Shown here piece by piece: positions 1-64,000 of a stretch of 64,000 nucleotides of DNA. Source of the stretch: Ramlibacter alkalitolerans (GTDB lineage Bacteria; Pseudomonadota; Gammaproteobacteria; Burkholderiales; Burkholderiaceae_C); assembly GCF_016722765.1 (NCBI RefSeq), contig NZ_JAEQND010000001.1, positions 186,001 to 250,000 of the forward strand, written 5' to 3'. A program made the position numbers and the translations under genes. Each line of letters begins with the position of its first letter. Positions within the stretch are counted from its first letter, which is position 1. A model generated the notes under the pieces. It was given only the letters and a program-made list of their open reading frames with translations. It ran no database searches and was not told the origin of the DNA.

Positions 1-1
1 G

Positions 2-2275
2 GAGAAGGTCACCGGCACGGCCCGCTACACCGCCGACCTTCCGGTGGGGCAGGCGCTGGTCGGCGCGATCGGCCGCAGCCCGGTGGCGCACGCACGCATC
101 CGCGCCATCGACGCCAGTGCCGCACTCGCGCTGCCCGGCGTGCACGCGGTCATCACGGGCGAGGATTTCAGCGCCGCCTACGGCGTGATCCCGATCACGC
201 AGAACGAATGGCCGCTCGCGCGCGAACGGGTGCGCTACCGGGGCGAGCCGGTGTTCGCCGTGGCGGCGCAGGACCAGGCCACGGCCTTTGCCGCCCTGGC
301 GGCGGTGCGCGTAGCCTACGAAGAGCTGCCCGCGTATTTCACCGCCGAAGCCGCACGCGCACCGGACGCCGTGCAACTGCACGAGAAGAAGCCCGGCAAC
401 CTGGAACGCGTGGTCGAACAGGACTTCGGCGACGTCGATGCCGGCTTCGCCGCGGCCGACCTCGTGCTGGAAAAGCGCTTCGAATCCGCCGAGATCTACC
501 ATGGCCAGATCGAGCTGAATGCGACGATCGCGCAGTGGGATGGGGCGCAGCAGCGCCTGACCGTGCATTCGGTGACGCAGGTGCCTTACTACCTGCACCT
601 GATGCTGGCGCAGACGCTGGGCCTGGACGAATCGCAGGTACGCGTGGTCAAGCCCTTCGTCGGCGGCGGCTTCGGCCATCGCGTGGAAGCGCTGAACTTC
701 GAGATGGTGACGGCGGCGCTCGCGCGGGCCGCCGGCGGCACGGTGAAGCTGGAGCTCACGCGCGAGGAAGTGTTCCTCACCCACCGCGGCCGGCCCCATG
801 CCACGGTGGACCTCAAGATCGGCCTCACGGCCGCCGGCGAGATCACAGCGCTGCAGGCCGAAGTGGTGCAGCGCGGCGGCGCCTACGGCGGCTACGGCCT
901 GGTCACCATCCTCTACGCCGGCGCGCTGCTGCACGCGCTGTACAAGGTCGGTGCCGTGCGCTATCGCGGCCACCGCGTCTACACCAACCTGCCGCCCTGC
1001 GGCGCGATGCGTGGCCACGGCGCCGTCAGCGTGCGCTTCGCCATCGAGGCGCTGCTCGACGAAGCAGCGGCGCAACTCGGGATCGACCCCTTCGCCCTGC
1101 GCCGCGCCAACCTGATCGAGGCGCCGTACCGCACGCTCAACGACCTGCAGGTCAATTCGTACGGCCTGCCCGAGTGCCTGGATGCGGTGGAGCGCGCTTC
1201 CGGCTGGCACGAGCGGCGCGGCAAGCTGCCCAAGGGCGTCGGCCTGGGCCTGGCCTGCTCGCACTACGTCAGCGGCTCGGCCAAGCCGGTGCACTGGACC
1301 GGCGAGCCGCATGCGGTGGTGAACCTCAAGCTCGACTTCGACGGCAGCATCACGCTGCTGACGGGCGCCTCCGATATCGGGCAGGGCTCCAGCACGCTGA
1401 TGGCGCAGGTCGCCGCCGAAGTGCTGCTGCTGCCGCTGAACCGCATCCGCGTGATCAGCGCCGACAGCATGCTCACACCCAAGGACAACGGCTCGTATTC
1501 CTCGCGCGTGTCCTTCATGGTCGGCAACGCCACGCTGCGCGCCGCCGAGGCGCTCAAGCGCCTGCTGGTCGAAGCCGCGGCCAAGCGCCTCAAGGTGGAG
1601 CCCGCGCAGCTCGAATGGCTCGGCGAGCGCTGCGTCGTCACCGGCTCGGACCAGGGCCTCGCCTTCGCCGACTGCGTGCAGGCGGCCCTGGCCGAGAGCG
1701 GCACCATCACCGTCAAGGGTGCCTGGTCCACGCCACCGGAGACGCAGGGCGGCAAGTTTCGCGGCGCCGCGGTCGGCTCCACCGCGGGCTTCAGCTACGC
1801 GGCGCAGGTGGTGCAGGTGCGCGTCGACGAAGACACCGGGGCCGTGCAGGTCGAGAAGATCTGGGTCGCGCAGGACTGCGGCAAGGCGCTCAACCCGCTG
1901 GCGCTGGAAGGCCAGATCCAGGGCGCCGTGATCATGGGCATGGGCGAAGGACTGCAGGAGGAGACCGAGTACCACGAGGGCCTGCCGCTGCGTTCCAACC
2001 TGGTCGACTACCGGCTGCCCACCATCGCCGAAATCCCGCCCATCGAGGTGACCCTGATCGAGAGCAACGACCCGCTCGGGCCCTTCGGTGCCAAGGAAGG
2101 CAGCGAGGGCGCGCTGCATGGCTGTCCGCCGGCCATCGCCAACGCGATCGCCGATGCGCTGGGCCTGCGGCTGGCCGCCATGCCCCTGACCCCGGATCGC
2201 GTGCTCGACGCCTTGCGCGCGCGCCAGCGTGAGCGCAAGCTGGCGGCCCTGCGGCGCCAGAAGGAGGTCGCGTGA
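2..2275 (+). CDS. hcrA: 4-hydroxybenzoyl-CoA reductase, molybdopterin (alpha) subunit; 5' end outside the window
   Basis: Large Mo-cofactor subunit of a xanthine-dehydrogenase-family enzyme. The frame is open from base 2 and reads EKVTGTARYTADLP, the usual N-terminal motif, so the real start lies upstream and the GTG at 44 is internal. Family marks are VGGGFGHRVE (near 660-690), GAMRGHG (near 1005), GQGSS (near 1381) and the active-site region GAKEGSEG (near 2090), where the second Glu is expected to be the catalytic base. The assignment to 4-hydroxybenzoyl-CoA reductase, which removes the phenolic hydroxyl to give benzoyl-CoA, rests mainly on the next gene. The stop overlaps the hcrB start by one base (TGATG). 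The small 2Fe-2S subunit (hcrC) is not in the window and may lie upstream. An aldehyde or other hydroxylase of the family is the alternative. Confidence 0.85.
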   Translation, partial: EKVTGTARYTADLPVGQALVGAIGRSPVAHARIRAIDASAALALPGVHAVITGEDFSAAYGVIPITQNEWPLARERVRYRGEPVFAVAAQDQATAFAALAAVRVAYEELPAYFTAEAARAPDAVQLHEKKPGNLERVVEQDFGDVDAGFAAADLVLEKRFESAEIYHGQIELNATIAQWDGAQQRLTVHSVTQVPYYLHLMLAQTLGLDESQVRVVKPFVGGGFGHRVEALNFEMVTAALARAAGGTVKLELTREEVFLTHRGRPHATVDLKIGLTAAGEITALQAEVVQRGGAYGGYGLVTILYAGALLHALYKVGAVRYRGHRVYTNLPPCGAMRGHGAVSVRFAIEALLDEAAAQLGIDPFALRRANLIEAPYRTLNDLQVNSYGLPECLDAVERASGWHERRGKLPKGVGLGLACSHYVSGSAKPVHWTGEPHAVVNLKLDFDGSITLLTGASDIGQGSSTLMAQVAAEVLLLPLNRIRVISADSMLTPKDNGSYSSRVSFMVGNATLRAAEALKRLLVEAAAKRLKVEPAQLEWLGERCVVTGSDQGLAFADCVQAALAESGTITVKGAWSTPPETQGGKFRGAAVGSTAGFSYAAQVVQVRVDEDTGAVQVEKIWVAQDCGKALNPLALEGQIQGAVIMGMGEGLQEETEYHEGLPLRSNLVDYRLPTIAEIPPIEVTLIESNDPLGPFGAKEGSEGALHGCPPAIANAIADALGLRLAAMPLTPDRVLDALRARQRERKLAALRRQKEVA

Positions 2276-3258
2276 TGCGTGCCCTGCCCGAATTCACCTT
2301 GCACCGGCCCGACAGCCTGGCCGAAGCCGTGGCCCTGGGCGGCGCCGCCGGCACCCGCCTGCTCGCCGGCGGCACCGACCTGCTCCCCAACCTGCGGCGC
2401 GGGCTGGAGCAGCCGCAGGCGCTGGTCGACCTCTCGCAGCTGGGCGAACTGCGCCTGCTGGAGCAGGCTGCCGATGGGAGCCTCGCGATCGGCGCCGGCG
2501 TGACGCTGGCCACGCTCGCGAGCGACCCGCTGGTCGCCCGCACCCTGCCCGCGCTGGCCGAAGCCGCCCGCGCCGTGGCCGCCAACACCCATCGCACCAG
2601 CGCCACGCTGGGCGGCAACCTGTGCCAGGACACGCGCTGCGTGTTCTACAACCAGAGCGAGTGGTGGCGCGCCACCAACGGCTACTGCCTCAAGCGCAAC
2701 GGCACCCGCTGCCACGTCGCACCGCAGGGCGAGCGCTGCCACGCCGCGTTCTGCAGCGACATCGCGCCGGTGCTGCTGGTCGCCGGCGCCGAGGTGCAGC
2801 TCGCAAGCGCCAGCGGCACCCGGACGCTGCCGCTGGCTCAGCTCTATCGCGACGACGGCGCCGCGCACCTGGCGCTGCAGCCCGGCGAGTTGCTGGTGCG
2901 GGTGCGCATCCCGCCGGCCGTCGTTGGCGAGCGCATCGCCTTTGCCAAGACGCGCGTGCGCGGTGGCGTCGACTTCCCGCTCGCCTCCGCCGCGGTGGCC
3001 TTGCGCCTGCACGAGGGCCGCATCGCCAGCCTGCGCGCGGCGCTCTCGGGCACCAACTCGCTGCCTCTGCTGATCGAAGGCACGGCGGCGCTCGAAGGCT
3101 GCACGGTGGACGAGGCCAGCGCGAAGACGCTGCGCCAGCTGGTGCAAAAGCAGGTCCAGCCGATGCGCAGCACCGTGACACCGCCGCAATACCGGCGCGA
3201 GGCCGCCGGCGTGCTGGCCGGGCGCCTGTTGCGTTCCCTGGCGCTGCAGGATGGATGA
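2275..3258 (+). CDS. hcrB: 4-hydroxybenzoyl-CoA reductase, FAD/4Fe-4S (beta) subunit
   Basis: 327-residue FAD-binding subunit. Residues 28-40 (RLLAGGTDLLPNL) and TLGGNLCQD (111-119) are the flavin-binding motifs of the CO-dehydrogenase medium-subunit family. After the second motif comes an insert with Cys122, Cys138, Cys146 and Cys155. From memory these are the same positions that bind the extra [4Fe-4S] cluster in the Thauera aromatica enzyme. The insert is diagnostic of 4-hydroxybenzoyl-CoA reductase and is absent from ordinary xanthine dehydrogenases. ATG 2275 is chosen because it forms TGATG with the hcrA stop and has AAGGAG about 8 bases upstream; a GTG at 2272 is also possible. The 3' end overlaps the next gene by 8 bases. 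The enzyme supplies benzoyl-CoA for anaerobic (Bcr) or aerobic (Box) ring cleavage. Confidence 0.9.
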   Translation: MRALPEFTLHRPDSLAEAVALGGAAGTRLLAGGTDLLPNLRRGLEQPQALVDLSQLGELRLLEQAADGSLAIGAGVTLATLASDPLVARTLPALAEAARAVAANTHRTSATLGGNLCQDTRCVFYNQSEWWRATNGYCLKRNGTRCHVAPQGERCHAAFCSDIAPVLLVAGAEVQLASASGTRTLPLAQLYRDDGAAHLALQPGELLVRVRIPPAVVGERIAFAKTRVRGGVDFPLASAAVALRLHEGRIASLRAALSGTNSLPLLIEGTAALEGCTVDEASAKTLRQLVQKQVQPMRSTVTPPQYRREAAGVLAGRLLRSLALQDG

Positions 3259-3874
3259 CGAGCGCATCAACGCCGCGGCGCTGCTGCTCGCGCGCGGCGC
3301 TCCGCAGCGGCCGGCCCTGGTGTGCGGCCGGCGCAGCGTGTCGTACGCGGAATTGCGCCGCACGGTCGCGCGCGCGGCCACGGCCTGGCGCCAGCGTGGC
3401 GCCGAAGCCGGCGAGCTCGTGATGCTGCGCGGCGACCATGGCGTGGACCATGTGGTCGCCTTCCTCGGCGCGATGTGGGCCGGCGTGGTGCCCGTGCCGC
3501 TGCCCCCCGCGCTGCCGGAGGACGCGGGCAGCGTCCACGGCGTCGAGTTCGCCCTGGACGCCTCGCGCTCGCACATCGGCCAGGTGAACGGCCACGGCGG
3601 CACGCGCTGGCTCGCCTGGCCGGCGGAGCTCGCGAGCCTGCCGCCGGCGCCCGAAACGCCCTGCGAGCCCTGGGCGCCCGCATGCTGGACCGAGCCGCGC
3701 ACCTGGAGCGGCGGCGACGCGCTGGTGCTGCCGCATCGCTTCGCGCTCGCGCTCAGCGCCCGCGACGGCGTGCTGGCCCTCACGCCCGCCCGCACGATGC
3801 TGGGCACGCTGCGCGCGCTGCGGCGCGGCACCACCGTCATCCTGCACGCGGATGCGCCGCGCCTCGCAGCATGA
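3251..3874 (+). CDS. Shortened AMP-dependent synthetase/CoA-ligase-like protein
   Basis: 207 residues resembling the N-terminal part of benzoate/4-hydroxybenzoate-CoA ligases: RSVSYAELRRTVARAATAW, then FLGAMWAGVVPVPLPPALP. Full ligases have 500 or more residues. Here there is no SGTTGxPK phosphate-binding loop, no YGxTE motif and no C-terminal swivel domain with the catalytic lysine. The region where the P-loop should lie is replaced by a short stretch (SGGDALVLPHRFALAL) that resumes family-like sequence (LGTLRALRRGTTVILHAD). The frame is intact, has high GC3 and is coupled on both sides: 8-bp overlap with hcrB and ATGA with the DUF2249 gene. It may be a decayed 4-hydroxybenzoate-CoA ligase or a non-catalytic partner. 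Activity as a ligase is unlikely. Confidence 0.6.
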   Translation: MDDERINAAALLLARGAPQRPALVCGRRSVSYAELRRTVARAATAWRQRGAEAGELVMLRGDHGVDHVVAFLGAMWAGVVPVPLPPALPEDAGSVHGVEFALDASRSHIGQVNGHGGTRWLAWPAELASLPPAPETPCEPWAPACWTEPRTWSGGDALVLPHRFALALSARDGVLALTPARTMLGTLRALRRGTTVILHADAPRLAA

Positions 3875-4119
3875 GCGAAGCCCGCGAGTGGACGCAGGAT
3901 GGCGCCGCGCACATCGACGTGCGTGGCCTGCCGCCGCCGAAGCCGCTCGTGGCGATCCTGCGCCGCGTGCAGGGCCTGGGCGCGCAGGCGGAGTTGATCG
4001 TGCACCATGACCGCGACCCGATGGGGCTCTACCCCGAACTGGCGGAGATCGGCTGGGAGGCCGAGCGCATGCCGGCACCGGCGGGCGAGGTGCGCCTGCG
4101 CCTGAGGGCGATCCCGTGA
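3871..4119 (+). CDS. DUF2249 domain protein
   Basis: 82 residues with the DUF2249 pattern: HIDVRGLPPPKPLVAILRRV near the N-terminus, a central HHDRDPMGLYPELAEIGW and a short C-terminal strand. The fold resembles small SirA/TusA-like proteins. The family often lies beside hemerythrins, heme-copper or NnrS-type membrane proteins and denitrification genes, which fits this site, but its biochemical role is not established. The ATG overlaps the upstream stop (ATGA) and its stop overlaps the GTG of the next gene (GTGA), so it is translated within the hcr operon. Confidence 0.75.
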   Translation: MSEAREWTQDGAAHIDVRGLPPPKPLVAILRRVQGLGAQAELIVHHDRDPMGLYPELAEIGWEAERMPAPAGEVRLRLRAIP

Positions 4120-5387
4120 CGGTGGCCGGCGCCTTCCTCGGCGGCGCCAGCGGGCGACTGCTGCCCGCCTCCGTTCCCTTGCGCTTCTTCGGTGCCGCGG
4201 TGGTGTACCACGCCCTGGGCTGGCTGGTGCTGGCGATCGCGCCGGGCAACGGGCTCGCCTTCCGGGGCGGACTGGGCTGGCCGCTGGCGGCACTGCATCT
4301 CTTCACGCTGGGCGTGCTGGGCATGACCGCGCTCGGGGCGGCGGCGCAATTGCTGCCCGTGGCGACGCGGCAGGCACCGGTCGGCGCCCGGGCGCTGGCC
4401 TGGATCTGGGGCCTGTACACGCCCGGCGTCGCCGTGCTGGCGCTCGGCATGGGCCTCGCCATGCCGCCGCTGCTGGCCATCGGCGGCACCGCGGTGGCGG
4501 TGGCGCTCGCGACCTGGGCGACGCTGGTGGCCACGAACCTGCGCCGCGCGCGCGGCATGCCCGGCGTGTGCACGCACGCCTGGTCCGCGCTGCTGTCGCT
4601 GTGCGTGCTGCTCGCGAGCGCCTTGCTGCTGGCCGCCGGCTGGCTCGGGTGGGCGGTGCCCGGCCGGCAGCTCACCTTGCCGCTGCACCTGCTGTTCGCG
4701 CCCTTCGGCTTCATGGGCCTGCTGGCGCTCGGCCTGTCCTACCTGCTGGTGCCGATGTTCGCGCTGTCGCAACCGCCGCACGAAGGCACGCAGCTCGCCT
4801 CCTGCGCCTGCATCGTCGCGGCGCTGCTGCTGGCGGCGCTCGCCGTCTTCGGCGTGATGCCCGCCGTGGCGCGGGCACTGGCGTGGACGCTGGGAAGTAC
4901 CGGCGTGCTGCTGCACCTGCACCTGATGCGGCGCGCGCTGGCCACCGGCATGCGCAAGGAACTCGGTCGCTCCTTCCTGCTGGTCAAGCTCGCCTGGGGC
5001 GCGCTGCTGGTGACACTGGTGCTGGGTGGCCTGCTGTGGGCGGGGATGGACCTGCCGCGCGCCGAAGCTGCCTTCGGCCTGGCACTGCTCGCATGGTTGC
5101 TCACCTTCGTGTTCGGCATGCTGCAGCGCATCCTGCCCTTCCTGGCCGCGCTGCATGCCGCCGCAGGCAAGCGCCGCGGTCCCACCGCTTCGGCGCTCAC
5201 GCACGACAAGGCGCTGAAGGCGCATTTCTGCTGCCACGTCACGGCGTTCGCCGGCCTGGCGCTCGCGATCGCGCTCGACGCCGAATGGCTGGCGCGCCCG
5301 GCCGCCGCCATCGGATTCGCCGGGGCGCTGGCCTTCGGCGCCTTCCACCTCCACCTGCTGCGCAAGCTGCGCGCGGCCGGTGTTTGA
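4116..5387 (+). CDS. Polytopic membrane protein, NnrS / heme-copper-oxidase-like
   Basis: 423 residues forming about 12 predicted transmembrane helices, with very high Leu/Ala. Histidines sit inside helices at YHALGW, ALHLFTLGVLGM, LPLHLLFAPFGFMG and LHLHLMRR. This resembles the heme-ligand layout of NnrS and subunit-I-like proteins, although I cannot show heme binding. The start is GTG in a GTGA overlap with the DUF2249 gene. Position next to DUF2249 and a hemerythrin suggests a role in NO, nitrite or low-oxygen physiology accompanying the anaerobic-type HCR enzyme. A plain transporter is the alternative. Confidence 0.55.
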   Translation: MTVAGAFLGGASGRLLPASVPLRFFGAAVVYHALGWLVLAIAPGNGLAFRGGLGWPLAALHLFTLGVLGMTALGAAAQLLPVATRQAPVGARALAWIWGLYTPGVAVLALGMGLAMPPLLAIGGTAVAVALATWATLVATNLRRARGMPGVCTHAWSALLSLCVLLASALLLAAGWLGWAVPGRQLTLPLHLLFAPFGFMGLLALGLSYLLVPMFALSQPPHEGTQLASCACIVAALLLAALAVFGVMPAVARALAWTLGSTGVLLHLHLMRRALATGMRKELGRSFLLVKLAWGALLVTLVLGGLLWAGMDLPRAEAAFGLALLAWLLTFVFGMLQRILPFLAALHAAAGKRRGPTASALTHDKALKAHFCCHVTAFAGLALAIALDAEWLARPAAAIGFAGALAFGAFHLHLLRKLRAAGV

Positions 5388-5453
5388 GCTGGCGCAAGGC
5401 GCGGCCCGCCACCCGCATTAAGTTTGTCGCCACCGCAGCCAAGGAGACCGCAG

Positions 5454-5933
5454 ATGACCACGCAAACCGGGCGCATGCTCGACGAGGAGCACCGCAGGAA
5501 CCTCGCCCTGCTCGAACGCATGGAACGCGCCATCGCCGGCGCGCCGGAGGCCACGCCGGAACTGCGCAAGCTGCTGGGCGAATTCGCGCGCAGCATGGAA
5601 GTCGACATCTCCCGCCACTTCGAGTTCGAGGAGCAGCAGCTGTTTCCGCGCCTCGCCGAAGCAGGTGACGGTTCGATCGCCGCGCTGATGGGCGAGGAGC
5701 ATGCCGCGATCCGCGAGGTGGCCGAGGAACTGCTGCCGCTCGCGCGCGAGGTCGCCCAGGGCGTGGTCGACGAGGAAGCCTGGGACCGCCTGCGCCTGGG
5801 CACCCTGGAACTGATCGAGCGCCAGGTCTCGCACATCCAGAAGGAGACGATGGCGGTGCTGCCGCTGCTGGACGACCTGCTCGATGCGGAAACCGACGGC
5901 GAGCTCGCGCTGGAGTACGCGGCGACGGCCTAG
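5454..5933 (+). CDS. Hemerythrin HHE-domain protein
   Basis: 159 residues of mainly helical sequence with di-iron ligand motifs: EEHRRN (first His), HFEFEEQQLFP, EEHAAI and VSHIQKE. Such cytoplasmic hemerythrins bind O2 or NO, or serve in iron-centre repair. The start is ATG 5454, preceded by AAGGAG at 5441-5446; an earlier in-frame ATG at 5424 has no such site. The 66-base gap to the membrane-protein gene means it could be the last gene of the hcr operon or have its own promoter. The stop overlaps the converging glyoxalase-fold gene by 4 bases. Confidence 0.8.
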   Translation: MTTQTGRMLDEEHRRNLALLERMERAIAGAPEATPELRKLLGEFARSMEVDISRHFEFEEQQLFPRLAEAGDGSIAALMGEEHAAIREVAEELLPLAREVAQGVVDEEAWDRLRLGTLELIERQVSHIQKETMAVLPLLDDLLDAETDGELALEYAATA

Positions 5934-6316
5934 TCCGGCTGCGCGGCGTCCTTGGCGCCGCCCGCCGTCGTGAACGTGAGGCGATTGCCGAACGGGTCCG
6001 CGATGGTCATGTCGCGCCCCCAGGGCTGCTCCTGGATGCCGGGGCGCGCATGCCGATATTTCTTCGCCAGCAGGTCCTGCTGCAGCGCGTCGAGTTCCTC
6101 GACGCGGATGCGCAGGGCCGACCCCGGCGTGGCATCGCCGTGGTGCCCCGACAGGTGCAGCACGCAGGCATCGCGCGACAGCTGCATGTACAGCGGCGTG
6201 TCCGGCTCGAAGCGGTGCTCCCAGTCGACGCGGAAGCCCAGGAAGCCGACGTAGAACTCGCGCGCGCGGTCTTCATCGAACATGCGTAGCACAGGGATGG
6301 GGCTGCCAAGCGGCAT
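5930..6316 (-). CDS. Glyoxalase/bleomycin-resistance-fold protein
   Basis: 128 residues, a VOC-fold protein like the small bleomycin-binding and dioxygenase-like members: IPVLRMFDEDRAREFYVGFLG at the N-terminus, VLHLSGHHGD in the middle, and MTIADPFGNRLTF at the C-terminus, the typical closing strand. ATG 6316 is preferred over the upstream ATG at 6373 because family similarity begins right after it. The substrate is unknown. The gene stands alone between converging and diverging neighbours. Confidence 0.75.
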   Translation of the reverse strand: MPLGSPIPVLRMFDEDRAREFYVGFLGFRVDWEHRFEPDTPLYMQLSRDACVLHLSGHHGDATPGSALRIRVEELDALQQDLLAKKYRHARPGIQEQPWGRDMTIADPFGNRLTFTTAGGAKDAAQPD

Positions 6317-6515
6317 GGTCAGGCTCCTGTCAAGATCGGCACCGATTGTCGGCCGCAGCCCGACCGAAGTCACACACGCATCAGCCTGCCTGCGGAATGG
6401 TCACCGTGTCGCAGGCGAGCACCGGCGCGGCCCCCGAGCCTTGCCCACCCTGTTTTCCACAGCTTCATCCACCGTTCCTGTGGGAATCCACCTACGATTC
6501 GTTGCAACTGCCCCG

Positions 6516-7199
6516 ATGGACACGCCACCCCTTTCCGTGCTTCACGAGGACGCCGATCTGCTTGCGGTCGACAAGCCGGCCGGCCTGCTCGTGCACCCCA
6601 GCGCGCTCGATGCGCGGGAGCAGCGCAGCGCGTTGAAGCTGCTGCGCGACGCCCGCGGCGAGTGGCTGTGGCCGCTGCACCGCCTGGACAAGGGCACCAG
6701 CGGCGTGCTGCTGTTCGCGCGCAGCCAGCAGGCCGCGCGCGCATGGGGCCCTGCGTTCGAGGAGGGACGCGTGGGCAAGCGCTACCTCGCGCTGGTGCGC
6801 GGCTGGCCGCCCGAGCGCGGCGCGATCGACCAGCCGCTGGCACGCGATCCCGAACTGCCTTCGCAGGGACAGGAGCGGCTGGCCGCCGCCACGCGCTTCG
6901 AGCGCCTGGCCTGTTTCGAGTGGCCCTTCCAGGTCGATGCGCGCCATGCGTGCAGCCGCTATGCATTGGTTGCCGTGGAACCGGTGACGGGGCGGCGGCA
7001 CCAGATCCGCCGCCACTTCAAGCACATCGCGCATCCCCTCATCGGCGACACCACGCACGGCAAGGGCGCGCACAACCGCGCCGTCGCGCAGTGGCTGGGC
7101 GCCACGCGTCTGTGGCTGCATTGCGAAGCGATGGAACTGCCGGGACGGGCGCGCATCAGGGCGGCGCCCGGGCCGGAGTGGGCAGCGCTGCTGCGCTGA
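6516..7199 (+). CDS. truC: tRNA pseudouridine(65) synthase TruC
   Basis: 227 residues of the RluA family. Motif II HRLDKGTSG carries the catalytic Asp58, and the RNA-binding motif is GRRHQIRRHFKHIAHPLIGD followed by THGKG, the pattern of TruC rather than RluA/C/D. No S4 domain precedes the catalytic domain, also as in TruC. It modifies U65 of tRNA. ATG 6516 is the last start before the conserved LHEDADLLAVDKPAG; longer in-frame extensions to 6282 run through sequence that is intergenic in character. The 199-base gap upstream (6317-6515) holds no gene that I can see. Confidence 0.85.
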   Translation: MDTPPLSVLHEDADLLAVDKPAGLLVHPSALDAREQRSALKLLRDARGEWLWPLHRLDKGTSGVLLFARSQQAARAWGPAFEEGRVGKRYLALVRGWPPERGAIDQPLARDPELPSQGQERLAAATRFERLACFEWPFQVDARHACSRYALVAVEPVTGRRHQIRRHFKHIAHPLIGDTTHGKGAHNRAVAQWLGATRLWLHCEAMELPGRARIRAAPGPEWAALLR

Positions 7200-7231
7200 T
7201 CCCCGCTACAGCAGCAGGATCGCGGCCAGTG

Positions 7232-7852
7232 CTAATCGACCGTCGCCGTGCGCAAGGGCACCTGCACCGCCTGCAGGCCGCCGAGGAACAGGTCGGTGAC
7301 CACCGGCGCCAGGTCGTCGTAGGCGAGCGGGCCGTCCGGCTTCATCCAGGTGAACATCCAGTTCACCATCCCGAACAACAGCATGGTGAGCGGCTTGCTC
7401 ATCGCCGCATCGCGCAAATCGGGGCGCAGCGCCGCGACGACGCGCGCGAACGCGGCGACCACTTCGCGCTCCTTGCCGAGGATGCGCTCGCGGTCCGCGG
7501 CGGCCAGGAACTTCACGTCCTCGGTCAGCACGCGGTGCTCGTTCTGCGCGTTCGCATATTCCTCCACCAGCCGGCGGATCAGCATGCGCATCTGCCCCGC
7601 GGGCGTCGCCTCGTCGGCCAGGGCTTCGGCCACGATCCCCTGCAGGCGGGTGACGTGCTCCTCGGCGATGCTCACCAGCAGCGCGTACTTGTCGCGGTAG
7701 TAGTGGTACAGCGTGGCCTTCGACAGGCCGCAGGCCTCGGCAACCTGGTTCATCGACGTGCCCGGATAGCCGCCGCGCGCGAACAGGGCGGCCGCGCGCG
7801 CGACGATCATCTCGCGCTGCCCGTCGTAGCCGGCGTGGCGTCCGCGGCCCAT
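7232..7852 (-). CDS. TetR-family regulator at the end of the paa operon (PaaR-like)
   Basis: 206 residues. The N-terminal helix-turn-helix SMNQVAEACGLSKATLYHYY (about residues 33-52) is typical TetR, and the C-terminal domain is ligand-binding (MVNWMFTWMKPDGPL). It starts 12 bases after paaE on the same strand, so it is probably co-transcribed. Burkholderia paa genes are known to be repressed by a TetR-type PaaR released by phenylacetyl-CoA; this protein is the likely equivalent. A candidate operator lies before paaA at 11719-11730. The PaaR identity is inferred from position and family. Confidence 0.8.
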   Translation of the reverse strand: MGRGRHAGYDGQREMIVARAAALFARGGYPGTSMNQVAEACGLSKATLYHYYRDKYALLVSIAEEHVTRLQGIVAEALADEATPAGQMRMLIRRLVEEYANAQNEHRVLTEDVKFLAAADRERILGKEREVVAAFARVVAALRPDLRDAAMSKPLTMLLFGMVNWMFTWMKPDGPLAYDDLAPVVTDLFLGGLQAVQVPLRTATVD

Positions 7853-7864
7853 GGCTGGAAATCC

Positions 7865-8950
7865 TCAGCGCTCGTCGAAGGACAGCACGACGCGCTCCGT
7901 CATGGGATGCGCCTGGCAGGTGAGGACGTAGCCGGCGGCGACCTCCTTCTTGTCGAGGGCGAAGTTGCGCTCCATGCGCACCTGGCCTTCCACCAGCTTG
8001 GCCCGGCAGGTGCCGCAGACGCCGGAGGTGCAGGAGTAAGGCACTTCCAGTCCCGCCGCCGAAGCCGCGTCGAGGATGCTGGGCTGCTCGCGCGAGAACA
8101 GGAAGTCGCGCTGCAGGCCGTCGCGCACGATCGTGATGTGCGCCTTGGCGGCGTCGCTGGCGTGCGCCTGGTGCAGCACCGCGCCGACGTGGCCGCCACC
8201 CTTGTGCGTGATGCCGAAGCGCTCGATGTGGATGCGCTCCTCGGGTACGCCGGCGGCCAGCAGCGCGGCCTCCGCCTCGTCGTTCATCTGGAACGGGCCG
8301 CAGATGTAGGCATGCGCGATGGACTGTGCCGGCACCAGCACCTGCAGGAACTCGGCGATCTTGTCGCGGTTCATGACGCCCATGTTCAGCGGCGACTCGC
8401 TGTTCTCGTCGGAGAAGACGTGGTGGACCACCAGCCGCGTGAGGTAGCGGTCCTTCAGGTCGTCGAGTTCCTCCTTGAACATCGTCGAGCGCAGCTTGCG
8501 GTTGCCGTAGACCAGCGTGAAGCGGCTGGCCGGCTCGCGCGCCAGCACGGTCTTCATGATCGAGAGGATGGGCGTGATGCCGCTGCCGCCGGCGATGCCG
8601 AGATGGTGGCGCTGCGCCTGCGGCTCGATCGGCACGAAGAAGCGGCCCTGCGGCGTCATCACCTGCAGGGTGTCGCCCGGCTGGAGGTGCTCGTTGATCC
8701 AGTTGGAGAACAGGCCGCCGGCCACCTTGCGCACGCCCACGCGCAGGTCGCCGTCGTCGACGCCGGCGCAGATCGAATACGAGCGGCGCAGGTCCTGGCC
8801 GTCGATCTCCTTGCGCAGGGTGAGGTACTGGCCCTGGGTGAAGCCGAAGACCGGGCGCAGCTTCTCCGGCACCTCGAAGGAGACGATCACGGCCTCCTCG
8901 GTGTCCGGCTGGATCGCGCGCACGCGCAGGGAGTGGAACAGGGCGGACAT
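7865..8950 (-). CDS. paaE: Phenylacetyl-CoA 1,2-epoxidase, reductase subunit
   Basis: 361 residues. The N-terminal ferredoxin-NADP-reductase module has LRRSYSICAGV (flavin), then GGSGITPILSIMK (NADPH). The C-terminal plant-type [2Fe-2S] ferredoxin has Cys307, Cys312, Cys315 and Cys345 (PYSCTSGVCGTC and LTC). It passes electrons from NADPH to the PaaAC di-iron oxygenase. The start codon follows the paaD stop directly (no spacer). Length and domain order match PaaE of the E. coli type. Confidence 0.95.
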   Translation of the reverse strand: MSALFHSLRVRAIQPDTEEAVIVSFEVPEKLRPVFGFTQGQYLTLRKEIDGQDLRRSYSICAGVDDGDLRVGVRKVAGGLFSNWINEHLQPGDTLQVMTPQGRFFVPIEPQAQRHHLGIAGGSGITPILSIMKTVLAREPASRFTLVYGNRKLRSTMFKEELDDLKDRYLTRLVVHHVFSDENSESPLNMGVMNRDKIAEFLQVLVPAQSIAHAYICGPFQMNDEAEAALLAAGVPEERIHIERFGITHKGGGHVGAVLHQAHASDAAKAHITIVRDGLQRDFLFSREQPSILDAASAAGLEVPYSCTSGVCGTCRAKLVEGQVRMERNFALDKKEVAAGYVLTCQAHPMTERVVLSFDER

Positions 8951-9454
8951 CTAGATCGGCTTGAAGTGTTCGAAGGGCTCGCGGCAATCGAGGCAGCGCC
9001 AGAGGGCCTTGCAGGCGGTGGAGCCGAAGGGGGAGAGGCGTTCGGTGTGGGTGCTGCCGCAGTGGGGGCACGCGAGGGCTTCCGGCTTGCGCCGGAAGAC
9101 CAGGACGCTCTGGGCCCCCGCCTGCGCGGGGGTGACGGTGTGCGGGGGCGCGATGCCGTACTCGCGCAGCTTGCGCTTGCCGTCGTCGCTGATCCAGTCC
9201 GTGGTCCACGCCGGCGCGCGGCGCAAGGTGGCACGCGCGGGGCCCAGGCCTTCGGCCTCGATGGCGGCGAGCACACCCTGCTCGATCGCTTCGGTGGCGG
9301 GGCAGCCCGAATAGGTCGGCGTGAGCACGACTTCCAGTTCGGCGCCGTGATCGATCACGTCGCGCACGATGCCCAGGTCGCGGACCGACAGCGCCGGCAC
9401 CTCCGGATCGAGCACGCCGTCCAGGGCCTGCCACGCGCGCTCGGTGCGTGTCAC
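8951..9454 (-). CDS. paaD: PaaD, Fe-S/maturation component of the phenylacetyl-CoA epoxidase system, with a repeat-encoded linker
   Basis: 167 residues. The N-terminal MIP18/DUF59 domain has VLDPEVPALSVRDLGIV and TPTYSGCPAT, and the C-terminal zinc ribbon has CPHCG and CLDC around GSTACKALWRC. GTG 9454 is chosen: it forms GTGA with the paaC stop and has GGAG 8 bases upstream. PaaD is needed for an active PaaABCE complex, probably for cluster or di-iron assembly. Odd point: between IAPPH and ALACPHCG lies a stretch reading TVTPAQAGAQSVLVFRRKP, encoded by a REP-like repeat and a hairpin (9079-9139). The insert keeps the frame and falls in the linker between domains. Confidence 0.93.
   Translation of the reverse strand: MTRTERAWQALDGVLDPEVPALSVRDLGIVRDVIDHGAELEVVLTPTYSGCPATEAIEQGVLAAIEAEGLGPARATLRRAPAWTTDWISDDGKRKLREYGIAPPHTVTPAQAGAQSVLVFRRKPEALACPHCGSTHTERLSPFGSTACKALWRCLDCREPFEHFKPI
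9079..9139. repeat. REP-like repeat plus hairpin inside paaD
   Basis: On the plus strand 9079-9098 is a perfect hairpin, CTTCCGGC-TTGC-GCCGGAAG. It is followed at 9108-9139 by a unit with a CCCCCGC/GCGGGGG core. A 31-base stretch of the unit (from GCTCTGGGCC to GGGGGTGACG) is identical to the intergenic copy ending at 53350. Both halves are translated within paaD as its inter-domain linker. Confidence 0.85.
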
Positions 9455-10224
9455 CACACGCCTCCCGGATAGGCGCGCTGCAGGTGCTGCATCTCGGCGA
9501 GGATGAATCCCATGTGCTCGCTGTGCACGCCCCGCTTGCCGGTGCTCAGGAAGGGCACGGTCGCCGGCATGGCCAGCCCGGCCTCCTGCAGGATCTGCGC
9601 CATCTCCGCGCTCCAGGGCTCCTGCAGTTCGCTCCAGCGCGGCCCCAGGCGCGTGCTCGCCGCGTGTTCGTCGACCGCGTCGGAGGCGAACAGTTCGGCG
9701 TGGTAGGGCCACAGTTCGGCCAGTGCCTGCTCGCTGCGGCGACGCGATTCCTGCGTGCCGCCGGCCAGCCGCACCAGCCAGTCGGCCGCGTGCTGCTGGT
9801 GGTAGCGCGCCTCCTTCACCGCCTTGCCGGCGATGGCGGCCAGTTCCTTGTCGCTCGACTCCCCGAGGCGTTCCCACAGCAGCTTGAAGAAGGTGGCCAT
9901 CATCGTGTTGCGCACCACGGTGAAGGCGAAGTCGCCGCGCGGCAGTTCGACCAGCGTGACGTTGCGGTAGTCGCGCTCCTCGCGCAGGAAGGCGAGTTGG
10001 TCCTCGTCGTGGCCGGCCCCTTCGAGCGCGCCGGCGTGCGTGAGGACCGCGCGGCACTGGCCGATCAGGTCCAGCGCCATGTTGGCCAGGGCGATGTCCT
10101 CTTCCAGCACGGGCGCGTGCCCGGTCCATTCGCCCAGGCGCTGCGCGAGGATCAGCGCGGTGTCGCCGATGCGCAGCAGGTACTGCACGGCGGGCGCGTC
10201 GGCGATGCGGATGGAAGGCTGCAT
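9451..10224 (-). CDS. paaC: Phenylacetyl-CoA 1,2-epoxidase, structural subunit PaaC
   Basis: 257 residues of the ferritin-like PaaC family: VQYLLRIGDTALILAQRLGE near the N-terminus, EEDIALANMALDLIGQ, LAFLREERDYRNVTLVELP and EARYHQQHAADWLVRL. PaaC forms the heterodimeric core with PaaA but is usually not the catalytic di-iron subunit. ATG 10224 precedes the conserved region; the longer frame upstream overlaps paaB and is not used. It follows paaB by 10 bases and overlaps paaD by GTGA. Confidence 0.95.
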   Translation of the reverse strand: MQPSIRIADAPAVQYLLRIGDTALILAQRLGEWTGHAPVLEEDIALANMALDLIGQCRAVLTHAGALEGAGHDEDQLAFLREERDYRNVTLVELPRGDFAFTVVRNTMMATFFKLLWERLGESSDKELAAIAGKAVKEARYHQQHAADWLVRLAGGTQESRRRSEQALAELWPYHAELFASDAVDEHAASTRLGPRWSELQEPWSAEMAQILQEAGLAMPATVPFLSTGKRGVHSEHMGFILAEMQHLQRAYPGGVW

Positions 10225-10234
10225 CGTCACGGCC

Positions 10235-10528
10235 TCACATGTGGTCCACGGATTCGGGCAGCTTGTAGAAGGTCGGGTGGCGGTACACCTTGTCTTCCAT
10301 CGGGTCGAAGTACGTCGACTTCTCGCCCGGATCGCTGGCGATGATCTGGTCGCTGCGCACCACCCACACGCTGGTGCCTTCCTGCCGCCGCGTATAGACG
10401 TCCCGCGCCATCTGGATCGCCATCTTCCCGTCGGCCGCATGCAGGCTGCCGCAGTGCTTGTGGTCCAGCCCCGACTTGCTGCGGATGAACACTTCCCAAA
10501 GGGGCCACTCCTGCTTCGCGTCGTTCAT
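10235..10528 (-). CDS. paaB: Phenylacetyl-CoA 1,2-epoxidase, subunit PaaB
   Basis: 97 residues, the usual PaaB size: WPLWEVFIRSKSGLDHKHCG at the N-terminus, MAIQMARDVYTRR and a C-terminal DKVYRHPTFYKLPE. It bridges PaaAC units in the epoxidase complex. The ribosome site is AGGAT ahead of ATG 10528. It is separated from paaA by 150 bases that are almost wholly occupied by a long palindrome (10554-10674), unusual for an operon whose products form one complex. Confidence 0.95.
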   Translation of the reverse strand: MNDAKQEWPLWEVFIRSKSGLDHKHCGSLHAADGKMAIQMARDVYTRRQEGTSVWVVRSDQIIASDPGEKSTYFDPMEDKVYRHPTFYKLPESVDHM

Positions 10529-10553
10529 TTCAGATCCTGTTCAAAAAAGCGAA

Positions 10554-10674
10554 CCGGAACAGCCGAACGCAGAAGCCGCAAAGGTTACGCAGAAGCCGCA
10601 AAAGGACATCCTTGAGAATGAATTCTTCTGCGGTTTTTGCGTAACCTCTGCGGCTTCTGCGTTCGGCTGTCCGG
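10554..10674. repeat. Long palindrome, CGCAGAAG type, copy 1 (between paaA and paaB)
   Basis: A 121-bp imperfect palindrome. The left arm, from CCGGAACAGCCGAACGCAG, pairs with a right arm ending CTGCGTTCGGCTGTCCGG. Each arm holds two direct copies of a unit like ACGCAGAAGCCGCAAA, so the order is two units right, loop, two units left. It starts 4 bases after the paaA stop and would fold into a strong hairpin in the paa mRNA, where it could trim or stabilise the transcript between paaA and paaB. Confidence 0.85.
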
Positions 10675-10678
10675 CTTT

Positions 10679-11689
10679 TCACGCAGCCTTCACCTCGCGC
10701 GCCGCCTCCTTGCGCGCGAACTCCAGCGCGGCCTCGCGCACCCATGCGCCCTCTTCCCACGCGTTCACGCGCGCGGCCAGGCGCTCGCGGTTGCAGGGGC
10801 CGTTGCCGGCGATCACGCGCCAGAATTCGTCCCAGGCTATCGCGCCGAAGTCGTGGTGCTGGCGCTCCTCGTTCCACTTCAGATCGGGATCCGGCAGGGT
10901 CACTCCCAGCACCTTGGCCTGTTCCACCGTGGCGTCGACGAAGCGCTGCCGCAGTTCGTCGTTCGAGACGCGCTTGATCCCCCAGCGCATCGACTGCGCG
11001 GTGTTGGGCGACTGGTCGTCCGGCGGACCGAACATCATCACCGAGGGCCACCACCAGCGGTTCACCGCGTCCTGCACCATGGCGCGCTGCGCGTCCGTGC
11101 CCTGCTCCATCATCGTCAACAGGCTCTCGTAGCCCTGGCGCTGGTGGAAGCTCTCCTCCTTGCAGATGCGGATCATGGCGCGCGCATACGGCCCGTAGGA
11201 GCAGCGGCAGATCGGCACCTGGTTCATGATCGCCGCGCCGTCGACCAGCCAGCCGATCACGCCGACGTCGGCCCAGGTCAGCGTGGGGTAGTTGAAGATC
11301 GAGCTGTACTTGGCCTTGCCGCTGTGCAGCGCCTCGATCATCTGGTCGCGCGAGGTGCCCAGCGTCTCGGCTGCGGAATAGAGGTACAGGCCGTGCCCGC
11401 CCTCGTCCTGCACCTTGGCCAGCAGGATCGCCTTGCGCTTGAGCGTGGGCGCGCGCGAGATCCAGTTGCCCTCGGGGAGCATGCCGACGATCTCGGAATG
11501 CGCGTGCTGCGAGATCTGCCGCACCAGCGTCTTGCGGTAGTGGTCCGGCATCCAGTCCTTGGGCTCGATGAATTCGCCGGCGGCGATGCGACCCTCGAAG
11601 CGCTCCTCGAGCTGCATCTCCCCGGCGCTGCGCACCGGCTTGCGGGCATCGCCCTCCTTGCCCTGGGTGTCCATGGCCTGCGTGTACAT
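10679..11689 (-). CDS. paaA: Phenylacetyl-CoA 1,2-epoxidase, catalytic di-iron subunit PaaA
   Basis: 336 residues. Conserved PaaA segments: [40 protein letters not shown] (Glu and His di-iron ligands), [14 protein letters not shown] (second Glu/His set) and [11 protein letters not shown]. The subunit epoxidises phenylacetyl-CoA with O2. First gene of paaABCDE-tetR; the ATG has AAGGAG 6 bases upstream. A promoter and operator can be proposed at 11719-11768. The C-terminal [10 protein letters not shown] is followed almost directly by the long palindrome. Confidence 0.96.
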
Positions 11690-11718
11690 CGCGTCTCCTT
11701 GCCGGCCGGCGTTTATTG

Positions 11719-11768
11719 CCGACCGCTCGGTAGATGATAAGGGATACGGCGTCCTTGCGGTGGGTCAA
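11719..11768 (-). promoter_or_regulatory. Candidate paa promoter with TetR-type operator
   Basis: On the minus strand TTGACC (11768-11763) and TATCCC (11746-11741) are separated by 16 bases, a weak sigma-70 arrangement. Just downstream is CCGACCGCTCGG (11719-11730), a dyad with CCGA/TCGG arms that would overlap the transcription start. Position suits repression by the TetR protein at the end of the operon. Inference from sequence only. Confidence 0.45.
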
Positions 11769-11788
11769 GCCCGGTGCGCGTGGATGCC

Positions 11789-12295
11789 TCAAGCGCTGCG
11801 CGGTCGCCGTGGCCGCGGCGTGGCCGGCCCACCCTCCAGCGGCAGCCGCGTCTCCGCCTTCACCTCCTTGAGCACCACGCTCGAACGCACGTGCGTCACG
11901 CCCGGCAGCTTGAACGCCGTCTCGTGCAGGAAGGCCTCGTAGCTCTTGATGTCCGGCACCAGCACCTTCAGCACGTAGTCGGCCTGGCCGGTGGTGGCGT
12001 AGCAGCTCACGATCTGCGGACTGGCGGCCACCGCCTGCTCGAAGCGGCGCACGTCGTCCTCGTTGTGGCGGGTCAGGTTCACTTCCGCGAGCACGGCCAG
12101 CGTCAGGCCCACCTTCTCGCGGTCCACCAGCGCGGTGTAGCCGCGGATGATGCCGGCGCTCTCCATCTCCTTGACGCGCTTCCACGCCGGCGTGGCCGAC
12201 AGGCCGGCGGCCGCGGCGAGCTGCTGCACGGTCTGGCGGGAGTCGCGCTGGAGTTCGCTGAGCAGGAGCACGTCGTGACGGTCGAGTTGAGACAT
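11789..12295 (-). CDS. Lrp/AsnC-family transcriptional regulator
   Basis: 168 residues. The N-terminal winged helix (LDRHDVLLLSELQRDSRQTV, then LAAAAGLSATPAWKRVKEME) is followed by the RAM ligand-binding domain (GLTLAVLAEVNL, CYATTGQADYVLKVLVPDIK). The C-terminus is a basic tail (ATPRPRRPRSA). It is transcribed divergently from the indolepyruvate oxidoreductase gene 119 bases away, the arrangement of a local amino-acid-responsive regulator. The likely effector is an aromatic or branched amino acid. Two dyads in the shared gap are candidate sites. Confidence 0.88.
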   Translation of the reverse strand: MSQLDRHDVLLLSELQRDSRQTVQQLAAAAGLSATPAWKRVKEMESAGIIRGYTALVDREKVGLTLAVLAEVNLTRHNEDDVRRFEQAVAASPQIVSCYATTGQADYVLKVLVPDIKSYEAFLHETAFKLPGVTHVRSSVVLKEVKAETRLPLEGGPATPRPRRPRSA

Positions 12296-12315
12296 TCCTG
12301 ATCACCGGCGGATTC

Positions 12316-12369
12316 GAGAACATCATTCTCCATCCGCCGCTTCTGGCGGGGAAAGAAGAATCAAATTCT
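12316..12369. promoter_or_regulatory. Two AGAAT/ATTCT dyads between lrp-like gene and indolepyruvate oxidoreductase
   Basis: GAGAACATCATTCTC (12316-12330) and AGAATCAAATTCT (12357-12369) share GAGAA/ATTCTC half-sites, with centres about 40 bases apart (four helical turns). They are AT-rich against a GC-rich background and resemble Lrp-type sites, so the neighbouring regulator probably binds here for both genes. Confidence 0.5.
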
Positions 12370-12414
12370 CCGTGCCCGCAACTAAGCTGTGCCTGCTGAA
12401 GGAGACACAGCGAA

Positions 12415-15400
12415 ATGCCAGAGAGCACCCTTGCCGACACCTCGCCGATCGCGCGCCCCGAATACCGCCTGAGCGACAGCCTGTGGGCCCCGGGCGGTTC
12501 CATCTTCCTCACCGGCACCCAGGCGCTGGTGCGCCTGATGCTGATGCAGCGCCAGCGCGACACGGCCGCCGGCCTCGACACGCGCGGCTTCATGAGCGGC
12601 TACCGCGGCTCGCCGCTGGGCATGGTGGACCTCGCGGTCTGGAAGGCCGGCCAGAAGTTCGAGGAGGCGGGCGTGCGCTTCCTGCCCGCGATCAACGAGG
12701 AACTGGGCGCCACCGCGGTGCTGGGCACGCAGCGCGTGGAGGCCGATCCCGAGCGCACCTGCGAAGGCGTGTTCGCGCTCTGGTACGGCAAGGGGCCGGG
12801 CGTGGACCGCGCCGGCGACGCGCTCAAGCACGGCAACGCCTACGGGTCGTCGCCGCACGGCGGCGTGCTGATGGTGGCGGGCGACGACCACGGCTGCGTC
12901 TCCTCGTCCATGCCGCACCAGAGCGACCAGGCCTTCCAGTCCTGGCATGCGCCCATCGTGTCGCCGGCGAACGTTGCCGAGTACCTGGAGTTCGGCCTCT
13001 ACGGCTGGGCGCTGTCGCGCTTCTCGGGCAACTGGGTCGGCTTCACCGCCTTGTCGGAGGTGGTGGAGAGCGCAGCGACGGTGGACCTGGACCTGGTGAA
13101 CGCGCGCGTCGCCACCTGGCAGGACGGCGACACAGTGCGGCAGCTCACCGGCTACGCGCCGCCGCCCGGGGGACTGCACTACCGCTGGCCCGACCTGCCT
13201 TCGCTCACCATCGAACAAAGGCTGCACGCCAAGCTCGATGCGGTGCGCGCCTTCGCGCGCATCAACAGCATCGACCGGCACATCGTCGCCAGCGCGCGCG
13301 CCACGGTGGGCATCGTGACCGCCGGCAAGGCGCACTACGACCTGATGGAAGTGCTGCGCCGGCTCGACATCCCACCCGAGGCGCTGGCCGCCCACGGCGT
13401 GCGCATCTACAAGCTGGGGCTCACCTATCCCATCGAGCCGACCCGCATGCGCGAATTCGTGCGCGGCCTGGGCGAGGTGCTGGTGATCGAGGAAAAGGGC
13501 CCGGTGGTCGAGGAGCAGCTGCGCTCGATGTTCTACAACGAGCGCGAACGGCCGGCGATCGTCGGCAAGCAGGACGCCGAGGGCCGGCCGCTCGTCTCCG
13601 CGCTGGGCGAGCTGCGGCCCTCGCGCCTGATCGAAACCGTGGCGCAGTGGCTGGTGCGCCATTTCCCGGACCTGGACCGGCGCCACCTCGTGCGGGACTT
13701 CACCCTGCCCGAGCTGCTGTCCAACGAGAGCGACAGCGTCAAGCGCCTGCCCTACTTCTGCGCCGGCTGCCCGCACAACACCTCCACCCGCGTGCCCGAG
13801 GGCTCGCATGCGCAGGCCGGCATCGGCTGCCACTTCATGGCCAGCTGGATGGACCGCGACACCGAAGGCCTGATCCAGATGGGCGGCGAGGGCGTGGACT
13901 GGGTCTCGCACGCCATGTTCACCAAGGTGCCGCACGTGTTCCAGAACCTGGGCGACGGCACCTACTACCACTCCGGCTACCTCGCGATCCGGCAGGCGGT
14001 GGCGGCGCGCGCGACGCTCACCTACAAGATCCTGTTCAACGACGCCGTCGCCATGACGGGCGGACAGCCGGTGGACGGCATCATCAGCGTCGACGGCATC
14101 GCGCGCCAGGTCGAGGCCGAGGGCGTGAAGAAGGTGGTGGTGGTGTCCGACGACATCGCCAAGTACGAGGGCCTGGAGCTGCGCTTTCCGCCCGGCACCG
14201 AATTCCACGACCGGGATGCGCTCGACGCGGTGCAGCGCGAACTGCGCGAGATTCCCGGCGTGACGGTCCTGATCTACGAGCAGACCTGCGCGGCGGAAAA
14301 GCGCCGCCGGCGCAAGAAGGGCGAGCTGGTCGATCCGGCCCGCCGGCTGTTCATCAACGACCGCGTCTGCGAAGGCTGCGGCGACTGCTCGGTGCAGAGC
14401 AACTGCGTGGCCGTGCAGCCGCTGGAAACGCCATTGGGCCGCAAGCGCAGGATCGACCAGAGCAGCTGCAACAAGGACTATTCCTGCGCCAAGGGCTTCT
14501 GCCCCAGCTTCGTCGGCGTGCTGGGCGGCCAGCCGCGCAAGCGGGCCGGCGTGCTGGGCGACGGTGCCACGCACTTCATGGAGCAGGTCGAGGCGCTCCC
14601 GTTGCCGGCGCCGCACACCTGGAGCGCGCCCTACGACCTGCTGGTGACCGGCGTGGGTGGCACCGGCGTGGTCACCATCGGCGCGCTGGTCGCGATGGCC
14701 GCACACCTGGAAGGCAAGAGCGCCAGCGTGCTGGACTTCATGGGCTTCGCGCAGAAGGGCGGCTCGGTGCTGAGCTTCGTGCGTTTCGCCGACCTGCCTT
14801 CGCGCCTGAACCAGGTCCGCATCGACACCCAGCAGGCCGACGCGCTGCTGGCCTGCGACCTGGTGGTCGGCGCCTCGCCGGAGGCCCTGGCCACCGTGCG
14901 CCAAGGCCGCACGCGCGTGCTGGCCAACACGCACGAAGTGCCGGTGGCCGAAAGCCTGCGCAATCCCGACGCCAGCCTGAAGGTGCCCCAGTTGCTGGAC
15001 AAGCTGCGCTTCGCGGCCGGCGCCGACCGCGTCGAGACGCTCGATGCCCAGGCGCTGGCGGAAGCCTTCCTCGGCGATGCGATCTTCTCCAACATCATCG
15101 CCCTCGGCTCGGCCTGGCAGCGCGGGCTGGTGCCGGTGAGCCTGGACGCGCTGCAGCGTGCGATCGAGCTCAATGGCGTCGCCGTGGACCACAACAAGCT
15201 GGCGTTCTCGCTCGGTCGCCTCGCCGCCGGCGCGCCACAGGCCATCGAGCCACTGCTGCGCGGCGAGGCCATGCAGGCACCGGCGCAGGCCGAGACGCTG
15301 GAGGCCATCGTCGCCCGCGGCATGGAGCACCTCGCCGGCTACCAGGATGCGCGCTACGCCCGGCGCTATGCCGACTTCGTGGCCAGGGTGCGGGTGCGCG

Positions 15401-15999
15401 AGCAGGCGCTGGGCGCCGATGCCTCGCTGCCCTTCACGCGCGCGGTCGCCGCATCGCTGCTCAAGCTGATGGCGTACAAGGACGAATACGAGGTCGCGCG
15501 GCTCTATACCGACGGCGAGTTCCGGCGGGCCCTGCAGCAGCAGTTCGAGGGCGACATCGCGCTGGAGTTCTTCATGGCGCCGCCGACGCTGGCGCGCGCG
15601 AAGGAAGGCCAGCCGCCGCGCAAGGTGCGCCTGGGCGGCTGGATGATGCCGTTCATGAAGCTGCTGGCGCAGGGCCGGCGGCTGCGCGGCACGCCGTTCG
15701 ACCTGTTCGGGCGCACCGCGGAGCGACGGCTGGAGCGCGAGCTGGTGGACGCGTACCGCGCGCGCATCGAGGCCCTGCTGCCGGCGCTGACGCCCGAGCG
15801 GCTGAAGACGGCGACGGAGATCGCGGCGCTGCCGCTGGCGATGCGCGGCTTCGGCCACGTGAAGCTGGCCAACGTGGCGCTGGCGCGGGCCCGCGAGGCG
15901 GAACTGCTGCACCGGTTCGATCCTTCCACCTACGCGCGCCCGGCGCCGTCGCGCCAGGCGGGGCAGATCCGCGGGATCCCCGTCACGGCGGCGGCTTAA
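12415..15999 (+). CDS. Indolepyruvate ferredoxin oxidoreductase, fused alpha/beta/gamma form
   Basis: 1194 residues, the single-chain form found in proteobacteria. Domains in order: pyrimidine domain (about 30-240, FMSGYRGSPLGMVD), thiamine-diphosphate domain (about 440-640, with GDGTYYHSG near 513 and NDAVAMTGGQP near 543), a cysteine-rich segment CEGCGDC...CNKDYSCAKGFC (652-690) that probably binds Fe-S clusters, then the gamma/IorB-like domain starting LLVTGVGGTGVVTIGAL (about 742). It oxidatively decarboxylates aryl- or branched 2-oxo acids to acyl-CoA, for example indolepyruvate or phenylpyruvate to arylacetyl-CoA, which would feed the adjacent paa pathway. RBS GAAGGAG at 12399-12405 supports ATG 12415. 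Confidence 0.92.
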   Translation: MPESTLADTSPIARPEYRLSDSLWAPGGSIFLTGTQALVRLMLMQRQRDTAAGLDTRGFMSGYRGSPLGMVDLAVWKAGQKFEEAGVRFLPAINEELGATAVLGTQRVEADPERTCEGVFALWYGKGPGVDRAGDALKHGNAYGSSPHGGVLMVAGDDHGCVSSSMPHQSDQAFQSWHAPIVSPANVAEYLEFGLYGWALSRFSGNWVGFTALSEVVESAATVDLDLVNARVATWQDGDTVRQLTGYAPPPGGLHYRWPDLPSLTIEQRLHAKLDAVRAFARINSIDRHIVASARATVGIVTAGKAHYDLMEVLRRLDIPPEALAAHGVRIYKLGLTYPIEPTRMREFVRGLGEVLVIEEKGPVVEEQLRSMFYNERERPAIVGKQDAEGRPLVSALGELRPSRLIETVAQWLVRHFPDLDRRHLVRDFTLPELLSNESDSVKRLPYFCAGCPHNTSTRVPEGSHAQAGIGCHFMASWMDRDTEGLIQMGGEGVDWVSHAMFTKVPHVFQNLGDGTYYHSGYLAIRQAVAARATLTYKILFNDAVAMTGGQPVDGIISVDGIARQVEAEGVKKVVVVSDDIAKYEGLELRFPPGTEFHDRDALDAVQRELREIPGVTVLIYEQTCAAEKRRRRKKGELVDPARRLFINDRVCEGCGDCSVQSNCVAVQPLETPLGRKRRIDQSSCNKDYSCAKGFCPSFVGVLGGQPRKRAGVLGDGATHFMEQVEALPLPAPHTWSAPYDLLVTGVGGTGVVTIGALVAMAAHLEGKSASVLDFMGFAQKGGSVLSFVRFADLPSRLNQVRIDTQQADALLACDLVVGASPEALATVRQGRTRVLANTHEVPVAESLRNPDASLKVPQLLDKLRFAAGADRVETLDAQALAEAFLGDAIFSNIIALGSAWQRGLVPVSLDALQRAIELNGVAVDHNKLAFSLGRLAAGAPQAIEPLLRGEAMQAPAQAETLEAIVARGMEHLAGYQDARYARRYADFVARVRVREQALGADASLPFTRAVAASLLKLMAYKDEYEVARLYTDGEFRRALQQQFEGDIALEFFMAPPTLARAKEGQPPRKVRLGGWMMPFMKLLAQGRRLRGTPFDLFGRTAERRLERELVDAYRARIEALLPALTPERLKTATEIAALPLAMRGFGHVKLANVALARAREAELLHRFDPSTYARPAPSRQAGQIRGIPVTAAA

Positions 16000-16031
16000 G
16001 ATTCCGCCACCGCAGGCAACTCCCCGCACCC

Positions 16032-16577
16032 ATGAAGGCCAAGCCCCACGAGACACTGCTCCAGGCGTTGAAGCTTCGCTTCGAGAAGAACATGCACAGG
16101 CACCGCGGCGTCGCGTGGGCCGCCGTGCAGGCGAAGCTCGAAGGCAACGCTGCTGCCCTCAAGTCGCTGCTGCGGATGGAAGAGACCGGCGGCGAGCCGG
16201 ACGTGATCGCGTCGGACGCCAAGGCGGGGCAGTTCACCTTCTGCGACTGCGCGGCGGAGAGCCCCGCGGGCCGCCGCAGCCTCTGCTACGACCGCGAAGC
16301 GCTGGACGCGCGCAAGGAGAACAAGCCGGCCGGCAGCGCTGCGGAGATGGCCGCCGACATGGGCATCGCGCTGCTCACGGAGGAGGAGTACCGGGCCCTG
16401 CAGGCGCTCGGCGAGTTCGACCTCAAGACCTCGAGCTGGATCAGCACACCGGCCGACGTGCGCGCGCTCGGGGGCTCCCTGTTCTGCGACCGCCGCTACG
16501 GCCGGGTGTTCGTGTACCACAACGGCGCGCAGTCGTACTACGCGGCGAGGGGCTTTCGCGGCCTGCTCCGGGTCTGA
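16032..16577 (+). CDS. DUF4256 family protein
   Basis: 181 residues. Marks are HETLLQALKLRFEKNMHRH at the N-terminus, GGEPDVIASDAKAGQFTFCD, EEYRALQALGEFDLKTSSWI and a C-terminal GGSLFCDRRYGRVFVYHNGA. The family is widespread and of unknown function. It may share a transcript with the oxidoreductase, 32 bases upstream. Its stop abuts the stop of the converging feruloyl-CoA synthetase gene with no spacer, so no terminator lies between the two coding regions. Confidence 0.8.
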   Translation: MKAKPHETLLQALKLRFEKNMHRHRGVAWAAVQAKLEGNAAALKSLLRMEETGGEPDVIASDAKAGQFTFCDCAAESPAGRRSLCYDREALDARKENKPAGSAAEMAADMGIALLTEEEYRALQALGEFDLKTSSWISTPADVRALGGSLFCDRRYGRVFVYHNGAQSYYAARGFRGLLRV

Positions 16578-18380
16578 TCACGCCGCCGGCCGGATCACGC
16601 GCGGGTCGTTCCCCGCATACAGCGCCGCCACGTCGGCCGCCCGCCGCGCCAGCACCGCACGCTGGTTGATGTAGCCCTTGTCCGTGATCTCGCCCGCGTC
16701 CGCGCTGGGCGGCTCGGCCTGCACGATCGCGCGCGTGGGGCACTGCGACGAGCCGCCGCCTTCGGCCTGCAACTGCTGCAGCACGCCGCGCAGGTGCGCC
16801 GCCAGCGCGCCCTCCGGCAAGGCCCTGGCCTGCGGTGTAGCGAACACGAGCAGGCCGATCTCGGCCTGCTCGTGCCCGGTGATGACGACGTCGGCCACGT
16901 GCGGTGCCAGCGCGCTCACGATGCGCGGCCGCAGCGTGCCCACGCTCACCCAAGTGCCGGTGGTCAGCTTGAAGTCCTCCGCCACGCGGCCGTCGAAGGC
17001 GACGCCTTGCGCGATGTCGGCCGCATCGACCAGCCGGCCGGCGTCGCCGATGCAGTAGTAGCCCTCGTCGTCGAAGGCGGCATCGGTGAGGTCCTGCCGA
17101 TCCAGATAGCCGGGGAAGATGTTGGGGCCGCGGGCCCGCATCTCCAGCTTCTCGCCGTTGGGCACGAACTTGAGTTCGGCGCCGGGCAGCGGCAGGCCGA
17201 GGCAGCCGGCCCGGTCCATGCGCCAGTGCACCGTCGTGATCGCCGGCGCCGTCTCGGTGGAACCCCAGGACGACGTGAACCACAGCGGCCGCTCGCGCAC
17301 CTTCGCGGCGACGGCCTCGAGCCGCGACCACAGGCTCTGCGGCAGCGCCGCGCCCGCATAGAAGATGCCTTCCATGCCGGCCAGCACCTCGCGCGCGCAG
17401 GCCTCGTCGGCCTCCAGGAAGGGCAGCAGCATGTCGAAGCCGCGCGGCACGTTGAAGTGGAAGTTCGGCTTCACCTCGCGCAGGTTGCGCAAGGTCTTCT
17501 CGATCAGGCCCGGCGCCGGCCGGCCCTCGTCGATGTACAGCGCACCGCCGTGCGCCAGCACCATGTGGAAGTTGTGGTTGCCGCCGAAGGTGTGGCTCCA
17601 GGGCAGCCAGTCCAGCAGCACGAGGCGGTGCCGCGTGAGGAAGGGCCACGCCTGCGCCATCATCTGCTGGTTGGCGCACAGCATGCGATGGTTGTTGATC
17701 ACCACCTTGGGCTGGCCGGTGGAGCCGCTGGTGAGCAGGTACTTGGCGTGGTGCTCGGGCCGCAGCGCCGCGAAGGCCGCACCCACCGCCTCCGATTCGT
17801 CCGCCTCCGCCAGCCCGGCGAACGGCCGCGCGCCCGGCACCTCCTGCGCGTGCGCGCCGAACACGATCGCGCACGGGCCGCCCCAGTGCTGCACGGCGGG
17901 CCCGTAGACGCGCGCATCCGCCGCGTACACCAGGGCGGGCTGCAGCAGGTCGAGGATGCTCGCGATCTTGGCGTAGTCCTTCGTCAGCCGGCAGTACGCG
18001 CTGGAGACCATGCAGAAGGGCCGGCCGACGTGCATGGCAGCCAGCCCGAGCAGCGCGGCGTCCATGCTGTTGTCCGACAGGATCACGACCGGCCGGTGCG
18101 GCGGCAGCCGCGCGTCGAGCAGCCCCTGCGCGATGCGGCCGACCTGCTCGCGCACCTCGTGGTAGGTGAGCCTGCGCCAGTCGCCCGCTGCATCGCGCTC
18201 GGCGAGGAACAGCGCATCCGGGGTGGTGGCGGCCCAGTGCTCCAGCCAGTCGCCCACGCAGCGCGCGTACGGCTGCAGGGGCCGCGGGTGGCGCAGCACG
18301 AAGCTGCCATCGGCGCGCGATTCGCGCAGCACCTCGGGAGGCGCGAGCGCCTGCGCGTCCGCGAAGGGCGCATGCAGCAT
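16578..18380 (-). CDS. fcs: Feruloyl-CoA synthetase
   Basis: 600 residues, an AMP-forming ligase. The P-loop YLLTSGSTGQPKVV is near residues 214-227, FTSSWGSTETAPAIT is the adenine motif, YYCIGDAGRL the hinge Asp region, and EITDKGYINQ holds the C-terminal catalytic Lys. The sequence around WLPWSHTFGGNHNFH is typical of feruloyl-CoA synthases, which activate ferulate, caffeate and p-coumarate. It heads downstream of the hydrolase, LLM and reductase genes on the same strand, 16 bases after the hydrolase. No enoyl-CoA hydratase/aldolase (ech) or vanillin dehydrogenase is adjacent. Confidence 0.85.
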   Translation of the reverse strand: MLHAPFADAQALAPPEVLRESRADGSFVLRHPRPLQPYARCVGDWLEHWAATTPDALFLAERDAAGDWRRLTYHEVREQVGRIAQGLLDARLPPHRPVVILSDNSMDAALLGLAAMHVGRPFCMVSSAYCRLTKDYAKIASILDLLQPALVYAADARVYGPAVQHWGGPCAIVFGAHAQEVPGARPFAGLAEADESEAVGAAFAALRPEHHAKYLLTSGSTGQPKVVINNHRMLCANQQMMAQAWPFLTRHRLVLLDWLPWSHTFGGNHNFHMVLAHGGALYIDEGRPAPGLIEKTLRNLREVKPNFHFNVPRGFDMLLPFLEADEACAREVLAGMEGIFYAGAALPQSLWSRLEAVAAKVRERPLWFTSSWGSTETAPAITTVHWRMDRAGCLGLPLPGAELKFVPNGEKLEMRARGPNIFPGYLDRQDLTDAAFDDEGYYCIGDAGRLVDAADIAQGVAFDGRVAEDFKLTTGTWVSVGTLRPRIVSALAPHVADVVITGHEQAEIGLLVFATPQARALPEGALAAHLRGVLQQLQAEGGGSSQCPTRAIVQAEPPSADAGEITDKGYINQRAVLARRAADVAALYAGNDPRVIRPAA

Positions 18381-18396
18381 GGATCTCTCTCCTCTT

Positions 18397-19182
18397 TCAG
18401 GCCAAGGCGTGGACGAAGCGCTCCCAGGCCGCGGCGAACGCCTCCGGGCATTCGACGGCGGACTGGTGTGCGGCCGGCAGCCGCACGAGCTGGGCGCCGC
18501 GCACGTGCTGCTGGATGAATTCGCCGGCGGCCGGCGGCGTGGCCTGGTCCTGCTCGCCGACGATCACCAGCGTCGGCACGCGGATCTCGGGCAGCAGGTC
18601 CGCCTGCGCGAGGTCGCGCACCGCCGCGGCACAGCCGCAGAAGCCGCGTACGCCGGTGTCGGTGGCGAGTGCACGCAACCGCTGCACCGGCTCGCGATCG
18701 GCGGCGAGATAGCTGGCGGTGAACCAGCGTTGCAGCGTAGGTTCCACCAGGGGGTCGACGCCCTTTTTCTGCGCCGTGGCGATGCGGTCCTGCCAGGCCT
18801 GGGCCGCGCCCTGCACCGCCGTGGTGTTGGCGAGCGTGACGGACAGCAAGCGATCGCCGCGCTGCGCCGCGAGCCTTTGCCCGATCATGCCGCCCAGCGA
18901 GGCGCCGATGAAGTGCACGCGCGGCAGGTCCAGCGCATCGAGCAGCGCGATCGCATCGTCGGCCAGGCGCTGCATCGTGTAGGGCGGCTCGCTCGCGCGC
19001 GTGGCGCCGTGGCCGCGCAGGTCGTAGCCCAGCACGCGCCAGCGCGGCAACAGGGCCTCGGCGACGCCGCGCCACATGGCGTGCGTGCTCAGGATGCCGT
19101 GCGCCAGCATCACCACCGGCGCGCCGGCCGGCCCTTCCAGTTCATATGCGACGTCGATGTCGCCCACGCGTCCGGTGTTCAT
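18397..19182 (-). CDS. Alpha/beta hydrolase, enol-lactonase-like
   Basis: 261 residues. Catalytic triad candidates: Ser95 in GASLGG, Asp212 in GEQDQATP and His239 in AAHQSAVE. The oxyanion motif is LAHGILS near 26-32. Closest in look to 3-oxoadipate enol-lactonases (PcaD) and carboxylesterases, but the substrate is not fixed. It overlaps the LLM gene by 4 bases and precedes fcs by 16, so it probably handles an ester or lactone in the same aromatic pathway. Confidence 0.8.
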   Translation of the reverse strand: MNTGRVGDIDVAYELEGPAGAPVVMLAHGILSTHAMWRGVAEALLPRWRVLGYDLRGHGATRASEPPYTMQRLADDAIALLDALDLPRVHFIGASLGGMIGQRLAAQRGDRLLSVTLANTTAVQGAAQAWQDRIATAQKKGVDPLVEPTLQRWFTASYLAADREPVQRLRALATDTGVRGFCGCAAAVRDLAQADLLPEIRVPTLVIVGEQDQATPPAAGEFIQQHVRGAQLVRLPAAHQSAVECPEAFAAAWERFVHALA

Positions 19183-20276
19183 CGCGATCTGGCGATGGCG
19201 GCGTTCACGCGCGGCATCACTTCCTGCGCCATCAGCTCCATGGAGCGCTTGCCGAGCGCCGGGTCCACCCAGTCGTGCGAGGCATAGAGCAAGGTGCCGA
19301 AGTCGCCGACCTGTTCGCGCAAGGACAGGATCTGGTCGACGACGCTGTCGACGCTGCCGGCGATCACGAGCCGGTGGGTCACGGACTCCGGCGTGATCTC
19401 GCTGTCCGGCTGGTTCGGGTCGAGCTTGAACAGGTTGGAGCGGCCGGCGAAGCCCACCAGCTTGCGAACCAGCTGCTTGAAGTAGAAGTGATAGGGACCT
19501 TCCGGCCCCTTGCCATAGCGCTGCGCCACCCGGTCGTCATCGGCGACGAAGATCGACTTGGCCACGCGCCAGTCGGCGGCCGACGCCTTGGCACCCACGG
19601 CCTCGCGGCCCTCCACGTACTTGGGCCAGTGCGTCTTCACCCATTCGGGCAGCAGGAAGTTGGCGGAGATCGGCGTCCAGCCGCGCTTGGCCATCTCCGT
19701 CACGCCGGCGGAGAACGGCGCCACCGCCGTGCCCACGATGGGCGGGTGCGGCTTCTGGTACGGCCGCAGGATCGCGCCCTGGCCGATCTCCAGGATCGAG
19801 GTCTGCTTCGTCGAGACCTTGAAGAACTCGCCCTGCAGGTCGTAGGGCGGCTCGCTCTCCCAGATCTTCAGCACCATGTCGATGCTCTCGACGAACATCG
19901 CGTTGCGGTTCTTCTGGTAGTTGCCGAAGACCTCGGCGTCCGACATCAGGCCGCCGGGGCTGATGCCCATGATGAAGCGGCCCTTGAGGATGTGGTCCAG
20001 CATCGCCACCTGCGCCGCGACGGCCGCCGGATGCGTGTTGGGCATGTTGATCGTGCCGCTGCCCAGCACGATGTCCTTCGTGTCGTGCGCCAGCGAGGCC
20101 AGGAACATCAGGCAGGAGGTGACGTTCTCGGCCAGGTCCGTCACGTGCTCGCCGACGAAGGCTTCGCAGTAGCCCAGGCGGTCGGCCAGCAGGATCGCTT
20201 CACGGTCTTCCGCCAGCGTCTCGGTGGCGCTGCGCCCGGGCGGGTGCAGGGGCATCATGAAGGTGCCGAGTTTCAT
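19179..20276 (-). CDS. LLM-class flavin-dependent oxidoreductase
   Basis: 365 residues of the luciferase-like monooxygenase superfamily: MKLGTFMMPLHPPGR at the N-terminus, ADRLGYCEAFVGEHVTDL, LGSGTINMPNTHPAAVA and GRFIMGISPGGLMSD, all around the F420/FMN site. It is probably FMNH2-dependent and needs a separate reductase; none is obvious here. Coupled to the hydrolase by a 4-base overlap. The oxygenase-hydrolase-CoA ligase order suggests Baeyer-Villiger-type oxidation followed by ester cleavage and CoA activation, an inference. Confidence 0.85.
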   Translation of the reverse strand: MKLGTFMMPLHPPGRSATETLAEDREAILLADRLGYCEAFVGEHVTDLAENVTSCLMFLASLAHDTKDIVLGSGTINMPNTHPAAVAAQVAMLDHILKGRFIMGISPGGLMSDAEVFGNYQKNRNAMFVESIDMVLKIWESEPPYDLQGEFFKVSTKQTSILEIGQGAILRPYQKPHPPIVGTAVAPFSAGVTEMAKRGWTPISANFLLPEWVKTHWPKYVEGREAVGAKASAADWRVAKSIFVADDDRVAQRYGKGPEGPYHFYFKQLVRKLVGFAGRSNLFKLDPNQPDSEITPESVTHRLVIAGSVDSVVDQILSLREQVGDFGTLLYASHDWVDPALGKRSMELMAQEVMPRVNAAIARSR

Positions 20277-20297
20277 GTCGCGGTCTCCTGTGGTTCT

Positions 20298-21293
20298 TCA
20301 GTTTTCGACCCGTTCGATGGCGCCGCTGGCGGCGGAGCGGAAGATCGCCTCCAGGGCGCTGACGTTGGCCACCATCTGCTCGCGCGGCACCGGATAAGGC
20401 GCGACGCCCAGTGCCGCATCGGCGAAGGCCTCCAGGTTGCGCAGCACTGCCGGCGCCGGTGCGATGTCGACGGCGACCGCCCGCTCGCCGCGCAGGCAGG
20501 TGGTGAGCGTCCAGCCTTCGGGCGCCTCGGGATGCGTCCTGTCGCGCACCTCGGCCCAGCCTTGCGAACCGTAGACGGCGAAACGGCCAGCGAAGGGCGT
20601 GGCGAGGATCGCGGTGAGCAGCGCATGGCCGCCCCGGCGGAAGGTGACCAGCGCCGCCAGCGTGTCGCCGTTGGTGAGCTGGCTGCCGAGCTGGCGCACG
20701 CTGGCGTGCACCGTCTCGGCCTCACCGAACACGCCGACGGCCAGGTCCAGCAGGTGGATGCCGGTGGCCGTCATCGGGCCGGCGGGCGCCTCGCGGGCGG
20801 ACAGGCGCCAGTTGTCGGCGGAAAGCGAGAGGAACTTGTCCTGGCTGAAGTTCGCTTCCACCTGCAGCGGGGTGCCGAGCGCACCGGACTGCAGCAGGCG
20901 CATGACTTCCTGGACCGGCGGCTCGAAGCGCTTCTCGTGGCCGACGGCGAGCGCCACGCCCGCCTGTTCGACCGCGGCGATCGCGCGCAGCACGTCGGCG
21001 CGCGTCATCGACAGCGGCTTTTCGCAGAACACGTGCTTGCCCGCGCCCGCCGCGGCGACGATCTGTTCCGTGTGCTGGCTGTGGGGCGTGCACAGCACCA
21101 CCCCTTGCACCTGCGGATCGCGCAGCACGGCCTCGAAGCTGGAGGAAAACGGAAGTGCGCGCTGGGCGGCGGAGGCTTCACCCTGCGGCGCCACGTCGGC
21201 GACCCGGACGACCCGCAGCTTCTCGCTGCCGGCGAGCAGGTCCACCACGATGCGGCCCCACCAGCCCAGGCCGACGACGGCGATGTTCAGCAT
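20298..21293 (-). CDS. Gfo/Idh/MocA-family oxidoreductase
   Basis: 331 residues. An N-terminal Rossmann fold, MLNIAVVGLGWWGRIVVDLL, is followed by CTPHSQHTEQIVAAAGAGKH and the signature EKPLSMT, then GHEKRFEPPVQEVMRLL. The C-terminal domain ends VSALEAIFRSAASG. The family oxidises or reduces sugars, inositols and related alcohols with NAD(P). It lies 21 bases upstream of the LLM gene and may be in the same operon. Substrate unknown. Confidence 0.83.
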   Translation of the reverse strand: MLNIAVVGLGWWGRIVVDLLAGSEKLRVVRVADVAPQGEASAAQRALPFSSSFEAVLRDPQVQGVVLCTPHSQHTEQIVAAAGAGKHVFCEKPLSMTRADVLRAIAAVEQAGVALAVGHEKRFEPPVQEVMRLLQSGALGTPLQVEANFSQDKFLSLSADNWRLSAREAPAGPMTATGIHLLDLAVGVFGEAETVHASVRQLGSQLTNGDTLAALVTFRRGGHALLTAILATPFAGRFAVYGSQGWAEVRDRTHPEAPEGWTLTTCLRGERAVAVDIAPAPAVLRNLEAFADAALGVAPYPVPREQMVANVSALEAIFRSAASGAIERVEN

Positions 21294-21367
21294 GGAGGGC
21301 GATGCTGCGGGCGCGGCGCCGCCCCGGCAATCAGGGGGAACCTCAGGTTCAGCCCGTACGCAGGGCG

Positions 21368-22189
21368 CTATGCCAGCAGGGCGTCAGCCTTGTCCTGCCA
21401 ATACTCCGGGCCGGGGATGGGGCCGTCGCCGGCGGCCGCGTTCTGGGCCATGTGCTCCGGCGAGCCGCTGCCCGGGATCGCGCAGGTCACGGCCGGAGGG
21501 CTCAGCGCGAACTTCAGCAGGAGCTGCGACCAGGTGCTGCAGCCGATCTCGCCGGCCCAGGGCGGCAGGGCCTGCCCGCGCAGCCGCCGCAGCAGGCCGC
21601 CGCCTCCGAGCGGCCGGTTCACCAGCACCGCCACGCCGCGCTCGGCGGCCAGCGGCAGCAGGCGCCGAGCGGCTTCGCGTTCCTGCGCCGAGTAGTTGAT
21701 CTGCAGGAAGTCCAGCCGCTCGCTGCGCAGGACCTGCTCCACCTCGGCGTACGCGGAAGACGTGTAGTGCGTGATGCCCACGTAGCGCACGCGCCCCGCC
21801 TCCTTCCACTGCCGCAGCGTGGCCAGGTGGTTCGCGCAGTCGACCAGGTTGTGCACCTGCATCAGGTCGATGCGCTCGGTACCGAGCAGGCGCAGCGAGT
21901 TCTCCATCTGGCGGATGCCGGCGGCGCGCCCCGTGGTCCAGACCTTGGTCGCCAGGAAGGCCCGGCCCTGCACGCCCGCCTCGGCGAGGGCCTGGCCGAC
22001 CGCGGCCTCGGCCTTGCCGTACATCGGCGAGCTGTCCACCACCGTGCCGCCGCCGTCGAACAGTGCCGACAGCACACGCGGCAAGGGCGCGAAGTCCGCG
22101 CTGCCGGGCGCGCGGTCGAAACCCATGTAGGTACCGCAGCCGATCACCGGCAGGGCCTCGCCGGTCGAGGGAACAGGGCGCGATTGCAT
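21368..22189 (-). CDS. Aldo/keto reductase
   Basis: 273 residues. TIM-barrel AKR marks: IGCGTYMGFD, DGGGTVVDSSPMYGKAEAAVG (Asp and Tyr of the tetrad), FLATKVWTTG (Lys), IDLMQVHNLVD (His) and GITHYTSSAYAEVE. The C-terminal IPGSGSPEHMAQN binds the NADP phosphate. First gene of the minus-strand group, 74 bases upstream of the Gfo/Idh/MocA gene. The substrate cannot be told from sequence. Confidence 0.82.
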   Translation of the reverse strand: MQSRPVPSTGEALPVIGCGTYMGFDRAPGSADFAPLPRVLSALFDGGGTVVDSSPMYGKAEAAVGQALAEAGVQGRAFLATKVWTTGRAAGIRQMENSLRLLGTERIDLMQVHNLVDCANHLATLRQWKEAGRVRYVGITHYTSSAYAEVEQVLRSERLDFLQINYSAQEREAARRLLPLAAERGVAVLVNRPLGGGGLLRRLRGQALPPWAGEIGCSTWSQLLLKFALSPPAVTCAIPGSGSPEHMAQNAAAGDGPIPGPEYWQDKADALLA

Positions 22190-22283
22190 GCGGCGACGAT
22201 AGCGCAGGACGACGGGCCAGGGGGCTGTAGGTCCGATCCCACCCGTCGCTGCAAGCTTGCGGCGACTCGCTTAGGATCGCGCG

Positions 22284-23864
22284 GTGAGCGACGAAGAGGA
22301 CGTGTCGCCGGCCCGGAACGCGAGCAGCGCGGCCACGGGCGAGGCGCACCTTGTTTCCGAAGGCAGCCTGCCTTCTTCCACCACCGGCACCGAGGACGCG
22401 CATTCCGATGCGCGTGCGCCCGCTGCGGAGGACACGACGCGCGCCTCCTTCGCGGCCCTGTTCAGCGCCGTGATGCTGCCGATGTTCATGGGCGCCGTGG
22501 ACCAGACGCTGCTGGTGACCGCCACGCCGCGCATCGCCACCGAGCTGGGCGGCCTGGCCGAAACCTCGTGGATCGCCGCCGGCTACCTGCTCGCGGCGAC
22601 CGTGATGGCGCCGCTGTACGGCCGCATGGGCGACCGCTTCGGCCGCCGCAACGTGATGCTGGTGGCGCTGGCGATCTTCGCCCTCGGCTCGCTGGCCTGT
22701 GCGCTGGCCCCGACCATGCGCCTGCTGATCGCCTCGCGCGTGCTGCAGGGCATGGGCGGCGGCGGGCTCATGGTGCTGTCGCAGGCCCTGATCGGCGAGC
22801 TGGTGCCGCCCTGGGACCGGCCGCGCTACCAGGGCTACTTCGCGATCGTCTTCACCACCTCCAGCGTCGGCGGGCCGCTGATCGGCGGCTTCGTCGTGCA
22901 CAACGGCGACTGGCGCTGGCTGTTCCTGGCCAACCTGCCGCTCGATGCGCTGGCGGTCTGGCGCATGTCGCTGCTGCCGAAGCCGCGCGCCTCGCCGAAC
23001 CGGCACGCGCCCTACGATCCCCTGGGCTTCATGCTGTTCGCGCTGTGCGCCGCCAGCGCACTGGTGTGGTTCGGGCAGGTGGGGCACAGCTTCCGGCTGC
23101 TGTCGCCGTCCAGCGGGCTGTTCGCGCTGACGGCCGTCGTGGCGGGGCTGCTGCTCGCGCGCCAGCAGCGCAGGCACCCCAACGCCTTCCTGCCGCTGGA
23201 CATCCTCAAGCTGCCCGGCGTGCCCTGGGTCTGCGTGTCGGTGGTCGGTTTCGCCGGCACCATGTTCGGCCTGCTGTTCCTGCTGCCGATCTACCTGCAG
23301 GTGGCGCGGCATGCCAACGCCCTCGACGCCGGCCTGCAGTTGCTGCCGCTCACGGCCGGCATCGTGGTCGGCTCGACGCTGAACAGCCGCTTCAGCGCGC
23401 ACACCGGCACCAGCGGCAAGCTGCCGCCGTGGGGCCTGGGGGCGGCGGCGCTGGCCATCCTCGCGCTCGCCTTCCTGCCGCCCTTTCCGGGGCTGATCAC
23501 GGGCGCCGCAGCGGTCTGCGGCATCGGCTTCGGCACCGTGATGCCCAGCGCGCAGCTCGCCACCCAGATCCTTGCCGGGCGCGAGCGCCTCGGCGCCGCC
23601 GCCGCGCTGCTGTCGCTCACGCGCTCCAGCGGGGCGACACTGGGCACCGCGGCCTTCGGCGGCATGGCCTTCGTGCTGCTCGGGTCCTCGGTCCCGGGCG
23701 AAGGGCCCGCGCTGCAGGTCGGCAACCTCGACCCCGCGCGCGTCACGCACGCCTTCCACATCGTTTTCGGGGTGCTCGCGCTGTTCGCCGCGTGCGCGGC
23801 GTTTGCCGCCTGGCGCGCACCCTGCATGGACCTGCGCAAGCATGCGGCGCAGGGCCGCCGCTGA
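22284..23864 (+). CDS. MFS drug:H+ antiporter-2 (EmrB/QacA-type) transporter
   Basis: 526 residues with about 14 predicted transmembrane helices after a polar N-terminal tail of some 50 residues. Motif A is GRMGDRFGRRNVML, and motif-C-like sequence lies near QGMGGGGLMVLSQALIG. The start is GTG at 22284. No EmrA-type membrane-fusion partner is adjacent, so it probably acts as a single-component exporter. The gene diverges from the aldo/keto reductase and is followed after 13 bases by cytochrome b561. Confidence 0.87.
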   Translation: MSDEEDVSPARNASSAATGEAHLVSEGSLPSSTTGTEDAHSDARAPAAEDTTRASFAALFSAVMLPMFMGAVDQTLLVTATPRIATELGGLAETSWIAAGYLLAATVMAPLYGRMGDRFGRRNVMLVALAIFALGSLACALAPTMRLLIASRVLQGMGGGGLMVLSQALIGELVPPWDRPRYQGYFAIVFTTSSVGGPLIGGFVVHNGDWRWLFLANLPLDALAVWRMSLLPKPRASPNRHAPYDPLGFMLFALCAASALVWFGQVGHSFRLLSPSSGLFALTAVVAGLLLARQQRRHPNAFLPLDILKLPGVPWVCVSVVGFAGTMFGLLFLLPIYLQVARHANALDAGLQLLPLTAGIVVGSTLNSRFSAHTGTSGKLPPWGLGAAALAILALAFLPPFPGLITGAAAVCGIGFGTVMPSAQLATQILAGRERLGAAAALLSLTRSSGATLGTAAFGGMAFVLLGSSVPGEGPALQVGNLDPARVTHAFHIVFGVLALFAACAAFAAWRAPCMDLRKHAAQGRR

Positions 23865-23877
23865 AGGAGCTTCGACC

Positions 23878-24429
23878 TTGCAACGTGCCTCTGCCCCCCT
23901 AGCCTGGCGCTACGCCACTCCCGCGATCGTGCTGCACTGGCTGGTGGCCGCGCTGATCGTGTTCATGGCCTCGCTCGGCTGGTGGATGATGACCGTGGAG
24001 CACGAGCCCGAGGGCCCGGGCCTGTTCGACCTGCACAAGTCGATCGGGCTGATCCTGCTGGCGCTGGTCGCATTGCGCGTGCTGTGGCGGCTGGGGCACC
24101 GGCCCGAGCCGCTGCCCACCGGCGTGCCGCGCTGGCAGGTGGTGCTGTCGCGCGTCACGCAGGCCGTGCTGTACCTGCTGATGATCGCCGTGCCGCTGGC
24201 CGGCCTGCTCGGCGCGATCTACAGCCGCACGGGACTCACCTTCTTCGGCACCCACGTGCCGCGCTGGGTGACGGCGGACCGTCCGACCGCCAAGCAGTTC
24301 TTCGAGCTGCACGAGACGCTGGTGTGGGTGCTGGTGGCGTGCGTGGCGCTGCACGTCGTGGGCGGGTTGAAGCACCTGCTCGTGGACCGGGACCAGGTGT
24401 TCGGGCGGATGTGGTTGGGGCGGCGGTAG
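23878..24429 (+). CDS. Cytochrome b561
   Basis: 183 residues with four transmembrane helices. Putative heme histidines lie at IVLHWLVA, LHKSIG, FELHETLVW and ALHVVGG. TTG 23878 is the most likely start: it has GGAG eight bases upstream and sits 13 bases after the MFS stop, whereas an ATG in frame is lacking near the N-terminus. These proteins carry electrons across the membrane, for example to superoxide or quinone. Confidence 0.85.
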   Translation: MQRASAPLAWRYATPAIVLHWLVAALIVFMASLGWWMMTVEHEPEGPGLFDLHKSIGLILLALVALRVLWRLGHRPEPLPTGVPRWQVVLSRVTQAVLYLLMIAVPLAGLLGAIYSRTGLTFFGTHVPRWVTADRPTAKQFFELHETLVWVLVACVALHVVGGLKHLLVDRDQVFGRMWLGRR

Positions 24430-24457
24430 CGCCGGCAGCGGAGCGCCCCCACCCCGG

Positions 24458-24478
24458 CCCTCCCCCGGAGGGGGAGGG
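24458..24478. terminator. Hairpin between converging genes
   Basis: CCCTCCCCC-GGA-GGGGGAGGG, a 9-bp perfect stem between the cytochrome b561 stop and the stop of the converging dehydratase gene. No T-run follows on either strand, so termination is plausible but unproven. Confidence 0.5.
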
Positions 24479-24489
24479 AGGAAGACCAG

Positions 24490-26223
24490 TCAGGACTTGG
24501 GGACGCGGCCGCGCGTTTCGGGGGCGGCGAGGAAGTCGAAGTCCACGCCCTTGTCGGCCTGCGTGACGGTGGTCAGGAACAGCTTGCGGTAGCCTCGGTC
24601 GGCGCTCGGCTCCGTCACCGGGTCGGCCTTCGCGCGCCGCGCCAGTTCCTCGTCGGAGACCAGCAGGCTGATCTCGCGCTTCTCCACCGACAGGCGGATG
24701 CGGTCGCCATTGCGCACCTGCCCCAGGGGCCCGCCGATGGCGGACTCCGGCGTCACGTGCAGCACGATGGTCCCGAAGGCGGTGCCGCTCATGCGTCCGT
24801 CCGAGATGCGCACCATGTCCTTCACGCCCTGCCGCGCCAGCTTGCGCGGCAGCGGGATGTAGCCGGCCTCGGGCATGCCCGGCGCGCCCTTGGGCCCGAT
24901 GTTCTTCAGCACCAGGATGTCGTCGGCCGCGACGTCGAGGTCCTCGCTGTCGATGCGGCTGGCGAGATCCTCCAGGCCCTCGAACACGACGGCGCGACCT
25001 TCGTGCTCCATCAGCTTCGGGTCGGCCGCCGACTGCTTGATGATCGCGCCACCCGGCGCCAGGTTGCCGCGCAGCACGGCGATGCCGCCCTGCGGATAGA
25101 TCGGCTGGTCGCGCGGACGGATCACGTCCTGCGGGAACGGCGGCGCGGCGCGTTCCAGCTCCTCGCCCAGCGTGCGGCCGGTGACGGTCAGCGCATCGAG
25201 GTGCAGCAGCGGCTTCAATTCGCGCAGCAGCGCGGGCATGCCGCCGGCCGCATCGAAGTGCTCCATGTAGTGCGCACCCGAGGGCTTCAGGTCCACCAGC
25301 ACCGGCGTCTCGCGGCCCATGCGGTCCAGCGCCTGCAGGTCGACCTCGAAGCCGAGGCGGCCCGCGATGGCCGTCAGGTGCACGATCGCGTTGGTCGAGC
25401 CGCCGATGGCGAGCAGCACGCGCATCGCGTTCTCGAACGCCTTTTCGGTCAGCACCTTGTCGATCGTGAGGCGGCTCTTCGCGATCTGCACCGCCACGGC
25501 GCCGGTCTGCTCCGCCACGCGCATGCGTGCCGAGGTCACGGCCGGCGGCGAGGCGCCGCCCGGCACCGTCATGCCCAGGGCCTCGGCGATGCAGGCCATG
25601 GTGCTGGCCGTGCCCATCACCGAGCAGGTGCCCACGCTGGGCACCAGCTGGTTGTTGACGTCGGAGATCTCCTGCGCATCGATCTCCTCGGCGCGGAACC
25701 TGGCCCAGTAGCGGCGGCAGTCGGTGCAGGCGCCGACCGTCTCGCCGCGATGCGAGCCGGTCAGCATGGAGCCGGTGATCAGCTGGATCGCGGGCAGGCC
25801 GGCCGAAGCCGCGCCCATCAGCTGCGCCGGCACGGTCTTGTCGCAACCGCCGATCAGCACCACGGCGTCCATCGGCTGCGCCCTGAGCATTTCCTCGGTG
25901 TCCATGGACATGAGGTTGCGCAGGTACATGCTGGTAGGCGCCGCGAAGCTCTCCCCGATCGAGATGGTCGGGAACTTCACCGGCAGGCCGCCGGCCAGCA
26001 TGATCCCGCGCTGCACCGCCTCCACCAGCTGCGGCATGTTGCCGTGGCACGGGTTGTAGCCGCTGCCCGTGTCGGTGATGCCGATCACGGGGCGCTCCAG
26101 CGCGTTGTCGGTCAGGCCCGAGCCCTTGATGAAGGCCTTGCGCAGGAACAGCGAGAAGCCCGCGTCACCGTAGTTCACCAGGCCCTTGCGCATGCCGGTG
26201 GGCTCGTCCTCTTTCTTCGTCAT
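24490..26223 (-). CDS. IlvD/Edd-family sugar-acid dehydratase (L-arabinonate dehydratase type)
   Basis: 577 residues. Putative [2Fe-2S] ligands Cys59 (GYNPCHGN), Cys127 (GGCDKT, with Lys129) and Cys200 (GTCSVMGTAST) match, from memory, those of the Rhizobium L-arabinonate dehydratase. SDGRMSG (474-480) carries the catalytic Ser. The segment GSHRGETVGACTDCRRYW is typical of pentonate dehydratases rather than of the biosynthetic IlvD. Together with the DapA-family enzyme and UxaA-like dehydratase nearby, it probably dehydrates a sugar acid to a 2-keto-3-deoxy acid. Biosynthetic dihydroxy-acid dehydratase remains possible. Confidence 0.82.
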   Translation of the reverse strand: MTKKEDEPTGMRKGLVNYGDAGFSLFLRKAFIKGSGLTDNALERPVIGITDTGSGYNPCHGNMPQLVEAVQRGIMLAGGLPVKFPTISIGESFAAPTSMYLRNLMSMDTEEMLRAQPMDAVVLIGGCDKTVPAQLMGAASAGLPAIQLITGSMLTGSHRGETVGACTDCRRYWARFRAEEIDAQEISDVNNQLVPSVGTCSVMGTASTMACIAEALGMTVPGGASPPAVTSARMRVAEQTGAVAVQIAKSRLTIDKVLTEKAFENAMRVLLAIGGSTNAIVHLTAIAGRLGFEVDLQALDRMGRETPVLVDLKPSGAHYMEHFDAAGGMPALLRELKPLLHLDALTVTGRTLGEELERAAPPFPQDVIRPRDQPIYPQGGIAVLRGNLAPGGAIIKQSAADPKLMEHEGRAVVFEGLEDLASRIDSEDLDVAADDILVLKNIGPKGAPGMPEAGYIPLPRKLARQGVKDMVRISDGRMSGTAFGTIVLHVTPESAIGGPLGQVRNGDRIRLSVEKREISLLVSDEELARRAKADPVTEPSADRGYRKLFLTTVTQADKGVDFDFLAAPETRGRVPKS

Positions 26224-26272
26224 TGCGTCATCTCGTCATTGCGTCATGTCGGTCGGCTCGCCGGGCCGACGA

Positions 26273-27262
26273 TCAGTCGGCCTTCACGCCGGTCTCGTCG
26301 ATCACCCTGGCCCACTTGCCCACTTCGGCATTCAGCCGCTCGGCGGCCTGCGCCGGCGTCTGCGGCGGCAGCACGTACACGCCCTGCTGCAGGAACTGCT
26401 CCTTCGCGGCCGGGTCCTGCATGATCTTGCCGATCTCGGTGTTCAGTTTAGCCAGCACGTCGGCCGGCGTCCCCGCCGGCGCCATCACGCCGAAGGTCGA
26501 CACCACCTCGAAATCCTTCCACGCGGCGCCGCCCGACTCGGCCACGGTCGGCACGTCGGGCAGCATGGAGATGCGCTGCGGCGTGGTCACCGCCAGCGCG
26601 CGCACCTTGCCGGACTTGATCTGCTGCAGCGCGGCCGGCACGGTCTCGGCCGCCATCAGTACCTGGCCGCCGATCAGGTCGGTCATGGCCGGGCCGCTGC
26701 CCTTGTAGGGCACGTGGATCGCATCGGCGCCGCTCTGCACGCGGAACATCTCCACCGCCATGCGCTGGGGCGCGCCGGCGCCCGAGGACGCATAGGTCAG
26801 TTTCTTCGGGTTGGCCTTGGCGAAGCTCACCAGCTGCTGGAAGTTCTGCGCCGGCACCGAGGGATGCACGATGAAGACCAGCGGCACATAGCCCACCACC
26901 TGCACGGGCACGAGGTCCTTCTGCAGGTCGTAGGAGATCCGGCCCTTCTCCAGCTTGGCCATGGTGGAGTGCGAAGTCATGGCCGCCATCAGCAGCGTGT
27001 AGCCGTCCGGCTTCGACTTCGCGGCCACGTCGGCGCCGATGTTGCCGCCGGCGCCGCCGCGGTTGTCCACCACCACCTGCTGGCCCAGCGCGGTCGAGAG
27101 GCGTTGCGCGACGATGCGGCCGATGACGTCGGTGGCGCCGCCGGGCGGGTACGGGACCACCAGCTTCACGGGGTGGTCGGGCCAGGCCGCGAGGGCGGCG
27201 GCGGGCAGCACGGCGGCAGTGACGAGGCCGGCGCACAAGGCGCGGCGCAGCAGGGAAGCCAT
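26273..27262 (-). CDS. Bug-family substrate-binding protein (tripartite tricarboxylate transporter type)
   Basis: 329 residues with a Sec signal (SLLRRALCAGLVTAAVLPAA, cleavage near ALAA-WP). Mature-protein marks: WPDHPVKLVVPYPPGGATD, VVDNRGGAGGNIGADVAAKS, PDGYTLLMA and YAVEMF-like RMAVEMFRV, all TctC/Bug. ATG 27262 is chosen because it begins the signal peptide; the longer frame runs through the promoter. Bug proteins bind carboxylic or sugar acids. No TctA/TctB membrane genes are in the window. It lies 49 bases upstream of the dehydratase gene, so both may serve one substrate. Confidence 0.9.
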   Translation of the reverse strand: MASLLRRALCAGLVTAAVLPAAALAAWPDHPVKLVVPYPPGGATDVIGRIVAQRLSTALGQQVVVDNRGGAGGNIGADVAAKSKPDGYTLLMAAMTSHSTMAKLEKGRISYDLQKDLVPVQVVGYVPLVFIVHPSVPAQNFQQLVSFAKANPKKLTYASSGAGAPQRMAVEMFRVQSGADAIHVPYKGSGPAMTDLIGGQVLMAAETVPAALQQIKSGKVRALAVTTPQRISMLPDVPTVAESGGAAWKDFEVVSTFGVMAPAGTPADVLAKLNTEIGKIMQDPAAKEQFLQQGVYVLPPQTPAQAAERLNAEVGKWARVIDETGVKAD

Positions 27263-27398
27263 CTTTCTTTGTCTCCTGTGGATTGGTCCGGATTCAGCCG
27301 AGCTGGCAGTGTGGCAGCACGCGGGCCCGGCGAAACCCAGCTGGCTTATCTTCAGAACACAAATAATCTTGCGCTCCGGCTCACGACAATCGCCCACC

Positions 27399-28331
27399 AT
27401 GACCGCCGCTCCCCACCGCCTGCAGGGCGTCTTCTCGCCCGTCCTCACCCCCTTCAACGCCGACGCCACGCCGGATGCGGACCGCTTCATCCGCCACTGC
27501 CGCTGGCTGCTGGACCAGGAAGTGGGCCTTGCGGTCTTCGGCACCAACTCGGAGGCGAACTCGATGTCGGTGGCCGAGAAGCGCCGCCTGCTCGAGGCCC
27601 TGCTGGAAGCGGGCATCCCGCCGGCGCGGCTGATGCCCGGCACCGGCTGCTGCGCCGTGCCCGATTCCATCGAGCTGACGAAGATGGCGGTGGCCGCGGG
27701 CGTGGGCGGCGTGCTGATGCTGCCGCCCTTCTACTACAAGGGCGTCAGCGACGAGGGCCTGTACCGCGCCTTCGCCAGCGTGATCGACGCGGTGGCCGAC
27801 GAGCGCCTGCGCGTGTACCTGTACCACATCCCGCCGGTGTCGAACGTGGCGATCACGCGCGCCCTGGTGGAGCGCCTGCTGAAGGCCTATCCGAAGGCCA
27901 TCGCCGGCATGAAGGACAGCTCGGGCGACTGGAACAACACGAAGTCCTTCATCGAGGAATTCGGCCCGCAGGGCTTCGACGTGTTCGCCGGCAGCGAGAC
28001 CTTCCTGCTGGCCGACCTGCGCGCGGGCGGCCCCGGCTGCATCACGGCAACGGCCAACGTCAACCCGACGAAGATCGTGCAGCTGTACAAGACCTGGCGC
28101 AACGCCGACGCCGACGACCAGCAGAAGGCGCTGGACGGCACGCGCGCGGCCTTCGCGCAGTTCCCGATGATTCCCGCGATGAAGGCGGCGATCGCCTGGA
28201 AGACCGGCCGCCAGGACTGGCTGCACGTGCGCCCGCCGCTGGTGGACCTCGACGCCGGGCAGCAGCAGACCCTGCAGGCGGCGCTGGACAAGGTCGGCTT
28301 CACCCTGCCCAACGCGGGCGCGCTGGCGTAG
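27399..28331 (+). CDS. DapA-family (dihydrodipicolinate synthase/KDG aldolase-like) enzyme
   Basis: 310 residues, a class I aldolase-type TIM barrel. Schiff-base Lys172 is in GMKDSSGDW and the proton-relay Tyr142 in YLYHIPPVSN. GTNSEANSMSVAEKRRL replaces the GTTGE motif of true DapA, pointing away from lysine synthesis and towards 2-keto-3-deoxy sugar acids (aldolase or dehydratase). It diverges from the Bug/dehydratase pair. The AT-rich stretch around 27347-27372 in the 136-base gap probably carries the promoters. Confidence 0.82.
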   Translation: MTAAPHRLQGVFSPVLTPFNADATPDADRFIRHCRWLLDQEVGLAVFGTNSEANSMSVAEKRRLLEALLEAGIPPARLMPGTGCCAVPDSIELTKMAVAAGVGGVLMLPPFYYKGVSDEGLYRAFASVIDAVADERLRVYLYHIPPVSNVAITRALVERLLKAYPKAIAGMKDSSGDWNNTKSFIEEFGPQGFDVFAGSETFLLADLRAGGPGCITATANVNPTKIVQLYKTWRNADADDQQKALDGTRAAFAQFPMIPAMKAAIAWKTGRQDWLHVRPPLVDLDAGQQQTLQAALDKVGFTLPNAGALA

Positions 28332-28366
28332 GCAGGAGCGTTCCCGCGCGCGGGCCTGATGCCAGA

Positions 28367-28380
28367 TTGCTCTGGATCAA
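28367..28380 (+). promoter_or_regulatory. FNR/Anr-like box ahead of small ORF
   Basis: TTGCT-CTGG-ATCAA differs by one base from the FNR/Anr consensus TTGAT-N4-ATCAA. It lies 87 bases before the start of the 76-residue gene. No convincing -10 could be placed, so this is tentative. Confidence 0.35.
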
Positions 28381-28467
28381 TTGCCGGTCCCTTGCGCGGG
28401 GGTCGCGGCCCGATGGGAATGACTTGCATCAAGCCGCGCGAGGGGGTCTTCCCTTCTACTCCCTTCC

Positions 28468-28698
28468 ATGAACACGCGGCCCTTGACCATGCCTCCCGTG
28501 CAGCGCGCGCTGCTGCGGGAGTTCGAGCGCCTGCACGACGAGTGGCGCACGGCCTGCGAAGCGGCCGATGCGATCGAGTGCATGAAGCTCAGCCGCGAGG
28601 AGGAATTCGCGGAGGTGCAGCGGCTGCTGGAGTACCGGCTGGTGGCCGATCGGCTGCACCAGGAGGCGATGCGGCTGTTGCGGGAGACGCCGATCTGA
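28468..28698 (+). CDS. Small hypothetical protein
   Basis: 76 residues, charged and probably all-helical (ALLREFERLHDEWRTACEAA, EEEFAEVQRLLEYRLVADRL). I do not recognise a family. Codon third positions are almost all G or C, as in neighbouring real genes, which supports coding. No strong ribosome site is visible before ATG 28468; a second ATG seven codons in is possible. It is isolated: 136 bases after the DapA-family gene and followed by a repeat cluster. Confidence 0.5.
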   Translation: MNTRPLTMPPVQRALLREFERLHDEWRTACEAADAIECMKLSREEEFAEVQRLLEYRLVADRLHQEAMRLLRETPI

Positions 28699-28707
28699 GG
28701 CGTCGCA

Positions 28708-28894
28708 GCGCTGGGGTTCGCGCGCTGGCGCGGCTCACCGCCAGCCTACAGAAAACCGCCAGGTGGGGGCGCGTGATGCGGTCCCGTGGCAACGCTGGGG
28801 TTCGCGCTGGCGCGGCTCACCGCCAGCCTACAGAACACCGCCGGCCGTGATGCGACCTCGTAGGCTGGAGGTGGAGCGAAGCGAAACCCCAGCG
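28708..28894. repeat. Three units of the CTGGGGTTCG...CCAGCCTAC repeat
   Basis: Two same-direction units (28708-28751, 28791-28833) begin CGCTGGGGTTCG and end CACCGCCAGCCTACAG. A third is inverted (28860-28894, GTAGGCTGGAGGTGGAGCG to AAACCCCAGCG). They fill most of the 206-base gap between the small gene and the UxaA-like gene. Two more units occur at 39124-39223. Confidence 0.85.
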
Positions 28895-28904
28895 CTCCGC
28901 ACCC

Positions 28905-30452
28905 TCAGCTCACCACCCCGATGTTCCACGGCACGAACTCGTGGTTCCCCAGGTCGAGCAACTCGCTCTTGCTGCGCTCCCCGGACGCGATCCGCAGCAT
29001 CAACCGGAAGATCTCTTCGGCCGTCTCCGGCATGGTCTTCGTCCCGTCGAGGATCTCGCCGCAGTTGTAGTCCATGTCCTCGGTCAGGCGCGAATACATC
29101 GGCGTGTTGGTCGCCAGCTTGATCGAGGGCACCGGCTTGGCACCGAACATCGAGCCGCGGCCGGTGGTGAACAGGATCATGTTCGCGCCGCCGGCGATCT
29201 GCCCGGTCGCCGAACACGGGTCGAAGCCGGGCGTGTCCATGAACACGAAGCCCGGCTGCTGCACCGGCTCGGCGTAGCGGTACACCTCCATCAGCCCGGT
29301 GGTGCCGCCCTTCATCGAGGAGCCCAGCGACTTCTCGAAGATGTTGGCCAGCCCGCCGACGTTGTTGCCGGGGCTCACCGCGCCGTTGATCTGCACGTCG
29401 CGGCCGGGGGAGTACTCCTCCTTCCACCAGCGGATGCGCTCGATCAGCTTGCGGCCGACCGCTTCGCTCACCGCGCGCCGCGTCAGCGTGTGCTCCACGC
29501 CGTAGATCTCCGGCGTCTCCGACATGATGGCGGTGCCGCCATGGCGCACCAGGATGTCCATCGCGGCACCAAGCGCGGGATTGGCGGTGATCGACGAGAA
29601 GCCGTCCGAGCCGCCGCACTGCAGGCCGATCTTCAGGTGCTTCGCCGAGACCGGCACGCGCACCACGTCGTTGGCGCGCGGCAGCATCTTCTGCACGGCC
29701 TCCACGGCCGCCTCCACCGTCTTGCGGGTGCCGCCCGACTCCTGCATCACGAAGGTCTGCAGGCGCGGATTCGCCTCCAGCCGCTCCTGCGCCATCAGGC
29801 CGGAGAGTTGGTTGCGCTCGCAGCCCAGGCCGATGATCAGCACGGCCGCGAAGTTGGGATGCTTCGCGTAGCCGCCGATGGTCCGCCGCAGCAGGTCCAT
29901 CGGCTCGCCGCTCATCTCCATGCCGCAGCCCAGGCCGTGCGAGAGGCCGACCACCCCATCGATGTTCGGGAATTCCGCCAGGCGCTCTTGCGTGAACCAC
30001 TCGGCCACCTTGTGCACGACGGTGGCCGAGCAGTTGACCGTCGACAGGATGCCGATGTAGTTGCGCGTGCCGACTTCGCCGTTCGCGCGCACGTAGCCCA
30101 TGAAGCTGGCCTGTTCCGGCTCGGGCAGCACCGGCGTCGCCACGTACTCCTTGCCGTAGGCGTAGTCGCGGTCGAACTCCCGGAACGTGACGTTGTGCGA
30201 GTGCACGTAGCTGCCGGCGGCGATGTCCTGCGCCGCGAAGCCGATGCACACGTTGTACTTCAGGATCGCCTCTCCCGCCTGGATCGCACGGGCAGCGAGC
30301 TTGTGGCCCGCCGGCACCTGGCTGCGGCTGGTGAAGCCTTCGCTGGGCACCGGCGTGCCGATGCCCACGTCCACGCGCGCCACGACGACGTTGTCGTTCG
30401 GGTGCAGCCGGATGATGGGGCCGGCGACCTTCTTGGCGGAGAGTTCGATCAT
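28905..30452 (-). CDS. UxaA/GarD-family sugar-acid dehydratase (altronate dehydratase-like)
   Basis: 515 residues. An N-terminal SAF-like domain (about 1-90; IRLHPNDNVVVAR, HSHNVTF) is followed by the large catalytic domain with GTRNYIGILSTVNCSATV, GLSHGLGCG, GLGCERNQ, ESGGT and QCGGSDGFS, the Fe-binding Cys-rich motifs of altronate/galactarate dehydratases. ATG 30452 starts the SAF domain. It removes water from an aldonate or aldarate to give a 2-keto-3-deoxy acid. It diverges from a LysR gene that probably controls it, with a dyad in the gap. Confidence 0.87.
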   Translation of the reverse strand: MIELSAKKVAGPIIRLHPNDNVVVARVDVGIGTPVPSEGFTSRSQVPAGHKLAARAIQAGEAILKYNVCIGFAAQDIAAGSYVHSHNVTFREFDRDYAYGKEYVATPVLPEPEQASFMGYVRANGEVGTRNYIGILSTVNCSATVVHKVAEWFTQERLAEFPNIDGVVGLSHGLGCGMEMSGEPMDLLRRTIGGYAKHPNFAAVLIIGLGCERNQLSGLMAQERLEANPRLQTFVMQESGGTRKTVEAAVEAVQKMLPRANDVVRVPVSAKHLKIGLQCGGSDGFSSITANPALGAAMDILVRHGGTAIMSETPEIYGVEHTLTRRAVSEAVGRKLIERIRWWKEEYSPGRDVQINGAVSPGNNVGGLANIFEKSLGSSMKGGTTGLMEVYRYAEPVQQPGFVFMDTPGFDPCSATGQIAGGANMILFTTGRGSMFGAKPVPSIKLATNTPMYSRLTEDMDYNCGEILDGTKTMPETAEEIFRLMLRIASGERSKSELLDLGNHEFVPWNIGVVS

Positions 30453-30550
30453 GGTGCTGCCTGGTTGTGGGCGCAGATCCCGCGACATGGGGGCCGGCCA
30501 GCACGGATCATCGCCCGTCGGCGCAAGGCGAGGAATCGGCCGTTTCCACA

Positions 30551-30566
30551 TTCAATCGATAATGAA
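30551..30566. promoter_or_regulatory. LysR-type dyad between uxaA-like and lysR genes
   Basis: TTCAATCGATAATGAA: TTCA/TGAA arms around ATCGAT, AT-rich, 13 bases before the lysR start and 99 bases from the dehydratase start. A self-regulating LysR site is likely. Confidence 0.45.
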
Positions 30567-30578
30567 GTTTTGTTCCGG

Positions 30579-31454
30579 ATGGACACGCAGTTCCTGCAAA
30601 GCTTCGTCATGGTGGTCGACAGCGGCTCGATGGCCGAAGCCGCGCGCCGCCTCGACCTGACGCCCGCGGCCGTCGCGGCACGGGTCAAGTCGCTCGAGGA
30701 CGTCATGGGGACCCCCCTCGTGCGGCGCGCCGGCCGCACCGTCAAGCCCACCGAGTCGGGGCTGCGGATCCTGAACCACGCGCGCGGCGTGCTGCGCGAC
30801 GTGCGCAACCTGCACGCGCTGGCCAACGACGATGCGCCCTTCGGCGAGTGGCGCCTGGGCGTGTCCTCCTCCGCGCTCACGGGCCTGCTGCCGCCGCTGC
30901 TGCGCGGCCTCTACGACAAGCACCCCAAGCTCGCCGTGTACATGGAGCCGGGCAACTCCGGCACGCTGTACCAGCGCGTCACCGCGGGGGTGCTGGACGC
31001 GGCCGTGATCGTCGAGCCGCAGTTCACGCTGCCCAAGTCCTGCGGCTGGCAGGTGCTGGTGGAAGAGCCCCTGTGCGTGCTGGCACCGGCATCCCTGGCC
31101 GGGCGCGACCCGCTGGACCTGCTGGCGAGCGAGCCCTTCATCCGCTACGACCGCAGCATGTGGGGCGGCCGCATGGCCGACGCCTACCTGCGCGAGCACC
31201 ACATCCAGCCGCAGGAGCGCATCGAGATCGACCATCTCAATGCGATCGCGACCTTCGTCCATCAGGGCCTCGGCGTGGCGCTGGTGCCCGACTGGACGCC
31301 GCCGTGGCCGGAAGGCCTGGACGTGCTGCGCATCCCGCTCCCGCCACCCGCACCGGTGCGCCGCATGGGAATGGTGTGGAGCGAAGGTCCGAAGGCCGCG
31401 CTGGCACGCGCCCTGCTCGCGCAGGCCGGCAGCACCCCTGCGGGTAAGCACTAA
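30579..31454 (+). CDS. LysR-family transcriptional regulator
   Basis: 291 residues. The N-terminal winged helix (MDTQFLQSFVMVVDSGSMAE, LTPAAVAARVKSLEDVMGTP) is followed by a periplasmic-binding-like effector domain (GEWRLGVSSSALTGLLPPLL to LGVALVPDW). ATG 30579 is the start of the conserved HTH. It diverges from the UxaA-like gene, so the inducer is probably a sugar acid or its keto-deoxy product. Confidence 0.88.
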   Translation: MDTQFLQSFVMVVDSGSMAEAARRLDLTPAAVAARVKSLEDVMGTPLVRRAGRTVKPTESGLRILNHARGVLRDVRNLHALANDDAPFGEWRLGVSSSALTGLLPPLLRGLYDKHPKLAVYMEPGNSGTLYQRVTAGVLDAAVIVEPQFTLPKSCGWQVLVEEPLCVLAPASLAGRDPLDLLASEPFIRYDRSMWGGRMADAYLREHHIQPQERIEIDHLNAIATFVHQGLGVALVPDWTPPWPEGLDVLRIPLPPPAPVRRMGMVWSEGPKAALARALLAQAGSTPAGKH

Positions 31455-31545
31455 TCACATTCGTGCGCGACCGTTGTCACGCCCGCTGGCCCGGCGGCAT
31501 CTAAGGCTCTGTCACCGCCGCTGTGGCGGTTGAGGGAGCTTCCTG

Positions 31546-32841
31546 ATGCACGCACGCCTGATCTCCAGACTTCCCCGTGTCCCGCTGCTCGCGCTCGTCG
31601 CGGTGGCGGGCCTGTCGCTCGCCAGCTGCGGCGGCGGCGATGACGAGGTCGATCTCTCGACCGTCTTCCCGCCCACGCCGCCGAACCCGACGCTGGTCGG
31701 GCAGGGACAACCGATCTTCCGCTTCGAGACCTTCGGCGACGAGACCTTCTTCACCGACGTGCTGCAGTTGAACACGGTGGTGGAGACCGCGGTCACGCCC
31801 ACCGTGGCGCTCGGCGTCGGCCTCAAGGTCGATGCCGAGGCCCTGCCGCCGGCCGTGGTGCAAGGCGTCCAGAACGGCAGCATCTCGCTGACGGATCCCC
31901 AGACGACGCTCGCCCTCATCGAGCTCGATGCCGTGCTCGGGCTGAAGGGCCAGGTGACCACCGACGCGAACGGCGTGAAGCACCTGGCGCGGCTGGGCGT
32001 GACCTGCGCCATCTGCCACTCCACGGTGGACAACAGTTTCAGCACACCGGCCATTCCCGCGGGCAACATCGGCAAGCGCCTGGACGGCTGGCCCAATCGC
32101 GACCTGAACGTCGGCGCCATCGTCGCCCTGTCACCGGCGCTGCCCGCTGCCGTGAAGGCGGTCTACAACTCGTGGGGCCCGGGCTTGTACGACGACCGCT
32201 TCAACATCGTGGACGGCGGCACGCCCTTCCATGGCGACGGCGTCAACAAGCCGGCTGTGATCCCGCCCGCGTACGGCCTGCTGGGCGTGAACAAGACCAC
32301 CTTCACCGGTGACGGCAACGACATCGCCTACTGGAACCGCTATGTCGCCGTCACGCAGTTCGGCGGCCACGGCACCTTCACCGAACCGCGCCTGAACCTC
32401 AACGTGAAGAACGGCACCGACGACCTGGTGAGCTCCAAGCTGCCGGCGCTGCAGGCCTACCAGCTCTCGCTGGAACCGCCGGCGCCACCAGCCGGCTCCT
32501 TCGACGTCGCGGCCGCCGCGCGCGGGCAGGCGCTGTTCAACGGCAAGGCGCAGTGCTCCACCTGCCACAGCGGCCCGAGGTTCACCGACGCCAACGAGCG
32601 GCTGCACCCGCAATCCGACTCGATGTCCCTGGATACCTCAACGCCCACCCACGCCGACCGCTCCGCCACCAAGCAGTACCGCACCACGCCGCTGCGCGGC
32701 ATCTGGCAGCACCCGCCGTACTTCCACGACGGCTCCGCCCCGACGCTCGACGTCGTGGTCGCCCGCTACAACGACCGGCGGTCGCTCGGCCTGAGCGCCG
32801 CGGAGATGGCGGACCTGGTGAATTACCTCAAGTCGATCTGA
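31546..32841 (+). CDS. Di-heme cytochrome c lipoprotein
   Basis: 431 residues. The signal peptide ends in the lipobox LASC (Cys28), followed by GGGDDE. Heme motifs are CAICH (154-158) and CSTCH (337-341). The C-terminal part (TTPLRGIWQHPPYFHDGSAPTLDVVV) looks like the second domain of MauG/cytochrome-c-peroxidase-type proteins, with the Met or His ligand region around HPPYFHDG. Probably a membrane-anchored periplasmic electron carrier or peroxidase-like enzyme. RBS GAGGGAG precedes ATG 31546. The ECF sigma gene starts 6 bases after the stop. Confidence 0.85.
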   Translation: MHARLISRLPRVPLLALVAVAGLSLASCGGGDDEVDLSTVFPPTPPNPTLVGQGQPIFRFETFGDETFFTDVLQLNTVVETAVTPTVALGVGLKVDAEALPPAVVQGVQNGSISLTDPQTTLALIELDAVLGLKGQVTTDANGVKHLARLGVTCAICHSTVDNSFSTPAIPAGNIGKRLDGWPNRDLNVGAIVALSPALPAAVKAVYNSWGPGLYDDRFNIVDGGTPFHGDGVNKPAVIPPAYGLLGVNKTTFTGDGNDIAYWNRYVAVTQFGGHGTFTEPRLNLNVKNGTDDLVSSKLPALQAYQLSLEPPAPPAGSFDVAAAARGQALFNGKAQCSTCHSGPRFTDANERLHPQSDSMSLDTSTPTHADRSATKQYRTTPLRGIWQHPPYFHDGSAPTLDVVVARYNDRRSLGLSAAEMADLVNYLKSI

Positions 32842-32847
32842 GGAACC

Positions 32848-33549
32848 ATGCAGCCGGCGACCAGCCTCTGCGAACCGCACCATGAAGACAGCGCGCTCCT
32901 GGCCGGCCTGAGGCAGGGCCAGGCGCGCGCCTTCGAGCAGTTGATGCGTCGCTACAACCGCCTGCTGTACCGCGCCGCGCGCGGCATCGTCCACGACGAT
33001 GCCGAGGCGCAGGATGCGGTGCAGGAGGCCTGGCTCAAGGCCTTCACGGCCCTGGACGGTTTCCGCGGCGAAGCATCGCTGGGCACCTGGCTCACGCGCA
33101 TCGTGATCAACCAGGCGCTGGTGCAGCAGCGGCGGCTCGGTCGCCTGGTGCTGTGGAACGAGGACGTCGAGGGTTGGGAGAGCGACATGCACAAGGACCC
33201 TCTCGGCGGCGACGCCCCGGAGTCGCCCGAAGACCATGTCGCGCGGCTGCAGGTGCGCCAGCAACTGGAGCAGGCGATCGCCACCCTGCCCCCGATGTAC
33301 CGCAGCGTGTTCATCCTGCGCGCCGTGCACGGGCTGAGCGTCGAAGACACGGCACAGGGACTCGACGTGAGCCCCGACGTGGTCAAGACGCGCTTCCTGC
33401 GGGCGCGCGCGCAACTGCGTTCACGGCTCGGCTTCGACCCCGAAACCGAAGCCGCCTACCTGCACGACTTCGCAGGCCAGCGCTGCAGCGACCTGATCGG
33501 CCGCGTCCTGCAGCAGCTGCGCGCGCGCGGCGTGATCCGGGATCACTGA
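32848..33549 (+). CDS. ECF-type RNA polymerase sigma factor
   Basis: 233 residues. Region 2 is FEQLMRRYNRLLYRAARGIV, then AQDAVQEAWLKAF and GTWLTRIVINQAL. Region 4 is LPPMYRSVFILRAVHGLSVE, then VSPDVVKTRFLRAR. The 40-residue C-terminal extension (LHDFAGQRCSDLIGRVLQQL) is longer than in minimal ECFs and has one Cys. No anti-sigma gene follows; a long palindrome does. Pairing with a c-type cytochrome lipoprotein suggests control of a periplasmic redox response, an inference. Confidence 0.87.
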   Translation: MQPATSLCEPHHEDSALLAGLRQGQARAFEQLMRRYNRLLYRAARGIVHDDAEAQDAVQEAWLKAFTALDGFRGEASLGTWLTRIVINQALVQQRRLGRLVLWNEDVEGWESDMHKDPLGGDAPESPEDHVARLQVRQQLEQAIATLPPMYRSVFILRAVHGLSVEDTAQGLDVSPDVVKTRFLRARAQLRSRLGFDPETEAAYLHDFAGQRCSDLIGRVLQQLRARGVIRDH

Positions 33550-33554
33550 AACGC

Positions 33555-33681
33555 GGACAACCGAACGCAAAGGACGCAAAGGCTCCGCAAAAGGCGCAAA
33601 AGAAGAAAAGGACAAGAGTTCTTCATCGGCTGTTCTTTGCGTCCTTTGCGGAACCTTTGCGCCCTTTGCGTTCGGTTGTTC
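33555..33681. repeat. Long palindrome, CGCAAAGG type, copy 2
   Basis: 127 bp starting 6 bases after the sigma stop. The left arm GGACAACCGAACGCAAAGG... pairs with the right arm ...CCTTTGCGTTCGGTTGTTC. Arms contain repeated ACGCAAAGG/CCGCAAAAGG units. The loop contains CTTCATCGG, also found in copy 4. It lies ahead of the first Liv operon and may end sigma-gene transcription. Confidence 0.85.
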
Positions 33682-33759
33682 TTGCAGTGCACACAAGCGA
33701 CCCGCCCGCGACACCCTGCGGGAAAACACCATTCGATGGCAGCGGCAAGGCATGAAAGC

Positions 33760-34611
33760 ATGCAGACCTCTTCCGCCCCGGCCGAGGTCCAGCCCGTGCA
33801 GCTTCGCCACGATACGCACCCGGTTCCCGCCGCGGCCACCGCGGCCGGCCCGCTGCTCGCGGTGCGCGACCTGTGCGTGCGCTTTCGCGGCATCACCGCG
33901 CTCGACCAGGTCTCGTTCGACGTCGCGCGCGGCCAGATCACCGGCCTGATCGGGCCCAACGGCGCCGGCAAGACCACGCTCTTCAACTGCCTGTCGCGCC
34001 TGTACGAATACCGCGAAGGTTCCATCACCTTCGACGGCCAGGCGCTGGAGAAGATGTCGCGCCACCGTGTCGCGGCGCTGGGCATCGGCCGCACCTTCCA
34101 GAACCTGGCCCTGTTCGCCAGCATGACGGTGCTGGACAACATCAAGGTGGGTCTGCACGCCCGCACGCACAAGGGCTTCCTGGCCCATGCGCTGCGCCTG
34201 CCCGGCGTGGCCACGGAGGAACAGGCCTGCAGCCGAAGGGCGGCCGAGCTGGTCCGGTTCCTGGGGCTGGAGGCGGTCGCGCAGCAGCGCGTCGCCGAAC
34301 TGCCTTTCGGCACCCGCAAGCGGGTGGAACTCGGGCGCGCGCTGGCGAGCCAGCCGGCGCTGCTGCTGCTCGACGAGCCCGCGGCGGGACTGAACCACGA
34401 GGAAGTGGGCGCGCTCGGCAGCCTGATCCGCGCGATCCGCGACCAGTTCCAGCTCACGGTGCTGCTGGTGGAGCACCACATGGGCCTGGTGATGAGCGTG
34501 TCCGACCACGTGGTGGCCCTCAGCTTCGGTCGCAAGATCGCCGAAGGCACGCCGGCGCAGGTGCAGCGCAATCCCGAACTGATCCAGGCCTACCTGGGGA
34601 CGGAGGCCTGA
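33760..34611 (+). CDS. livG: Liv-type ABC transporter ATP-binding protein (LivG), operon 1
   Basis: 283 residues. Walker A is GPNGAGKTT, Q-loop IGRTFQNLALF, the signature region LPFGTRKRVELGRAL and Walker B LLLLDEPAAGL, with an EHHMG switch His. ATG 33760 has AAGG nine bases upstream; an in-frame ATG at 33736 is an alternative. The N-terminal 30 residues are a non-conserved Ala/Pro-rich tail. It powers uptake of branched-chain amino acids, amides or aromatic acids. First of five genes livGFHMK. Confidence 0.9.
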   Translation: MQTSSAPAEVQPVQLRHDTHPVPAAATAAGPLLAVRDLCVRFRGITALDQVSFDVARGQITGLIGPNGAGKTTLFNCLSRLYEYREGSITFDGQALEKMSRHRVAALGIGRTFQNLALFASMTVLDNIKVGLHARTHKGFLAHALRLPGVATEEQACSRRAAELVRFLGLEAVAQQRVAELPFGTRKRVELGRALASQPALLLLDEPAAGLNHEEVGALGSLIRAIRDQFQLTVLLVEHHMGLVMSVSDHVVALSFGRKIAEGTPAQVQRNPELIQAYLGTEA

Positions 34612-35327
34612 TGGCGGCGCCGCTGCTGCAGGTGCGCGACCTGCACGCGGGCTACGGCCCCACCCAGGTGCTGCACGGCCTGGAGTTCGACATCGAGGAA
34701 GGCAGCATCACCGCGCTGCTGGGGGCCAACGGCGCCGGCAAGACGACCACCCTGCGGGCGCTGTGCGGCATGGTGCGCACCGGCGGCGAGGTGCGCTTCG
34801 CGGGCCAACGCATCGACGGCCGCCCGACCGAGGACATCGTGCGCCTGGGCGTCGCCCACGTGCCCGACGGCCGCGGCACCTTCAGCGACCTCACGACCGA
34901 GGAGAACCTGCGGCTGGGCGCCTACGCGCGGCGCGACCGCAGCGGCATGGCACAGGACTTCGAGCGCATGTACCGCCTGTTCCCCATCCTCGCGGAGCGC
35001 CGCCACCAGCAGGCCGGCACGCTGTCCGGCGGGCAGCAGCAGATGCTGGCGGTGGCCCGCGCGCTTATGCTGCGCCCGCGCCTGCTGCTGCTGGACGAGC
35101 CTTCGTTCGGGCTGGCGCCGCTGGTGGTCAAGGAAATCTTCGGCGTGATGAAGGAGATCAATGCGACGCAGAAGGTGACCATCCTGCTGGTGGAGCAGAA
35201 CGCCGCGATGGCCCTGCGCCTGGCCGACCGCGCGCACCTGCTGGAGACCGGGCGCCTGGTGCGCTCCGGCAGCAGCGCCGAACTGATGGACGACGACGCG
35301 GTGCGCCGCGCCTACCTCGGCTACTGA
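34611..35327 (+). CDS. livF: Liv-type ABC transporter ATP-binding protein (LivF), operon 1
   Basis: 238 residues. Walker A GANGAGKTT, signature LSGGQQQMLAVARAL, Walker B LLLLDEPSFGL and the switch region VEQNAA are all standard. The ATG shares a base with the livG stop (TGATG). It forms the nucleotide-binding pair with LivG. The intact Walker lysine contrasts with the paralogue at 46421. Confidence 0.92.
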   Translation: MAAPLLQVRDLHAGYGPTQVLHGLEFDIEEGSITALLGANGAGKTTTLRALCGMVRTGGEVRFAGQRIDGRPTEDIVRLGVAHVPDGRGTFSDLTTEENLRLGAYARRDRSGMAQDFERMYRLFPILAERRHQQAGTLSGGQQQMLAVARALMLRPRLLLLDEPSFGLAPLVVKEIFGVMKEINATQKVTILLVEQNAAMALRLADRAHLLETGRLVRSGSSAELMDDDAVRRAYLGY

Positions 35328-35336
35328 AAGGACGGG

Positions 35337-36209
35337 ATGGAAGCCTTCCTCCACCAGGTCTTCACGGGGCTCGCCACCGGCGGCATCTATGCCAGCCTGG
35401 CGCTCGCCCTCGTGATGATCCACAACGCGACCCGCCTGGTGAACTTCGCGCAGGGCGAGATGGCGATGTTCACCACCTACCTGTGCTGGACGATGCTGCA
35501 GGCGGGCTGGCCCTACTGGCTCGCGTTCTTCGCCACCGTGGGGCTCGCGTTCGTGCTCGGGGTGGCGATCGAGCGCATCCTGATCCGGCCGGTGGAACGC
35601 GCGCCGGTGCTGACGGTGGTGGTGGTGTTCATCGGCCTGCTGCTGATCCTCAACAGCCTGGCCGGCTGGATCTTCACCTACACGATCAAGTCCTTCCCCA
35701 GTCCGTTCCCGAGCAAGGCGCCCTTCGGTCTGACCATGGTGTCCTCGCACGAACTGGGCGCGATCGGCGTCACGCTGGTCGTGCTGCTGCTGGTGTACCT
35801 GTTCTTCCGCTTCACGCCGCTGGGCCTGGCGATGCGCGCCGCGGCGCAGAACCCGGACTCGAGCCGGCTGGTGGGCATCCGGGTCGGCTGGATGCTGGCG
35901 CTCGGCTGGGGGCTGGCCGCCGCCATCGGCGCGACGGCCGGCATGATGGTCGCGCCCATCGTGTTCCTCGACCCGAACATGATGACCGGCGTGATCCTCT
36001 ATGCCTTCGCGGCGGCGCTGATGGGGGGCATCGACAGCCCGGGCGGGGCCGTCGTCGGCGGCTTCATCGTCGGCGTGCTGGAGAACCTGGTGGGTGCCTA
36101 CCTGATCGGAACCGAACTGAAGCTCACGGTGGCGCTGGTGCTGATCGTGGGCGTGCTGGTGGTCAAGCCCGCGGGCCTGTTCGGCCGCGTGATCGTGCAG
36201 CGGGTCTGA
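35337..36209 (+). CDS. livH: Liv-type ABC permease (LivH), operon 1
   Basis: 290 residues with about eight transmembrane helices. Family marks are TGLATGGIYASLALALVMIH, NFAQGEMAMF near the N-terminus and the C-terminal MGGIDSPGGAVVGGFIVGVL. It forms the membrane channel with LivM. It starts 9 bases after livF; the likely ribosome site is AAAGGA. Confidence 0.9.
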   Translation: MEAFLHQVFTGLATGGIYASLALALVMIHNATRLVNFAQGEMAMFTTYLCWTMLQAGWPYWLAFFATVGLAFVLGVAIERILIRPVERAPVLTVVVVFIGLLLILNSLAGWIFTYTIKSFPSPFPSKAPFGLTMVSSHELGAIGVTLVVLLLVYLFFRFTPLGLAMRAAAQNPDSSRLVGIRVGWMLALGWGLAAAIGATAGMMVAPIVFLDPNMMTGVILYAFAAALMGGIDSPGGAVVGGFIVGVLENLVGAYLIGTELKLTVALVLIVGVLVVKPAGLFGRVIVQRV

Positions 36210-36212
36210 GCC

Positions 36213-37283
36213 ATGGACGCAGTCACGGCTCCCGAACTCGCGCCGCTCGCTCCGGCCCAGGCCTCCGGCGGCGTGCGCGGCTGGTCCGCGCGCTGGACGA
36301 TCATGGCCGTGGTGCTGATCGTCGCCGCCGCGGCCCTGCCCTTCCTGGTGAGCAACTACCGCGTGTTCCAGCTCACCATGGTGCTGATCTACGCGATCGC
36401 GCTGCTCGGCCTGAACATCCTCACCGGCTACAACGGCCAGATCTCGCTCGGGCACGGCGCCTTCTATGCCATCGGCGCCTATGTCACGGCGGTCCTGATG
36501 GACCACTACAGCGTCCCCTACTGGCTGTGCATCCCGCTCGCCGGGGCGGTGTGCCTGCTCGCGGGCTTCCTGTTCGGCCTGCCCGCGCTGCGACTGGAAG
36601 GCGTGTACCTGGCGCTGGCCACCTTCGCGCTGGGCGTGGCGCTGCCGCAGCTGCTGAAATACAAGTACCTGGAGGCATGGACCGGCGGCGTGCAGGGCAT
36701 CACGCTGATCAAGCCCGATCCGCCGATCGCCTCCCTGTTCGGCCTGAAGCTCAATCCCGATCGCTGGCTGTACCTGTTCACGCTGGCGGTGATGGTGCTC
36801 ATGTTCGTGCTCGGGTGGAACCTGCTGCGCGGGCGCGTCGGCCGCGCGCTGATCGCGATCCGCGACCACCCGATCGCCGCTTCCACCATGGGCATCGACA
36901 ACGCGCTTTACAAGTCGCTGGCCTTCGGCGTCAGCGCCATGTTCACCGGCGTGGCCGGCGCGCTCGGCGCCATCGCGGTGGCCTTCGTCGCGCCGGACAG
37001 CTTCACGATCTTCCTGTCGATCTCCTTCCTGGTCGGCATGGTGGTGGGCGGGCTGGCCTCGATCACCGGCGCGATCTGGGGCGCACTCTTCATCCAGTTC
37101 ATCCCGAACGTGGCGGACCAGATCTCCAAGGCCGCGCCGTGGGCGATCTACGGCGCGCTGATGATCGCCTTCATGTACGTGATGCCCACCGGCATCGCGG
37201 GCGCATTGCGCCTGGCCTCCCAGCGCCTCAAGCGCCGCGCGGGCCGGGGCTCCACGGCGGCCTCAGAGCCGCGTTCTCCCTGA
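36213..37283 (+). CDS. livM: Liv-type ABC permease (LivM), operon 1
   Basis: 356 residues. Polar Ala/Pro-rich N-terminus, then about nine helices with LLGLNILTGYNGQISLGHGA (the LivM signature) and the EAA-like loop AIRDHPIAASTMGID. Starts 3 bases after livH. The C-terminal RLKRRAGRGSTAASEPRSP is a basic cytoplasmic tail. Confidence 0.9.
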   Translation: MDAVTAPELAPLAPAQASGGVRGWSARWTIMAVVLIVAAAALPFLVSNYRVFQLTMVLIYAIALLGLNILTGYNGQISLGHGAFYAIGAYVTAVLMDHYSVPYWLCIPLAGAVCLLAGFLFGLPALRLEGVYLALATFALGVALPQLLKYKYLEAWTGGVQGITLIKPDPPIASLFGLKLNPDRWLYLFTLAVMVLMFVLGWNLLRGRVGRALIAIRDHPIAASTMGIDNALYKSLAFGVSAMFTGVAGALGAIAVAFVAPDSFTIFLSISFLVGMVVGGLASITGAIWGALFIQFIPNVADQISKAAPWAIYGALMIAFMYVMPTGIAGALRLASQRLKRRAGRGSTAASEPRSP

Positions 37284-37294
37284 AAGGACCTGTC

Positions 37295-38503
37295 ATGGGC
37301 ATCCAAAGACGCAACGTTCTGGCCGGGGGCCTCGCGCTCGCGGCGCTTCCCGCCATCGGCCAGGGCAAGCAGTACGGCCCCGGCGCCAGCGACACCGAGA
37401 TCAAGATCGGGAACACCATCCCCTACAGCGGCCCGGCCTCGGCCTACGGGATCATCGGGCGCGTGGAGGCGGCGTACTTCAAGATGCTCAACGAGCAGGG
37501 CGGCATCGGCGGGCGCAAGATCAACTACATCAGCCTGGACGACGGCTACAGCCCGCCCAAGGCGGTGGAGATGATCCGCCGGCTGGTGGAGCAGGACGAG
37601 GTGCTGTTCACCATGAGCACGCTGGGCACGCCCTCGAATTCGGCGATCCACAAGTACATGAACCAGAAGAAGGTGCCGCACCTGTTCCTGGCCACCGGCG
37701 CCTCGAAGTGGAACGACCCCAAGAACTTCCCGTGGACGATGGGCTTCAACCCGAACTACGAGAGCGAGGGGCGGCTGTACGGGCAGGACATCCTGCGCAA
37801 CCGGCCGACCGCGAAGGTCGCCGTCCTGTACCAAAACGACGACTACGGCAAGGACTACCTCAAGGGCTTCATGGAAGGCCTGGGCGAGAAGGGCAAGGGC
37901 CTGGTCGTGAAGTCCGTGAGCTACGAGGTGACCGATCCCACCGTGGATTCGCAGATCGTCACCTTGCAGTCCTCGGGCGCCGACACCTTCTTCAACATCA
38001 CCACGCCCAAGTTCGCGGCCCAGGCGATCCGCAAGGTGGCGGACATCGGCTGGAAGCCGGTGCATTACCTCAACCAGGTGTCTTCCAGCGTCGGCTCGGT
38101 GCTCAAGCCGGCCGGCCTGGACAAGTCCGTGGGCCTCATCTCGATGCAGTACATCAAGGATCCGACCGAACCGAGGTGGGCCAGCGACGCGGCGATGAAG
38201 GACTACTTCGCCTTCATGAAGAAGTACCTGCCGAACGAGGATCCCGCGGACGGCAGCGCCACCTATGCGATGGCCGTCTCGCAGCTGACCGTGCAGTTGC
38301 TCAAGCAGTGCGGCAACAACCTCACGCGCGAGAACGTGATGAAGCAGGCCGCCAGCATCAAGGGCTTCCAGATCCCGATGGCGCTGCCGGGCGTGCTGGC
38401 CGATACCAGCGCGGGCGACTACGCGCTGTTCCAGACCATGCAGCTGGTGAAGTTCGACGGCAAGACCTGGCAGGGCTTCGGCGAGCCGGTGGCAGTGCGC
38501 TGA
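37295..38503 (+). CDS. Liv-type periplasmic substrate-binding protein, operon 1
   Basis: 402 residues. The signal starts MGIQRRNVLAGGLALAALPA, with an RR pair though not a full Tat motif. Type I periplasmic binding fold: TEIKIGNTIPYSGPASAYG, DDGYSPPKAVEMIRRLVEQD, YQNDDYGKDYLKGF. It differs clearly from the binding protein of operon 2, so the two systems take up different ligands. The ligand is unknown; aromatic acids and amides are possible besides amino acids. Confidence 0.9.
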   Translation: MGIQRRNVLAGGLALAALPAIGQGKQYGPGASDTEIKIGNTIPYSGPASAYGIIGRVEAAYFKMLNEQGGIGGRKINYISLDDGYSPPKAVEMIRRLVEQDEVLFTMSTLGTPSNSAIHKYMNQKKVPHLFLATGASKWNDPKNFPWTMGFNPNYESEGRLYGQDILRNRPTAKVAVLYQNDDYGKDYLKGFMEGLGEKGKGLVVKSVSYEVTDPTVDSQIVTLQSSGADTFFNITTPKFAAQAIRKVADIGWKPVHYLNQVSSSVGSVLKPAGLDKSVGLISMQYIKDPTEPRWASDAAMKDYFAFMKKYLPNEDPADGSATYAMAVSQLTVQLLKQCGNNLTRENVMKQAASIKGFQIPMALPGVLADTSAGDYALFQTMQLVKFDGKTWQGFGEPVAVR

Positions 38504-38570
38504 CGGCGGCGCGCAACACCCCGCGGCGGCAGCGGGCGCAGGGAGTGGATAGGATCGAGGGCGACCGATC

Positions 38571-39107
38571 ATGCCTTCGCAGTCCGCCCCCTTCTCCCCC
38601 GGCCGCCGTCGCTGCCTGCTGGCTGCGGCCTGCCTGCCCTGGGCGCGGCCGGTGCTGGCCGCCAACGACGCTGCAGCGCGCAAGGACTGGCCGCGCCAGC
38701 GGGCCACACCGGCCGTGGAACTCGTCGGCCTCGATGGCCAGCCGTGGCGCCTTGCCGGCGCGCGCGGCGCGCCGGTGCTGCTGAATTTCTGGGCCACGTG
38801 GTGCGAGCCGTGCCGGGCCGAAATGCCGGCGCTGCAGCAGCTGGCCCGCGAGCACCGGGAGGCCGGGCTGCAGCTGCTGGCGGTGAACTACAAGGAGCCG
38901 GAAGCCAGGGTGCGGCGTTTCCTGGAACAGACCGGGCTGGCGCTGCCGGTGCTGCTGGATCGGGAGGGCGCGGCGGCGAAATCCTTCGGCGTGCGCATCT
39001 TCCCGAGCACCATCGCCATCGACCGCCGCGGGCAGGCGAAGTTCGTCGTGACGGGTGAATTCGACTGGGCGAGCGCGCAGGCCGCGCGCTGGGTGGCGGA
39101 GCTGTAG
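38571..39107 (+). CDS. TlpA-like thioredoxin-fold protein
   Basis: 178 residues with a signal peptide (RRRCLLAAACLPWARPVLA). Thioredoxin-fold with active site WCEPC in LLNFWATWCEPCRAEMPAL and cis-Pro in IFPSTIAIDRRG. Probably a periplasmic thiol-disulfide reductase for cytochrome c or oxidase maturation. It lies 67 bases after the Liv binding protein and upstream of a repeat pair; its partner genes are not visible here. Confidence 0.85.
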   Translation: MPSQSAPFSPGRRRCLLAAACLPWARPVLAANDAAARKDWPRQRATPAVELVGLDGQPWRLAGARGAPVLLNFWATWCEPCRAEMPALQQLAREHREAGLQLLAVNYKEPEARVRRFLEQTGLALPVLLDREGAAAKSFGVRIFPSTIAIDRRGQAKFVVTGEFDWASAQAARWVAEL

Positions 39108-39123
39108 GCGTGGCGCGATCGCC

Positions 39124-39223
39124 GTAGGCTGGCGGTGGAGCGCTAGCGAAACCCCAGCGATGCGCGAAGCGCCGGGCCCAAAGCGCTGGGGTTCGGCCTG
39201 CCGGCGCTCACCACCAGCCTACG
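39124..39223. repeat. Inverted pair of the CTGGGGTTCG...CCAGCCTAC repeat
   Basis: 39124-39159 reads GTAGGCTGGCGGTGGAGCG to AACCCCAGCG, and 39182-39223 reads back AGCGCTGGGGTTCGG to CACCACCAGCCTACG. The pair could fold as one large hairpin between the converging TlpA and merP genes and serve as a terminator. Confidence 0.8.
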
Positions 39224-39259
39224 AACCCCGCCGCCGCCGCGGCCCGCAGGTCTGCCGCC

Positions 39260-39547
39260 CTACCTGTCGTCCGCCGCGAACGACGGATAACCCGCTTCCT
39301 CCGTCGCCTTCGTCAGCGCCGCCACTGTCGTCTTCGCATCGTCGAAGGTCACCTTGGCATTGCGGCGCGCATAGCTCACCACCGCCTTGCTCACGCCCGG
39401 CACCTTCATCAGCGCGACGCGGATGGTGATCGGGCAGGTGTCGCAGTCCATGGTCGGCACGCTCAAGGTCACCTGGCGGGGTGCCGCGAGCGCCGGGCCG
39501 GCGGCGGCCAGGAGGCCGAGGGCCGCGGCGGCGAAGAACTTGTTCAT
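39260..39547 (-). CDS. merP: MerP-like periplasmic metal-binding protein
   Basis: 95 residues. A signal peptide (KFFAAAALGLLAAAGPALAA) is followed by a heavy-metal-associated domain with MDCDTCPITIRVAL (Cys35, Cys38). The Cys-x2-Cys loop followed by PIT matches MerP rather than copper chaperones. It would hand Hg2+ or another soft metal to MerT. It follows merT by 12 bases. No merR or merA is nearby. Confidence 0.83.
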   Translation of the reverse strand: MNKFFAAAALGLLAAAGPALAAPRQVTLSVPTMDCDTCPITIRVALMKVPGVSKAVVSYARRNAKVTFDDAKTTVAALTKATEEAGYPSFAADDR

Positions 39548-39559
39548 GTCAGCACTTCC

Positions 39560-39952
39560 TCAATAGAACAGCGGCGCGGCGAGCGGCACCAGCAGGGGAA
39601 TCAGCGTGAGCACCGCCACCAGCCAGAACCAGCGCCGCGCGGTGGAACCGACGCGGCGGCAGGCCGCGGGATCGCGGGTATCGCAGGCCGCATCGGCCGC
39701 GGGACGGTACAGGCGCCAGCCCGCCGTGCCCAGCGCGGCGAGTGCCAGCGCGGACAGCACGCCGGACCACGGCTCCAGCACCCGCAACTGGCCGATCCAG
39801 GCGCCGGAGATGCCGACGATCGCGAACACCAGCGGCACCACGCAGCAGGCCGAAGAAAGCAGCGCGGCGATGCCGGCCAGCGTCAGGGCCGCGGGCGCGC
39901 TGCCGGTGAGGGGAGAGGGCTGCTGCGGGCCCGGTCCGGAGGACGTCTGCAT
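39560..39952 (-). CDS. merT: MerT-like mercuric transport membrane protein
   Basis: 130 residues with three predicted helices. The vicinal Cys36-Cys37 pair in LLSSACCVVPLVF (first helix) is the MerT hallmark, and a second Cys pair (AACDTRDPAACRR) lies in the cytoplasmic loop. ATG 39952 begins a short polar tail before the first helix. It passes metal from MerP into the cytosol, where a reductase would be needed; none is in this window. Ten bases separate it from the upstream transglutaminase-like gene. Confidence 0.82.
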   Translation of the reverse strand: MQTSSGPGPQQPSPLTGSAPAALTLAGIAALLSSACCVVPLVFAIVGISGAWIGQLRVLEPWSGVLSALALAALGTAGWRLYRPAADAACDTRDPAACRRVGSTARRWFWLVAVLTLIPLLVPLAAPLFY

Positions 39953-39962
39953 CGTCGGACGT

Positions 39963-41078
39963 TCAGGCCGTGATCTCGCGCGCCGTGATCTGGTAGGCGA
40001 AGCTGTCCGGCTCGTACGGATCGCGCGCACCGGCGGCCGTCTCGGCCTGCGGGTACATGAAGAAGCCGAGCTTGCCCTGCCTGGCTCCCGGCAGCTTGAC
40101 GTCGCTGGCCGTGTTGTAGCCCATCCAGTTGCCCTCCCAGCTGCCGAACAGCGCCTTGCGCACCGGCGTGACGACGGGATGTCCGGGATCCTTGATCCAC
40201 TCCGCGGTTTCCTGGCGCATCACCTTGGTGACGTCCGCGGGGTCCATGGCCACCCAGCCATGCGCCTTCAGGTACACCTCGGCGCGGCAATGCTGCGCGC
40301 CCTTGAGGCTGGCCGGGTTGGCCCCGAGCTCGCGGTAATTGAAGGCGCTGGGCACCAGCCGCACGCCATAGATGTCGCGGGCCGGGACGCCGGCGGCGCG
40401 GCACAGCCCGACGAACAGCGCGTTGATGTCGGCGCACTTGCCGCTCAGGTTGCCGCTCTCCAGCATCGCCTTGATGTCGCCGGCGCCGCAGCCGCGCACC
40501 TTGGGCTCGCGGTAGCTGCTGACGATCACCCAGTCGTAGATGCGCTGCACCTTCTCGCGGTCGTCGCGCGCGCCGAGCACGATCTGCTTCGCCACCTTGC
40601 GCACGATGCCATCGGTGGTGATCAGTTCGCTCGGGGCGAGCCAGTGCCGCAGGTCCGCCGGATCGGCAGGCTGCGCGTTGGCGGGCTGCTTCCAGTCGAC
40701 GCCGCGGTTCTGCGTCTCCACGCGGTTGGTCAGCACGATGCGCGGCTCCGGCGTGCCGCCTTCGAAGCGCGCCACCAGCACCTTGGCGCCGGTGGCGCCG
40801 TCGGAGGCGAGCCGCACGTTGCTGGCGTTGCCGGTCCAGCTGATGTCCGAGGTGCGCTGCCAGGGCGTCTCCAGCGAGGGCACCGGCAGCCAGAGGTCGG
40901 CCGCGCCGGCGGCGTCGCGCAGCGTCACCGTCGTGGTCACCTCGAAGCTGCGCCAGCCGGCCGGACGGGGTTCGAAGCGGCGCGCTGCCTCCTGGGCGTG
41001 CACCAGCGGGCCGCTGCCCACGGCCAGCGCGGCGGACGCGGTCTTGACGAAATCGCGACGCGAGAGTTGAACGGTCAT
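39963..41078 (-). CDS. Tat-exported transglutaminase-like protein
   Basis: 371 residues. A Tat signal, SRRDFVKTASAALAVGSG, directs export of a folded protein. The transglutaminase/protease-like core has the catalytic Cys in SGKCADINALFVGLCRAAGVPAR, the His in CRAEVYLKAHGWVAMDPAD and a following Asp. An N-terminal beta domain (SFEVTTTVTL) precedes it. ATG 41078 is used because it starts the Tat motif. It may be a peptidase or amidase acting in the periplasm. Possibly co-transcribed with merTP. Confidence 0.82.
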   Translation of the reverse strand: MTVQLSRRDFVKTASAALAVGSGPLVHAQEAARRFEPRPAGWRSFEVTTTVTLRDAAGAADLWLPVPSLETPWQRTSDISWTGNASNVRLASDGATGAKVLVARFEGGTPEPRIVLTNRVETQNRGVDWKQPANAQPADPADLRHWLAPSELITTDGIVRKVAKQIVLGARDDREKVQRIYDWVIVSSYREPKVRGCGAGDIKAMLESGNLSGKCADINALFVGLCRAAGVPARDIYGVRLVPSAFNYRELGANPASLKGAQHCRAEVYLKAHGWVAMDPADVTKVMRQETAEWIKDPGHPVVTPVRKALFGSWEGNWMGYNTASDVKLPGARQGKLGFFMYPQAETAAGARDPYEPDSFAYQITAREITA

Positions 41079-41114
41079 GGCAGCTTCCGGTGGATGGAGA
41101 AAATGCGAACGGGC

Positions 41115-41137
41115 ACAGCCCGGCAAGGCCGGGCTGT
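41115..41137 (-). terminator. Hairpin downstream of senA
   Basis: ACAGCCCGGC-AAG-GCCGGGCTGT, a 10-bp perfect stem 61 bases beyond the senA stop and ahead of the transglutaminase-like gene on the same strand. Only a short T-stretch follows at a distance, so it is a moderate terminator candidate. Confidence 0.5.
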
Positions 41138-41197
41138 CGAAGCGGGCCAAGTATAGGGCGATGTCACAGCCCTTTCAGCGGCTCGGGAACTGGCGTT

Positions 41198-42436
41198 TCA
41201 GGCGCTGCGCACGCTGCGGAAGCCGGCCAGGATGTCGCGCCGGTGCGGCTCGTAGAAGTTGCGGTAGCGGGCATGCGCCAGCAGGGGCGCGGTGGCGGCG
41301 GAGGCCCCCCGCAGCACGCGCCGGCTGCCGAACCAGGGCTGCGAATAGTCCCGGTAGGGATGCGGCGCGAAGCCCGGATAGGGTTCGAAGCAGCTCGCCG
41401 TCCATTCCCAGGCCTGGCCCCAGCGGAAGCGCGGCTGGGTCAGGGCGGCGCACTCCCATTCGGCTTCGGTGGGCAGGCGGCGCCCGGCCCAGCGGCACCA
41501 GGCCTCCGCTTCGTGGGCGTTCAGGTGCAGGGCCACCTGCTGCGGCTGCAGGGCGTGCCAGGCGCCGTGGCGCATCTGCTCCCAGCCTGCCGCGCCGCGA
41601 TGCAGGCCGGCGGGCCGGCGCTGGCGCAGCGAGGCAAGCCAGGCCAGGCCCTCGGGCGTCCACCATTGCGCGGTCTCATAGCCACCCGCCTCCACGAAAG
41701 GCAGGAAGGCGCCCCAGGTGACCGGCGCGGCATCGATGGCGTAGCGCGGCAGCTCCACTTCGTGCGCGGGCAGTTCGTTGTCGAAGGCGAAGCCGGCGCA
41801 GCTCGTGCCCAGCCCGAAACGCAGCGGTCCCACCGTCAACTGCGCCGCCTCCTGCACCTGGGCCGGCTCGACGTTCTCGCGCACCGGGATGCCCAGGCTC
41901 TGCGCCATGGCGACCGCGGCCTCGGCGTGCATCTGCTCGTGCACCGCGGCCAGCCGGAAGAAATACAGGCCCGGGTCGTCGGGAGCATCGAGCGCATCGA
42001 GCAGGTGCAGCGTGCGCTCCAGCGAATGGGCCAGGTAGCCCTGCGTGCGAGCGGCATCGGGCAGCGGCAACTCCCAGCGGGTGCGGTGGGGAACGCGGCT
42101 GGAGTCGTACCAGCGGTCGGCCTCGGCCAGCAGGGAGGGCGGACGGGCCGTGTGCGGATCGGCGCGGATCCCCAGGTGGCGCTGCGGGTTGCGCGCGATC
42201 CACCATTCCTGGAACCAGCCGATGTGCCCCAGCTCCCACAGCGGCGGATTCAGTTCGGCGGCGTAGGGAATGTGCGGCGCAGGGCCGAGGGCCTCGCGGA
42301 AGTCCTCCGCCAGCCGCAGCGTGCGCTCGCGCGCGGCCAGCAGGGCCGAACGCACGGCGGCAGGGGGGCCTTGGCGCAGCGCCAGCGCCTCGGTGGCCGC
42401 CGCCACGCTATAACCGTCGGATGTCCCGTGCCGCAT
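41198..42436 (-). CDS. senA: EgtB-like selenoneine synthase SenA
   Basis: 412 residues, two domains. The N-terminal DinB-like domain holds a non-heme iron triad, His71 (LWELGHIGWF) and His166/His170 in HEQMHAE. The C-terminal formylglycine-generating-enzyme/sulfatase-like domain has GRRLPTEAEWECAAL, WEWTASCFEPYPGF and RRVLRGASAATAP. This is EgtB architecture. The head-to-head neighbours (a selenosugar-synthase-like glycosyltransferase and a SelD-like protein) make it SenA, which joins a selenosugar to hercynine using O2. Two starts are possible: ATG 42436, overlapping senB by 16 bases, or GTG 42406. Without the neighbours it would be called EgtB. Confidence 0.88.
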   Translation of the reverse strand: MRHGTSDGYSVAAATEALALRQGPPAAVRSALLAARERTLRLAEDFREALGPAPHIPYAAELNPPLWELGHIGWFQEWWIARNPQRHLGIRADPHTARPPSLLAEADRWYDSSRVPHRTRWELPLPDAARTQGYLAHSLERTLHLLDALDAPDDPGLYFFRLAAVHEQMHAEAAVAMAQSLGIPVRENVEPAQVQEAAQLTVGPLRFGLGTSCAGFAFDNELPAHEVELPRYAIDAAPVTWGAFLPFVEAGGYETAQWWTPEGLAWLASLRQRRPAGLHRGAAGWEQMRHGAWHALQPQQVALHLNAHEAEAWCRWAGRRLPTEAEWECAALTQPRFRWGQAWEWTASCFEPYPGFAPHPYRDYSQPWFGSRRVLRGASAATAPLLAHARYRNFYEPHRRDILAGFRSVRSA

Positions 42437-43419
42437 CGGTCGTCATCGTAAGCCCCGCCCTCGCCGACGCCAACAACGGCAACTGGCGCACCGCCCGCCG
42501 GTGGCAGGAACTGCTGGCCGGCGCGCACCCGGTGCGCATCACGAAGGAATGGCCGGACGCGGACGCAGCCGCCGATGCGGTGATGCTGGCCCTGCATGCG
42601 CGCCGCTCGGCCGCGCCGATCGCGGCCTGGGCCCAGGCGCATCCCGGCCACGGCCTGGCCGTCATCCTGACCGGCACCGACCTGTACCAGGACATCCAGA
42701 CCGAGGCCGCCGCCCAGCGCTCGCTGGAGCTGGCGCAGCGGCTGGTGGTGCTGCAGGAGTGCGGCCCCGAGGCCTTGCCGGTGTGGCTGCGTGGCAAGGC
42801 GCGCGTGATCTGCCAGTCCAGCCCCGCCCTGCCCCCGCTGCCCCGCGATGCCGGGCAGCTCACCGCCGTCATGGTGGGTCACCTGCGGCAGGTGAAGTCG
42901 CCGCAGACGCTGTTCGCCGCCGCGCGCCTGCTGTGCCAGCGCAGCGACATCCGCATCCGCCACATCGGCGACGGCAGCGGGGAGCCCGTGCTCGCCGACG
43001 AGGCCCGCGCCACCCGGCGCGACTGCCCCAACTACGAATGGCTGGGCGCGCTGCCGCATCCGGAAACGCTCGAGGAGATCCGCCGCGCCGACGTGCTGGT
43101 GCACACCAGCGCCCTCGAAGGCGGCGCCCACGTGATCCTGGAAGCGGTGCGCTGCGGCACGCCGGTCCTGGCAAGTCGCGTGCCGGGCAACGTCGGCATG
43201 CTGGGGCGCGACTACGAAGGCTACTTCCCGCACGGCGACGCCGGCATGCTGGCCGAGCTGCTGCTCGCGGGCCGGGCCGGGCAGCAGGCCGAAAACCCCG
43301 CGGTCCACCTGCTGGGTCGGCTGGCCGCACAATGCGCCCTGCGCGCGCCGCTGTTCGATGCGGCCGCGGAGCGCAGCGCGCTCCTGAACCTCCTGCAAGA
43401 ACTGGAATCCGCCCGATGA
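42421..43419 (+). CDS. senB: Selenosugar synthase SenB (glycosyltransferase fold)
   Basis: 332 residues, GT-B type. N-terminal ASVVIVSPALADANNGNWRT, a C-terminal nucleotide-sugar site MVGHLRQVKSPQTLFAAARL, EWLGALPHPETLEEIRRADV and the EGGAHVILEAVRCGTPVLAS motif. In the known pathway SenB joins selenophosphate to a UDP-sugar to give a selenosugar. ATG 42421 starts the conserved strand. There is no ribosome site, but TATAAC at 42409-42414 ends 6 bases before it, so the mRNA may be leaderless. The stop overlaps senC (ATGA). Confidence 0.88.
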   Translation: MSRAASVVIVSPALADANNGNWRTARRWQELLAGAHPVRITKEWPDADAAADAVMLALHARRSAAPIAAWAQAHPGHGLAVILTGTDLYQDIQTEAAAQRSLELAQRLVVLQECGPEALPVWLRGKARVICQSSPALPPLPRDAGQLTAVMVGHLRQVKSPQTLFAAARLLCQRSDIRIRHIGDGSGEPVLADEARATRRDCPNYEWLGALPHPETLEEIRRADVLVHTSALEGGAHVILEAVRCGTPVLASRVPGNVGMLGRDYEGYFPHGDAGMLAELLLAGRAGQQAENPAVHLLGRLAAQCALRAPLFDAAAERSALLNLLQELESAR

Positions 43420-44480
43420 ACGCTCCCCTGCCCACTGCCGAACCCCGCCTCACCTCGCTGTCGCACGGTGGCGGCTGCGGCTGCAAGATCGCGCCCGGCG
43501 TGCTGTCCGAAATCCTCAAGGGCACGGCGCGGCTGCCGGTGCCGCCGGAGCTGCTGGTGGGCATCGAGACGGCCGACGACGCCGCCGTCTACAAGCTCAA
43601 CGAGGAACAGGCGCTGATCGCCACGACGGACTTCTTCATGCCGATCGTGGACGATCCGTTCGACTTCGGCCGCATCGCGGCCACCAACGCCATCTCCGAC
43701 GTCTATGCGATGGGCGGCAAGCCGATCATGGCGCTGGCGCTGGTGGGCATGCCGATCAGCGTGCTGTCCACCGCCACCATCGGGCGCATCCTGGAAGGCG
43801 GCGAGTCGGTCTGCAAGGCGGCCGGCATCCCGATCGCGGGCGGCCACACCATCGATTCCGTCGAGCCGATCTACGGCCTGGTGGCGCTGGGGCTGGTGCA
43901 TCCGCAGCGCGTGAAGCGCAACGCCGACGCGCGTGCCGGCGACGTGCTGGTGCTGGGCAAGCCGCTGGGCGTGGGCGTGCTGTCGGCCGCGCTGAAGAAG
44001 GAGAAGCTCGATGCCGCCGGCTACGAGCGGATGATCTCCACCACCACCCGCCTGAACACGCCCGGCCCCGAACTCGCCGCCATCGAAGGCGTGCATGCGC
44101 TGACGGACGTCACCGGCTTCGGCCTGGCGGGGCATGGCCTGGAACTGGCGCGCGGTGCCGATCTCTCGATCGAGATCGAGTGGAGCAAGGTGCCGGTGCT
44201 GCAGGGCGTGCGCGAACTGGCGCAGGCGGGGTTCGTCACCGGCGCGTCGGGGCGCAACTGGATCGGCTATGGCGCGGATGTCGCGCTGCCCGCCGGCTTC
44301 GGCGAAGCGGAGCAGGCGCTGCTGACGGATCCGCAGACGAGCGGCGGGCTGCTGGTGTCGTGCACGCCCGAGAGCGTGGGCGAGGTGATCGACGTGTTCC
44401 GCAAGCACGGCTTCGGGCAGGCCGCGGTGATCGGGCAGGCCCGGGCAGCGAGCGCGGGGGCGCGGCTGGTGGTGCGTTGA
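43416..44480 (+). CDS. senC: Selenide, water dikinase (SelD/SenC)
   Basis: 354 residues. The N-terminal SHGGGCGCKIAPGVL carries the catalytic Cys and Lys; it is Cys, not selenocysteine. ATP/Mg sites are GIETADDAAVYKLN, DVYAMGGKPIMALAL, AGGHTIDSVEPIYGL and the C-terminal LLTDPQTSGGLLVSC. It makes selenophosphate from selenide and ATP. ATGA coupling to senB indicates it supplies SenB directly, and it may also serve as the general SelD if no other copy exists. A good terminator and REP pair follow. Confidence 0.92.
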   Translation: MNAPLPTAEPRLTSLSHGGGCGCKIAPGVLSEILKGTARLPVPPELLVGIETADDAAVYKLNEEQALIATTDFFMPIVDDPFDFGRIAATNAISDVYAMGGKPIMALALVGMPISVLSTATIGRILEGGESVCKAAGIPIAGGHTIDSVEPIYGLVALGLVHPQRVKRNADARAGDVLVLGKPLGVGVLSAALKKEKLDAAGYERMISTTTRLNTPGPELAAIEGVHALTDVTGFGLAGHGLELARGADLSIEIEWSKVPVLQGVRELAQAGFVTGASGRNWIGYGADVALPAGFGEAEQALLTDPQTSGGLLVSCTPESVGEVIDVFRKHGFGQAAVIGQARAASAGARLVVR

Positions 44481-44530
44481 GGAAAGTGGTTGGGGCGATG
44501 CCGTTGCGGCGACAGCCGTTGGGCGGAAGC

Positions 44531-44624
44531 CGTCATCCCCGCGCAGGCGGGGACCCAGGGAGCGCCGCATTGCGGCGCCTTTCTTTTTGAACGCCCTGGA
44601 TTCCCGCCTTCGCGGGAATGACGG
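44531..44624. repeat. REP-like inverted pair after senC
   Basis: 44531-44560 (CGTCATCCCCGCGCAGGCGG, ending ACCCAGGG) and 44594-44624 (CCCTGGATTCCCGCCTTCGC, ending ATGACGG) are inverted copies of one unit with a small terminator hairpin between them. The same unit occurs in paaD, at 53321 and at 58501. Confidence 0.85.
44562..44588 (+). terminator. Rho-independent terminator of senBC
   Basis: Stem GCGCCGC-ATT-GCGGCGC (44562-44578) followed by CTTTCTTTTT on the plus strand. This is the clearest intrinsic terminator in the window, 82 bases after the senC stop. Confidence 0.8.
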
Positions 44625-44648
44625 ACGGGGCGGCCGTCGAACGCGGGA

Positions 44649-45446
44649 CTAGCGAAACACCGGCGCCCGCTTCTCCATCTGCGCCTGCACCGCTTCCCGC
44701 TGGTTCGCGCTGCCGATCAGGCGCTGCTGCTCGAAGGCCTCCGCCACCAGCACGCGTGCCGCATCGACCGGCGTGGCGGTGTTGAACAGACGCTTGGCCG
44801 CGCGCACCGCATCGGGATTGCTGTTGGCGATCTGCCGCGCCATCGCCCGCGCATCGGCCAACGGATCCTCGCTCGCCCGCGTCGCGAGCCCGAGCGCCAC
44901 GGCTTCGATCCCGGACACCACCCGCCCGGTGAACGTCAGCTCCCGCGCCACGTCGCCGCGGCACAACTGCGTCAGCAGCACGCAGCCGGCCATGTCCGGC
45001 ACCAGGCCCCACCTGACTTCCATCACCGAGAGCTGCGCCTCGCGATGCACGCAGCGCACGTCGGCGCCCAGCGCGATCTGCAGGCCGCCGCCGAAGGCCA
45101 CGCCATGCACTGCCGCGATCACCGGCACCGGCAGTTCGCGCCAGCCCCAGGCGACCTGCTGCCAGAAGTTGGCGAGGCCATGCGTGCGCACCACCAGGTC
45201 GCCGATGCCCGATGCCGGATCGGCGAGGCCCTGCAGGCTGGCCTTGTCGAGGCCGGCGCAGAACGCCCGGCCCTCGCCATGCAGCACCACGGCGCGAATC
45301 TTCGGGTCGGCACGTACGCGCGCGATCGCATCGATCAGCGCCTCGAACATCGCGGTGTCCAGCGCGTTCATCTTGTCGGGGCGCGCAAGCGCCACCTCGG
45401 CCACACCGTGGCCGTCCACCTCCACCCGCACGCGCTGGTCGTCCAT
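44649..45446 (-). CDS. Enoyl-CoA hydratase/isomerase (crotonase) family protein
   Basis: 265 residues. Crotonase marks: LARPDKMNALDTAMFEALID, GRAFCAGLDKASL (oxyanion hole), AVHGVAFGGGLQIALGADVR (second oxyanion Gly) and the region MEVRWGLVPDMAG, where the usual catalytic Glu of hydratases is replaced by a Asp-Met-Ala context, so the reaction is uncertain. ATG 45446 has GGGAG upstream. Isolated gene, divergent from the second Liv operon. Confidence 0.83.
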   Translation of the reverse strand: MDDQRVRVEVDGHGVAEVALARPDKMNALDTAMFEALIDAIARVRADPKIRAVVLHGEGRAFCAGLDKASLQGLADPASGIGDLVVRTHGLANFWQQVAWGWRELPVPVIAAVHGVAFGGGLQIALGADVRCVHREAQLSVMEVRWGLVPDMAGCVLLTQLCRGDVARELTFTGRVVSGIEAVALGLATRASEDPLADARAMARQIANSNPDAVRAAKRLFNTATPVDAARVLVAEAFEQQRLIGSANQREAVQAQMEKRAPVFR

Positions 45447-45542
45447 GTCCACTCTCCCGTGGGTTTCCACGCGCCGATGGTAGCCCGCGGGCCGCCGAGT
45501 CAGCGTCCTGCAAGCCTGGACGACGCGCACGCGGAACTACCT

Positions 45543-45555
45543 AGGGTTGGACCCT
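45543..45555. promoter_or_regulatory. AGGGT-TGG-ACCCT dyad upstream of Liv operon 2
   Basis: A perfect 5-bp dyad with a 3-base centre, preceded by ACTACCT, 90 bases before the TTG start of livG2. The rest of the 198-base gap holds no gene. Candidate activator site for the operon. Confidence 0.45.
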
Positions 45556-45644
45556 CTTCTCGCGGCGCAGCACGATGCGCACCATAGGCCCCTTCGACGG
45601 GACTGTCGGGCGCAGCCGCGCCAACAACACGCTGGAGCTGAAGT

Positions 45645-46418
45645 TTGTCCGCTGAAACGATCCTGGAAACCCAGGGCCTGACCAAGGAGTTCAAGGGCTT
45701 CGTGGCCGTGAACAACGTGGACCTGAAGGTCAGGCGCGGCGATATCCATGCACTGATCGGCCCCAACGGCGCCGGCAAGACGACCTTCTTCAACCTGCTG
45801 ACGAAGTTCCTGCCGCCCACGCGCGGCACCATCAACTACCGCGGCACCGACATCACGCACGAGCGGCCGGCGCAGACGGCCCGCCGCGGCATCGTCCGCT
45901 CGTTCCAGATCTCCGCCGTCTTCCCTCACCTCACCGCGCTGGAGAACGTGCGCGCCGCCCTGCAGCGCAACCTGGGCACCTCCTTCCACTTCTGGAAGCC
46001 GGAGCGCTCGCTGCACCACCTGCACGGCCGCGCCATGGAACTGCTGCATGCGGTCGACCTGCAAGGCTTCGCGGACGAGCTCACGGTGAACCTGCCCTAC
46101 GGCCGCAAGCGCGCGCTGGAACTGGCCACCACCATGGCGCTGGAGCCCGAGCTGATGCTGCTCGACGAACCCACGCAGGGCATGGGCCACGAGGACGTCC
46201 ATCGCGTCACGCAGTTGATCAAGAAGGTCTCGGCCGGCCGCACCATCCTGATGGTGGAGCACAACATGAACGTCGTGTCCTCCATCGCCGACCGCATCAC
46301 GGTGCTGCAGCGCGGTGCCGTGATCGCCGACGGCCCCTACGCCGAGGTGTCGCGCAACCCGCAGGTGGTCGAGGCCTACATGGGCTCGGCCGACAACGAG
46401 CTGCAGGGAGCGCACTGA
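45645..46418 (+). CDS. livG: Liv-type ABC transporter ATP-binding protein (LivG), operon 2
   Basis: 257 residues. Walker A GPNGAGKTT, Q-loop RGIVRSFQISAVFPHL, Walker B LMLLDEPTQGMG and an EHNMN switch His. The apparent start is TTG 45645 with GGAG eight bases upstream; no ATG lies closer to the conserved N-terminus. The rare start may lower its translation. First of livGFKHM, an order different from operon 1. Confidence 0.88.
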   Translation: MSAETILETQGLTKEFKGFVAVNNVDLKVRRGDIHALIGPNGAGKTTFFNLLTKFLPPTRGTINYRGTDITHERPAQTARRGIVRSFQISAVFPHLTALENVRAALQRNLGTSFHFWKPERSLHHLHGRAMELLHAVDLQGFADELTVNLPYGRKRALELATTMALEPELMLLDEPTQGMGHEDVHRVTQLIKKVSAGRTILMVEHNMNVVSSIADRITVLQRGAVIADGPYAEVSRNPQVVEAYMGSADNELQGAH

Positions 46419-46420
46419 AC

Positions 46421-47128
46421 ATGGCATCGAACGAACTCCTGCGCATCGGCAACCTGCACGCCTGGTACGGCGAATCGCACGTGCTGCACGGCGTGAGCCT
46501 GTCGGTCAACGAGGGCGAGGTCGTGTCGATCCTCGGGCGCAACGGCGCCGGCCGCACCACCACCCTGCGCGCGATCGTCGGCCTCACCGGCCGGCGCACC
46601 GGCTCGATCCGCATCCGCGGCCAGGAGGCGATCAACCTGCCGCCGCACAAGGTGGCCAGGCTGGGCGTCGGCTACTGCCCGGAGGAGCGCGGCATTTTCG
46701 CCAGCCTCTCGGCCGAAGAGAACCTGCTGCTGCCGCCGCTCATCGCGCAAGGCGGCATGAGCGTGGCCGAGATCTACGACATGTTCCCCAACCTGAAGGA
46801 ACGCGCCGCCAGCCCCGGCACGCGCCTGTCGGGCGGCGAACAGCAGATGCTCGCCGTGGCGCGGATCCTGCGCACCGGCGCCCGCCTGCTGCTGCTGGAC
46901 GAGATTTCCGAAGGCCTGGCGCCGGTCATCGTGCAGAAGCTCGCCGAGACCATCCGCACGCTCAAGTCCAAGGGCTACACCGTGGTGCTGGTGGAACAGA
47001 ACTTCCGTTTCGCCGCGCCGCTGGCCGACCGCTTCTACGTCATGGAGCACGGCCGCATGGTGCGGGAATTCGAGCAGCATCAGCTGAACGAGAACATGAG
47101 CATGCTCCAGGAATTCCTGGGAGTGTGA
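46421..47128 (+). CDS. livF: Liv-type ABC transporter ATP-binding protein (LivF) with Walker A Lys-to-Arg change, operon 2
   Basis: 235 residues. The P-loop reads GRNGAGRTTTLRAI: codon CGC (Arg) replaces the Lys that normally contacts the ATP phosphates. The remaining motifs are intact: LSGGEQQMLAVARIL, LLLLDEISEGL (Ile where Pro is usual) and VEQNFRF. The gene starts 2 bases after livG. Arg at this site is seen in some Liv-type proteins to my knowledge, so the protein may still work with LivG carrying most of the ATPase activity. Confidence 0.88.
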   Translation: MASNELLRIGNLHAWYGESHVLHGVSLSVNEGEVVSILGRNGAGRTTTLRAIVGLTGRRTGSIRIRGQEAINLPPHKVARLGVGYCPEERGIFASLSAEENLLLPPLIAQGGMSVAEIYDMFPNLKERAASPGTRLSGGEQQMLAVARILRTGARLLLLDEISEGLAPVIVQKLAETIRTLKSKGYTVVLVEQNFRFAAPLADRFYVMEHGRMVREFEQHQLNENMSMLQEFLGV

Positions 47129-47156
47129 GAGCGAACCGTTTTTCAGGAGAAGTGCA

Positions 47157-48359
47157 ATGAAACTCAAGACCCTCGTGACTGCCATCGCCCTCGGCTTCGG
47201 AGCCGCCGGCGCCTTCGCCCAGGCCCAGACCGGGCCGGTGCGCATCGGCTTCATCACCGACATGGCCAGCCTGTACGCGGACATCGACGGTCCCGCCGGC
47301 GCCGAGATGATCAAGATGGCGGTGCAGGATTTCGGCGGCAAGGTGCTGAACCGGCCGATCGAGGTGCTGACGGCCGACCACCAGAACAAGGCTGACGTCG
47401 CTGCCTCCAAGGCGCGCGAGTGGATCGACAGCCAGAACCTGGCCCTGCTGATCGGCGGCACCTCCTCCGGCACCAACCTGGCCATGGCCGGCGTGGCCAA
47501 GGAGAAGAAGCGTCCCTTCATCTCCATCGGCGCCGGCTCGGCCCGCCTGACCAACGAGGACTGCACGCCCTACACCATCCACTACGCCTACGACACCGTG
47601 GCGCTGGCCAAGGTCGGCGGCAATGCGCTGATCAAGAGCGGCGCCAAGAAGTGGTACTTCCTGACCGCCGACTACGCCTTCGGCCACTCGCTGGAAGCCG
47701 ACGCGACCAAGGTCGTGAAGGAGAACGGCGGCACGGTGGTGGGCTCGGTCAAGCACCCGCTGAACGCCTCGGACTTCTCCTCCTTCCTGCTGCAGGCGCA
47801 GGGCTCCAAGGCCGACATCCTGGCCATGGCCAACGCCGGCGGCGACTTCGTCAACGCGATGAAGGCCGCCAAGGAATTCGGCATCACCAAGCAGATGAAG
47901 GTCGCCGGCCTGCTGGTGTTCCTGAACGACGTGCACGCCGTGGGCGTCCAGAACGCCGAAGGCCTGCAGGTCGCCGACAGCTGGTACTGGAACCAGGACG
48001 ACGAGTCGCGCAAGTTCGCCAAGCGCTTCTTCGACAAGTTCAAGCGCATGCCTTCGAGCCTGCATGCCGCCGACTACTCGGCCGCCATGAACTACCTGAA
48101 GGCCGTGCAGGCCGCCGGCACCACCGAGACCGAGAAGGTGATGGGCCAGCTGAAGTCGATGAAGTACACCGACTTCTACCAGAAGAACGGCCACGTCCGC
48201 GGCGACGGCCGGATGATCCACGACATGTACCTGTTCCAGGTGAAGTCGGCCAAGGAGTCGACCACGCCGTGGGACTACTACAAGCTCGTGGCCAAGGTGC
48301 CGGGTGACCAGGCGTTCACCACGGTCGCCGAGTCCAAGTGCTCGCTGTTGAAGAAGTAA
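47157..48359 (+). CDS. Liv-type periplasmic substrate-binding protein, operon 2
   Basis: 400 residues. The Sec signal is MKLKTLVTAIALGFGAAGAF, cleaved near AFA-QAQ. Type I binding fold with GPVRIGFITDMASLYADIDG, GGTSSGTNLAMAGVAKEKKR and a lysine-rich C-terminus. Strong codon bias to C-ending and AAG codons suggests high expression. Preceded by AGGAG. A stable hairpin after the stop may raise its mRNA level above that of the permease genes. Confidence 0.9.
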   Translation: MKLKTLVTAIALGFGAAGAFAQAQTGPVRIGFITDMASLYADIDGPAGAEMIKMAVQDFGGKVLNRPIEVLTADHQNKADVAASKAREWIDSQNLALLIGGTSSGTNLAMAGVAKEKKRPFISIGAGSARLTNEDCTPYTIHYAYDTVALAKVGGNALIKSGAKKWYFLTADYAFGHSLEADATKVVKENGGTVVGSVKHPLNASDFSSFLLQAQGSKADILAMANAGGDFVNAMKAAKEFGITKQMKVAGLLVFLNDVHAVGVQNAEGLQVADSWYWNQDDESRKFAKRFFDKFKRMPSSLHAADYSAAMNYLKAVQAAGTTETEKVMGQLKSMKYTDFYQKNGHVRGDGRMIHDMYLFQVKSAKESTTPWDYYKLVAKVPGDQAFTTVAESKCSLLKK

Positions 48360-48367
48360 GAGAGACT

Positions 48368-48393
48368 CCCCTCTCCCCGCAAGGGGAGAGGGG
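48368..48393 (+). other. GNRA-loop hairpin between binding-protein and permease genes
   Basis: CCCCTCTCCCC-GCAA-GGGGAGAGGGG: an 11-bp perfect stem closed by a GCAA tetraloop. It starts 9 bases after the binding-protein stop. There is no T-run, so it is more likely a 3' stabiliser or partial terminator giving more binding protein than permease. Confidence 0.65.
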
Positions 48394-48408
48394 CACCACT
48401 TCCCGCTC

Positions 48409-49293
48409 ATGGAAATCTTCGGCATCCCCCACCAAGCCTTCCTCGGCCAGCTGATGCTCGGCCTCGTCAACGGCGCGTTCTATGCGATGTTGAGCCTGGG
48501 CCTGGCGGTGATCTTCGGCCTGCTGGACATCGTGAACTTCGCGCACGGCGCGCTGTACATGGTGGGCGCCTTCGCCGCCTGGATCATGCTGGACAGCTGG
48601 GGCGTGAACTACTGGCTCGCCCTCGTCCTCGCGCCCCTCACGGTGGGGGTGCTCGGCGCCATCATCGAGCGGCTGTTCCTCAAGCGCCTGTACGGGCTCG
48701 ACCCGCTGTACGGGCTGCTGCTCACATTCGGCCTGTCGCTGATCCTGGAAGGCGCGTTCCGCCGCCAGTACGGCGTATCGGGCCAGTCGTATTCCGTGCC
48801 GAAACTGCTCTCCGGCGCCACGAACCTCGGCTTCATGGTGCTGCCCAACTACCGCGCCTGGGTGGTGGTGGCTTCGCTCACCGTCTGCCTGGCGACCTGG
48901 TACCTGATCGAACGCACCCGGCTGGGCGCCTACCTGCGCGCCGGCACCGAGAACGCGAAGCTGGTGCAGGCCTTCGGCGTCAACGTGCCGCTGATGGTGA
49001 CGCTCACCTACGCTGGCGGCGCGGCGCTGGCCGGCCTGGCGGGCGTGCTGGCCGCCCCGGTGATCCAGGTGACACCCCTCATGGGCTCCAACCTGATCAT
49101 CGTGGTGTTCGCCGTCGTCGTGATCGGCGGCATGGGTTCGATCCTGGGATCGGTGATCACCGGGCTGGTGCTCGGCGTCGTCGAGGGCTTCACCCGCGTG
49201 TTCTACCCCGAAGCCTCCAACGTGGTCGTGTTCGTCATCATGGCCATCGTCCTGATGCTGCGTCCCGCCGGCCTGTTCGGCAAGGAAGCCTGA
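48409..49293 (+). CDS. livH: Liv-type ABC permease (LivH), operon 2
   Basis: 294 residues, about eight helices. Marks are LGLVNGAFYAMLSLGLAVIF, LLDIVNFAHGALYMVGAF and the C-terminal GGMGSILGSVITGLVLGVVE. It pairs with LivM of the same operon. ATG 48409 lies 16 bases beyond the hairpin, and no strong ribosome site is visible between them. Confidence 0.9.
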   Translation: MEIFGIPHQAFLGQLMLGLVNGAFYAMLSLGLAVIFGLLDIVNFAHGALYMVGAFAAWIMLDSWGVNYWLALVLAPLTVGVLGAIIERLFLKRLYGLDPLYGLLLTFGLSLILEGAFRRQYGVSGQSYSVPKLLSGATNLGFMVLPNYRAWVVVASLTVCLATWYLIERTRLGAYLRAGTENAKLVQAFGVNVPLMVTLTYAGGAALAGLAGVLAAPVIQVTPLMGSNLIIVVFAVVVIGGMGSILGSVITGLVLGVVEGFTRVFYPEASNVVVFVIMAIVLMLRPAGLFGKEA

Positions 49294-49294
49294 A

Positions 49295-50332
49295 ATGTCC
49301 ACGCCTTCCACTTCCGTCGCCGCGCCCGAGTCCTTGGCGATGCCGCAGCCGACGGCCAAGGCAGCCGCGCCCATGGCGCCGCAAGGCACCGCGCTCGGCA
49401 AGGGCGTGCGCCTCACCTACCTGGCGCTGCTCGTGCTGGCCCTGGTGGCGCCGATGATCGGCCTGTACCCGGTGTTCGTGATGAAGCTCCTGTGCTTCGC
49501 GCTGTTCGCCTGCGCCTTCAACCTGCTGCTCGGATTCACCGGCCTGCTGTCCTTCGGTCATGCGGCCTTCTTCGGCTTCGCCGCCTACGTCACGGCCTGG
49601 CTGGTGAAGGTGCAGAACTGGACGCCGGAACTCGGCGTGCTGGCCGGCGTCGTGGTCGCCGCGCTGCTCGGGCTGGTGTTCGGGCTGGTGGCGATCCGCC
49701 GCCAGGGCATCTACTTCGCCATGATCACCCTGGCGCTGTCGCAGATGGTGTTCTTCTTCTGCCTGCAGGCGCCCTTCACGGGCGGCGAGGACGGCCTGCA
49801 GGGCGTGCTGCGCGGCAAGCTGTTCGGCGTGGTGCCGCTGATCAACGACACCCTCATGTACTACGTGGTGCTGGCGGTGTTCGTGGCCTGCTTCATGGGC
49901 ATCCTGCGCATCGTCACCTCGCCTTTCGGCCAGGTGCTGAAGATGATCCGCGAGAACGAGCCGCGCGCCGTCTCGCTCGGCTACGAGGTCGATCGCTACA
50001 AGCTGCTCGCCTTCGTGTTGTCGGCTTCGCTGGCGGGGCTGGCCGGCTCGCTCAAGACGCTGGTGATGAAGTTCGCCACGCTGACCGACGTGCACTGGTC
50101 GATGTCCGGCGAGGTGATCCTCATGAGCCTGCTGGGCGGCGTGGGCACCTTCTTCGGCCCCGTGCTGGGCGCCGGCGTCGTCGTCGCGCTGCAGGACATG
50201 CTGGCCGACAAGGTGGGCGAGTGGGTCACCGTCATCATCGGCGCGATCTTCGTCGTCTGCGTGCTGGCGTTCCGCAAGGGCGTGGTGGGCGAGCTGATGG
50301 CCTGGCGGGATCGGCGCAAATCCAAGGGCTGA
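49295..50332 (+). CDS. livM: Liv-type ABC permease (LivM), operon 2
   Basis: 345 residues. A polar N-terminal 35 residues, then about nine helices with NLLLGFTGLLSFGHAAFFGF (signature) and the cytoplasmic loop MIRENEPRAVSLGYEVDRYK. Starts 1 base after livH. Last gene of operon 2, followed 8 bases later by a long palindrome. Confidence 0.9.
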   Translation: MSTPSTSVAAPESLAMPQPTAKAAAPMAPQGTALGKGVRLTYLALLVLALVAPMIGLYPVFVMKLLCFALFACAFNLLLGFTGLLSFGHAAFFGFAAYVTAWLVKVQNWTPELGVLAGVVVAALLGLVFGLVAIRRQGIYFAMITLALSQMVFFFCLQAPFTGGEDGLQGVLRGKLFGVVPLINDTLMYYVVLAVFVACFMGILRIVTSPFGQVLKMIRENEPRAVSLGYEVDRYKLLAFVLSASLAGLAGSLKTLVMKFATLTDVHWSMSGEVILMSLLGGVGTFFGPVLGAGVVVALQDMLADKVGEWVTVIIGAIFVVCVLAFRKGVVGELMAWRDRRKSKG

Positions 50333-50340
50333 GGGAACCC

Positions 50341-50460
50341 GGACAACCGAACGCAAAGGGCGCAAAGGATTCGCAAAGAACGCGAAAGAAACCAGGAAGT
50401 CCTTCGAGTATTTCTTTCGCGGCTTTTGCGTAACCTTTGCGGCCTTCGCGTTCGGTTGTC
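50341..50460. repeat. Long palindrome, CGCAAAGG type, copy 3
   Basis: 120 bp between the converging livM2 and MBL-lipoprotein genes. The left arm GGACAACCGAACGCAAAGGG pairs with the right arm ...CCTTCGCGTTCGGTTGTC; inner units are CGCAAAGGATTCGCAAAG and CTTTCGCGGCTTTTGCG. The position suits a two-way terminator. Confidence 0.85.
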
Positions 50461-50481
50461 GGTTGTCGGCTGTTCAGGTCT

Positions 50482-51930
50482 TCAGTTCCGCCCGATCGCC
50501 GTGCGCAGTTCGCTGAACGGCACCACCCGCCCGTGCAGGGGCAGGATGCGGTCCGGATTCCAGCCGAGCCGCTGCACGTTCTCGAACAGGTTCACGTTGT
50601 TGGCGTTCACCGGATTCGGCGGCGGCGCGTTCGGCGGCGCCGGCGTGTAGGCGTCCGCTTCGACCAGCAGGCGTTCGCGCGGCAGCCACGCCATCATGAA
50701 GCCCTGCGCGTGCACGCTGCCGTCGATGAAGTGCACTTCGACCGTGCGCGTGGCATCGCCGAAGGTGCGCGAGCCGTTCACGCCGGTCAGCGTCGCGCGA
50801 CGGCCGGACTGCTGCAGCAGGTCGGGCCGGATCGCATTCGGCGTCGCGAAGACCCGTTCGTACCAGGGCCGCGCCTGCTCGCTCACCACCAGCGTTGCGC
50901 CGCTGGACGCCGCGGTGCGCAGGCCACCCGCGTGGTCGAAGTGGTGGTGCGAGTTCACGACGTAGCGGACCGGCTTGTTCGGCACGAGCCGCCGCGCCTC
51001 CGCCAGCACCGCCTGCGCGCGGCCATCGTAGAGCGGGCTCTCGATCAGCATCAGGTGGTCCGAGAATTCCACCAGCACGCTGTTGTGCGAGCCCCCGGCC
51101 AGGAACCAGACGCCCGGCACGACCTGCTGCGCATCCACCTTCTCGCTGAAGCCGGCGACGGGCGCCGGCACCGGCATGTCGAGCGCCGGATTGGCCTGCA
51201 CCTCGGTGACCGTCAGGTCGTAGACCGGATGGCCGCCCTGGGTCTGCTGGATGCGGCTCGGGAATTTCACGCCACCCCAGTCGCGCCAGCCCGAGTAGAC
51301 CGTGCTCACCTGCGTGTCGCCGGTGACCGGATTCGGCATCACCGAGTCGACCCGCTGCACCAGGCCATCGGCGCCGATGTAGGCCGTCGCGCGATAGCGC
51401 CCGGGTTCGTTGAAGGAGACGACGTTCAGGCCGCCCTCGGCGCGCACCGTCGCGTTATTGCGCATCGCCGCCTTGACCACGCCGTGCGGCGTGGTCCACA
51501 GGTCGTGGATGCGGGCATCGAGCGCCACCGGCGCCGGCTGCGGGTTCGTGCCCGCCATGTTCCAGGCCTGGTTGCCGCGGACCCAGGCGGAGACGCGCTG
51601 CTCGCCCGTGCCCATCAGCGGCAGCGCGCCGCCGCCGGTGGGCTCCGCGCGCGTGCGCACCGAGTCCTCGCGCATCGCCGCGTTGTCGTAGTCGATCCAG
51701 CGGGCGAAGCTGGGGATGTTGATGCGCGGCCACGCCTGCCCCGGCACGAAGGCCTGGCCGAAGGTGCCGCCGCTGCCGTTGGCGGCGAAGCGCAGCGTCT
51801 TCAACTGGCCGGCGCCCATCGCGGCGTCGGCCTGGCGCAGCACCGCCTGCGGATCGGCCACTGAGGTGGCGCAGCCCGCGACACCGAGGGCCGCGAGCGC
51901 GGCGAGGGAAATCAGGGCACGTCGTTGCAT
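50482..51930 (-). CDS. Metallo-beta-lactamase-fold lipoprotein
   Basis: 482 residues. The lipobox is VAGC (Cys20). The N-terminal 250 residues form a beta-rich domain like LolA or outer-membrane carrier folds, and the C-terminal MBL domain has HHHFDH (328-333) in VNSHHHFDHAGG, ending at ILPLHGRVVPF with a further His. ATG 51930 is supported by AAGGAG and the signal peptide; the longer frame is not. A membrane-anchored periplasmic hydrolase of unknown substrate. Confidence 0.83.
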   Translation of the reverse strand: MQRRALISLAALAALGVAGCATSVADPQAVLRQADAAMGAGQLKTLRFAANGSGGTFGQAFVPGQAWPRINIPSFARWIDYDNAAMREDSVRTRAEPTGGGALPLMGTGEQRVSAWVRGNQAWNMAGTNPQPAPVALDARIHDLWTTPHGVVKAAMRNNATVRAEGGLNVVSFNEPGRYRATAYIGADGLVQRVDSVMPNPVTGDTQVSTVYSGWRDWGGVKFPSRIQQTQGGHPVYDLTVTEVQANPALDMPVPAPVAGFSEKVDAQQVVPGVWFLAGGSHNSVLVEFSDHLMLIESPLYDGRAQAVLAEARRLVPNKPVRYVVNSHHHFDHAGGLRTAASSGATLVVSEQARPWYERVFATPNAIRPDLLQQSGRRATLTGVNGSRTFGDATRTVEVHFIDGSVHAQGFMMAWLPRERLLVEADAYTPAPPNAPPPNPVNANNVNLFENVQRLGWNPDRILPLHGRVVPFSELRTAIGRN

Positions 51931-52058
51931 GTCATCTCCTTGCCAGCGTCCGTCGATGCGCGCGCGACGAGTGCGACGCGCTGGGATCGTTGTCATTCAG
52001 GTGATTGGTGGCGGCGCGCGCGTGCATTAGGCTGCGCCGACGGCAAAGGAGTTCCCGC

Positions 52059-52832
52059 ATGAAAGAGCTGTTTTCCCTACAGGGGCGCGTGGCGCTCGTC
52101 ACCGGCGGCTCGCGCGGCATCGGCCGCATGATCGCCACCGGCCTGCTGCACCACGGCGCCAAGGTCTACATCACGGCGCGCAAGGCCGCGGCCTGCGATG
52201 CCACGGCCGAGGAGCTGTCGCAGATCGGCCCCTGCCTCTCGCTGCCGGCCGACGTCTCCAGCGTCGAAGGCGCACGCGCGCTCGCGGCCCGGGTGATGGA
52301 ACGCGAACCGGCGCTCGACATCCTCGTCAACAACGCCGGCGCCGCCTGGGGCGAAGCCTTCGACACCTTTCCCGAGAGCGGCTGGGACAAGGTCGTCGAC
52401 CTCAACATGAAGGCGCCATTCTTCCTCACGCAGGCGCTGCACGCCCACCTGCGCAAGGCAGGCAGCGCCGGGCGGCCGGCGAAGGTGATCAACATCGCCT
52501 CCATCGACGGCATCTCCGTCAACCAGTGGGAGACCTACTCGTACACCGCCAGCAAGGCCGGGCTGATCCACCTGACCAAGCGCCTGGCGCTCCGCCTCGC
52601 GCCCGACCACATCGTGGTGAACGGCATCGCGCCGGGGCCCTTCGCCTCCGAGATGAACAAGCAGGCGCGCGACCATGGCGACGAGGTGGCGCAGCGCGTG
52701 CCGGCGGGGCGCATCGGGCAACCGGAGGACATGGCGGGAGCCGCAGTCTTCCTCGCGTCGCGGGCGGGGGACTACGTGGTGGGCGAGACGATCGTGGTGG
52801 ATGGCGGGGTGACGTTCGCGCGGGGGAGTTGA
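52059..52832 (+). CDS. Short-chain dehydrogenase/reductase
   Basis: 257 residues, classical SDR. TGGSRGIG (15-22) binds NAD(P), NNAG (91-94), Ser148, Tyr162 and Lys166 (YTASK) form the active site, and the C-terminal VVGETIVVDGGVTF is typical. Alcohol or 3-ketoacyl substrate is unknown. RBS AAAGGA precedes ATG 52059. Divergent from the MBL lipoprotein. Downstream 52833-53456 has no credible gene and is filled with repeats. Confidence 0.87.
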   Translation: MKELFSLQGRVALVTGGSRGIGRMIATGLLHHGAKVYITARKAAACDATAEELSQIGPCLSLPADVSSVEGARALAARVMEREPALDILVNNAGAAWGEAFDTFPESGWDKVVDLNMKAPFFLTQALHAHLRKAGSAGRPAKVINIASIDGISVNQWETYSYTASKAGLIHLTKRLALRLAPDHIVVNGIAPGPFASEMNKQARDHGDEVAQRVPAGRIGQPEDMAGAAVFLASRAGDYVVGETIVVDGGVTFARGS

Positions 52833-52893
52833 GTTGGCGGGCGGGGTGCAGCCTTGTACGAGTCATCTCGGGACGCAGCGTGGCCCCTGCGCC

Positions 52894-53019
52894 GGACCAG
52901 GATGGGACAGTCCGTCTCTGCGACTGTCCCCCGGCGCGGATGGGACCCGCTGCCCTTGATGGCAGCGCGCCCGCGCCTCCTCCTTGATGTCGCCGAGCCG
53001 GACTGTCCCATCCTGGTCC
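52894..53019. repeat. 126-bp element A with terminal inverted repeats
   Basis: The ends are perfect 21-base inverted repeats: 52894-52914 begins GGACCAGGATGGGACAG and 52999-53019 ends CCCATCCTGGTCC. The interior holds GCGACTGTCCCCCGGCGCGG and CCGCGCCTCCTCCTTGATGT. Element B at 53120 is the same length and is inverted. No coding potential that I trust. Confidence 0.85.
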
Positions 53020-53119
53020 TGTACCGCGCCGCAGTGGGAAGCCGGCCTCTCTCGACCGCCGCCTGGATTGCTGGCGGCGAGCTCGAACGAAGCCGCGACG
53101 CTCGATCACGCACGCCGCA

Positions 53120-53245
53120 GGATCAGCCCGGGACTGTCCGGCTCTGCGACATCAAGGAGGAGGCGCGGGCGGGGCCCCTGCACGGGTAACGGTACTCACC
53201 CGCGCCGGGGGACAGTCGCTGAGACGGACAGGCCCGGGCTGATCC
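53120..53245. repeat. 126-bp element B, inverted relative to element A
   Basis: The reverse complement aligns with element A end to end. The interior blocks are nearly identical (for example CCGCGCCTCCTCCTTGATGT is exact). The terminal stems differ in several bases yet stay complementary within B (GGATCAGCCCGGGACTGTCC against GGACAGGCCCGGGCTGATCC, one mismatch). A 100-base spacer separates A and B. Confidence 0.85.
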
Positions 53246-53320
53246 GGCACGGGGGTAACGGAGCGCCCCCCTTCCCCCAAGCGATCTCCAGCGCCTGCGG
53301 CTTTACGCACTTCGTGCGTG

Positions 53321-53350
53321 CTCTGGGCCCCCGCCTGCGCGGGGGTGACG
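53321..53350. repeat. REP-like single unit
   Basis: CTCTGGGCCCCCGCCTGCGC followed by GGGGGTGACG. Identical over this length to the unit within paaD at 9108-9137. Confidence 0.85.
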
Positions 53351-53399
53351 ACGTTTGGTGCGGCGCCTCAGCGTTGCAACGCTACCACCCTGCAGCGCG

Positions 53400-53455
53400 C
53401 AAACGCCAAACGCCAAACGCCAAACGCCAAACGCCAAACGCTCAACGCTCAACGC
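53400..53455. repeat. 7-bp tandem repeat
   Basis: Six exact CAAACGC units (53400-53441), then two TCAACGC units (53442-53455). It ends one base before the stop codon of the converging kinase gene, so slippage would alter only the 3' untranslated region. Confidence 0.9.
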
Positions 53456-53456
53456 T

Positions 53457-54353
53457 TCAGCGCGCCATCCCATCCAGCGTGTAGTTCTGCGGCCCCCGGC
53501 TTGCAATCTTGATCGCGCCGACCTTGTTGCCCAGTTGGGCGCAGCGGGTGAGCGTCCAGCCCTGCTCCAGGCCGTACAGCAGCGCGCCGCGCCAGGCATC
53601 GCCGCAGCCGGTCGGGTCGACGACGGCGGTCGGATGCTCCGGCGGCACCACGGTGACTTCGCCATCGACCCACACCTCGCAGCCGTCGCCGCCGAGCGTG
53701 ACCACCAGGCCGCGCACGCGGCGCGAGATCTCGGCGCTGCTCCAGCCGGTGCGCTCGGAGAGCATCTTGCCCTCGTAGTCGTTCACCGTCACCCAGGTCG
53801 CCTGCTCGATGAAGTTGGCGAGTTCCCAACCGTCGAACATCGGCAGGCCCTGGCCCGGATCGAAGACGAAGGGGATGCCGGCCTGCTGGAACTGCTCGGC
53901 GTGCTGCAGCATCGCGTCGCGGCCGTCGGGCGAGATCATCCCCACCTTGATGTCCTGGCGCGCCTGCACCTTCATGTGATGGGCCTGCATCATCGCGCCG
54001 GGGTGGAAGGCGGTGATCTGGTTGTTGTCGCGGTCCGTCATGATCATCGCCTGCGCGGTGTAGGTGTCGTCCACGCGCAGCACGAACTCGGTGCTGATCC
54101 CCAGCTGGTCGAAACGCTGCAGGTAGTCGCCGCCGTCGCTGCCGATGGCGCCCAGCGGCAGCGGCTCGCCGCCCAGCAGCTTGAGCGCATAGGCGATGTT
54201 GCCCGCGCAGCCGCCGAAGTCGCGCCGCAGCGAGGGCACGAGGAAGGACACGTTCAGGATGTGCAGCTGGTCGGGCAGGATCTGCTCGGCGAACCGGCCT
54301 TCGAAATTCATGATGTTGTCGAAGGCGAGCGATCCGCAGATGACGGCGGCCAT
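53457..54353 (-). CDS. PfkB/ribokinase-family carbohydrate or nucleoside kinase
   Basis: 298 residues. N-terminal SLAFDNIMNFEGRFAEQILP, GGCAGNIAYALKLLGG (substrate site) and the second signature DPTGCGDAWRGALLYGLEQG with the catalytic Asp252. The N-terminal pattern FDNIM resembles adenosine-kinase-like members. Last gene of the accB-accC-prmA-DUF3426-kinase series, 18 bases after the DUF3426 gene. Substrate unproven. Confidence 0.85.
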   Translation of the reverse strand: MAAVICGSLAFDNIMNFEGRFAEQILPDQLHILNVSFLVPSLRRDFGGCAGNIAYALKLLGGEPLPLGAIGSDGGDYLQRFDQLGISTEFVLRVDDTYTAQAMIMTDRDNNQITAFHPGAMMQAHHMKVQARQDIKVGMISPDGRDAMLQHAEQFQQAGIPFVFDPGQGLPMFDGWELANFIEQATWVTVNDYEGKMLSERTGWSSAEISRRVRGLVVTLGGDGCEVWVDGEVTVVPPEHPTAVVDPTGCGDAWRGALLYGLEQGWTLTRCAQLGNKVGAIKIASRGPQNYTLDGMAR

Positions 54354-54371
54354 GATGGTCTTTCGGTGGGT

Positions 54372-55661
54372 TCAGGGATAGAAGGCGAGCAGGCGGTAGC
54401 CGGCCACGCGCGCGGAACCGGGGGTGTCGACGACCACGCCCACCGCGCCCGTCCACTCGGACGCCGCCGCGATGGACTCGCCCGGCGCGCCGAGCTCCGG
54501 CGGCATCAGCACGCGGCGGGCGATCGGCTGGTCCTGGGCGTCGGTGATGGTCAGCTCCATGGCGGGCACGGCAACCGGGACGCGCGCCGTGTTGCGCACG
54601 CTGAAGGCGAGGCGGTAGGTGTCGTTGCGCACGCGCGTGAAGCCCGAGCTCTCGATCACGATGGCTTCGATCTGGCGCGGGGCACCGAGCCGGCACTGCA
54701 GCAGCTCGCACATGCGCGCGAGCGCCGGCCGCAGTTCCGGCTGCGACAGCGCCAGCCGGTCGCGGTCCTGGTAGCCCACCTGCAGCGCCAGCAGCAAGGC
54801 CAGCACGACTCCGGACAGCACCAGCAGGCCGCGCACGCGCGGGCGGCGCCAGAACGCGCGGCGCCGCGCCTGCCGCACGAAGGACACGTCGTGCAGTTCC
54901 TGGGCGGCTCCCTCGTCGCGCGACTCGGGCCACTCCGTGTCCGCGGGCACCGGCGGCAGGATGGAGGCATCCTCGCGCTCCAGCAGGTCGGAGCGGCGAA
55001 AGACGAAAGGGCTGTCGAGGGGCGAGGGTTCCAGCGATTCGCTGTCGGGACCGAAGGAACTCTGCCCATGGGCCGGCGGGGTGGCCGCGGCCTCCCGGCG
55101 CAGGAGCGCTCCGAACGGCGCCGGCGCACGCGCCGGCATGCCGAGCTGCGCCGTGGCCGGCTCGCGCGAGGCGGCGAGTTCCGTCGCTTCGGTTTCGGGC
55201 TCGGCCGGAGGTTCAGGTGCGCGTTCGGGGAGAGGCTCCGCCCCGCGCTCGTGCTTCTGGTCCGGATCCGCCTCCGATTCGGGTTCCGCCTCGGACTCCG
55301 GTTCCGGCTCGGGTTCCGGTTCGGACTCCAGTCCGGGCACGTGCTCCTGCTCTGGTTCAAGCTCCGGTTCGGACTCCGCCTCCGGCTGCGAATCCGCCTC
55401 GGCCTCCCACCCCGCTTCGAACTCCTCTTCGGGCTCGTCCCGGCGCGCCGCCAGGAAATGGGGGAAATCCGGCGCCTCGGGCCGCCCGGCGGCCTCCGCG
55501 GAGCGCAGTTGCTCCAGCACCGATTCGTCGACCATGTGGGCGCCGGCGTCGAACACCTCGCTGCAATGGCCGCAGCGCACCCAGCCCTCGGAGATCTTCA
55601 GCTGGTCCGGCACGACGCGGAACATCGTCCCGCAGGCGGGGCAGCTGGTGATCAGGCTCAT
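54372..55661 (-). CDS. Zinc-ribbon DUF3426 membrane protein with acidic repeat region
   Basis: 429 residues. N-terminal MJ0042-type zinc ribbon with Cys7, Cys10, Cys30 and Cys33 (CPAC, CGHC). Then a long Glu/Pro/Ser region of low complexity (SEPEPEPEPESEAEPESEAD and similar), a single transmembrane helix (GLLVLSGVVLALLLALQVGY) and a C-terminal DUF3426 domain (CELLQCRLGAPRQIEAIVIE). Function unknown; the family is common beside prmA in betaproteobacteria. The acidic spacer is longer than I would expect and probably varies in length. Confidence 0.85.
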   Translation of the reverse strand: MSLITSCPACGTMFRVVPDQLKISEGWVRCGHCSEVFDAGAHMVDESVLEQLRSAEAAGRPEAPDFPHFLAARRDEPEEEFEAGWEAEADSQPEAESEPELEPEQEHVPGLESEPEPEPEPESEAEPESEADPDQKHERGAEPLPERAPEPPAEPETEATELAASREPATAQLGMPARAPAPFGALLRREAAATPPAHGQSSFGPDSESLEPSPLDSPFVFRRSDLLEREDASILPPVPADTEWPESRDEGAAQELHDVSFVRQARRRAFWRRPRVRGLLVLSGVVLALLLALQVGYQDRDRLALSQPELRPALARMCELLQCRLGAPRQIEAIVIESSGFTRVRNDTYRLAFSVRNTARVPVAVPAMELTITDAQDQPIARRVLMPPELGAPGESIAAASEWTGAVGVVVDTPGSARVAGYRLLAFYP

Positions 55662-55697
55662 GAGCCCGCGATTGTAGAGAGGCCGGGAGCCTCCGAG

Positions 55698-56579
55698 CTA
55701 CAGCTTCGCCGTCATGAGGATCCAGCCGTCCTCTTCGTCGCTGACTTCGAGCTGGCAGTACGGCGCGTAGGCCTCCTTCAGCTCTCCGGCCTGGCGCGCC
55801 AGGATGCCGGCCAGCACCAGCGCGCCCCCCGGTGCCACGTGCGCGGTGAGCAGGGGGGCCAGCACCTTCAGCGGCGTGGCGAGGATGTTGGCCAGCACCG
55901 TGTCGTAGCGGCCGTGCGCCCGGTCCGGAAGTCCGGCCGTGAGCTGCACGCCGTTCGCTTCGGCATTGGCTTGCGTCGAGCGCACCGCGGCCTCGTCGAT
56001 GTCGACCGCATCGACGCTGGCGGCGCCATGCTTGGCGGCGCCGATGGCGAGAATGCCCGAGCCGCAGCCGTAATCGAGCACGCGCCCGCCTTGCGGGGGA
56101 TGCGCGGCGATCCAGCGCAGGCACATGCGCGTGGTCGGGTGCGTGCCGGTGCCGAAGGCCAGGCCCGGATCGAGCCGGATCACCTGCTGCGCACCCGCCG
56201 GCGGCTCGTGCCAGCTCGGCACGATCCAGAAGGCCGGCGTGATCTGCACCGGCTCGAACTGCGATTGCGTCAGGCGCACCCAGTCCTGCTCCGGCACCGC
56301 CTGCAGGCCGACGATCCTGCAGTCGGCGAAGAAGTCCTGCGGCGCGAGCAGCTGCGCCGCCTCGCCGGCCTGGGCTTCTTCGTGGAACAGCGCGATCACC
56401 AGCGAGCGCTGCCAGCCCTCCTTGGGCGGCGGCATGCCGGGTTCGCCGAACAGGGCCTGCTCCGCGGACGTCTGCGCGTCCGCGTCCTCCACCGAGACGC
56501 TCAGGGCATCGAGCGCCTCGAGGGCATCGCCGACGGCCTCGACGCGCTCTTCGGGGCAGAGCAGGCGCAGTTCGAACAT
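55698..56579 (-). CDS. prmA: Ribosomal protein L11 methyltransferase
   Basis: 293 residues. N-terminal substrate-recognition domain, then the SAM-binding domain with LDPGLAFGTGTHPTTRMCL and VLDYGCGSGILAIGAAK, DIDEAAVRSTQANAEANG and the catalytic-loop motif NILATPLKVLAP. Trimethylates L11. The ATG shares a base with the accC stop (TGATG), the usual accBC-prmA order of this group. Confidence 0.95.
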   Translation of the reverse strand: MFELRLLCPEERVEAVGDALEALDALSVSVEDADAQTSAEQALFGEPGMPPPKEGWQRSLVIALFHEEAQAGEAAQLLAPQDFFADCRIVGLQAVPEQDWVRLTQSQFEPVQITPAFWIVPSWHEPPAGAQQVIRLDPGLAFGTGTHPTTRMCLRWIAAHPPQGGRVLDYGCGSGILAIGAAKHGAASVDAVDIDEAAVRSTQANAEANGVQLTAGLPDRAHGRYDTVLANILATPLKVLAPLLTAHVAPGGALVLAGILARQAGELKEAYAPYCQLEVSDEEDGWILMTAKL

Positions 56580-57928
56580 CAGCGTTTGTGCTGCGACAGC
56601 CACTCTTCCAGGTAGTGGATGTTGGTGCCGCCCGCCATGAACTTGGCGTCGACCAGCAGCTCGCGGTGCAGCGGGACGTTGGTCTTGATGCCTTCCACCA
56701 CCATCTCGCCCAGCGCGCTGCGCATGCGCGCCAGCGCCATCTCGCGCGTGTCGGCGTGGACGATGATCTTGCCGATCATCGAGTCGTAGTTGGAGGGCAC
56801 GAAATAGTTGTTGTACACGTGCGAGTCCACGCGCACACCCGGTCCGCCGGGCGGGTGCCACAGCGTGATGCGCCCCGGCGAGGGCATGAAGTTGTACGGG
56901 TCCTCGGCGTTCACGCGGCACTCGATGGCATGGCCGCGCAGCACGATGTCGCCCTGCTTGAAGGGCAGCTTCTCGCCCGCGGCCACCAGGATCTGCGTCT
57001 TGACGATGTCGATGCCGGTGATCAGCTCCGTCACCGGGTGCTCCACCTGCACCCGCGTGTTCATCTCGATGAAATAGAACTCGCCGTCCTCGTACAGGAA
57101 TTCGAAGGTGCCGGCGCCGCGGTAGCCGATCTTCTTGCAGGCGGCGGCGCAGCGCTCGCCGATCTTCTCGATCAGCTTGCGCGGGATGCCGGGGGCCGGC
57201 GCTTCCTCCAGCACCTTCTGGTGGCGCCGCTGCATCGAGCAGTCGCGCTCGCCGAGGTAGACGGCGTTCTTGTGCTTGTCGGCCATCACCTGGATCTCGA
57301 CGTGGCGCGGGTTCTGGAGGTACTTCTCCATGTACACCGCGCCGTTGCCGAATGCGGCCAGGGCCTCGGCCTTCGTCATCTGCACCGCGTTCACCAGCGC
57401 CGCCTCGGTGTGCACGACGCGCATGCCGCGGCCACCGCCGCCGCCGGCCGCCTTGATGATCACGGGATAGCCGATCGTCTTGGCCATGCGGCGGACTTCC
57501 GCCGGGTTGTCCGGCAGTTCGCCTTCGGAGCCGGGCACGCAGGGCACGCCCGCCTTGATCATGGCCTGCTTGGCCGACACCTTGTCGCCCATGAGGCGGA
57601 TCGACTCCGGCGTCGGCCCGATGAACTGGAAGCCGCTCTTCTCCACCCGCTCGGCGAAGTCCGCGTTCTCGGACAGGAAGCCGTAGCCCGGGTGGATCGC
57701 CTCGGCATCCGTCACTTCGGCCGCCGAGATGATGGCCGGCATGTTGAGGTAGCTCAGGTTCGAGGGCGCCGGGCCGATGCACACCGCCTCTTCGGCCAGC
57801 TTCACGTACTTGGCTTCGCGGTCGGCCTCGGAGTAGACCATCACGGCCTTGACGCCCAGTTCGCGGCAGGCCCGCTGGATGCGAAGCGCGATTTCCCCGC
57901 GGTTCGCAACAAGGATCTTTTTGAACAT
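56579..57928 (-). CDS. accC: Acetyl-CoA carboxylase, biotin carboxylase subunit
   Basis: 449 residues. [23 protein letters not shown]-grasp [14 protein letters not shown], the catalytic region [30 protein letters not shown] and [13 protein letters not shown] are all present. Carboxylates biotin on AccB for malonyl-CoA formation. Starts 3 bases after accB. Confidence 0.97.
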
Positions 57929-57931
57929 TTC

Positions 57932-58393
57932 TTATTCGATCACGAACAGCGACTGGCCATATTCGACCGCCTGCCCGTTCTCGCACAGGATCTCGATGAT
58001 GGTCCCGGACTTGTCGGCCTCGATCTCGTTGAGGATCTTCATGGCCTCGATGATGCAGACCGTGTCGCCTTCCTTGACCTGGCTGCCCACTTCCACGAAG
58101 GACTTCGCGCCCGGAGAAGAGGCGCGGTAGAAGGTGCCCACCATCGGGGACTTGACGATGTGTCCCTTGGGCGCTTCGGGCGCCGCCGCTACGGGCGCCG
58201 CAGCCGGGGCGAGCGCGGGTGCCGCTGCGGCGACGTTCGCCTGCATCGGCATCTGCATCTGCTGCGAGCCCTGCACCATCGCCGGGCCTCCCTTGACGAT
58301 GCGGACCTTGCCCTCGGCCTCCGTGATCTCCAGTTCGGAAACGTTCGATTCCGACACCAGGTCGATCAGCGTCTTGAGTTTGCGCAAGTCCAT
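57932..58393 (-). CDS. accB: Acetyl-CoA carboxylase biotin carboxyl carrier protein
   Basis: 153 residues. N-terminal helix [20 protein letters not shown], an Ala/Pro-rich linker and the biotinyl domain with biotinyl-Lys in [16 protein letters not shown]. Ile follows the Lys in place of the usual Met of AMKM. The thumb region [19 protein letters not shown] is intact. First gene of the acc operon; 202 bases upstream hold a REP-like pair and probably the promoter. Confidence 0.96.
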
Positions 58394-58500
58394 GGGGAGG
58401 TCTCCTGCCTCGTTGTGAGAGAGGCGAATTTACAGCAAAACTCGCCTACTTCTTTCTTTTGGCAGCAACTGACTGCATTTAGTTTGATGCAGCCCTCAAG

Positions 58501-58588
58501 CCGTCATGCCCGCCCAAGCGGGAATCCGGGGTTTGCGCGTTGGACGCGGCGGGCGCGTCCCCCGGTCCCCGCCGACGCGGGGACGACA
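58501..58588. repeat. REP-like inverted pair between accB and tlpA
   Basis: 58501-58531 (CCGTCATGCCCGCCCAAGCG, ending AATCCGGGG) and 58559-58588 (CCCCCGGTCCCCGCCGACGC, ending ACGACA) are inverted copies flanking 27 bases. Same family as the pair after senC. Confidence 0.8.
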
Positions 58589-58595
58589 TTCCGTC

Positions 58596-59213
58596 TCAGG
58601 CCAAGCCGGACCAGGCCTGCAGGTCGGCTTCCGAGAGGCGGCCTATTCTACGCTGGCGCACCTTGCCATCCTTGTCGAACAGCACGGAAAAGGGCAGGCC
58701 CCCGGCCGCATCCCCCAGCGCCTTGGTGAGTTCGGTGCCCCCGAAGCCGGCCAGGGCGATCGGGTAGCTGACCGCCGTCTTGTCCAGGAACTTGCGCACC
58801 GAGGACGGCTGGTCGATCGCCAAACCGACCAGTTGCCAGCCTTTTGCGCTGTTTTGCTTGTAGAAGGCGTCGAGCTGCGGCATTTCCTCGATGCATGGCG
58901 CGCACCAGGTGGCCCAGAAGTTCAGGATCAGCGGCTTGCCCTTGAACGACGCCATGGCGAGCTTCGTGCCTTGCGGGGTCTCGTATTCCTGCGCCCAGAA
59001 CTGCTGCGCGCCCGCCTGGTCGGCATCGGCGGCTGCATGGTCGGTGCCCGGGGCGGTGCCGGTGCCGGACGCCGGCGTCGCGACCGGCCCCGACTGCCTG
59101 CTGCGCATCCACGCATAGCCCGCCCCGGCCAGGGCCGCTGCGACGCCCACCCCGACGAACAGCGCACCGCGCCGCGTGGCCGGCGCCGCGCCGGTGTTCC
59201 TTGCATCATCCAT
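58596..59213 (-). CDS. TlpA/ResA-like membrane-anchored thioredoxin
   Basis: 205 residues. An N-terminal anchor (RRGALFVGVGVAAALAGAGY), a 30-residue polar linker, then the thioredoxin fold with WCAPC in LNFWATWCAPCIEEMPQLD and cis-Pro in GGLPFSVLFDKDG. A periplasmic disulfide reductase. The start overlaps the previous gene's stop by 8 bases. It is a different branch from the TlpA-like protein at 38571. Confidence 0.88.
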   Translation of the reverse strand: MDDARNTGAAPATRRGALFVGVGVAAALAGAGYAWMRSRQSGPVATPASGTGTAPGTDHAAADADQAGAQQFWAQEYETPQGTKLAMASFKGKPLILNFWATWCAPCIEEMPQLDAFYKQNSAKGWQLVGLAIDQPSSVRKFLDKTAVSYPIALAGFGGTELTKALGDAAGGLPFSVLFDKDGKVRQRRIGRLSEADLQAWSGLA

Positions 59214-59811
59214 GTTCAGACTCCTCCACCAATGCGCGCACGGCCGCCAGGTCCCCGCGCGGCGTGCGCCCTTTCGAATCCGGTCTCAGCGCCCCGCGCA
59301 GGTCGTCGTGGTCGTAGACCAGCAGGTGCACCCCGACGGACTCGCCCAGCTCGCGGCTCATGCTGCTGATACTGAGCGCCTCCACCGATTCTCCATGGAA
59401 GCCGGTCACCGTGCGCGGGGTGTAGTCAACCTGGTGCTCGATCAGCGCGATTTCCGCCGACTTGGGGTCGTCGCAGAACAGCTGCAGGTAGATGTCGGAC
59501 AGGCGGGTGGCGGTGCCGTGCCAGACCGCTCCACCCAGGTAGGGGCGGAATTCCGCCAGCCGCTCCATCCAGGTGAGGGCCAGGCGGCGCAGCGCGGCCA
59601 GCTCCCCGGGCTGGGTATCGCCGCAGAAGACGGCGATGTATTCGCGCACGGCATCTTCCAGTGCGTCGTTGTCCGGCAGGGCCGTGCGCGCGTTCAGTCC
59701 CAGCACCTTCACGGCGCGGCGCTTGGCCGGCCCGTACTCCAGGCCCTCCTCCACCACCAGCCGCGCGGCGGCGGCGGCGATCTCCGACTGCAGGGTGTCC
59801 ATCGGGTCCAT
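59206..59811 (-). CDS. Conserved hypothetical protein upstream of tlpA
   Basis: 201 residues, not recognised with confidence. Visible features: helical N-terminus (LQSEIAAAAARLVVEEGLEY), VREYIAVFCGDTQPGELAAL, RPYLGGAVWHGTATRLSDIY and LQLFCDDPKSAEIALIEHQV, a pattern reminiscent of nucleotidyltransferase-like folds. No signal peptide. ATG 59811 or 59802 may be the start; neither has a strong ribosome site. Coupled to tlpA by an 8-base overlap and divergent from the acyl-CoA ligase. Confidence 0.65.
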   Translation of the reverse strand: MDPMDTLQSEIAAAAARLVVEEGLEYGPAKRRAVKVLGLNARTALPDNDALEDAVREYIAVFCGDTQPGELAALRRLALTWMERLAEFRPYLGGAVWHGTATRLSDIYLQLFCDDPKSAEIALIEHQVDYTPRTVTGFHGESVEALSISSMSRELGESVGVHLLVYDHDDLRGALRPDSKGRTPRGDLAAVRALVEESEHG

Positions 59812-59878
59812 TCTGCATGGACGCCGCGCCGCCTGCACCGTACAGTGGCCGCGCCGCCTCAGGCGCAGGAGACCGGGC

Positions 59879-61507
59879 ATGCAGAGCACGATGATGGCGA
59901 CGCCCCTGTCGCTCAACCACCTGCTGGAACGTGCGGGCCAGCTGTTCCACCGCAACCAGATCGTCTCGCGGCTGCCGGACAAGTCCCTGGTGCGGCACAG
60001 CTACGGCGCGTTCCACCGGCGCACACGCGCGCTGGCGTCGGCACTGCAGCAGCTCGGGCTGAAGAAGGGCGACCGCGTCGCCACCCTGTGCTGGAACCAC
60101 CATGCCCACCTGGAGTGCTACTTCGGCGTGCCGGCGGCGGGCGGCGTGCTGCACACCCTGAACCTGCGCCTGTCGCCGGACGAGATCGGCTGGATCGCAG
60201 GCGACGCGCAGGACCGCTTCCTCGTGGTCGACGACGTGCTGCTGCCCCTGTACCGGCAGTTCGCCGGCCTGCACCGATTCGAGAAAGTGATCGTCTTTCC
60301 CTTCTCGGGCGCGGACGTGGCGCCCGAATTCGAGAACTACGAGAAGCTGCTGGCGGGCGCCGACCCGGAGCGCTTCACCTATGCGGAGCACGGCGAGGAC
60401 GACCCGGTGGCCATGTGCTACACCTCGGGCACCACGGGGCGGCCGAAGGGGGTGGCGTATTCGCACCGCTCCACGATCCTGCACACGCTGGTCGCCAGCC
60501 TGGGCGACTTCTGGGGCCTGCGCGGCACGGACGTCGTGCTGCCCGTCACGCCCATGTTCCACGCCAACAGCTGGGGCATGCCCTATGGCGCCGTGATGAT
60601 GGGCGTGAAACTGGTCTTCCCCGGCCCGCACCTGCATCCGGACGACATCCTCGACCTGATGCAGCTGGAGCCGCCGACCTTGTCGCTCGGCGTGCCGACC
60701 ATCTGGCTGTCGCTGATCCAGGCCTACGACGCGGCGCAGAAGCCCGATTCGCCGAACCACGGCCGCTGGAAACTCCCGCGCGGCATGCGTTCGCTGGTGG
60801 GCGGCGCGGCCGTGCCCGAAGCGCTGATCCGCGCCTTCGACCAGCATGGCATCTGGATCGAGCAGGGCTGGGGCATGACCGAGACCTCGCCGGTCTGCAC
60901 CATCTCCTACCCGCGCGCGGAGCTGCAGGGCGCCAGCGACGACGAGAAGTACCGGCGCGCCGCGATGGCCGGCGTGCCGGTGCCGCTGGTGGACCTGCGC
61001 GTGGTGGGCGATGCGGGCCTGCAGCCCTGGGACGGCAAGAGCGTGGGCGAGATCCAGGTGCGCGGCCCCTTCATCACCGGCAGCTACCACCAGGTGCCGC
61101 GCGAGCCGGGCAAGTTCACCGACGACGGCTGGCTGCGCACCGGCGACGTGGCGAGCGTGGACGAACTCGGTTTCGTGCGCATCACCGACCGCACCAAGGA
61201 CCTGATCAAGTCGGGCGGCGAGTGGATCAGCTCGGTGGACCTGGAGAACGCGCTGATGGCGCACCCCGCCGTCGCCGAAGCCGCCGTGATCGCCATCCCG
61301 CACGAGAAATGGGGCGAGCGCCCCCTGGCCTGCGTGGTGCTGAAGAAAGGCGCCGACACGCATCCCGGCGACCTGAACGCGCACCTGCAGCAGCGCAGCT
61401 TCGCCAAGTGGCAGCTCCCCGAACGCTACGAATTCATCGAAGCCGTCCCGCGCACGTCGACCGGCAAGTTCTGGAAGCTGAAGCTGCGGCAGATGTTCCC
61501 TGAATAG
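59879..61507 (+). CDS. Fatty-acyl- or 3-methylthiopropionyl-CoA ligase-type AMP-forming synthetase
   Basis: 542 residues, full-length ligase. P-loop CYTSGTTGRPKGVAYSHRS, then GWGMTETSPV (adenine motif), WLRTGDVASVDELGFVRITD (hinge) and STGKFWKLKLRQ with the catalytic Lys. Sequence around the N-terminus (LHTLNLRLSPDEIGWI) is of the DmdB/medium-chain type. ATG 59879 has AGGAGA 6 bases upstream. Substrate range cannot be fixed from sequence. Confidence 0.88.
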   Translation: MQSTMMATPLSLNHLLERAGQLFHRNQIVSRLPDKSLVRHSYGAFHRRTRALASALQQLGLKKGDRVATLCWNHHAHLECYFGVPAAGGVLHTLNLRLSPDEIGWIAGDAQDRFLVVDDVLLPLYRQFAGLHRFEKVIVFPFSGADVAPEFENYEKLLAGADPERFTYAEHGEDDPVAMCYTSGTTGRPKGVAYSHRSTILHTLVASLGDFWGLRGTDVVLPVTPMFHANSWGMPYGAVMMGVKLVFPGPHLHPDDILDLMQLEPPTLSLGVPTIWLSLIQAYDAAQKPDSPNHGRWKLPRGMRSLVGGAAVPEALIRAFDQHGIWIEQGWGMTETSPVCTISYPRAELQGASDDEKYRRAAMAGVPVPLVDLRVVGDAGLQPWDGKSVGEIQVRGPFITGSYHQVPREPGKFTDDGWLRTGDVASVDELGFVRITDRTKDLIKSGGEWISSVDLENALMAHPAVAEAAVIAIPHEKWGERPLACVVLKKGADTHPGDLNAHLQQRSFAKWQLPERYEFIEAVPRTSTGKFWKLKLRQMFPE

Positions 61508-61530
61508 GCGCTGCGCGAGATCGGGAAAAG

Positions 61531-61633
61531 GAACGCAGAAGCCGCAAAAGCGACGCAAAAGCCGCGAAAAACTTCATCGGTATTTTTTGCGGCTTCTGCG
61601 TGACTTTTGCGGCTTCTGCGTTCGGCTGTCCGG
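61531..61633. repeat. Long palindrome, CGCAGAAG type, copy 4
   Basis: Core 61531-61623 plus a right-hand tail CGGCTGTCCGG. The left arm GAACGCAGAAGCCGCAAAAG pairs with CTTTTGCGGCTTCTGCGTTC. The loop contains CTTCATCGG, as in copy 2. It starts 23 bases after the ligase stop and ends 53 bases before mpl, so it may separate the two units. Confidence 0.85.
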
Positions 61634-61686
61634 TTTTGGAGCCGCCGTTACGGCCGACTTACACCCCGCCGCGATAATCGCCGCCC

Positions 61687-63072
61687 ATGCATATCCATAT
61701 CCTCGGCATCTGCGGCACCTTCATGGGCGGGCTGGCGGCCCTGGCCCGCGAGGCCGGACACAAGGTGACCGGTTGCGACGCGGGTGTCTACCCGCCCATG
61801 AGCGACCAGCTGCGCGCCCTCGGCATCGACCTGATCGAAGGCTTCGGCACCGAGCAGCTCGCACTGAAGCCGGACATGTGGGTCGTCGGCAACGTCGTCT
61901 CGCGCGCCCGCACCGCGGACGGCACGCCCCGCTACCCCTTGATGGAAGCCATCCTGGACCAGGGCCTGCCCTACACCAGCGGGCCGCAGTGGCTGGCGGA
62001 ACACGTGCTGCAGGGCCGCCACGTGCTGGCGGTCGCCGGCACCCACGGCAAGACGACCACCACCTCGATGCTGGCCTGGATCCTGGAACACGCCGGCCTG
62101 CAACCGGGCTTCCTGGTCGGCGGCGTGCCCCTGAATTTCGGCGTCTCGGCGCGCCTGGGCAACCTGGCCCGGCCGAACACCGCCTTCGTGATCGAGGCCG
62201 ACGAATACGACACGGCGTTCTTCGACAAGCGCAGCAAGTTCGTCCACTACCGCCCGCGCACGGCGATCCTGAACAACCTGGAATACGACCACGCCGACAT
62301 CTTCGACGACCTCGCGGCCATCGAACGGCAGTTCCACCACCTGGTGCGCACCATCCCGTCGACCGGGCGCGTCGTCGTCAACGGCCTGGAGGAAAGCCTG
62401 CAGCGCGTGCTGCACCAGGGTTGCTGGAGCGAGCTGCGCAGCTTCGGCGCCGCCGTCAGCGACTACCGCGCCGAGGGCGAGCCGACCCGCTTCGACGTGC
62501 TGGAACAGGGCCACCGGGTGGCCCAGGTGCACTGGGACGTGGCCGGGGTGCACAACCAGCTCAATGCACTGGCGGCGATCGCCGCCGCGCAGCACGTGGG
62601 CGTCACGCCGGCCGTCTCGGCCACGGCGCTGCGCGAATTCCGCAACGTCAAGCGGCGCATGGAAGTGCGCGGCATCGCCGACGGCGTCACGGTGTACGAC
62701 GACTTCGCGCACCACCCCACGGCGATCCGCACCACCATCGACGGCCTGCGCCGCCAGGTCGGCACGCAGCGCATCCTGGCGGTGTTCGAGCCGCGCAGCA
62801 ACACGATGAAGCTGGGATCGATGAAGGCGCAGCTGCCCTGGAGCCTGGAACAGGCGGACCTGTCCTTCTGCCACGCCGGCGGCCTCGGCTGGGATCCGGC
62901 CGACGCCCTGCAGCCGATGGGCGACAAGGCGCGCATCGCGCAGACCATCGCCGAACTGGCCGACCAGGTCATGGCGGCGGCGCGGCCGGGCGACCACATC
63001 CTCTGCATGAGCAATGGCGGCTTCGGCGGCATCCACGCGATGCTGCTGGAGCGGCTGGCGCAGGCCGCCTGA
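61687..63072 (+). CDS. mpl: UDP-N-acetylmuramate:L-alanyl-gamma-D-glutamyl-meso-diaminopimelate ligase
   Basis: 461 residues of the Mur ligase family. MHIHILGICGTFMGGLAALA, ATP loop GTHGKTTTTSM (118-128), EADEYDTAFFDKRSKF, NNLEYDHADIF and DDFAHHPTAIR are typical of Mpl rather than MurC. It recycles tripeptide from cell-wall turnover by joining it to UDP-MurNAc in the cytosol. Confidence 0.95.
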   Translation: MHIHILGICGTFMGGLAALAREAGHKVTGCDAGVYPPMSDQLRALGIDLIEGFGTEQLALKPDMWVVGNVVSRARTADGTPRYPLMEAILDQGLPYTSGPQWLAEHVLQGRHVLAVAGTHGKTTTTSMLAWILEHAGLQPGFLVGGVPLNFGVSARLGNLARPNTAFVIEADEYDTAFFDKRSKFVHYRPRTAILNNLEYDHADIFDDLAAIERQFHHLVRTIPSTGRVVVNGLEESLQRVLHQGCWSELRSFGAAVSDYRAEGEPTRFDVLEQGHRVAQVHWDVAGVHNQLNALAAIAAAQHVGVTPAVSATALREFRNVKRRMEVRGIADGVTVYDDFAHHPTAIRTTIDGLRRQVGTQRILAVFEPRSNTMKLGSMKAQLPWSLEQADLSFCHAGGLGWDPADALQPMGDKARIAQTIAELADQVMAAARPGDHILCMSNGGFGGIHAMLLERLAQAA

Positions 63073-63084
63073 GGCGGCCTGCGT

Positions 63085-64000
63085 CTAGTGCCGCGTGAGC
63101 GGCAGCGGCGCCGTCAGGTCCAGCTGCGGCCGCGGCACCAGCTCGGAATGCCGCGGGGTGGTGTCCAGCACCGACTCGAACAGGCTCTGCTTGGAAGGCG
63201 CCGGATCGCGGACGGCGGCGGCCAGGTTGGCGGCGGCGCTGGCGCGGCGCGGATTCGAGGTGATGGAGCCGACCACGTACAGGGCGGACAGGTAGCGCGC
63301 CAGCGGCACGTCGGCCAGGCCGGTGGCCTGCTGCAGCGCGTCGAACGTCATTCCGGGCTGGGCGACCAGCTCGCGCATCAGCAGCAGGTGCGCATCGCGC
63401 AACTGGCGCTGCGCCAGGCGCGGCGGCCGGCGGAAGAACAGCGGCTTGCTGCGGTAGTGCGGCGGCAGCAGGTCGCGCTGGCTGCGCTGCGCGTACTGCC
63501 ACATCAGCTGCGACACGCTGGCCCGCGGCCAGTTCACGGGGATCATGACGGCACCGTGGTCGCGCACGCACCACGTCACGTCATCGAAATCACCTGGCGC
63601 GACCGAGGGGTCGACCACGGCCCCCAGCTTGATGTCGACCACCGCCACCAGGTCACCCCCCCGCAGCACCTCCCAGGAGCCGGCGCCCAGCGTGGGCTGG
63701 TTGTCGGCGATGCTGGAAGCCAGGCAGAACTGCGCCAGCATCGTCTGCATGAAGCCCGCGAACTGGTGCAGAACCTGCACCGAGGCGCCATGGTCCTCCA
63801 GCGCGAAGCTCACCGCCGGCTTGAAGTCCGGCGCGAGCGGCAGCGAAAAGGCCACGGGCCGGTCGACGTCGGACAGTGCGATCTGCACGGAACGGCCGGA
63901 CGGCACGGCGGGCTGCACCCGCAGGTGCTTGTTGGGCATGAACAGCGTGCGGCGCCCGTCCAGCCACCACGCGTCGGCGTCCGCGAAGGACGCGAGTTCC
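63085..64000 (-). CDS. Unrecognised protein, 5' end outside the window
   Basis: At least 304 residues. The frame stays open upstream of ATG 63939 to the window edge, reading ELASFADADAWWLDGRRTLF just before that Met, which looks like genuine protein, so the start is probably outside. Features: a mixed alpha/beta N-terminal half (AVSFALEDHGASVQVLHQFA), VTWCVRDHGAVMIPVNWPRA, a basic helix-rich middle (RRPPRLAQRQLRDAHLLLMR) that may form a winged helix (ATGLADVPLARYLSALYVVG), and a Pro-rich C-terminus. I do not recognise the family. Converges with mpl, 12 bases apart. Confidence 0.6.
   Translation of the reverse strand, partial: ELASFADADAWWLDGRRTLFMPNKHLRVQPAVPSGRSVQIALSDVDRPVAFSLPLAPDFKPAVSFALEDHGASVQVLHQFAGFMQTMLAQFCLASSIADNQPTLGAGSWEVLRGGDLVAVVDIKLGAVVDPSVAPGDFDDVTWCVRDHGAVMIPVNWPRASVSQLMWQYAQRSQRDLLPPHYRSKPLFFRRPPRLAQRQLRDAHLLLMRELVAQPGMTFDALQQATGLADVPLARYLSALYVVGSITSNPRRASAAANLAAAVRDPAPSKQSLFESVLDTTPRHSELVPRPQLDLTAPLPLTRH

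Follow-up and report, generated by a model that had tools for sequence, protein, structure and literature searches.

A probable selenoneine biosynthesis locus in Ramlibacter alkalitolerans with a leaderless-type senB start

Within the window, a stretch of 64,000 nucleotides (64 kb) from Ramlibacter alkalitolerans, three genes at positions 41,198 to 44,480 very probably make up a locus for selenoneine biosynthesis of the type known from Variovorax paradoxus, as judged from model scores, structural matches, conserved residues and tree position. The pathway has already been published, and the R. alkalitolerans locus represents known biology in a new genome. The organism is a well-supported candidate producer of selenoneine with a genome context in which one selD would serve both selenoneine and tRNA selenouridine, the selenocysteine system shows no sign in our searches and the hercynine supply would be common with ergothioneine. 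The features of the locus are as follows.

41,198–42,436, minus strand: senA, predicted selenoneine synthase with the EgtB/FGE-sulfatase fold, 412 aa (NF041186; PDB 8k5i/8ryz; tree; residues)
42,421–43,419, plus strand: senB, predicted selenosugar synthase, a GT-B glycosyltransferase, 332 aa (TIGR04348; PDB 8jjq/8fbx/8k5u)
43,416–44,480, plus strand: senC (selD), predicted selenophosphate synthetase, cysteine form, 354 aa (NF002098; PDB 3u0o)
44,562–44,578, plus strand: terminator-like stem-loop with a T-rich tail, 3′ of senC (pattern scan; 2 against a shuffle mean of 1.4, a weak signal)

All three genes have the coordinates and frames given in the initial annotation, and the ATGA coupling that it claimed between the glycosyltransferase and SelD genes was confirmed at 43,416–43,419, where the four letters are common to the senB stop and the senC start. 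The annotated starts of senA and senB additionally overlap by 16 bp (42,421–42,436), a detail absent from that annotation. Its assignment of the genes as senA and senB-senC gained support from three curated equivalog models, all of which were passed: the senA product scored 507.6 bits against a cut-off of 420 with NCBIfam NF041186 (SenA), the senB product 408.1 bits against 300 with TIGR04348 (SenB), and SenC 543.2 bits against 299 with NF002098 (SelD). SenA reached 247.8 bits with the EgtB model TIGR03440, under its cut-off of 360. Solved structures pointed the same way, with the selenoneine synthases 8k5i and 8ryz as the best PDB matches of SenA (E ~2e-166, nearly full length), 8jjq, 8fbx and 8k5u as those of SenB, likewise nearly full length, and the SelD structure 3u0o as that of SenC; the selenoxide synthase OvsA was a weaker match of SenA (E 1e-43).

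In the sen cluster of V. paradoxus DSM 30034, one of the closest known systems (Kayrouz et al. 2022, as relayed in PMC9814287, PMC10891094 and PMC10903977), senA stands head-to-head with senB, which is followed by selD, as here. The locus of V. paradoxus NBRC 15149 (L026) is laid out alike, with identities of 65% for SenA, 69% for SenB and 83% for SenC, and divergence of sequence is the one kind of difference observed; its senA and senB overlap at their 5′ ends by 13 bp, compared with 16 bp in R. alkalitolerans. Furthermore, SenB matched RsSenB (PDB 8K5U), from another strain, a Ramlibacter sp., at E 1.6e-123, and this enzyme is described in a section of PMC10891094 as active and as belonging to a selenoneine-related cluster. 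The pathway as outlined in PMC9814287, PMC10903977 and PMC10891094 proceeds from selenophosphate made by SenC through a selenosugar made by SenB to the reaction of SenA with hercynine and the subsequent release of selenoneine; SenB is said in the relevant part of PMC10891094 to prefer UDP-GlcNAc while accepting several UDP-sugars. By analogy, SenC of R. alkalitolerans would convert selenide and ATP to selenophosphate, and SenB would place the selenium onto a UDP-sugar, probably UDP-GlcNAc, with cleavage of the Se–P bond to leave a selenosugar. SenA, as an iron enzyme using O2, would then join the selenosugar to hercynine, and breakdown of the selenoxide would yield selenoneine. Hercynine would be provided by EgtD, whose gene adjoins egtB on another contig, and SenC, the sole SelD found, would also supply MnmH. 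These reactions are assigned from the published enzymes, our own data bearing on gene identity, residues, genome content and tree position.

The residues expected of such enzymes are in place. The iron triad claimed for the SenA protein (His71, His166 and His170) is present, and all 80 SenA rows of a 134-protein family alignment retain it; these rows include the senA product itself and its near relatives. At 17 alignment positions one letter occurs in 79–80 of the 80 SenA rows and another in 33 of 33 EgtB rows, and the protein encoded at 41,198–42,436 carries the SenA letter at all 17; examples, with the EgtB letter second, are N63/S, E68/H, S365/N and W368/F. Among the 109 positions conserved in 75 or more of the 80 SenA rows, it deviates at one, A342. 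SenC contains the motif HGGGCGCK in its cysteine form, and we take this cysteine to be catalytic. In SenB, N21, T24, K159 and E233 are present within the motifs NGNWRT, RQVKSP and EGGAHV, and they correspond to N20, T23, K158 and E231 in the V. paradoxus enzyme; the latter four were tested by mutation according to the pertinent section of PMC10891094.

Tree placement had been set beforehand as a refuting test for the SenA assignment, and the protein was found outside the Burkholderiales EgtB proteins and near its V. paradoxus counterpart. A quick tree of 134 rows showed a long, fully supported branch parting SenA from EgtB, and a careful tree built from 64 of them, with EgtB comparators from Burkholderiales only, gave the split at 100/100. 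In the careful tree, the SenA proteins of R. alkalitolerans and R. monticola, 77% identical, grouped at 100/99 inside a ten-row SenA clade that includes V. paradoxus (100/98). It is therefore very improbable that the protein is an ordinary EgtB sulfoxide synthase for ergothioneine with the glycosyltransferase and SelD genes as chance neighbours. SenA and EgtB do have their superfamily and iron triad in common, but SenA fails the EgtB cut-off (247.8 against 360), is set apart by the long 100/100 branch and agrees with SenA at every one of the 17 discriminating positions; moreover, the genome already holds, elsewhere, a separate over-cut-off egtB beside egtD, and the senA-senB linkage recurs in relatives, as detailed below. 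Score, tree and residues led us to reject this identity.

Linkage across the family was assessed in the best 80 of 190 SenA-like loci of relatives, located in genome contigs. SenB was found in 64 of these best 80 of 190, head-to-head with SenA in 64 of 64, and a SelD match accompanied 55 of the 64 SenA-SenB loci, in 52 cases with an identity of at least 70%. The other 16 of the 80 were without SenB in the stretch covered, a point against the selenoneine reading, although some of them are short contigs. In a co-occurrence sample of 150 family genomes with a completeness of 90% or higher, SenA exceeded its cut-off in 52–53, SenB in 52, EgtD in 101 and SelA in 41. SenA and SenB occurred together in 43 genomes and alone in 9 each, and 89 had neither (Fisher p 8e-20, uncorrected for kinship), and an EgtD match of any kind was present in 48 of the 52 SenB-bearing genomes. 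For all nine genomes with SenA only, the over-cut-off protein belongs to a paralogue clade described below and no SenB exceeds its cut-off. Three of those with SenB only (G017, G134 and G140) encode a below-cut-off SenA-like protein within 1.5 kb of senB; the remaining six have no SenA beside senB in the stretch covered and none over the cut-off, one of them (G096) having a 343-bit match to the SenA model elsewhere, beside its own egtD.

These six of the 52 SenB genomes, in which selenosugars may have other uses, bear on another reading, in which the product of the locus would be a selenium compound related to selenoneine, for instance a different selenosugar conjugate or something akin to ovoselenol. 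The acceptance of several UDP-sugars by SenB, as reported in part of PMC10891094, and the weaker match of SenA to OvsA in the PDB (E 1e-43) would also suit it. We nevertheless regard it as highly unlikely, given that the V. paradoxus selenoneine synthase structures match SenA far better (E ~2e-166), that SenA groups with the V. paradoxus protein and that the hercynine-forming EgtD is encoded; selenoneine remains the product we favour.

R. alkalitolerans itself carries a third EgtB-type gene on contig C30 (C30:25034-26233; L099:6948-8240), whose scores were 343 bits against the SenA model and 175 against the EgtB model. Its product belongs to the same superfamily as SenA but falls in the paralogue clade, a separate group of 20 rows that is supported at 100/100 and branches close to SenA or inside it. 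At least one iron histidine has been lost in ten of these 20 rows, the C30 copy reading H-H-C, and the other ten keep all three, including three linked to senB/senC (L086, L090 and L096). Neighbouring genes in several genomes encode a LysR-type regulator with PF12727 (checked with Pfam in L099, L149, L158 and L160); a selenium-linked LysR subfamily has been described, in the text concerned of PMC5322559. TRAP transporter genes (Pfam-checked in L099, L147 and L149) and selD (L143, L146, L149 and L150) also lie beside the paralogue. The NCBIfam SenA cut-off is thus not fully specific, as relatives of the paralogue pass it. Since nine genomes exceeded it through the paralogue only, score alone is insufficient and has to be backed by tree position, residues and senB linkage; annotations as 'selenoneine synthase' ought to be verified by senB linkage or the iron triad.

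We searched the whole assembly (5.71 Mb, 33 contigs, estimated as 100% complete), in which the sen locus lies on contig C1. The absence of egtD and mnmH from the window, noted in the initial annotation, held, as their sole matches in the genome are on C12 and C28, respectively. The egtD product scored 406.8 bits against a cut-off of 290.9 and its gene adjoins an over-cut-off egtB, in line with the expectation that hercynine comes from elsewhere in the genome, where the ergothioneine locus could supply it; mnmH scored 492.6 bits. The genome-wide search for other selD users that had been proposed returned mnmH, no match for selA and no selB over the cut-off (best 118.5 against 242.25). The best tRNA-Sec score was 45.6 against a gathering score of 47, among 16 tRNA-like matches with 150 of 1015 candidates scored. 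On the searches for selA, selB and tRNA-Sec, the last with 150 of the 1015 candidates scored, selenocysteine use of selD was rejected, and as far as known users of selenophosphate were tested, its outlets here are the sen pathway and selenouridine. The second refuting condition set beforehand, a genome with no source of hercynine and with selD tied only to selenocysteine, thus does not apply.

The only selD over the cut-off in the genome is senC, and the supply of both MnmH and the sen pathway by one selD fits a functional selenoneine locus. That selD serves mainly MnmH, for tRNA selenouridine, beside silent remnants of senA and senB would accord with the presence of mnmH and with senC as sole selD, but is exceedingly unlikely in view of the ATGA coupling of selD to senB, the fully open senA and senB with conserved catalytic residues, and the location of mnmH on another contig. 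In the selenoneine reading, the position of egtD away from senA implies that the hercynine pool would be common to both products, so that selenoneine and ergothioneine probably draw on one precursor pool. In many relatives (for example G142, G082 and G009) egtD does adjoin the sen genes, and its separate location in R. alkalitolerans counts against the selenoneine reading; in 45 of the 134 rows a SenA protein has EgtD no more than 1.5 kb away, and SenB is present as well in 39 of the 45.

We also identified a conserved architecture at the facing starts of senA and senB, to which two further features belong, both proposed as parts of inferred promoters.

42,409–42,414, plus strand: TATAAC, proposed −10 hexamer of senB; lies within senA, with a 6-nt gap to the senB ATG (conserved spacing)
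42,445–42,450, minus strand: TACGAT, proposed −10 hexamer of senA; lies within senB codons 9–10, with an 8-nt gap to the senA ATG (12 of 12 Ramlibacter/Variovorax loci)

For senB, 76 distinct contexts were compared, each start being set at the closest ATG or GTG in frame ahead of a conserved residue and a −10-like hexamer being defined as TAnnnT or TATAAn. The gap between such a hexamer and the start is exactly 6 nt in 39 of the 76, and any other gap from 0 to 39 nt occurs in at most 3. Under the same start rule, the gap of 6 nt occurred in 1 of 65 selD, 0 of 30 egtB and 0 of 52 egtD contexts; a wider baseline of 10 in 700 ORFs is weak, as its starts are uncurated and senB frames may be included. 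A Shine-Dalgarno-like word precedes senB in 1 of 76 contexts, against 31 of 65 for selD, 15 of 30 for egtB and 14 of 52 for egtD. The 39 hexamers vary (TATAAA, TAGGCT, TATAAC, TACGCT, TAACCT and others) while their spacing is constant; the trait is not universal, 37 of the 76 contexts having no hexamer at this gap. The senB start carries the sequence signature of a leaderless mRNA, a −10 element at 6 nt with no Shine-Dalgarno word, and a TA-rich motif directly upstream is reported for leaderless genes of B. cenocepacia in the portion of PMC4603805 that treats them. A text search of a library of open-access papers returned no report joining 'selenoneine' and 'leaderless', and the conserved senB start architecture appears, within that library, to be a new detail that offers a testable handle on the control of selenoneine synthesis.

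On the opposite strand, TACGAT lies 8 nt before the senA ATG, within the first ten senB codons, in 12 of 12 Ramlibacter/Variovorax loci, the R. alkalitolerans locus among them, which are related and not independent. Among the SenA-type loci examined, this spacing occurs in 12 of 102, all of one clade, and the 6-nt gap under the nearest-start rule in 0 of 63. Codon choice is conserved at both elements: TACGAT uses the senB valine codon GTA in 12 of 12, although GTA accounts for 14 of 261 valine codons in these 12 senB genes and for 2 of 249 elsewhere in them, and the TATAA of senB uses the senA tyrosine codon TAT in 12 of 12 (TAT, 41 of 144 in those 12 senA genes). The two genes overlap at their 5′ ends by 16 bp in 5 of the 12 loci and by 13 bp in 7, and a Shine-Dalgarno-like word before senA was found in 0 of the 12. 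Against facing promoters stand the relatedness of these loci and the senA gap of 8 rather than 6 nt; in addition, no −35 consensus was seen in the 39 aligned senB contexts, and a sigma-70 pattern scan of 41,000–44,800 found neither proposed promoter. We retain the promoter reading because spacing and codon choice are conserved. These patterns suggest two facing promoters, one for senA and one for senBC, both yielding leaderless mRNAs. Both promoters could scarcely be occupied by RNA polymerase at the same time, so mutual exclusion could couple SenA and SenBC output. We consider the chances evenly divided that, in Ramlibacter and Variovorax, facing promoters with −10 elements in the partner's coding sequence yield leaderless mRNAs with 13–16 nt complementary 5′ ends and couple SenA to SenBC in this manner; if true, mutual exclusion would constitute a built-in balance between the making and the use of the selenosugar.

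Near senA lie a merT-like and a merP-like gene. A selenium-mercury link was considered and rejected, as both genes recur only in L019 (R. monticola), L030 and L031 among 81 loci, that is, the best 80 of 190 SenA-like loci together with L142. The coordinates obtained for L030 and L031 were identical, and there the merT-like and merP-like genes show 44–54% identity and lie on the opposite side of the locus.

The genome of R. alkalitolerans encodes, on a separate contig (C30), a second SenA-like protein:
C30:25034-26233 (positions 6948-8240 of its locus, L099), SenA-like paralogue, iron triad H-H-C
The SenA iron triad is broken in this paralogue, and phylogenetic analysis placed it within a separate 20-row clade with a support of 100/100. 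Furthermore, in nine family genomes exceeding the NCBIfam SenA cut-off, the proteins responsible were solely members of this clade, and SenB over the cut-off was absent. Analysis of the clade's neighbourhoods revealed that the paralogue is often adjoined by selD, by genes of a TRAP transporter (DctQ, DctM) or by a regulator of the LysR/PF12727 type (L149, L147, L146, L143, L150, L099, L158 and L160). In L099, its neighbours include the LysR/PF12727 regulator, a TupB-like permease and DctQM, but not selD.

A further SenA-family protein was encoded in genome G088:
L155:5545-7311, SenA-family protein, score above the SenA cut-off
In the quick tree, this protein formed a long branch outside all remaining SenA rows.

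Four loci (L133, L134, L135 and L136, from genomes G034, G145, G123 and G019, respectively) contained senB and selD, and searches of these genomes, two of which belong to one genus and one of which (G123) is a fragmented assembly with its senB-selD locus on a 5.5 kb contig, detected neither senA over the cut-off nor any match to egtD, so that the selenosugar may serve a different purpose in these four genomes. In three sen loci (L074, L082 and L087), the SelD-like match, located approximately 1.2 kb past senB, showed only 33-36% identity, versus 73-94% in the others, suggesting either a divergent selD or a different AIRS-family gene.

Mercury-type genes lie close to the senA of the window:
39263-39952, MerP-like and MerT-like genes, near senA
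Among the 81 loci compared, this adjacency clearly recurred only in R. monticola (L019). On the other side of the locus, directly past senC, visual inspection of the sequence showed an inverted repeat at 44533-44625 that looks like a dispersed element of the REP type.
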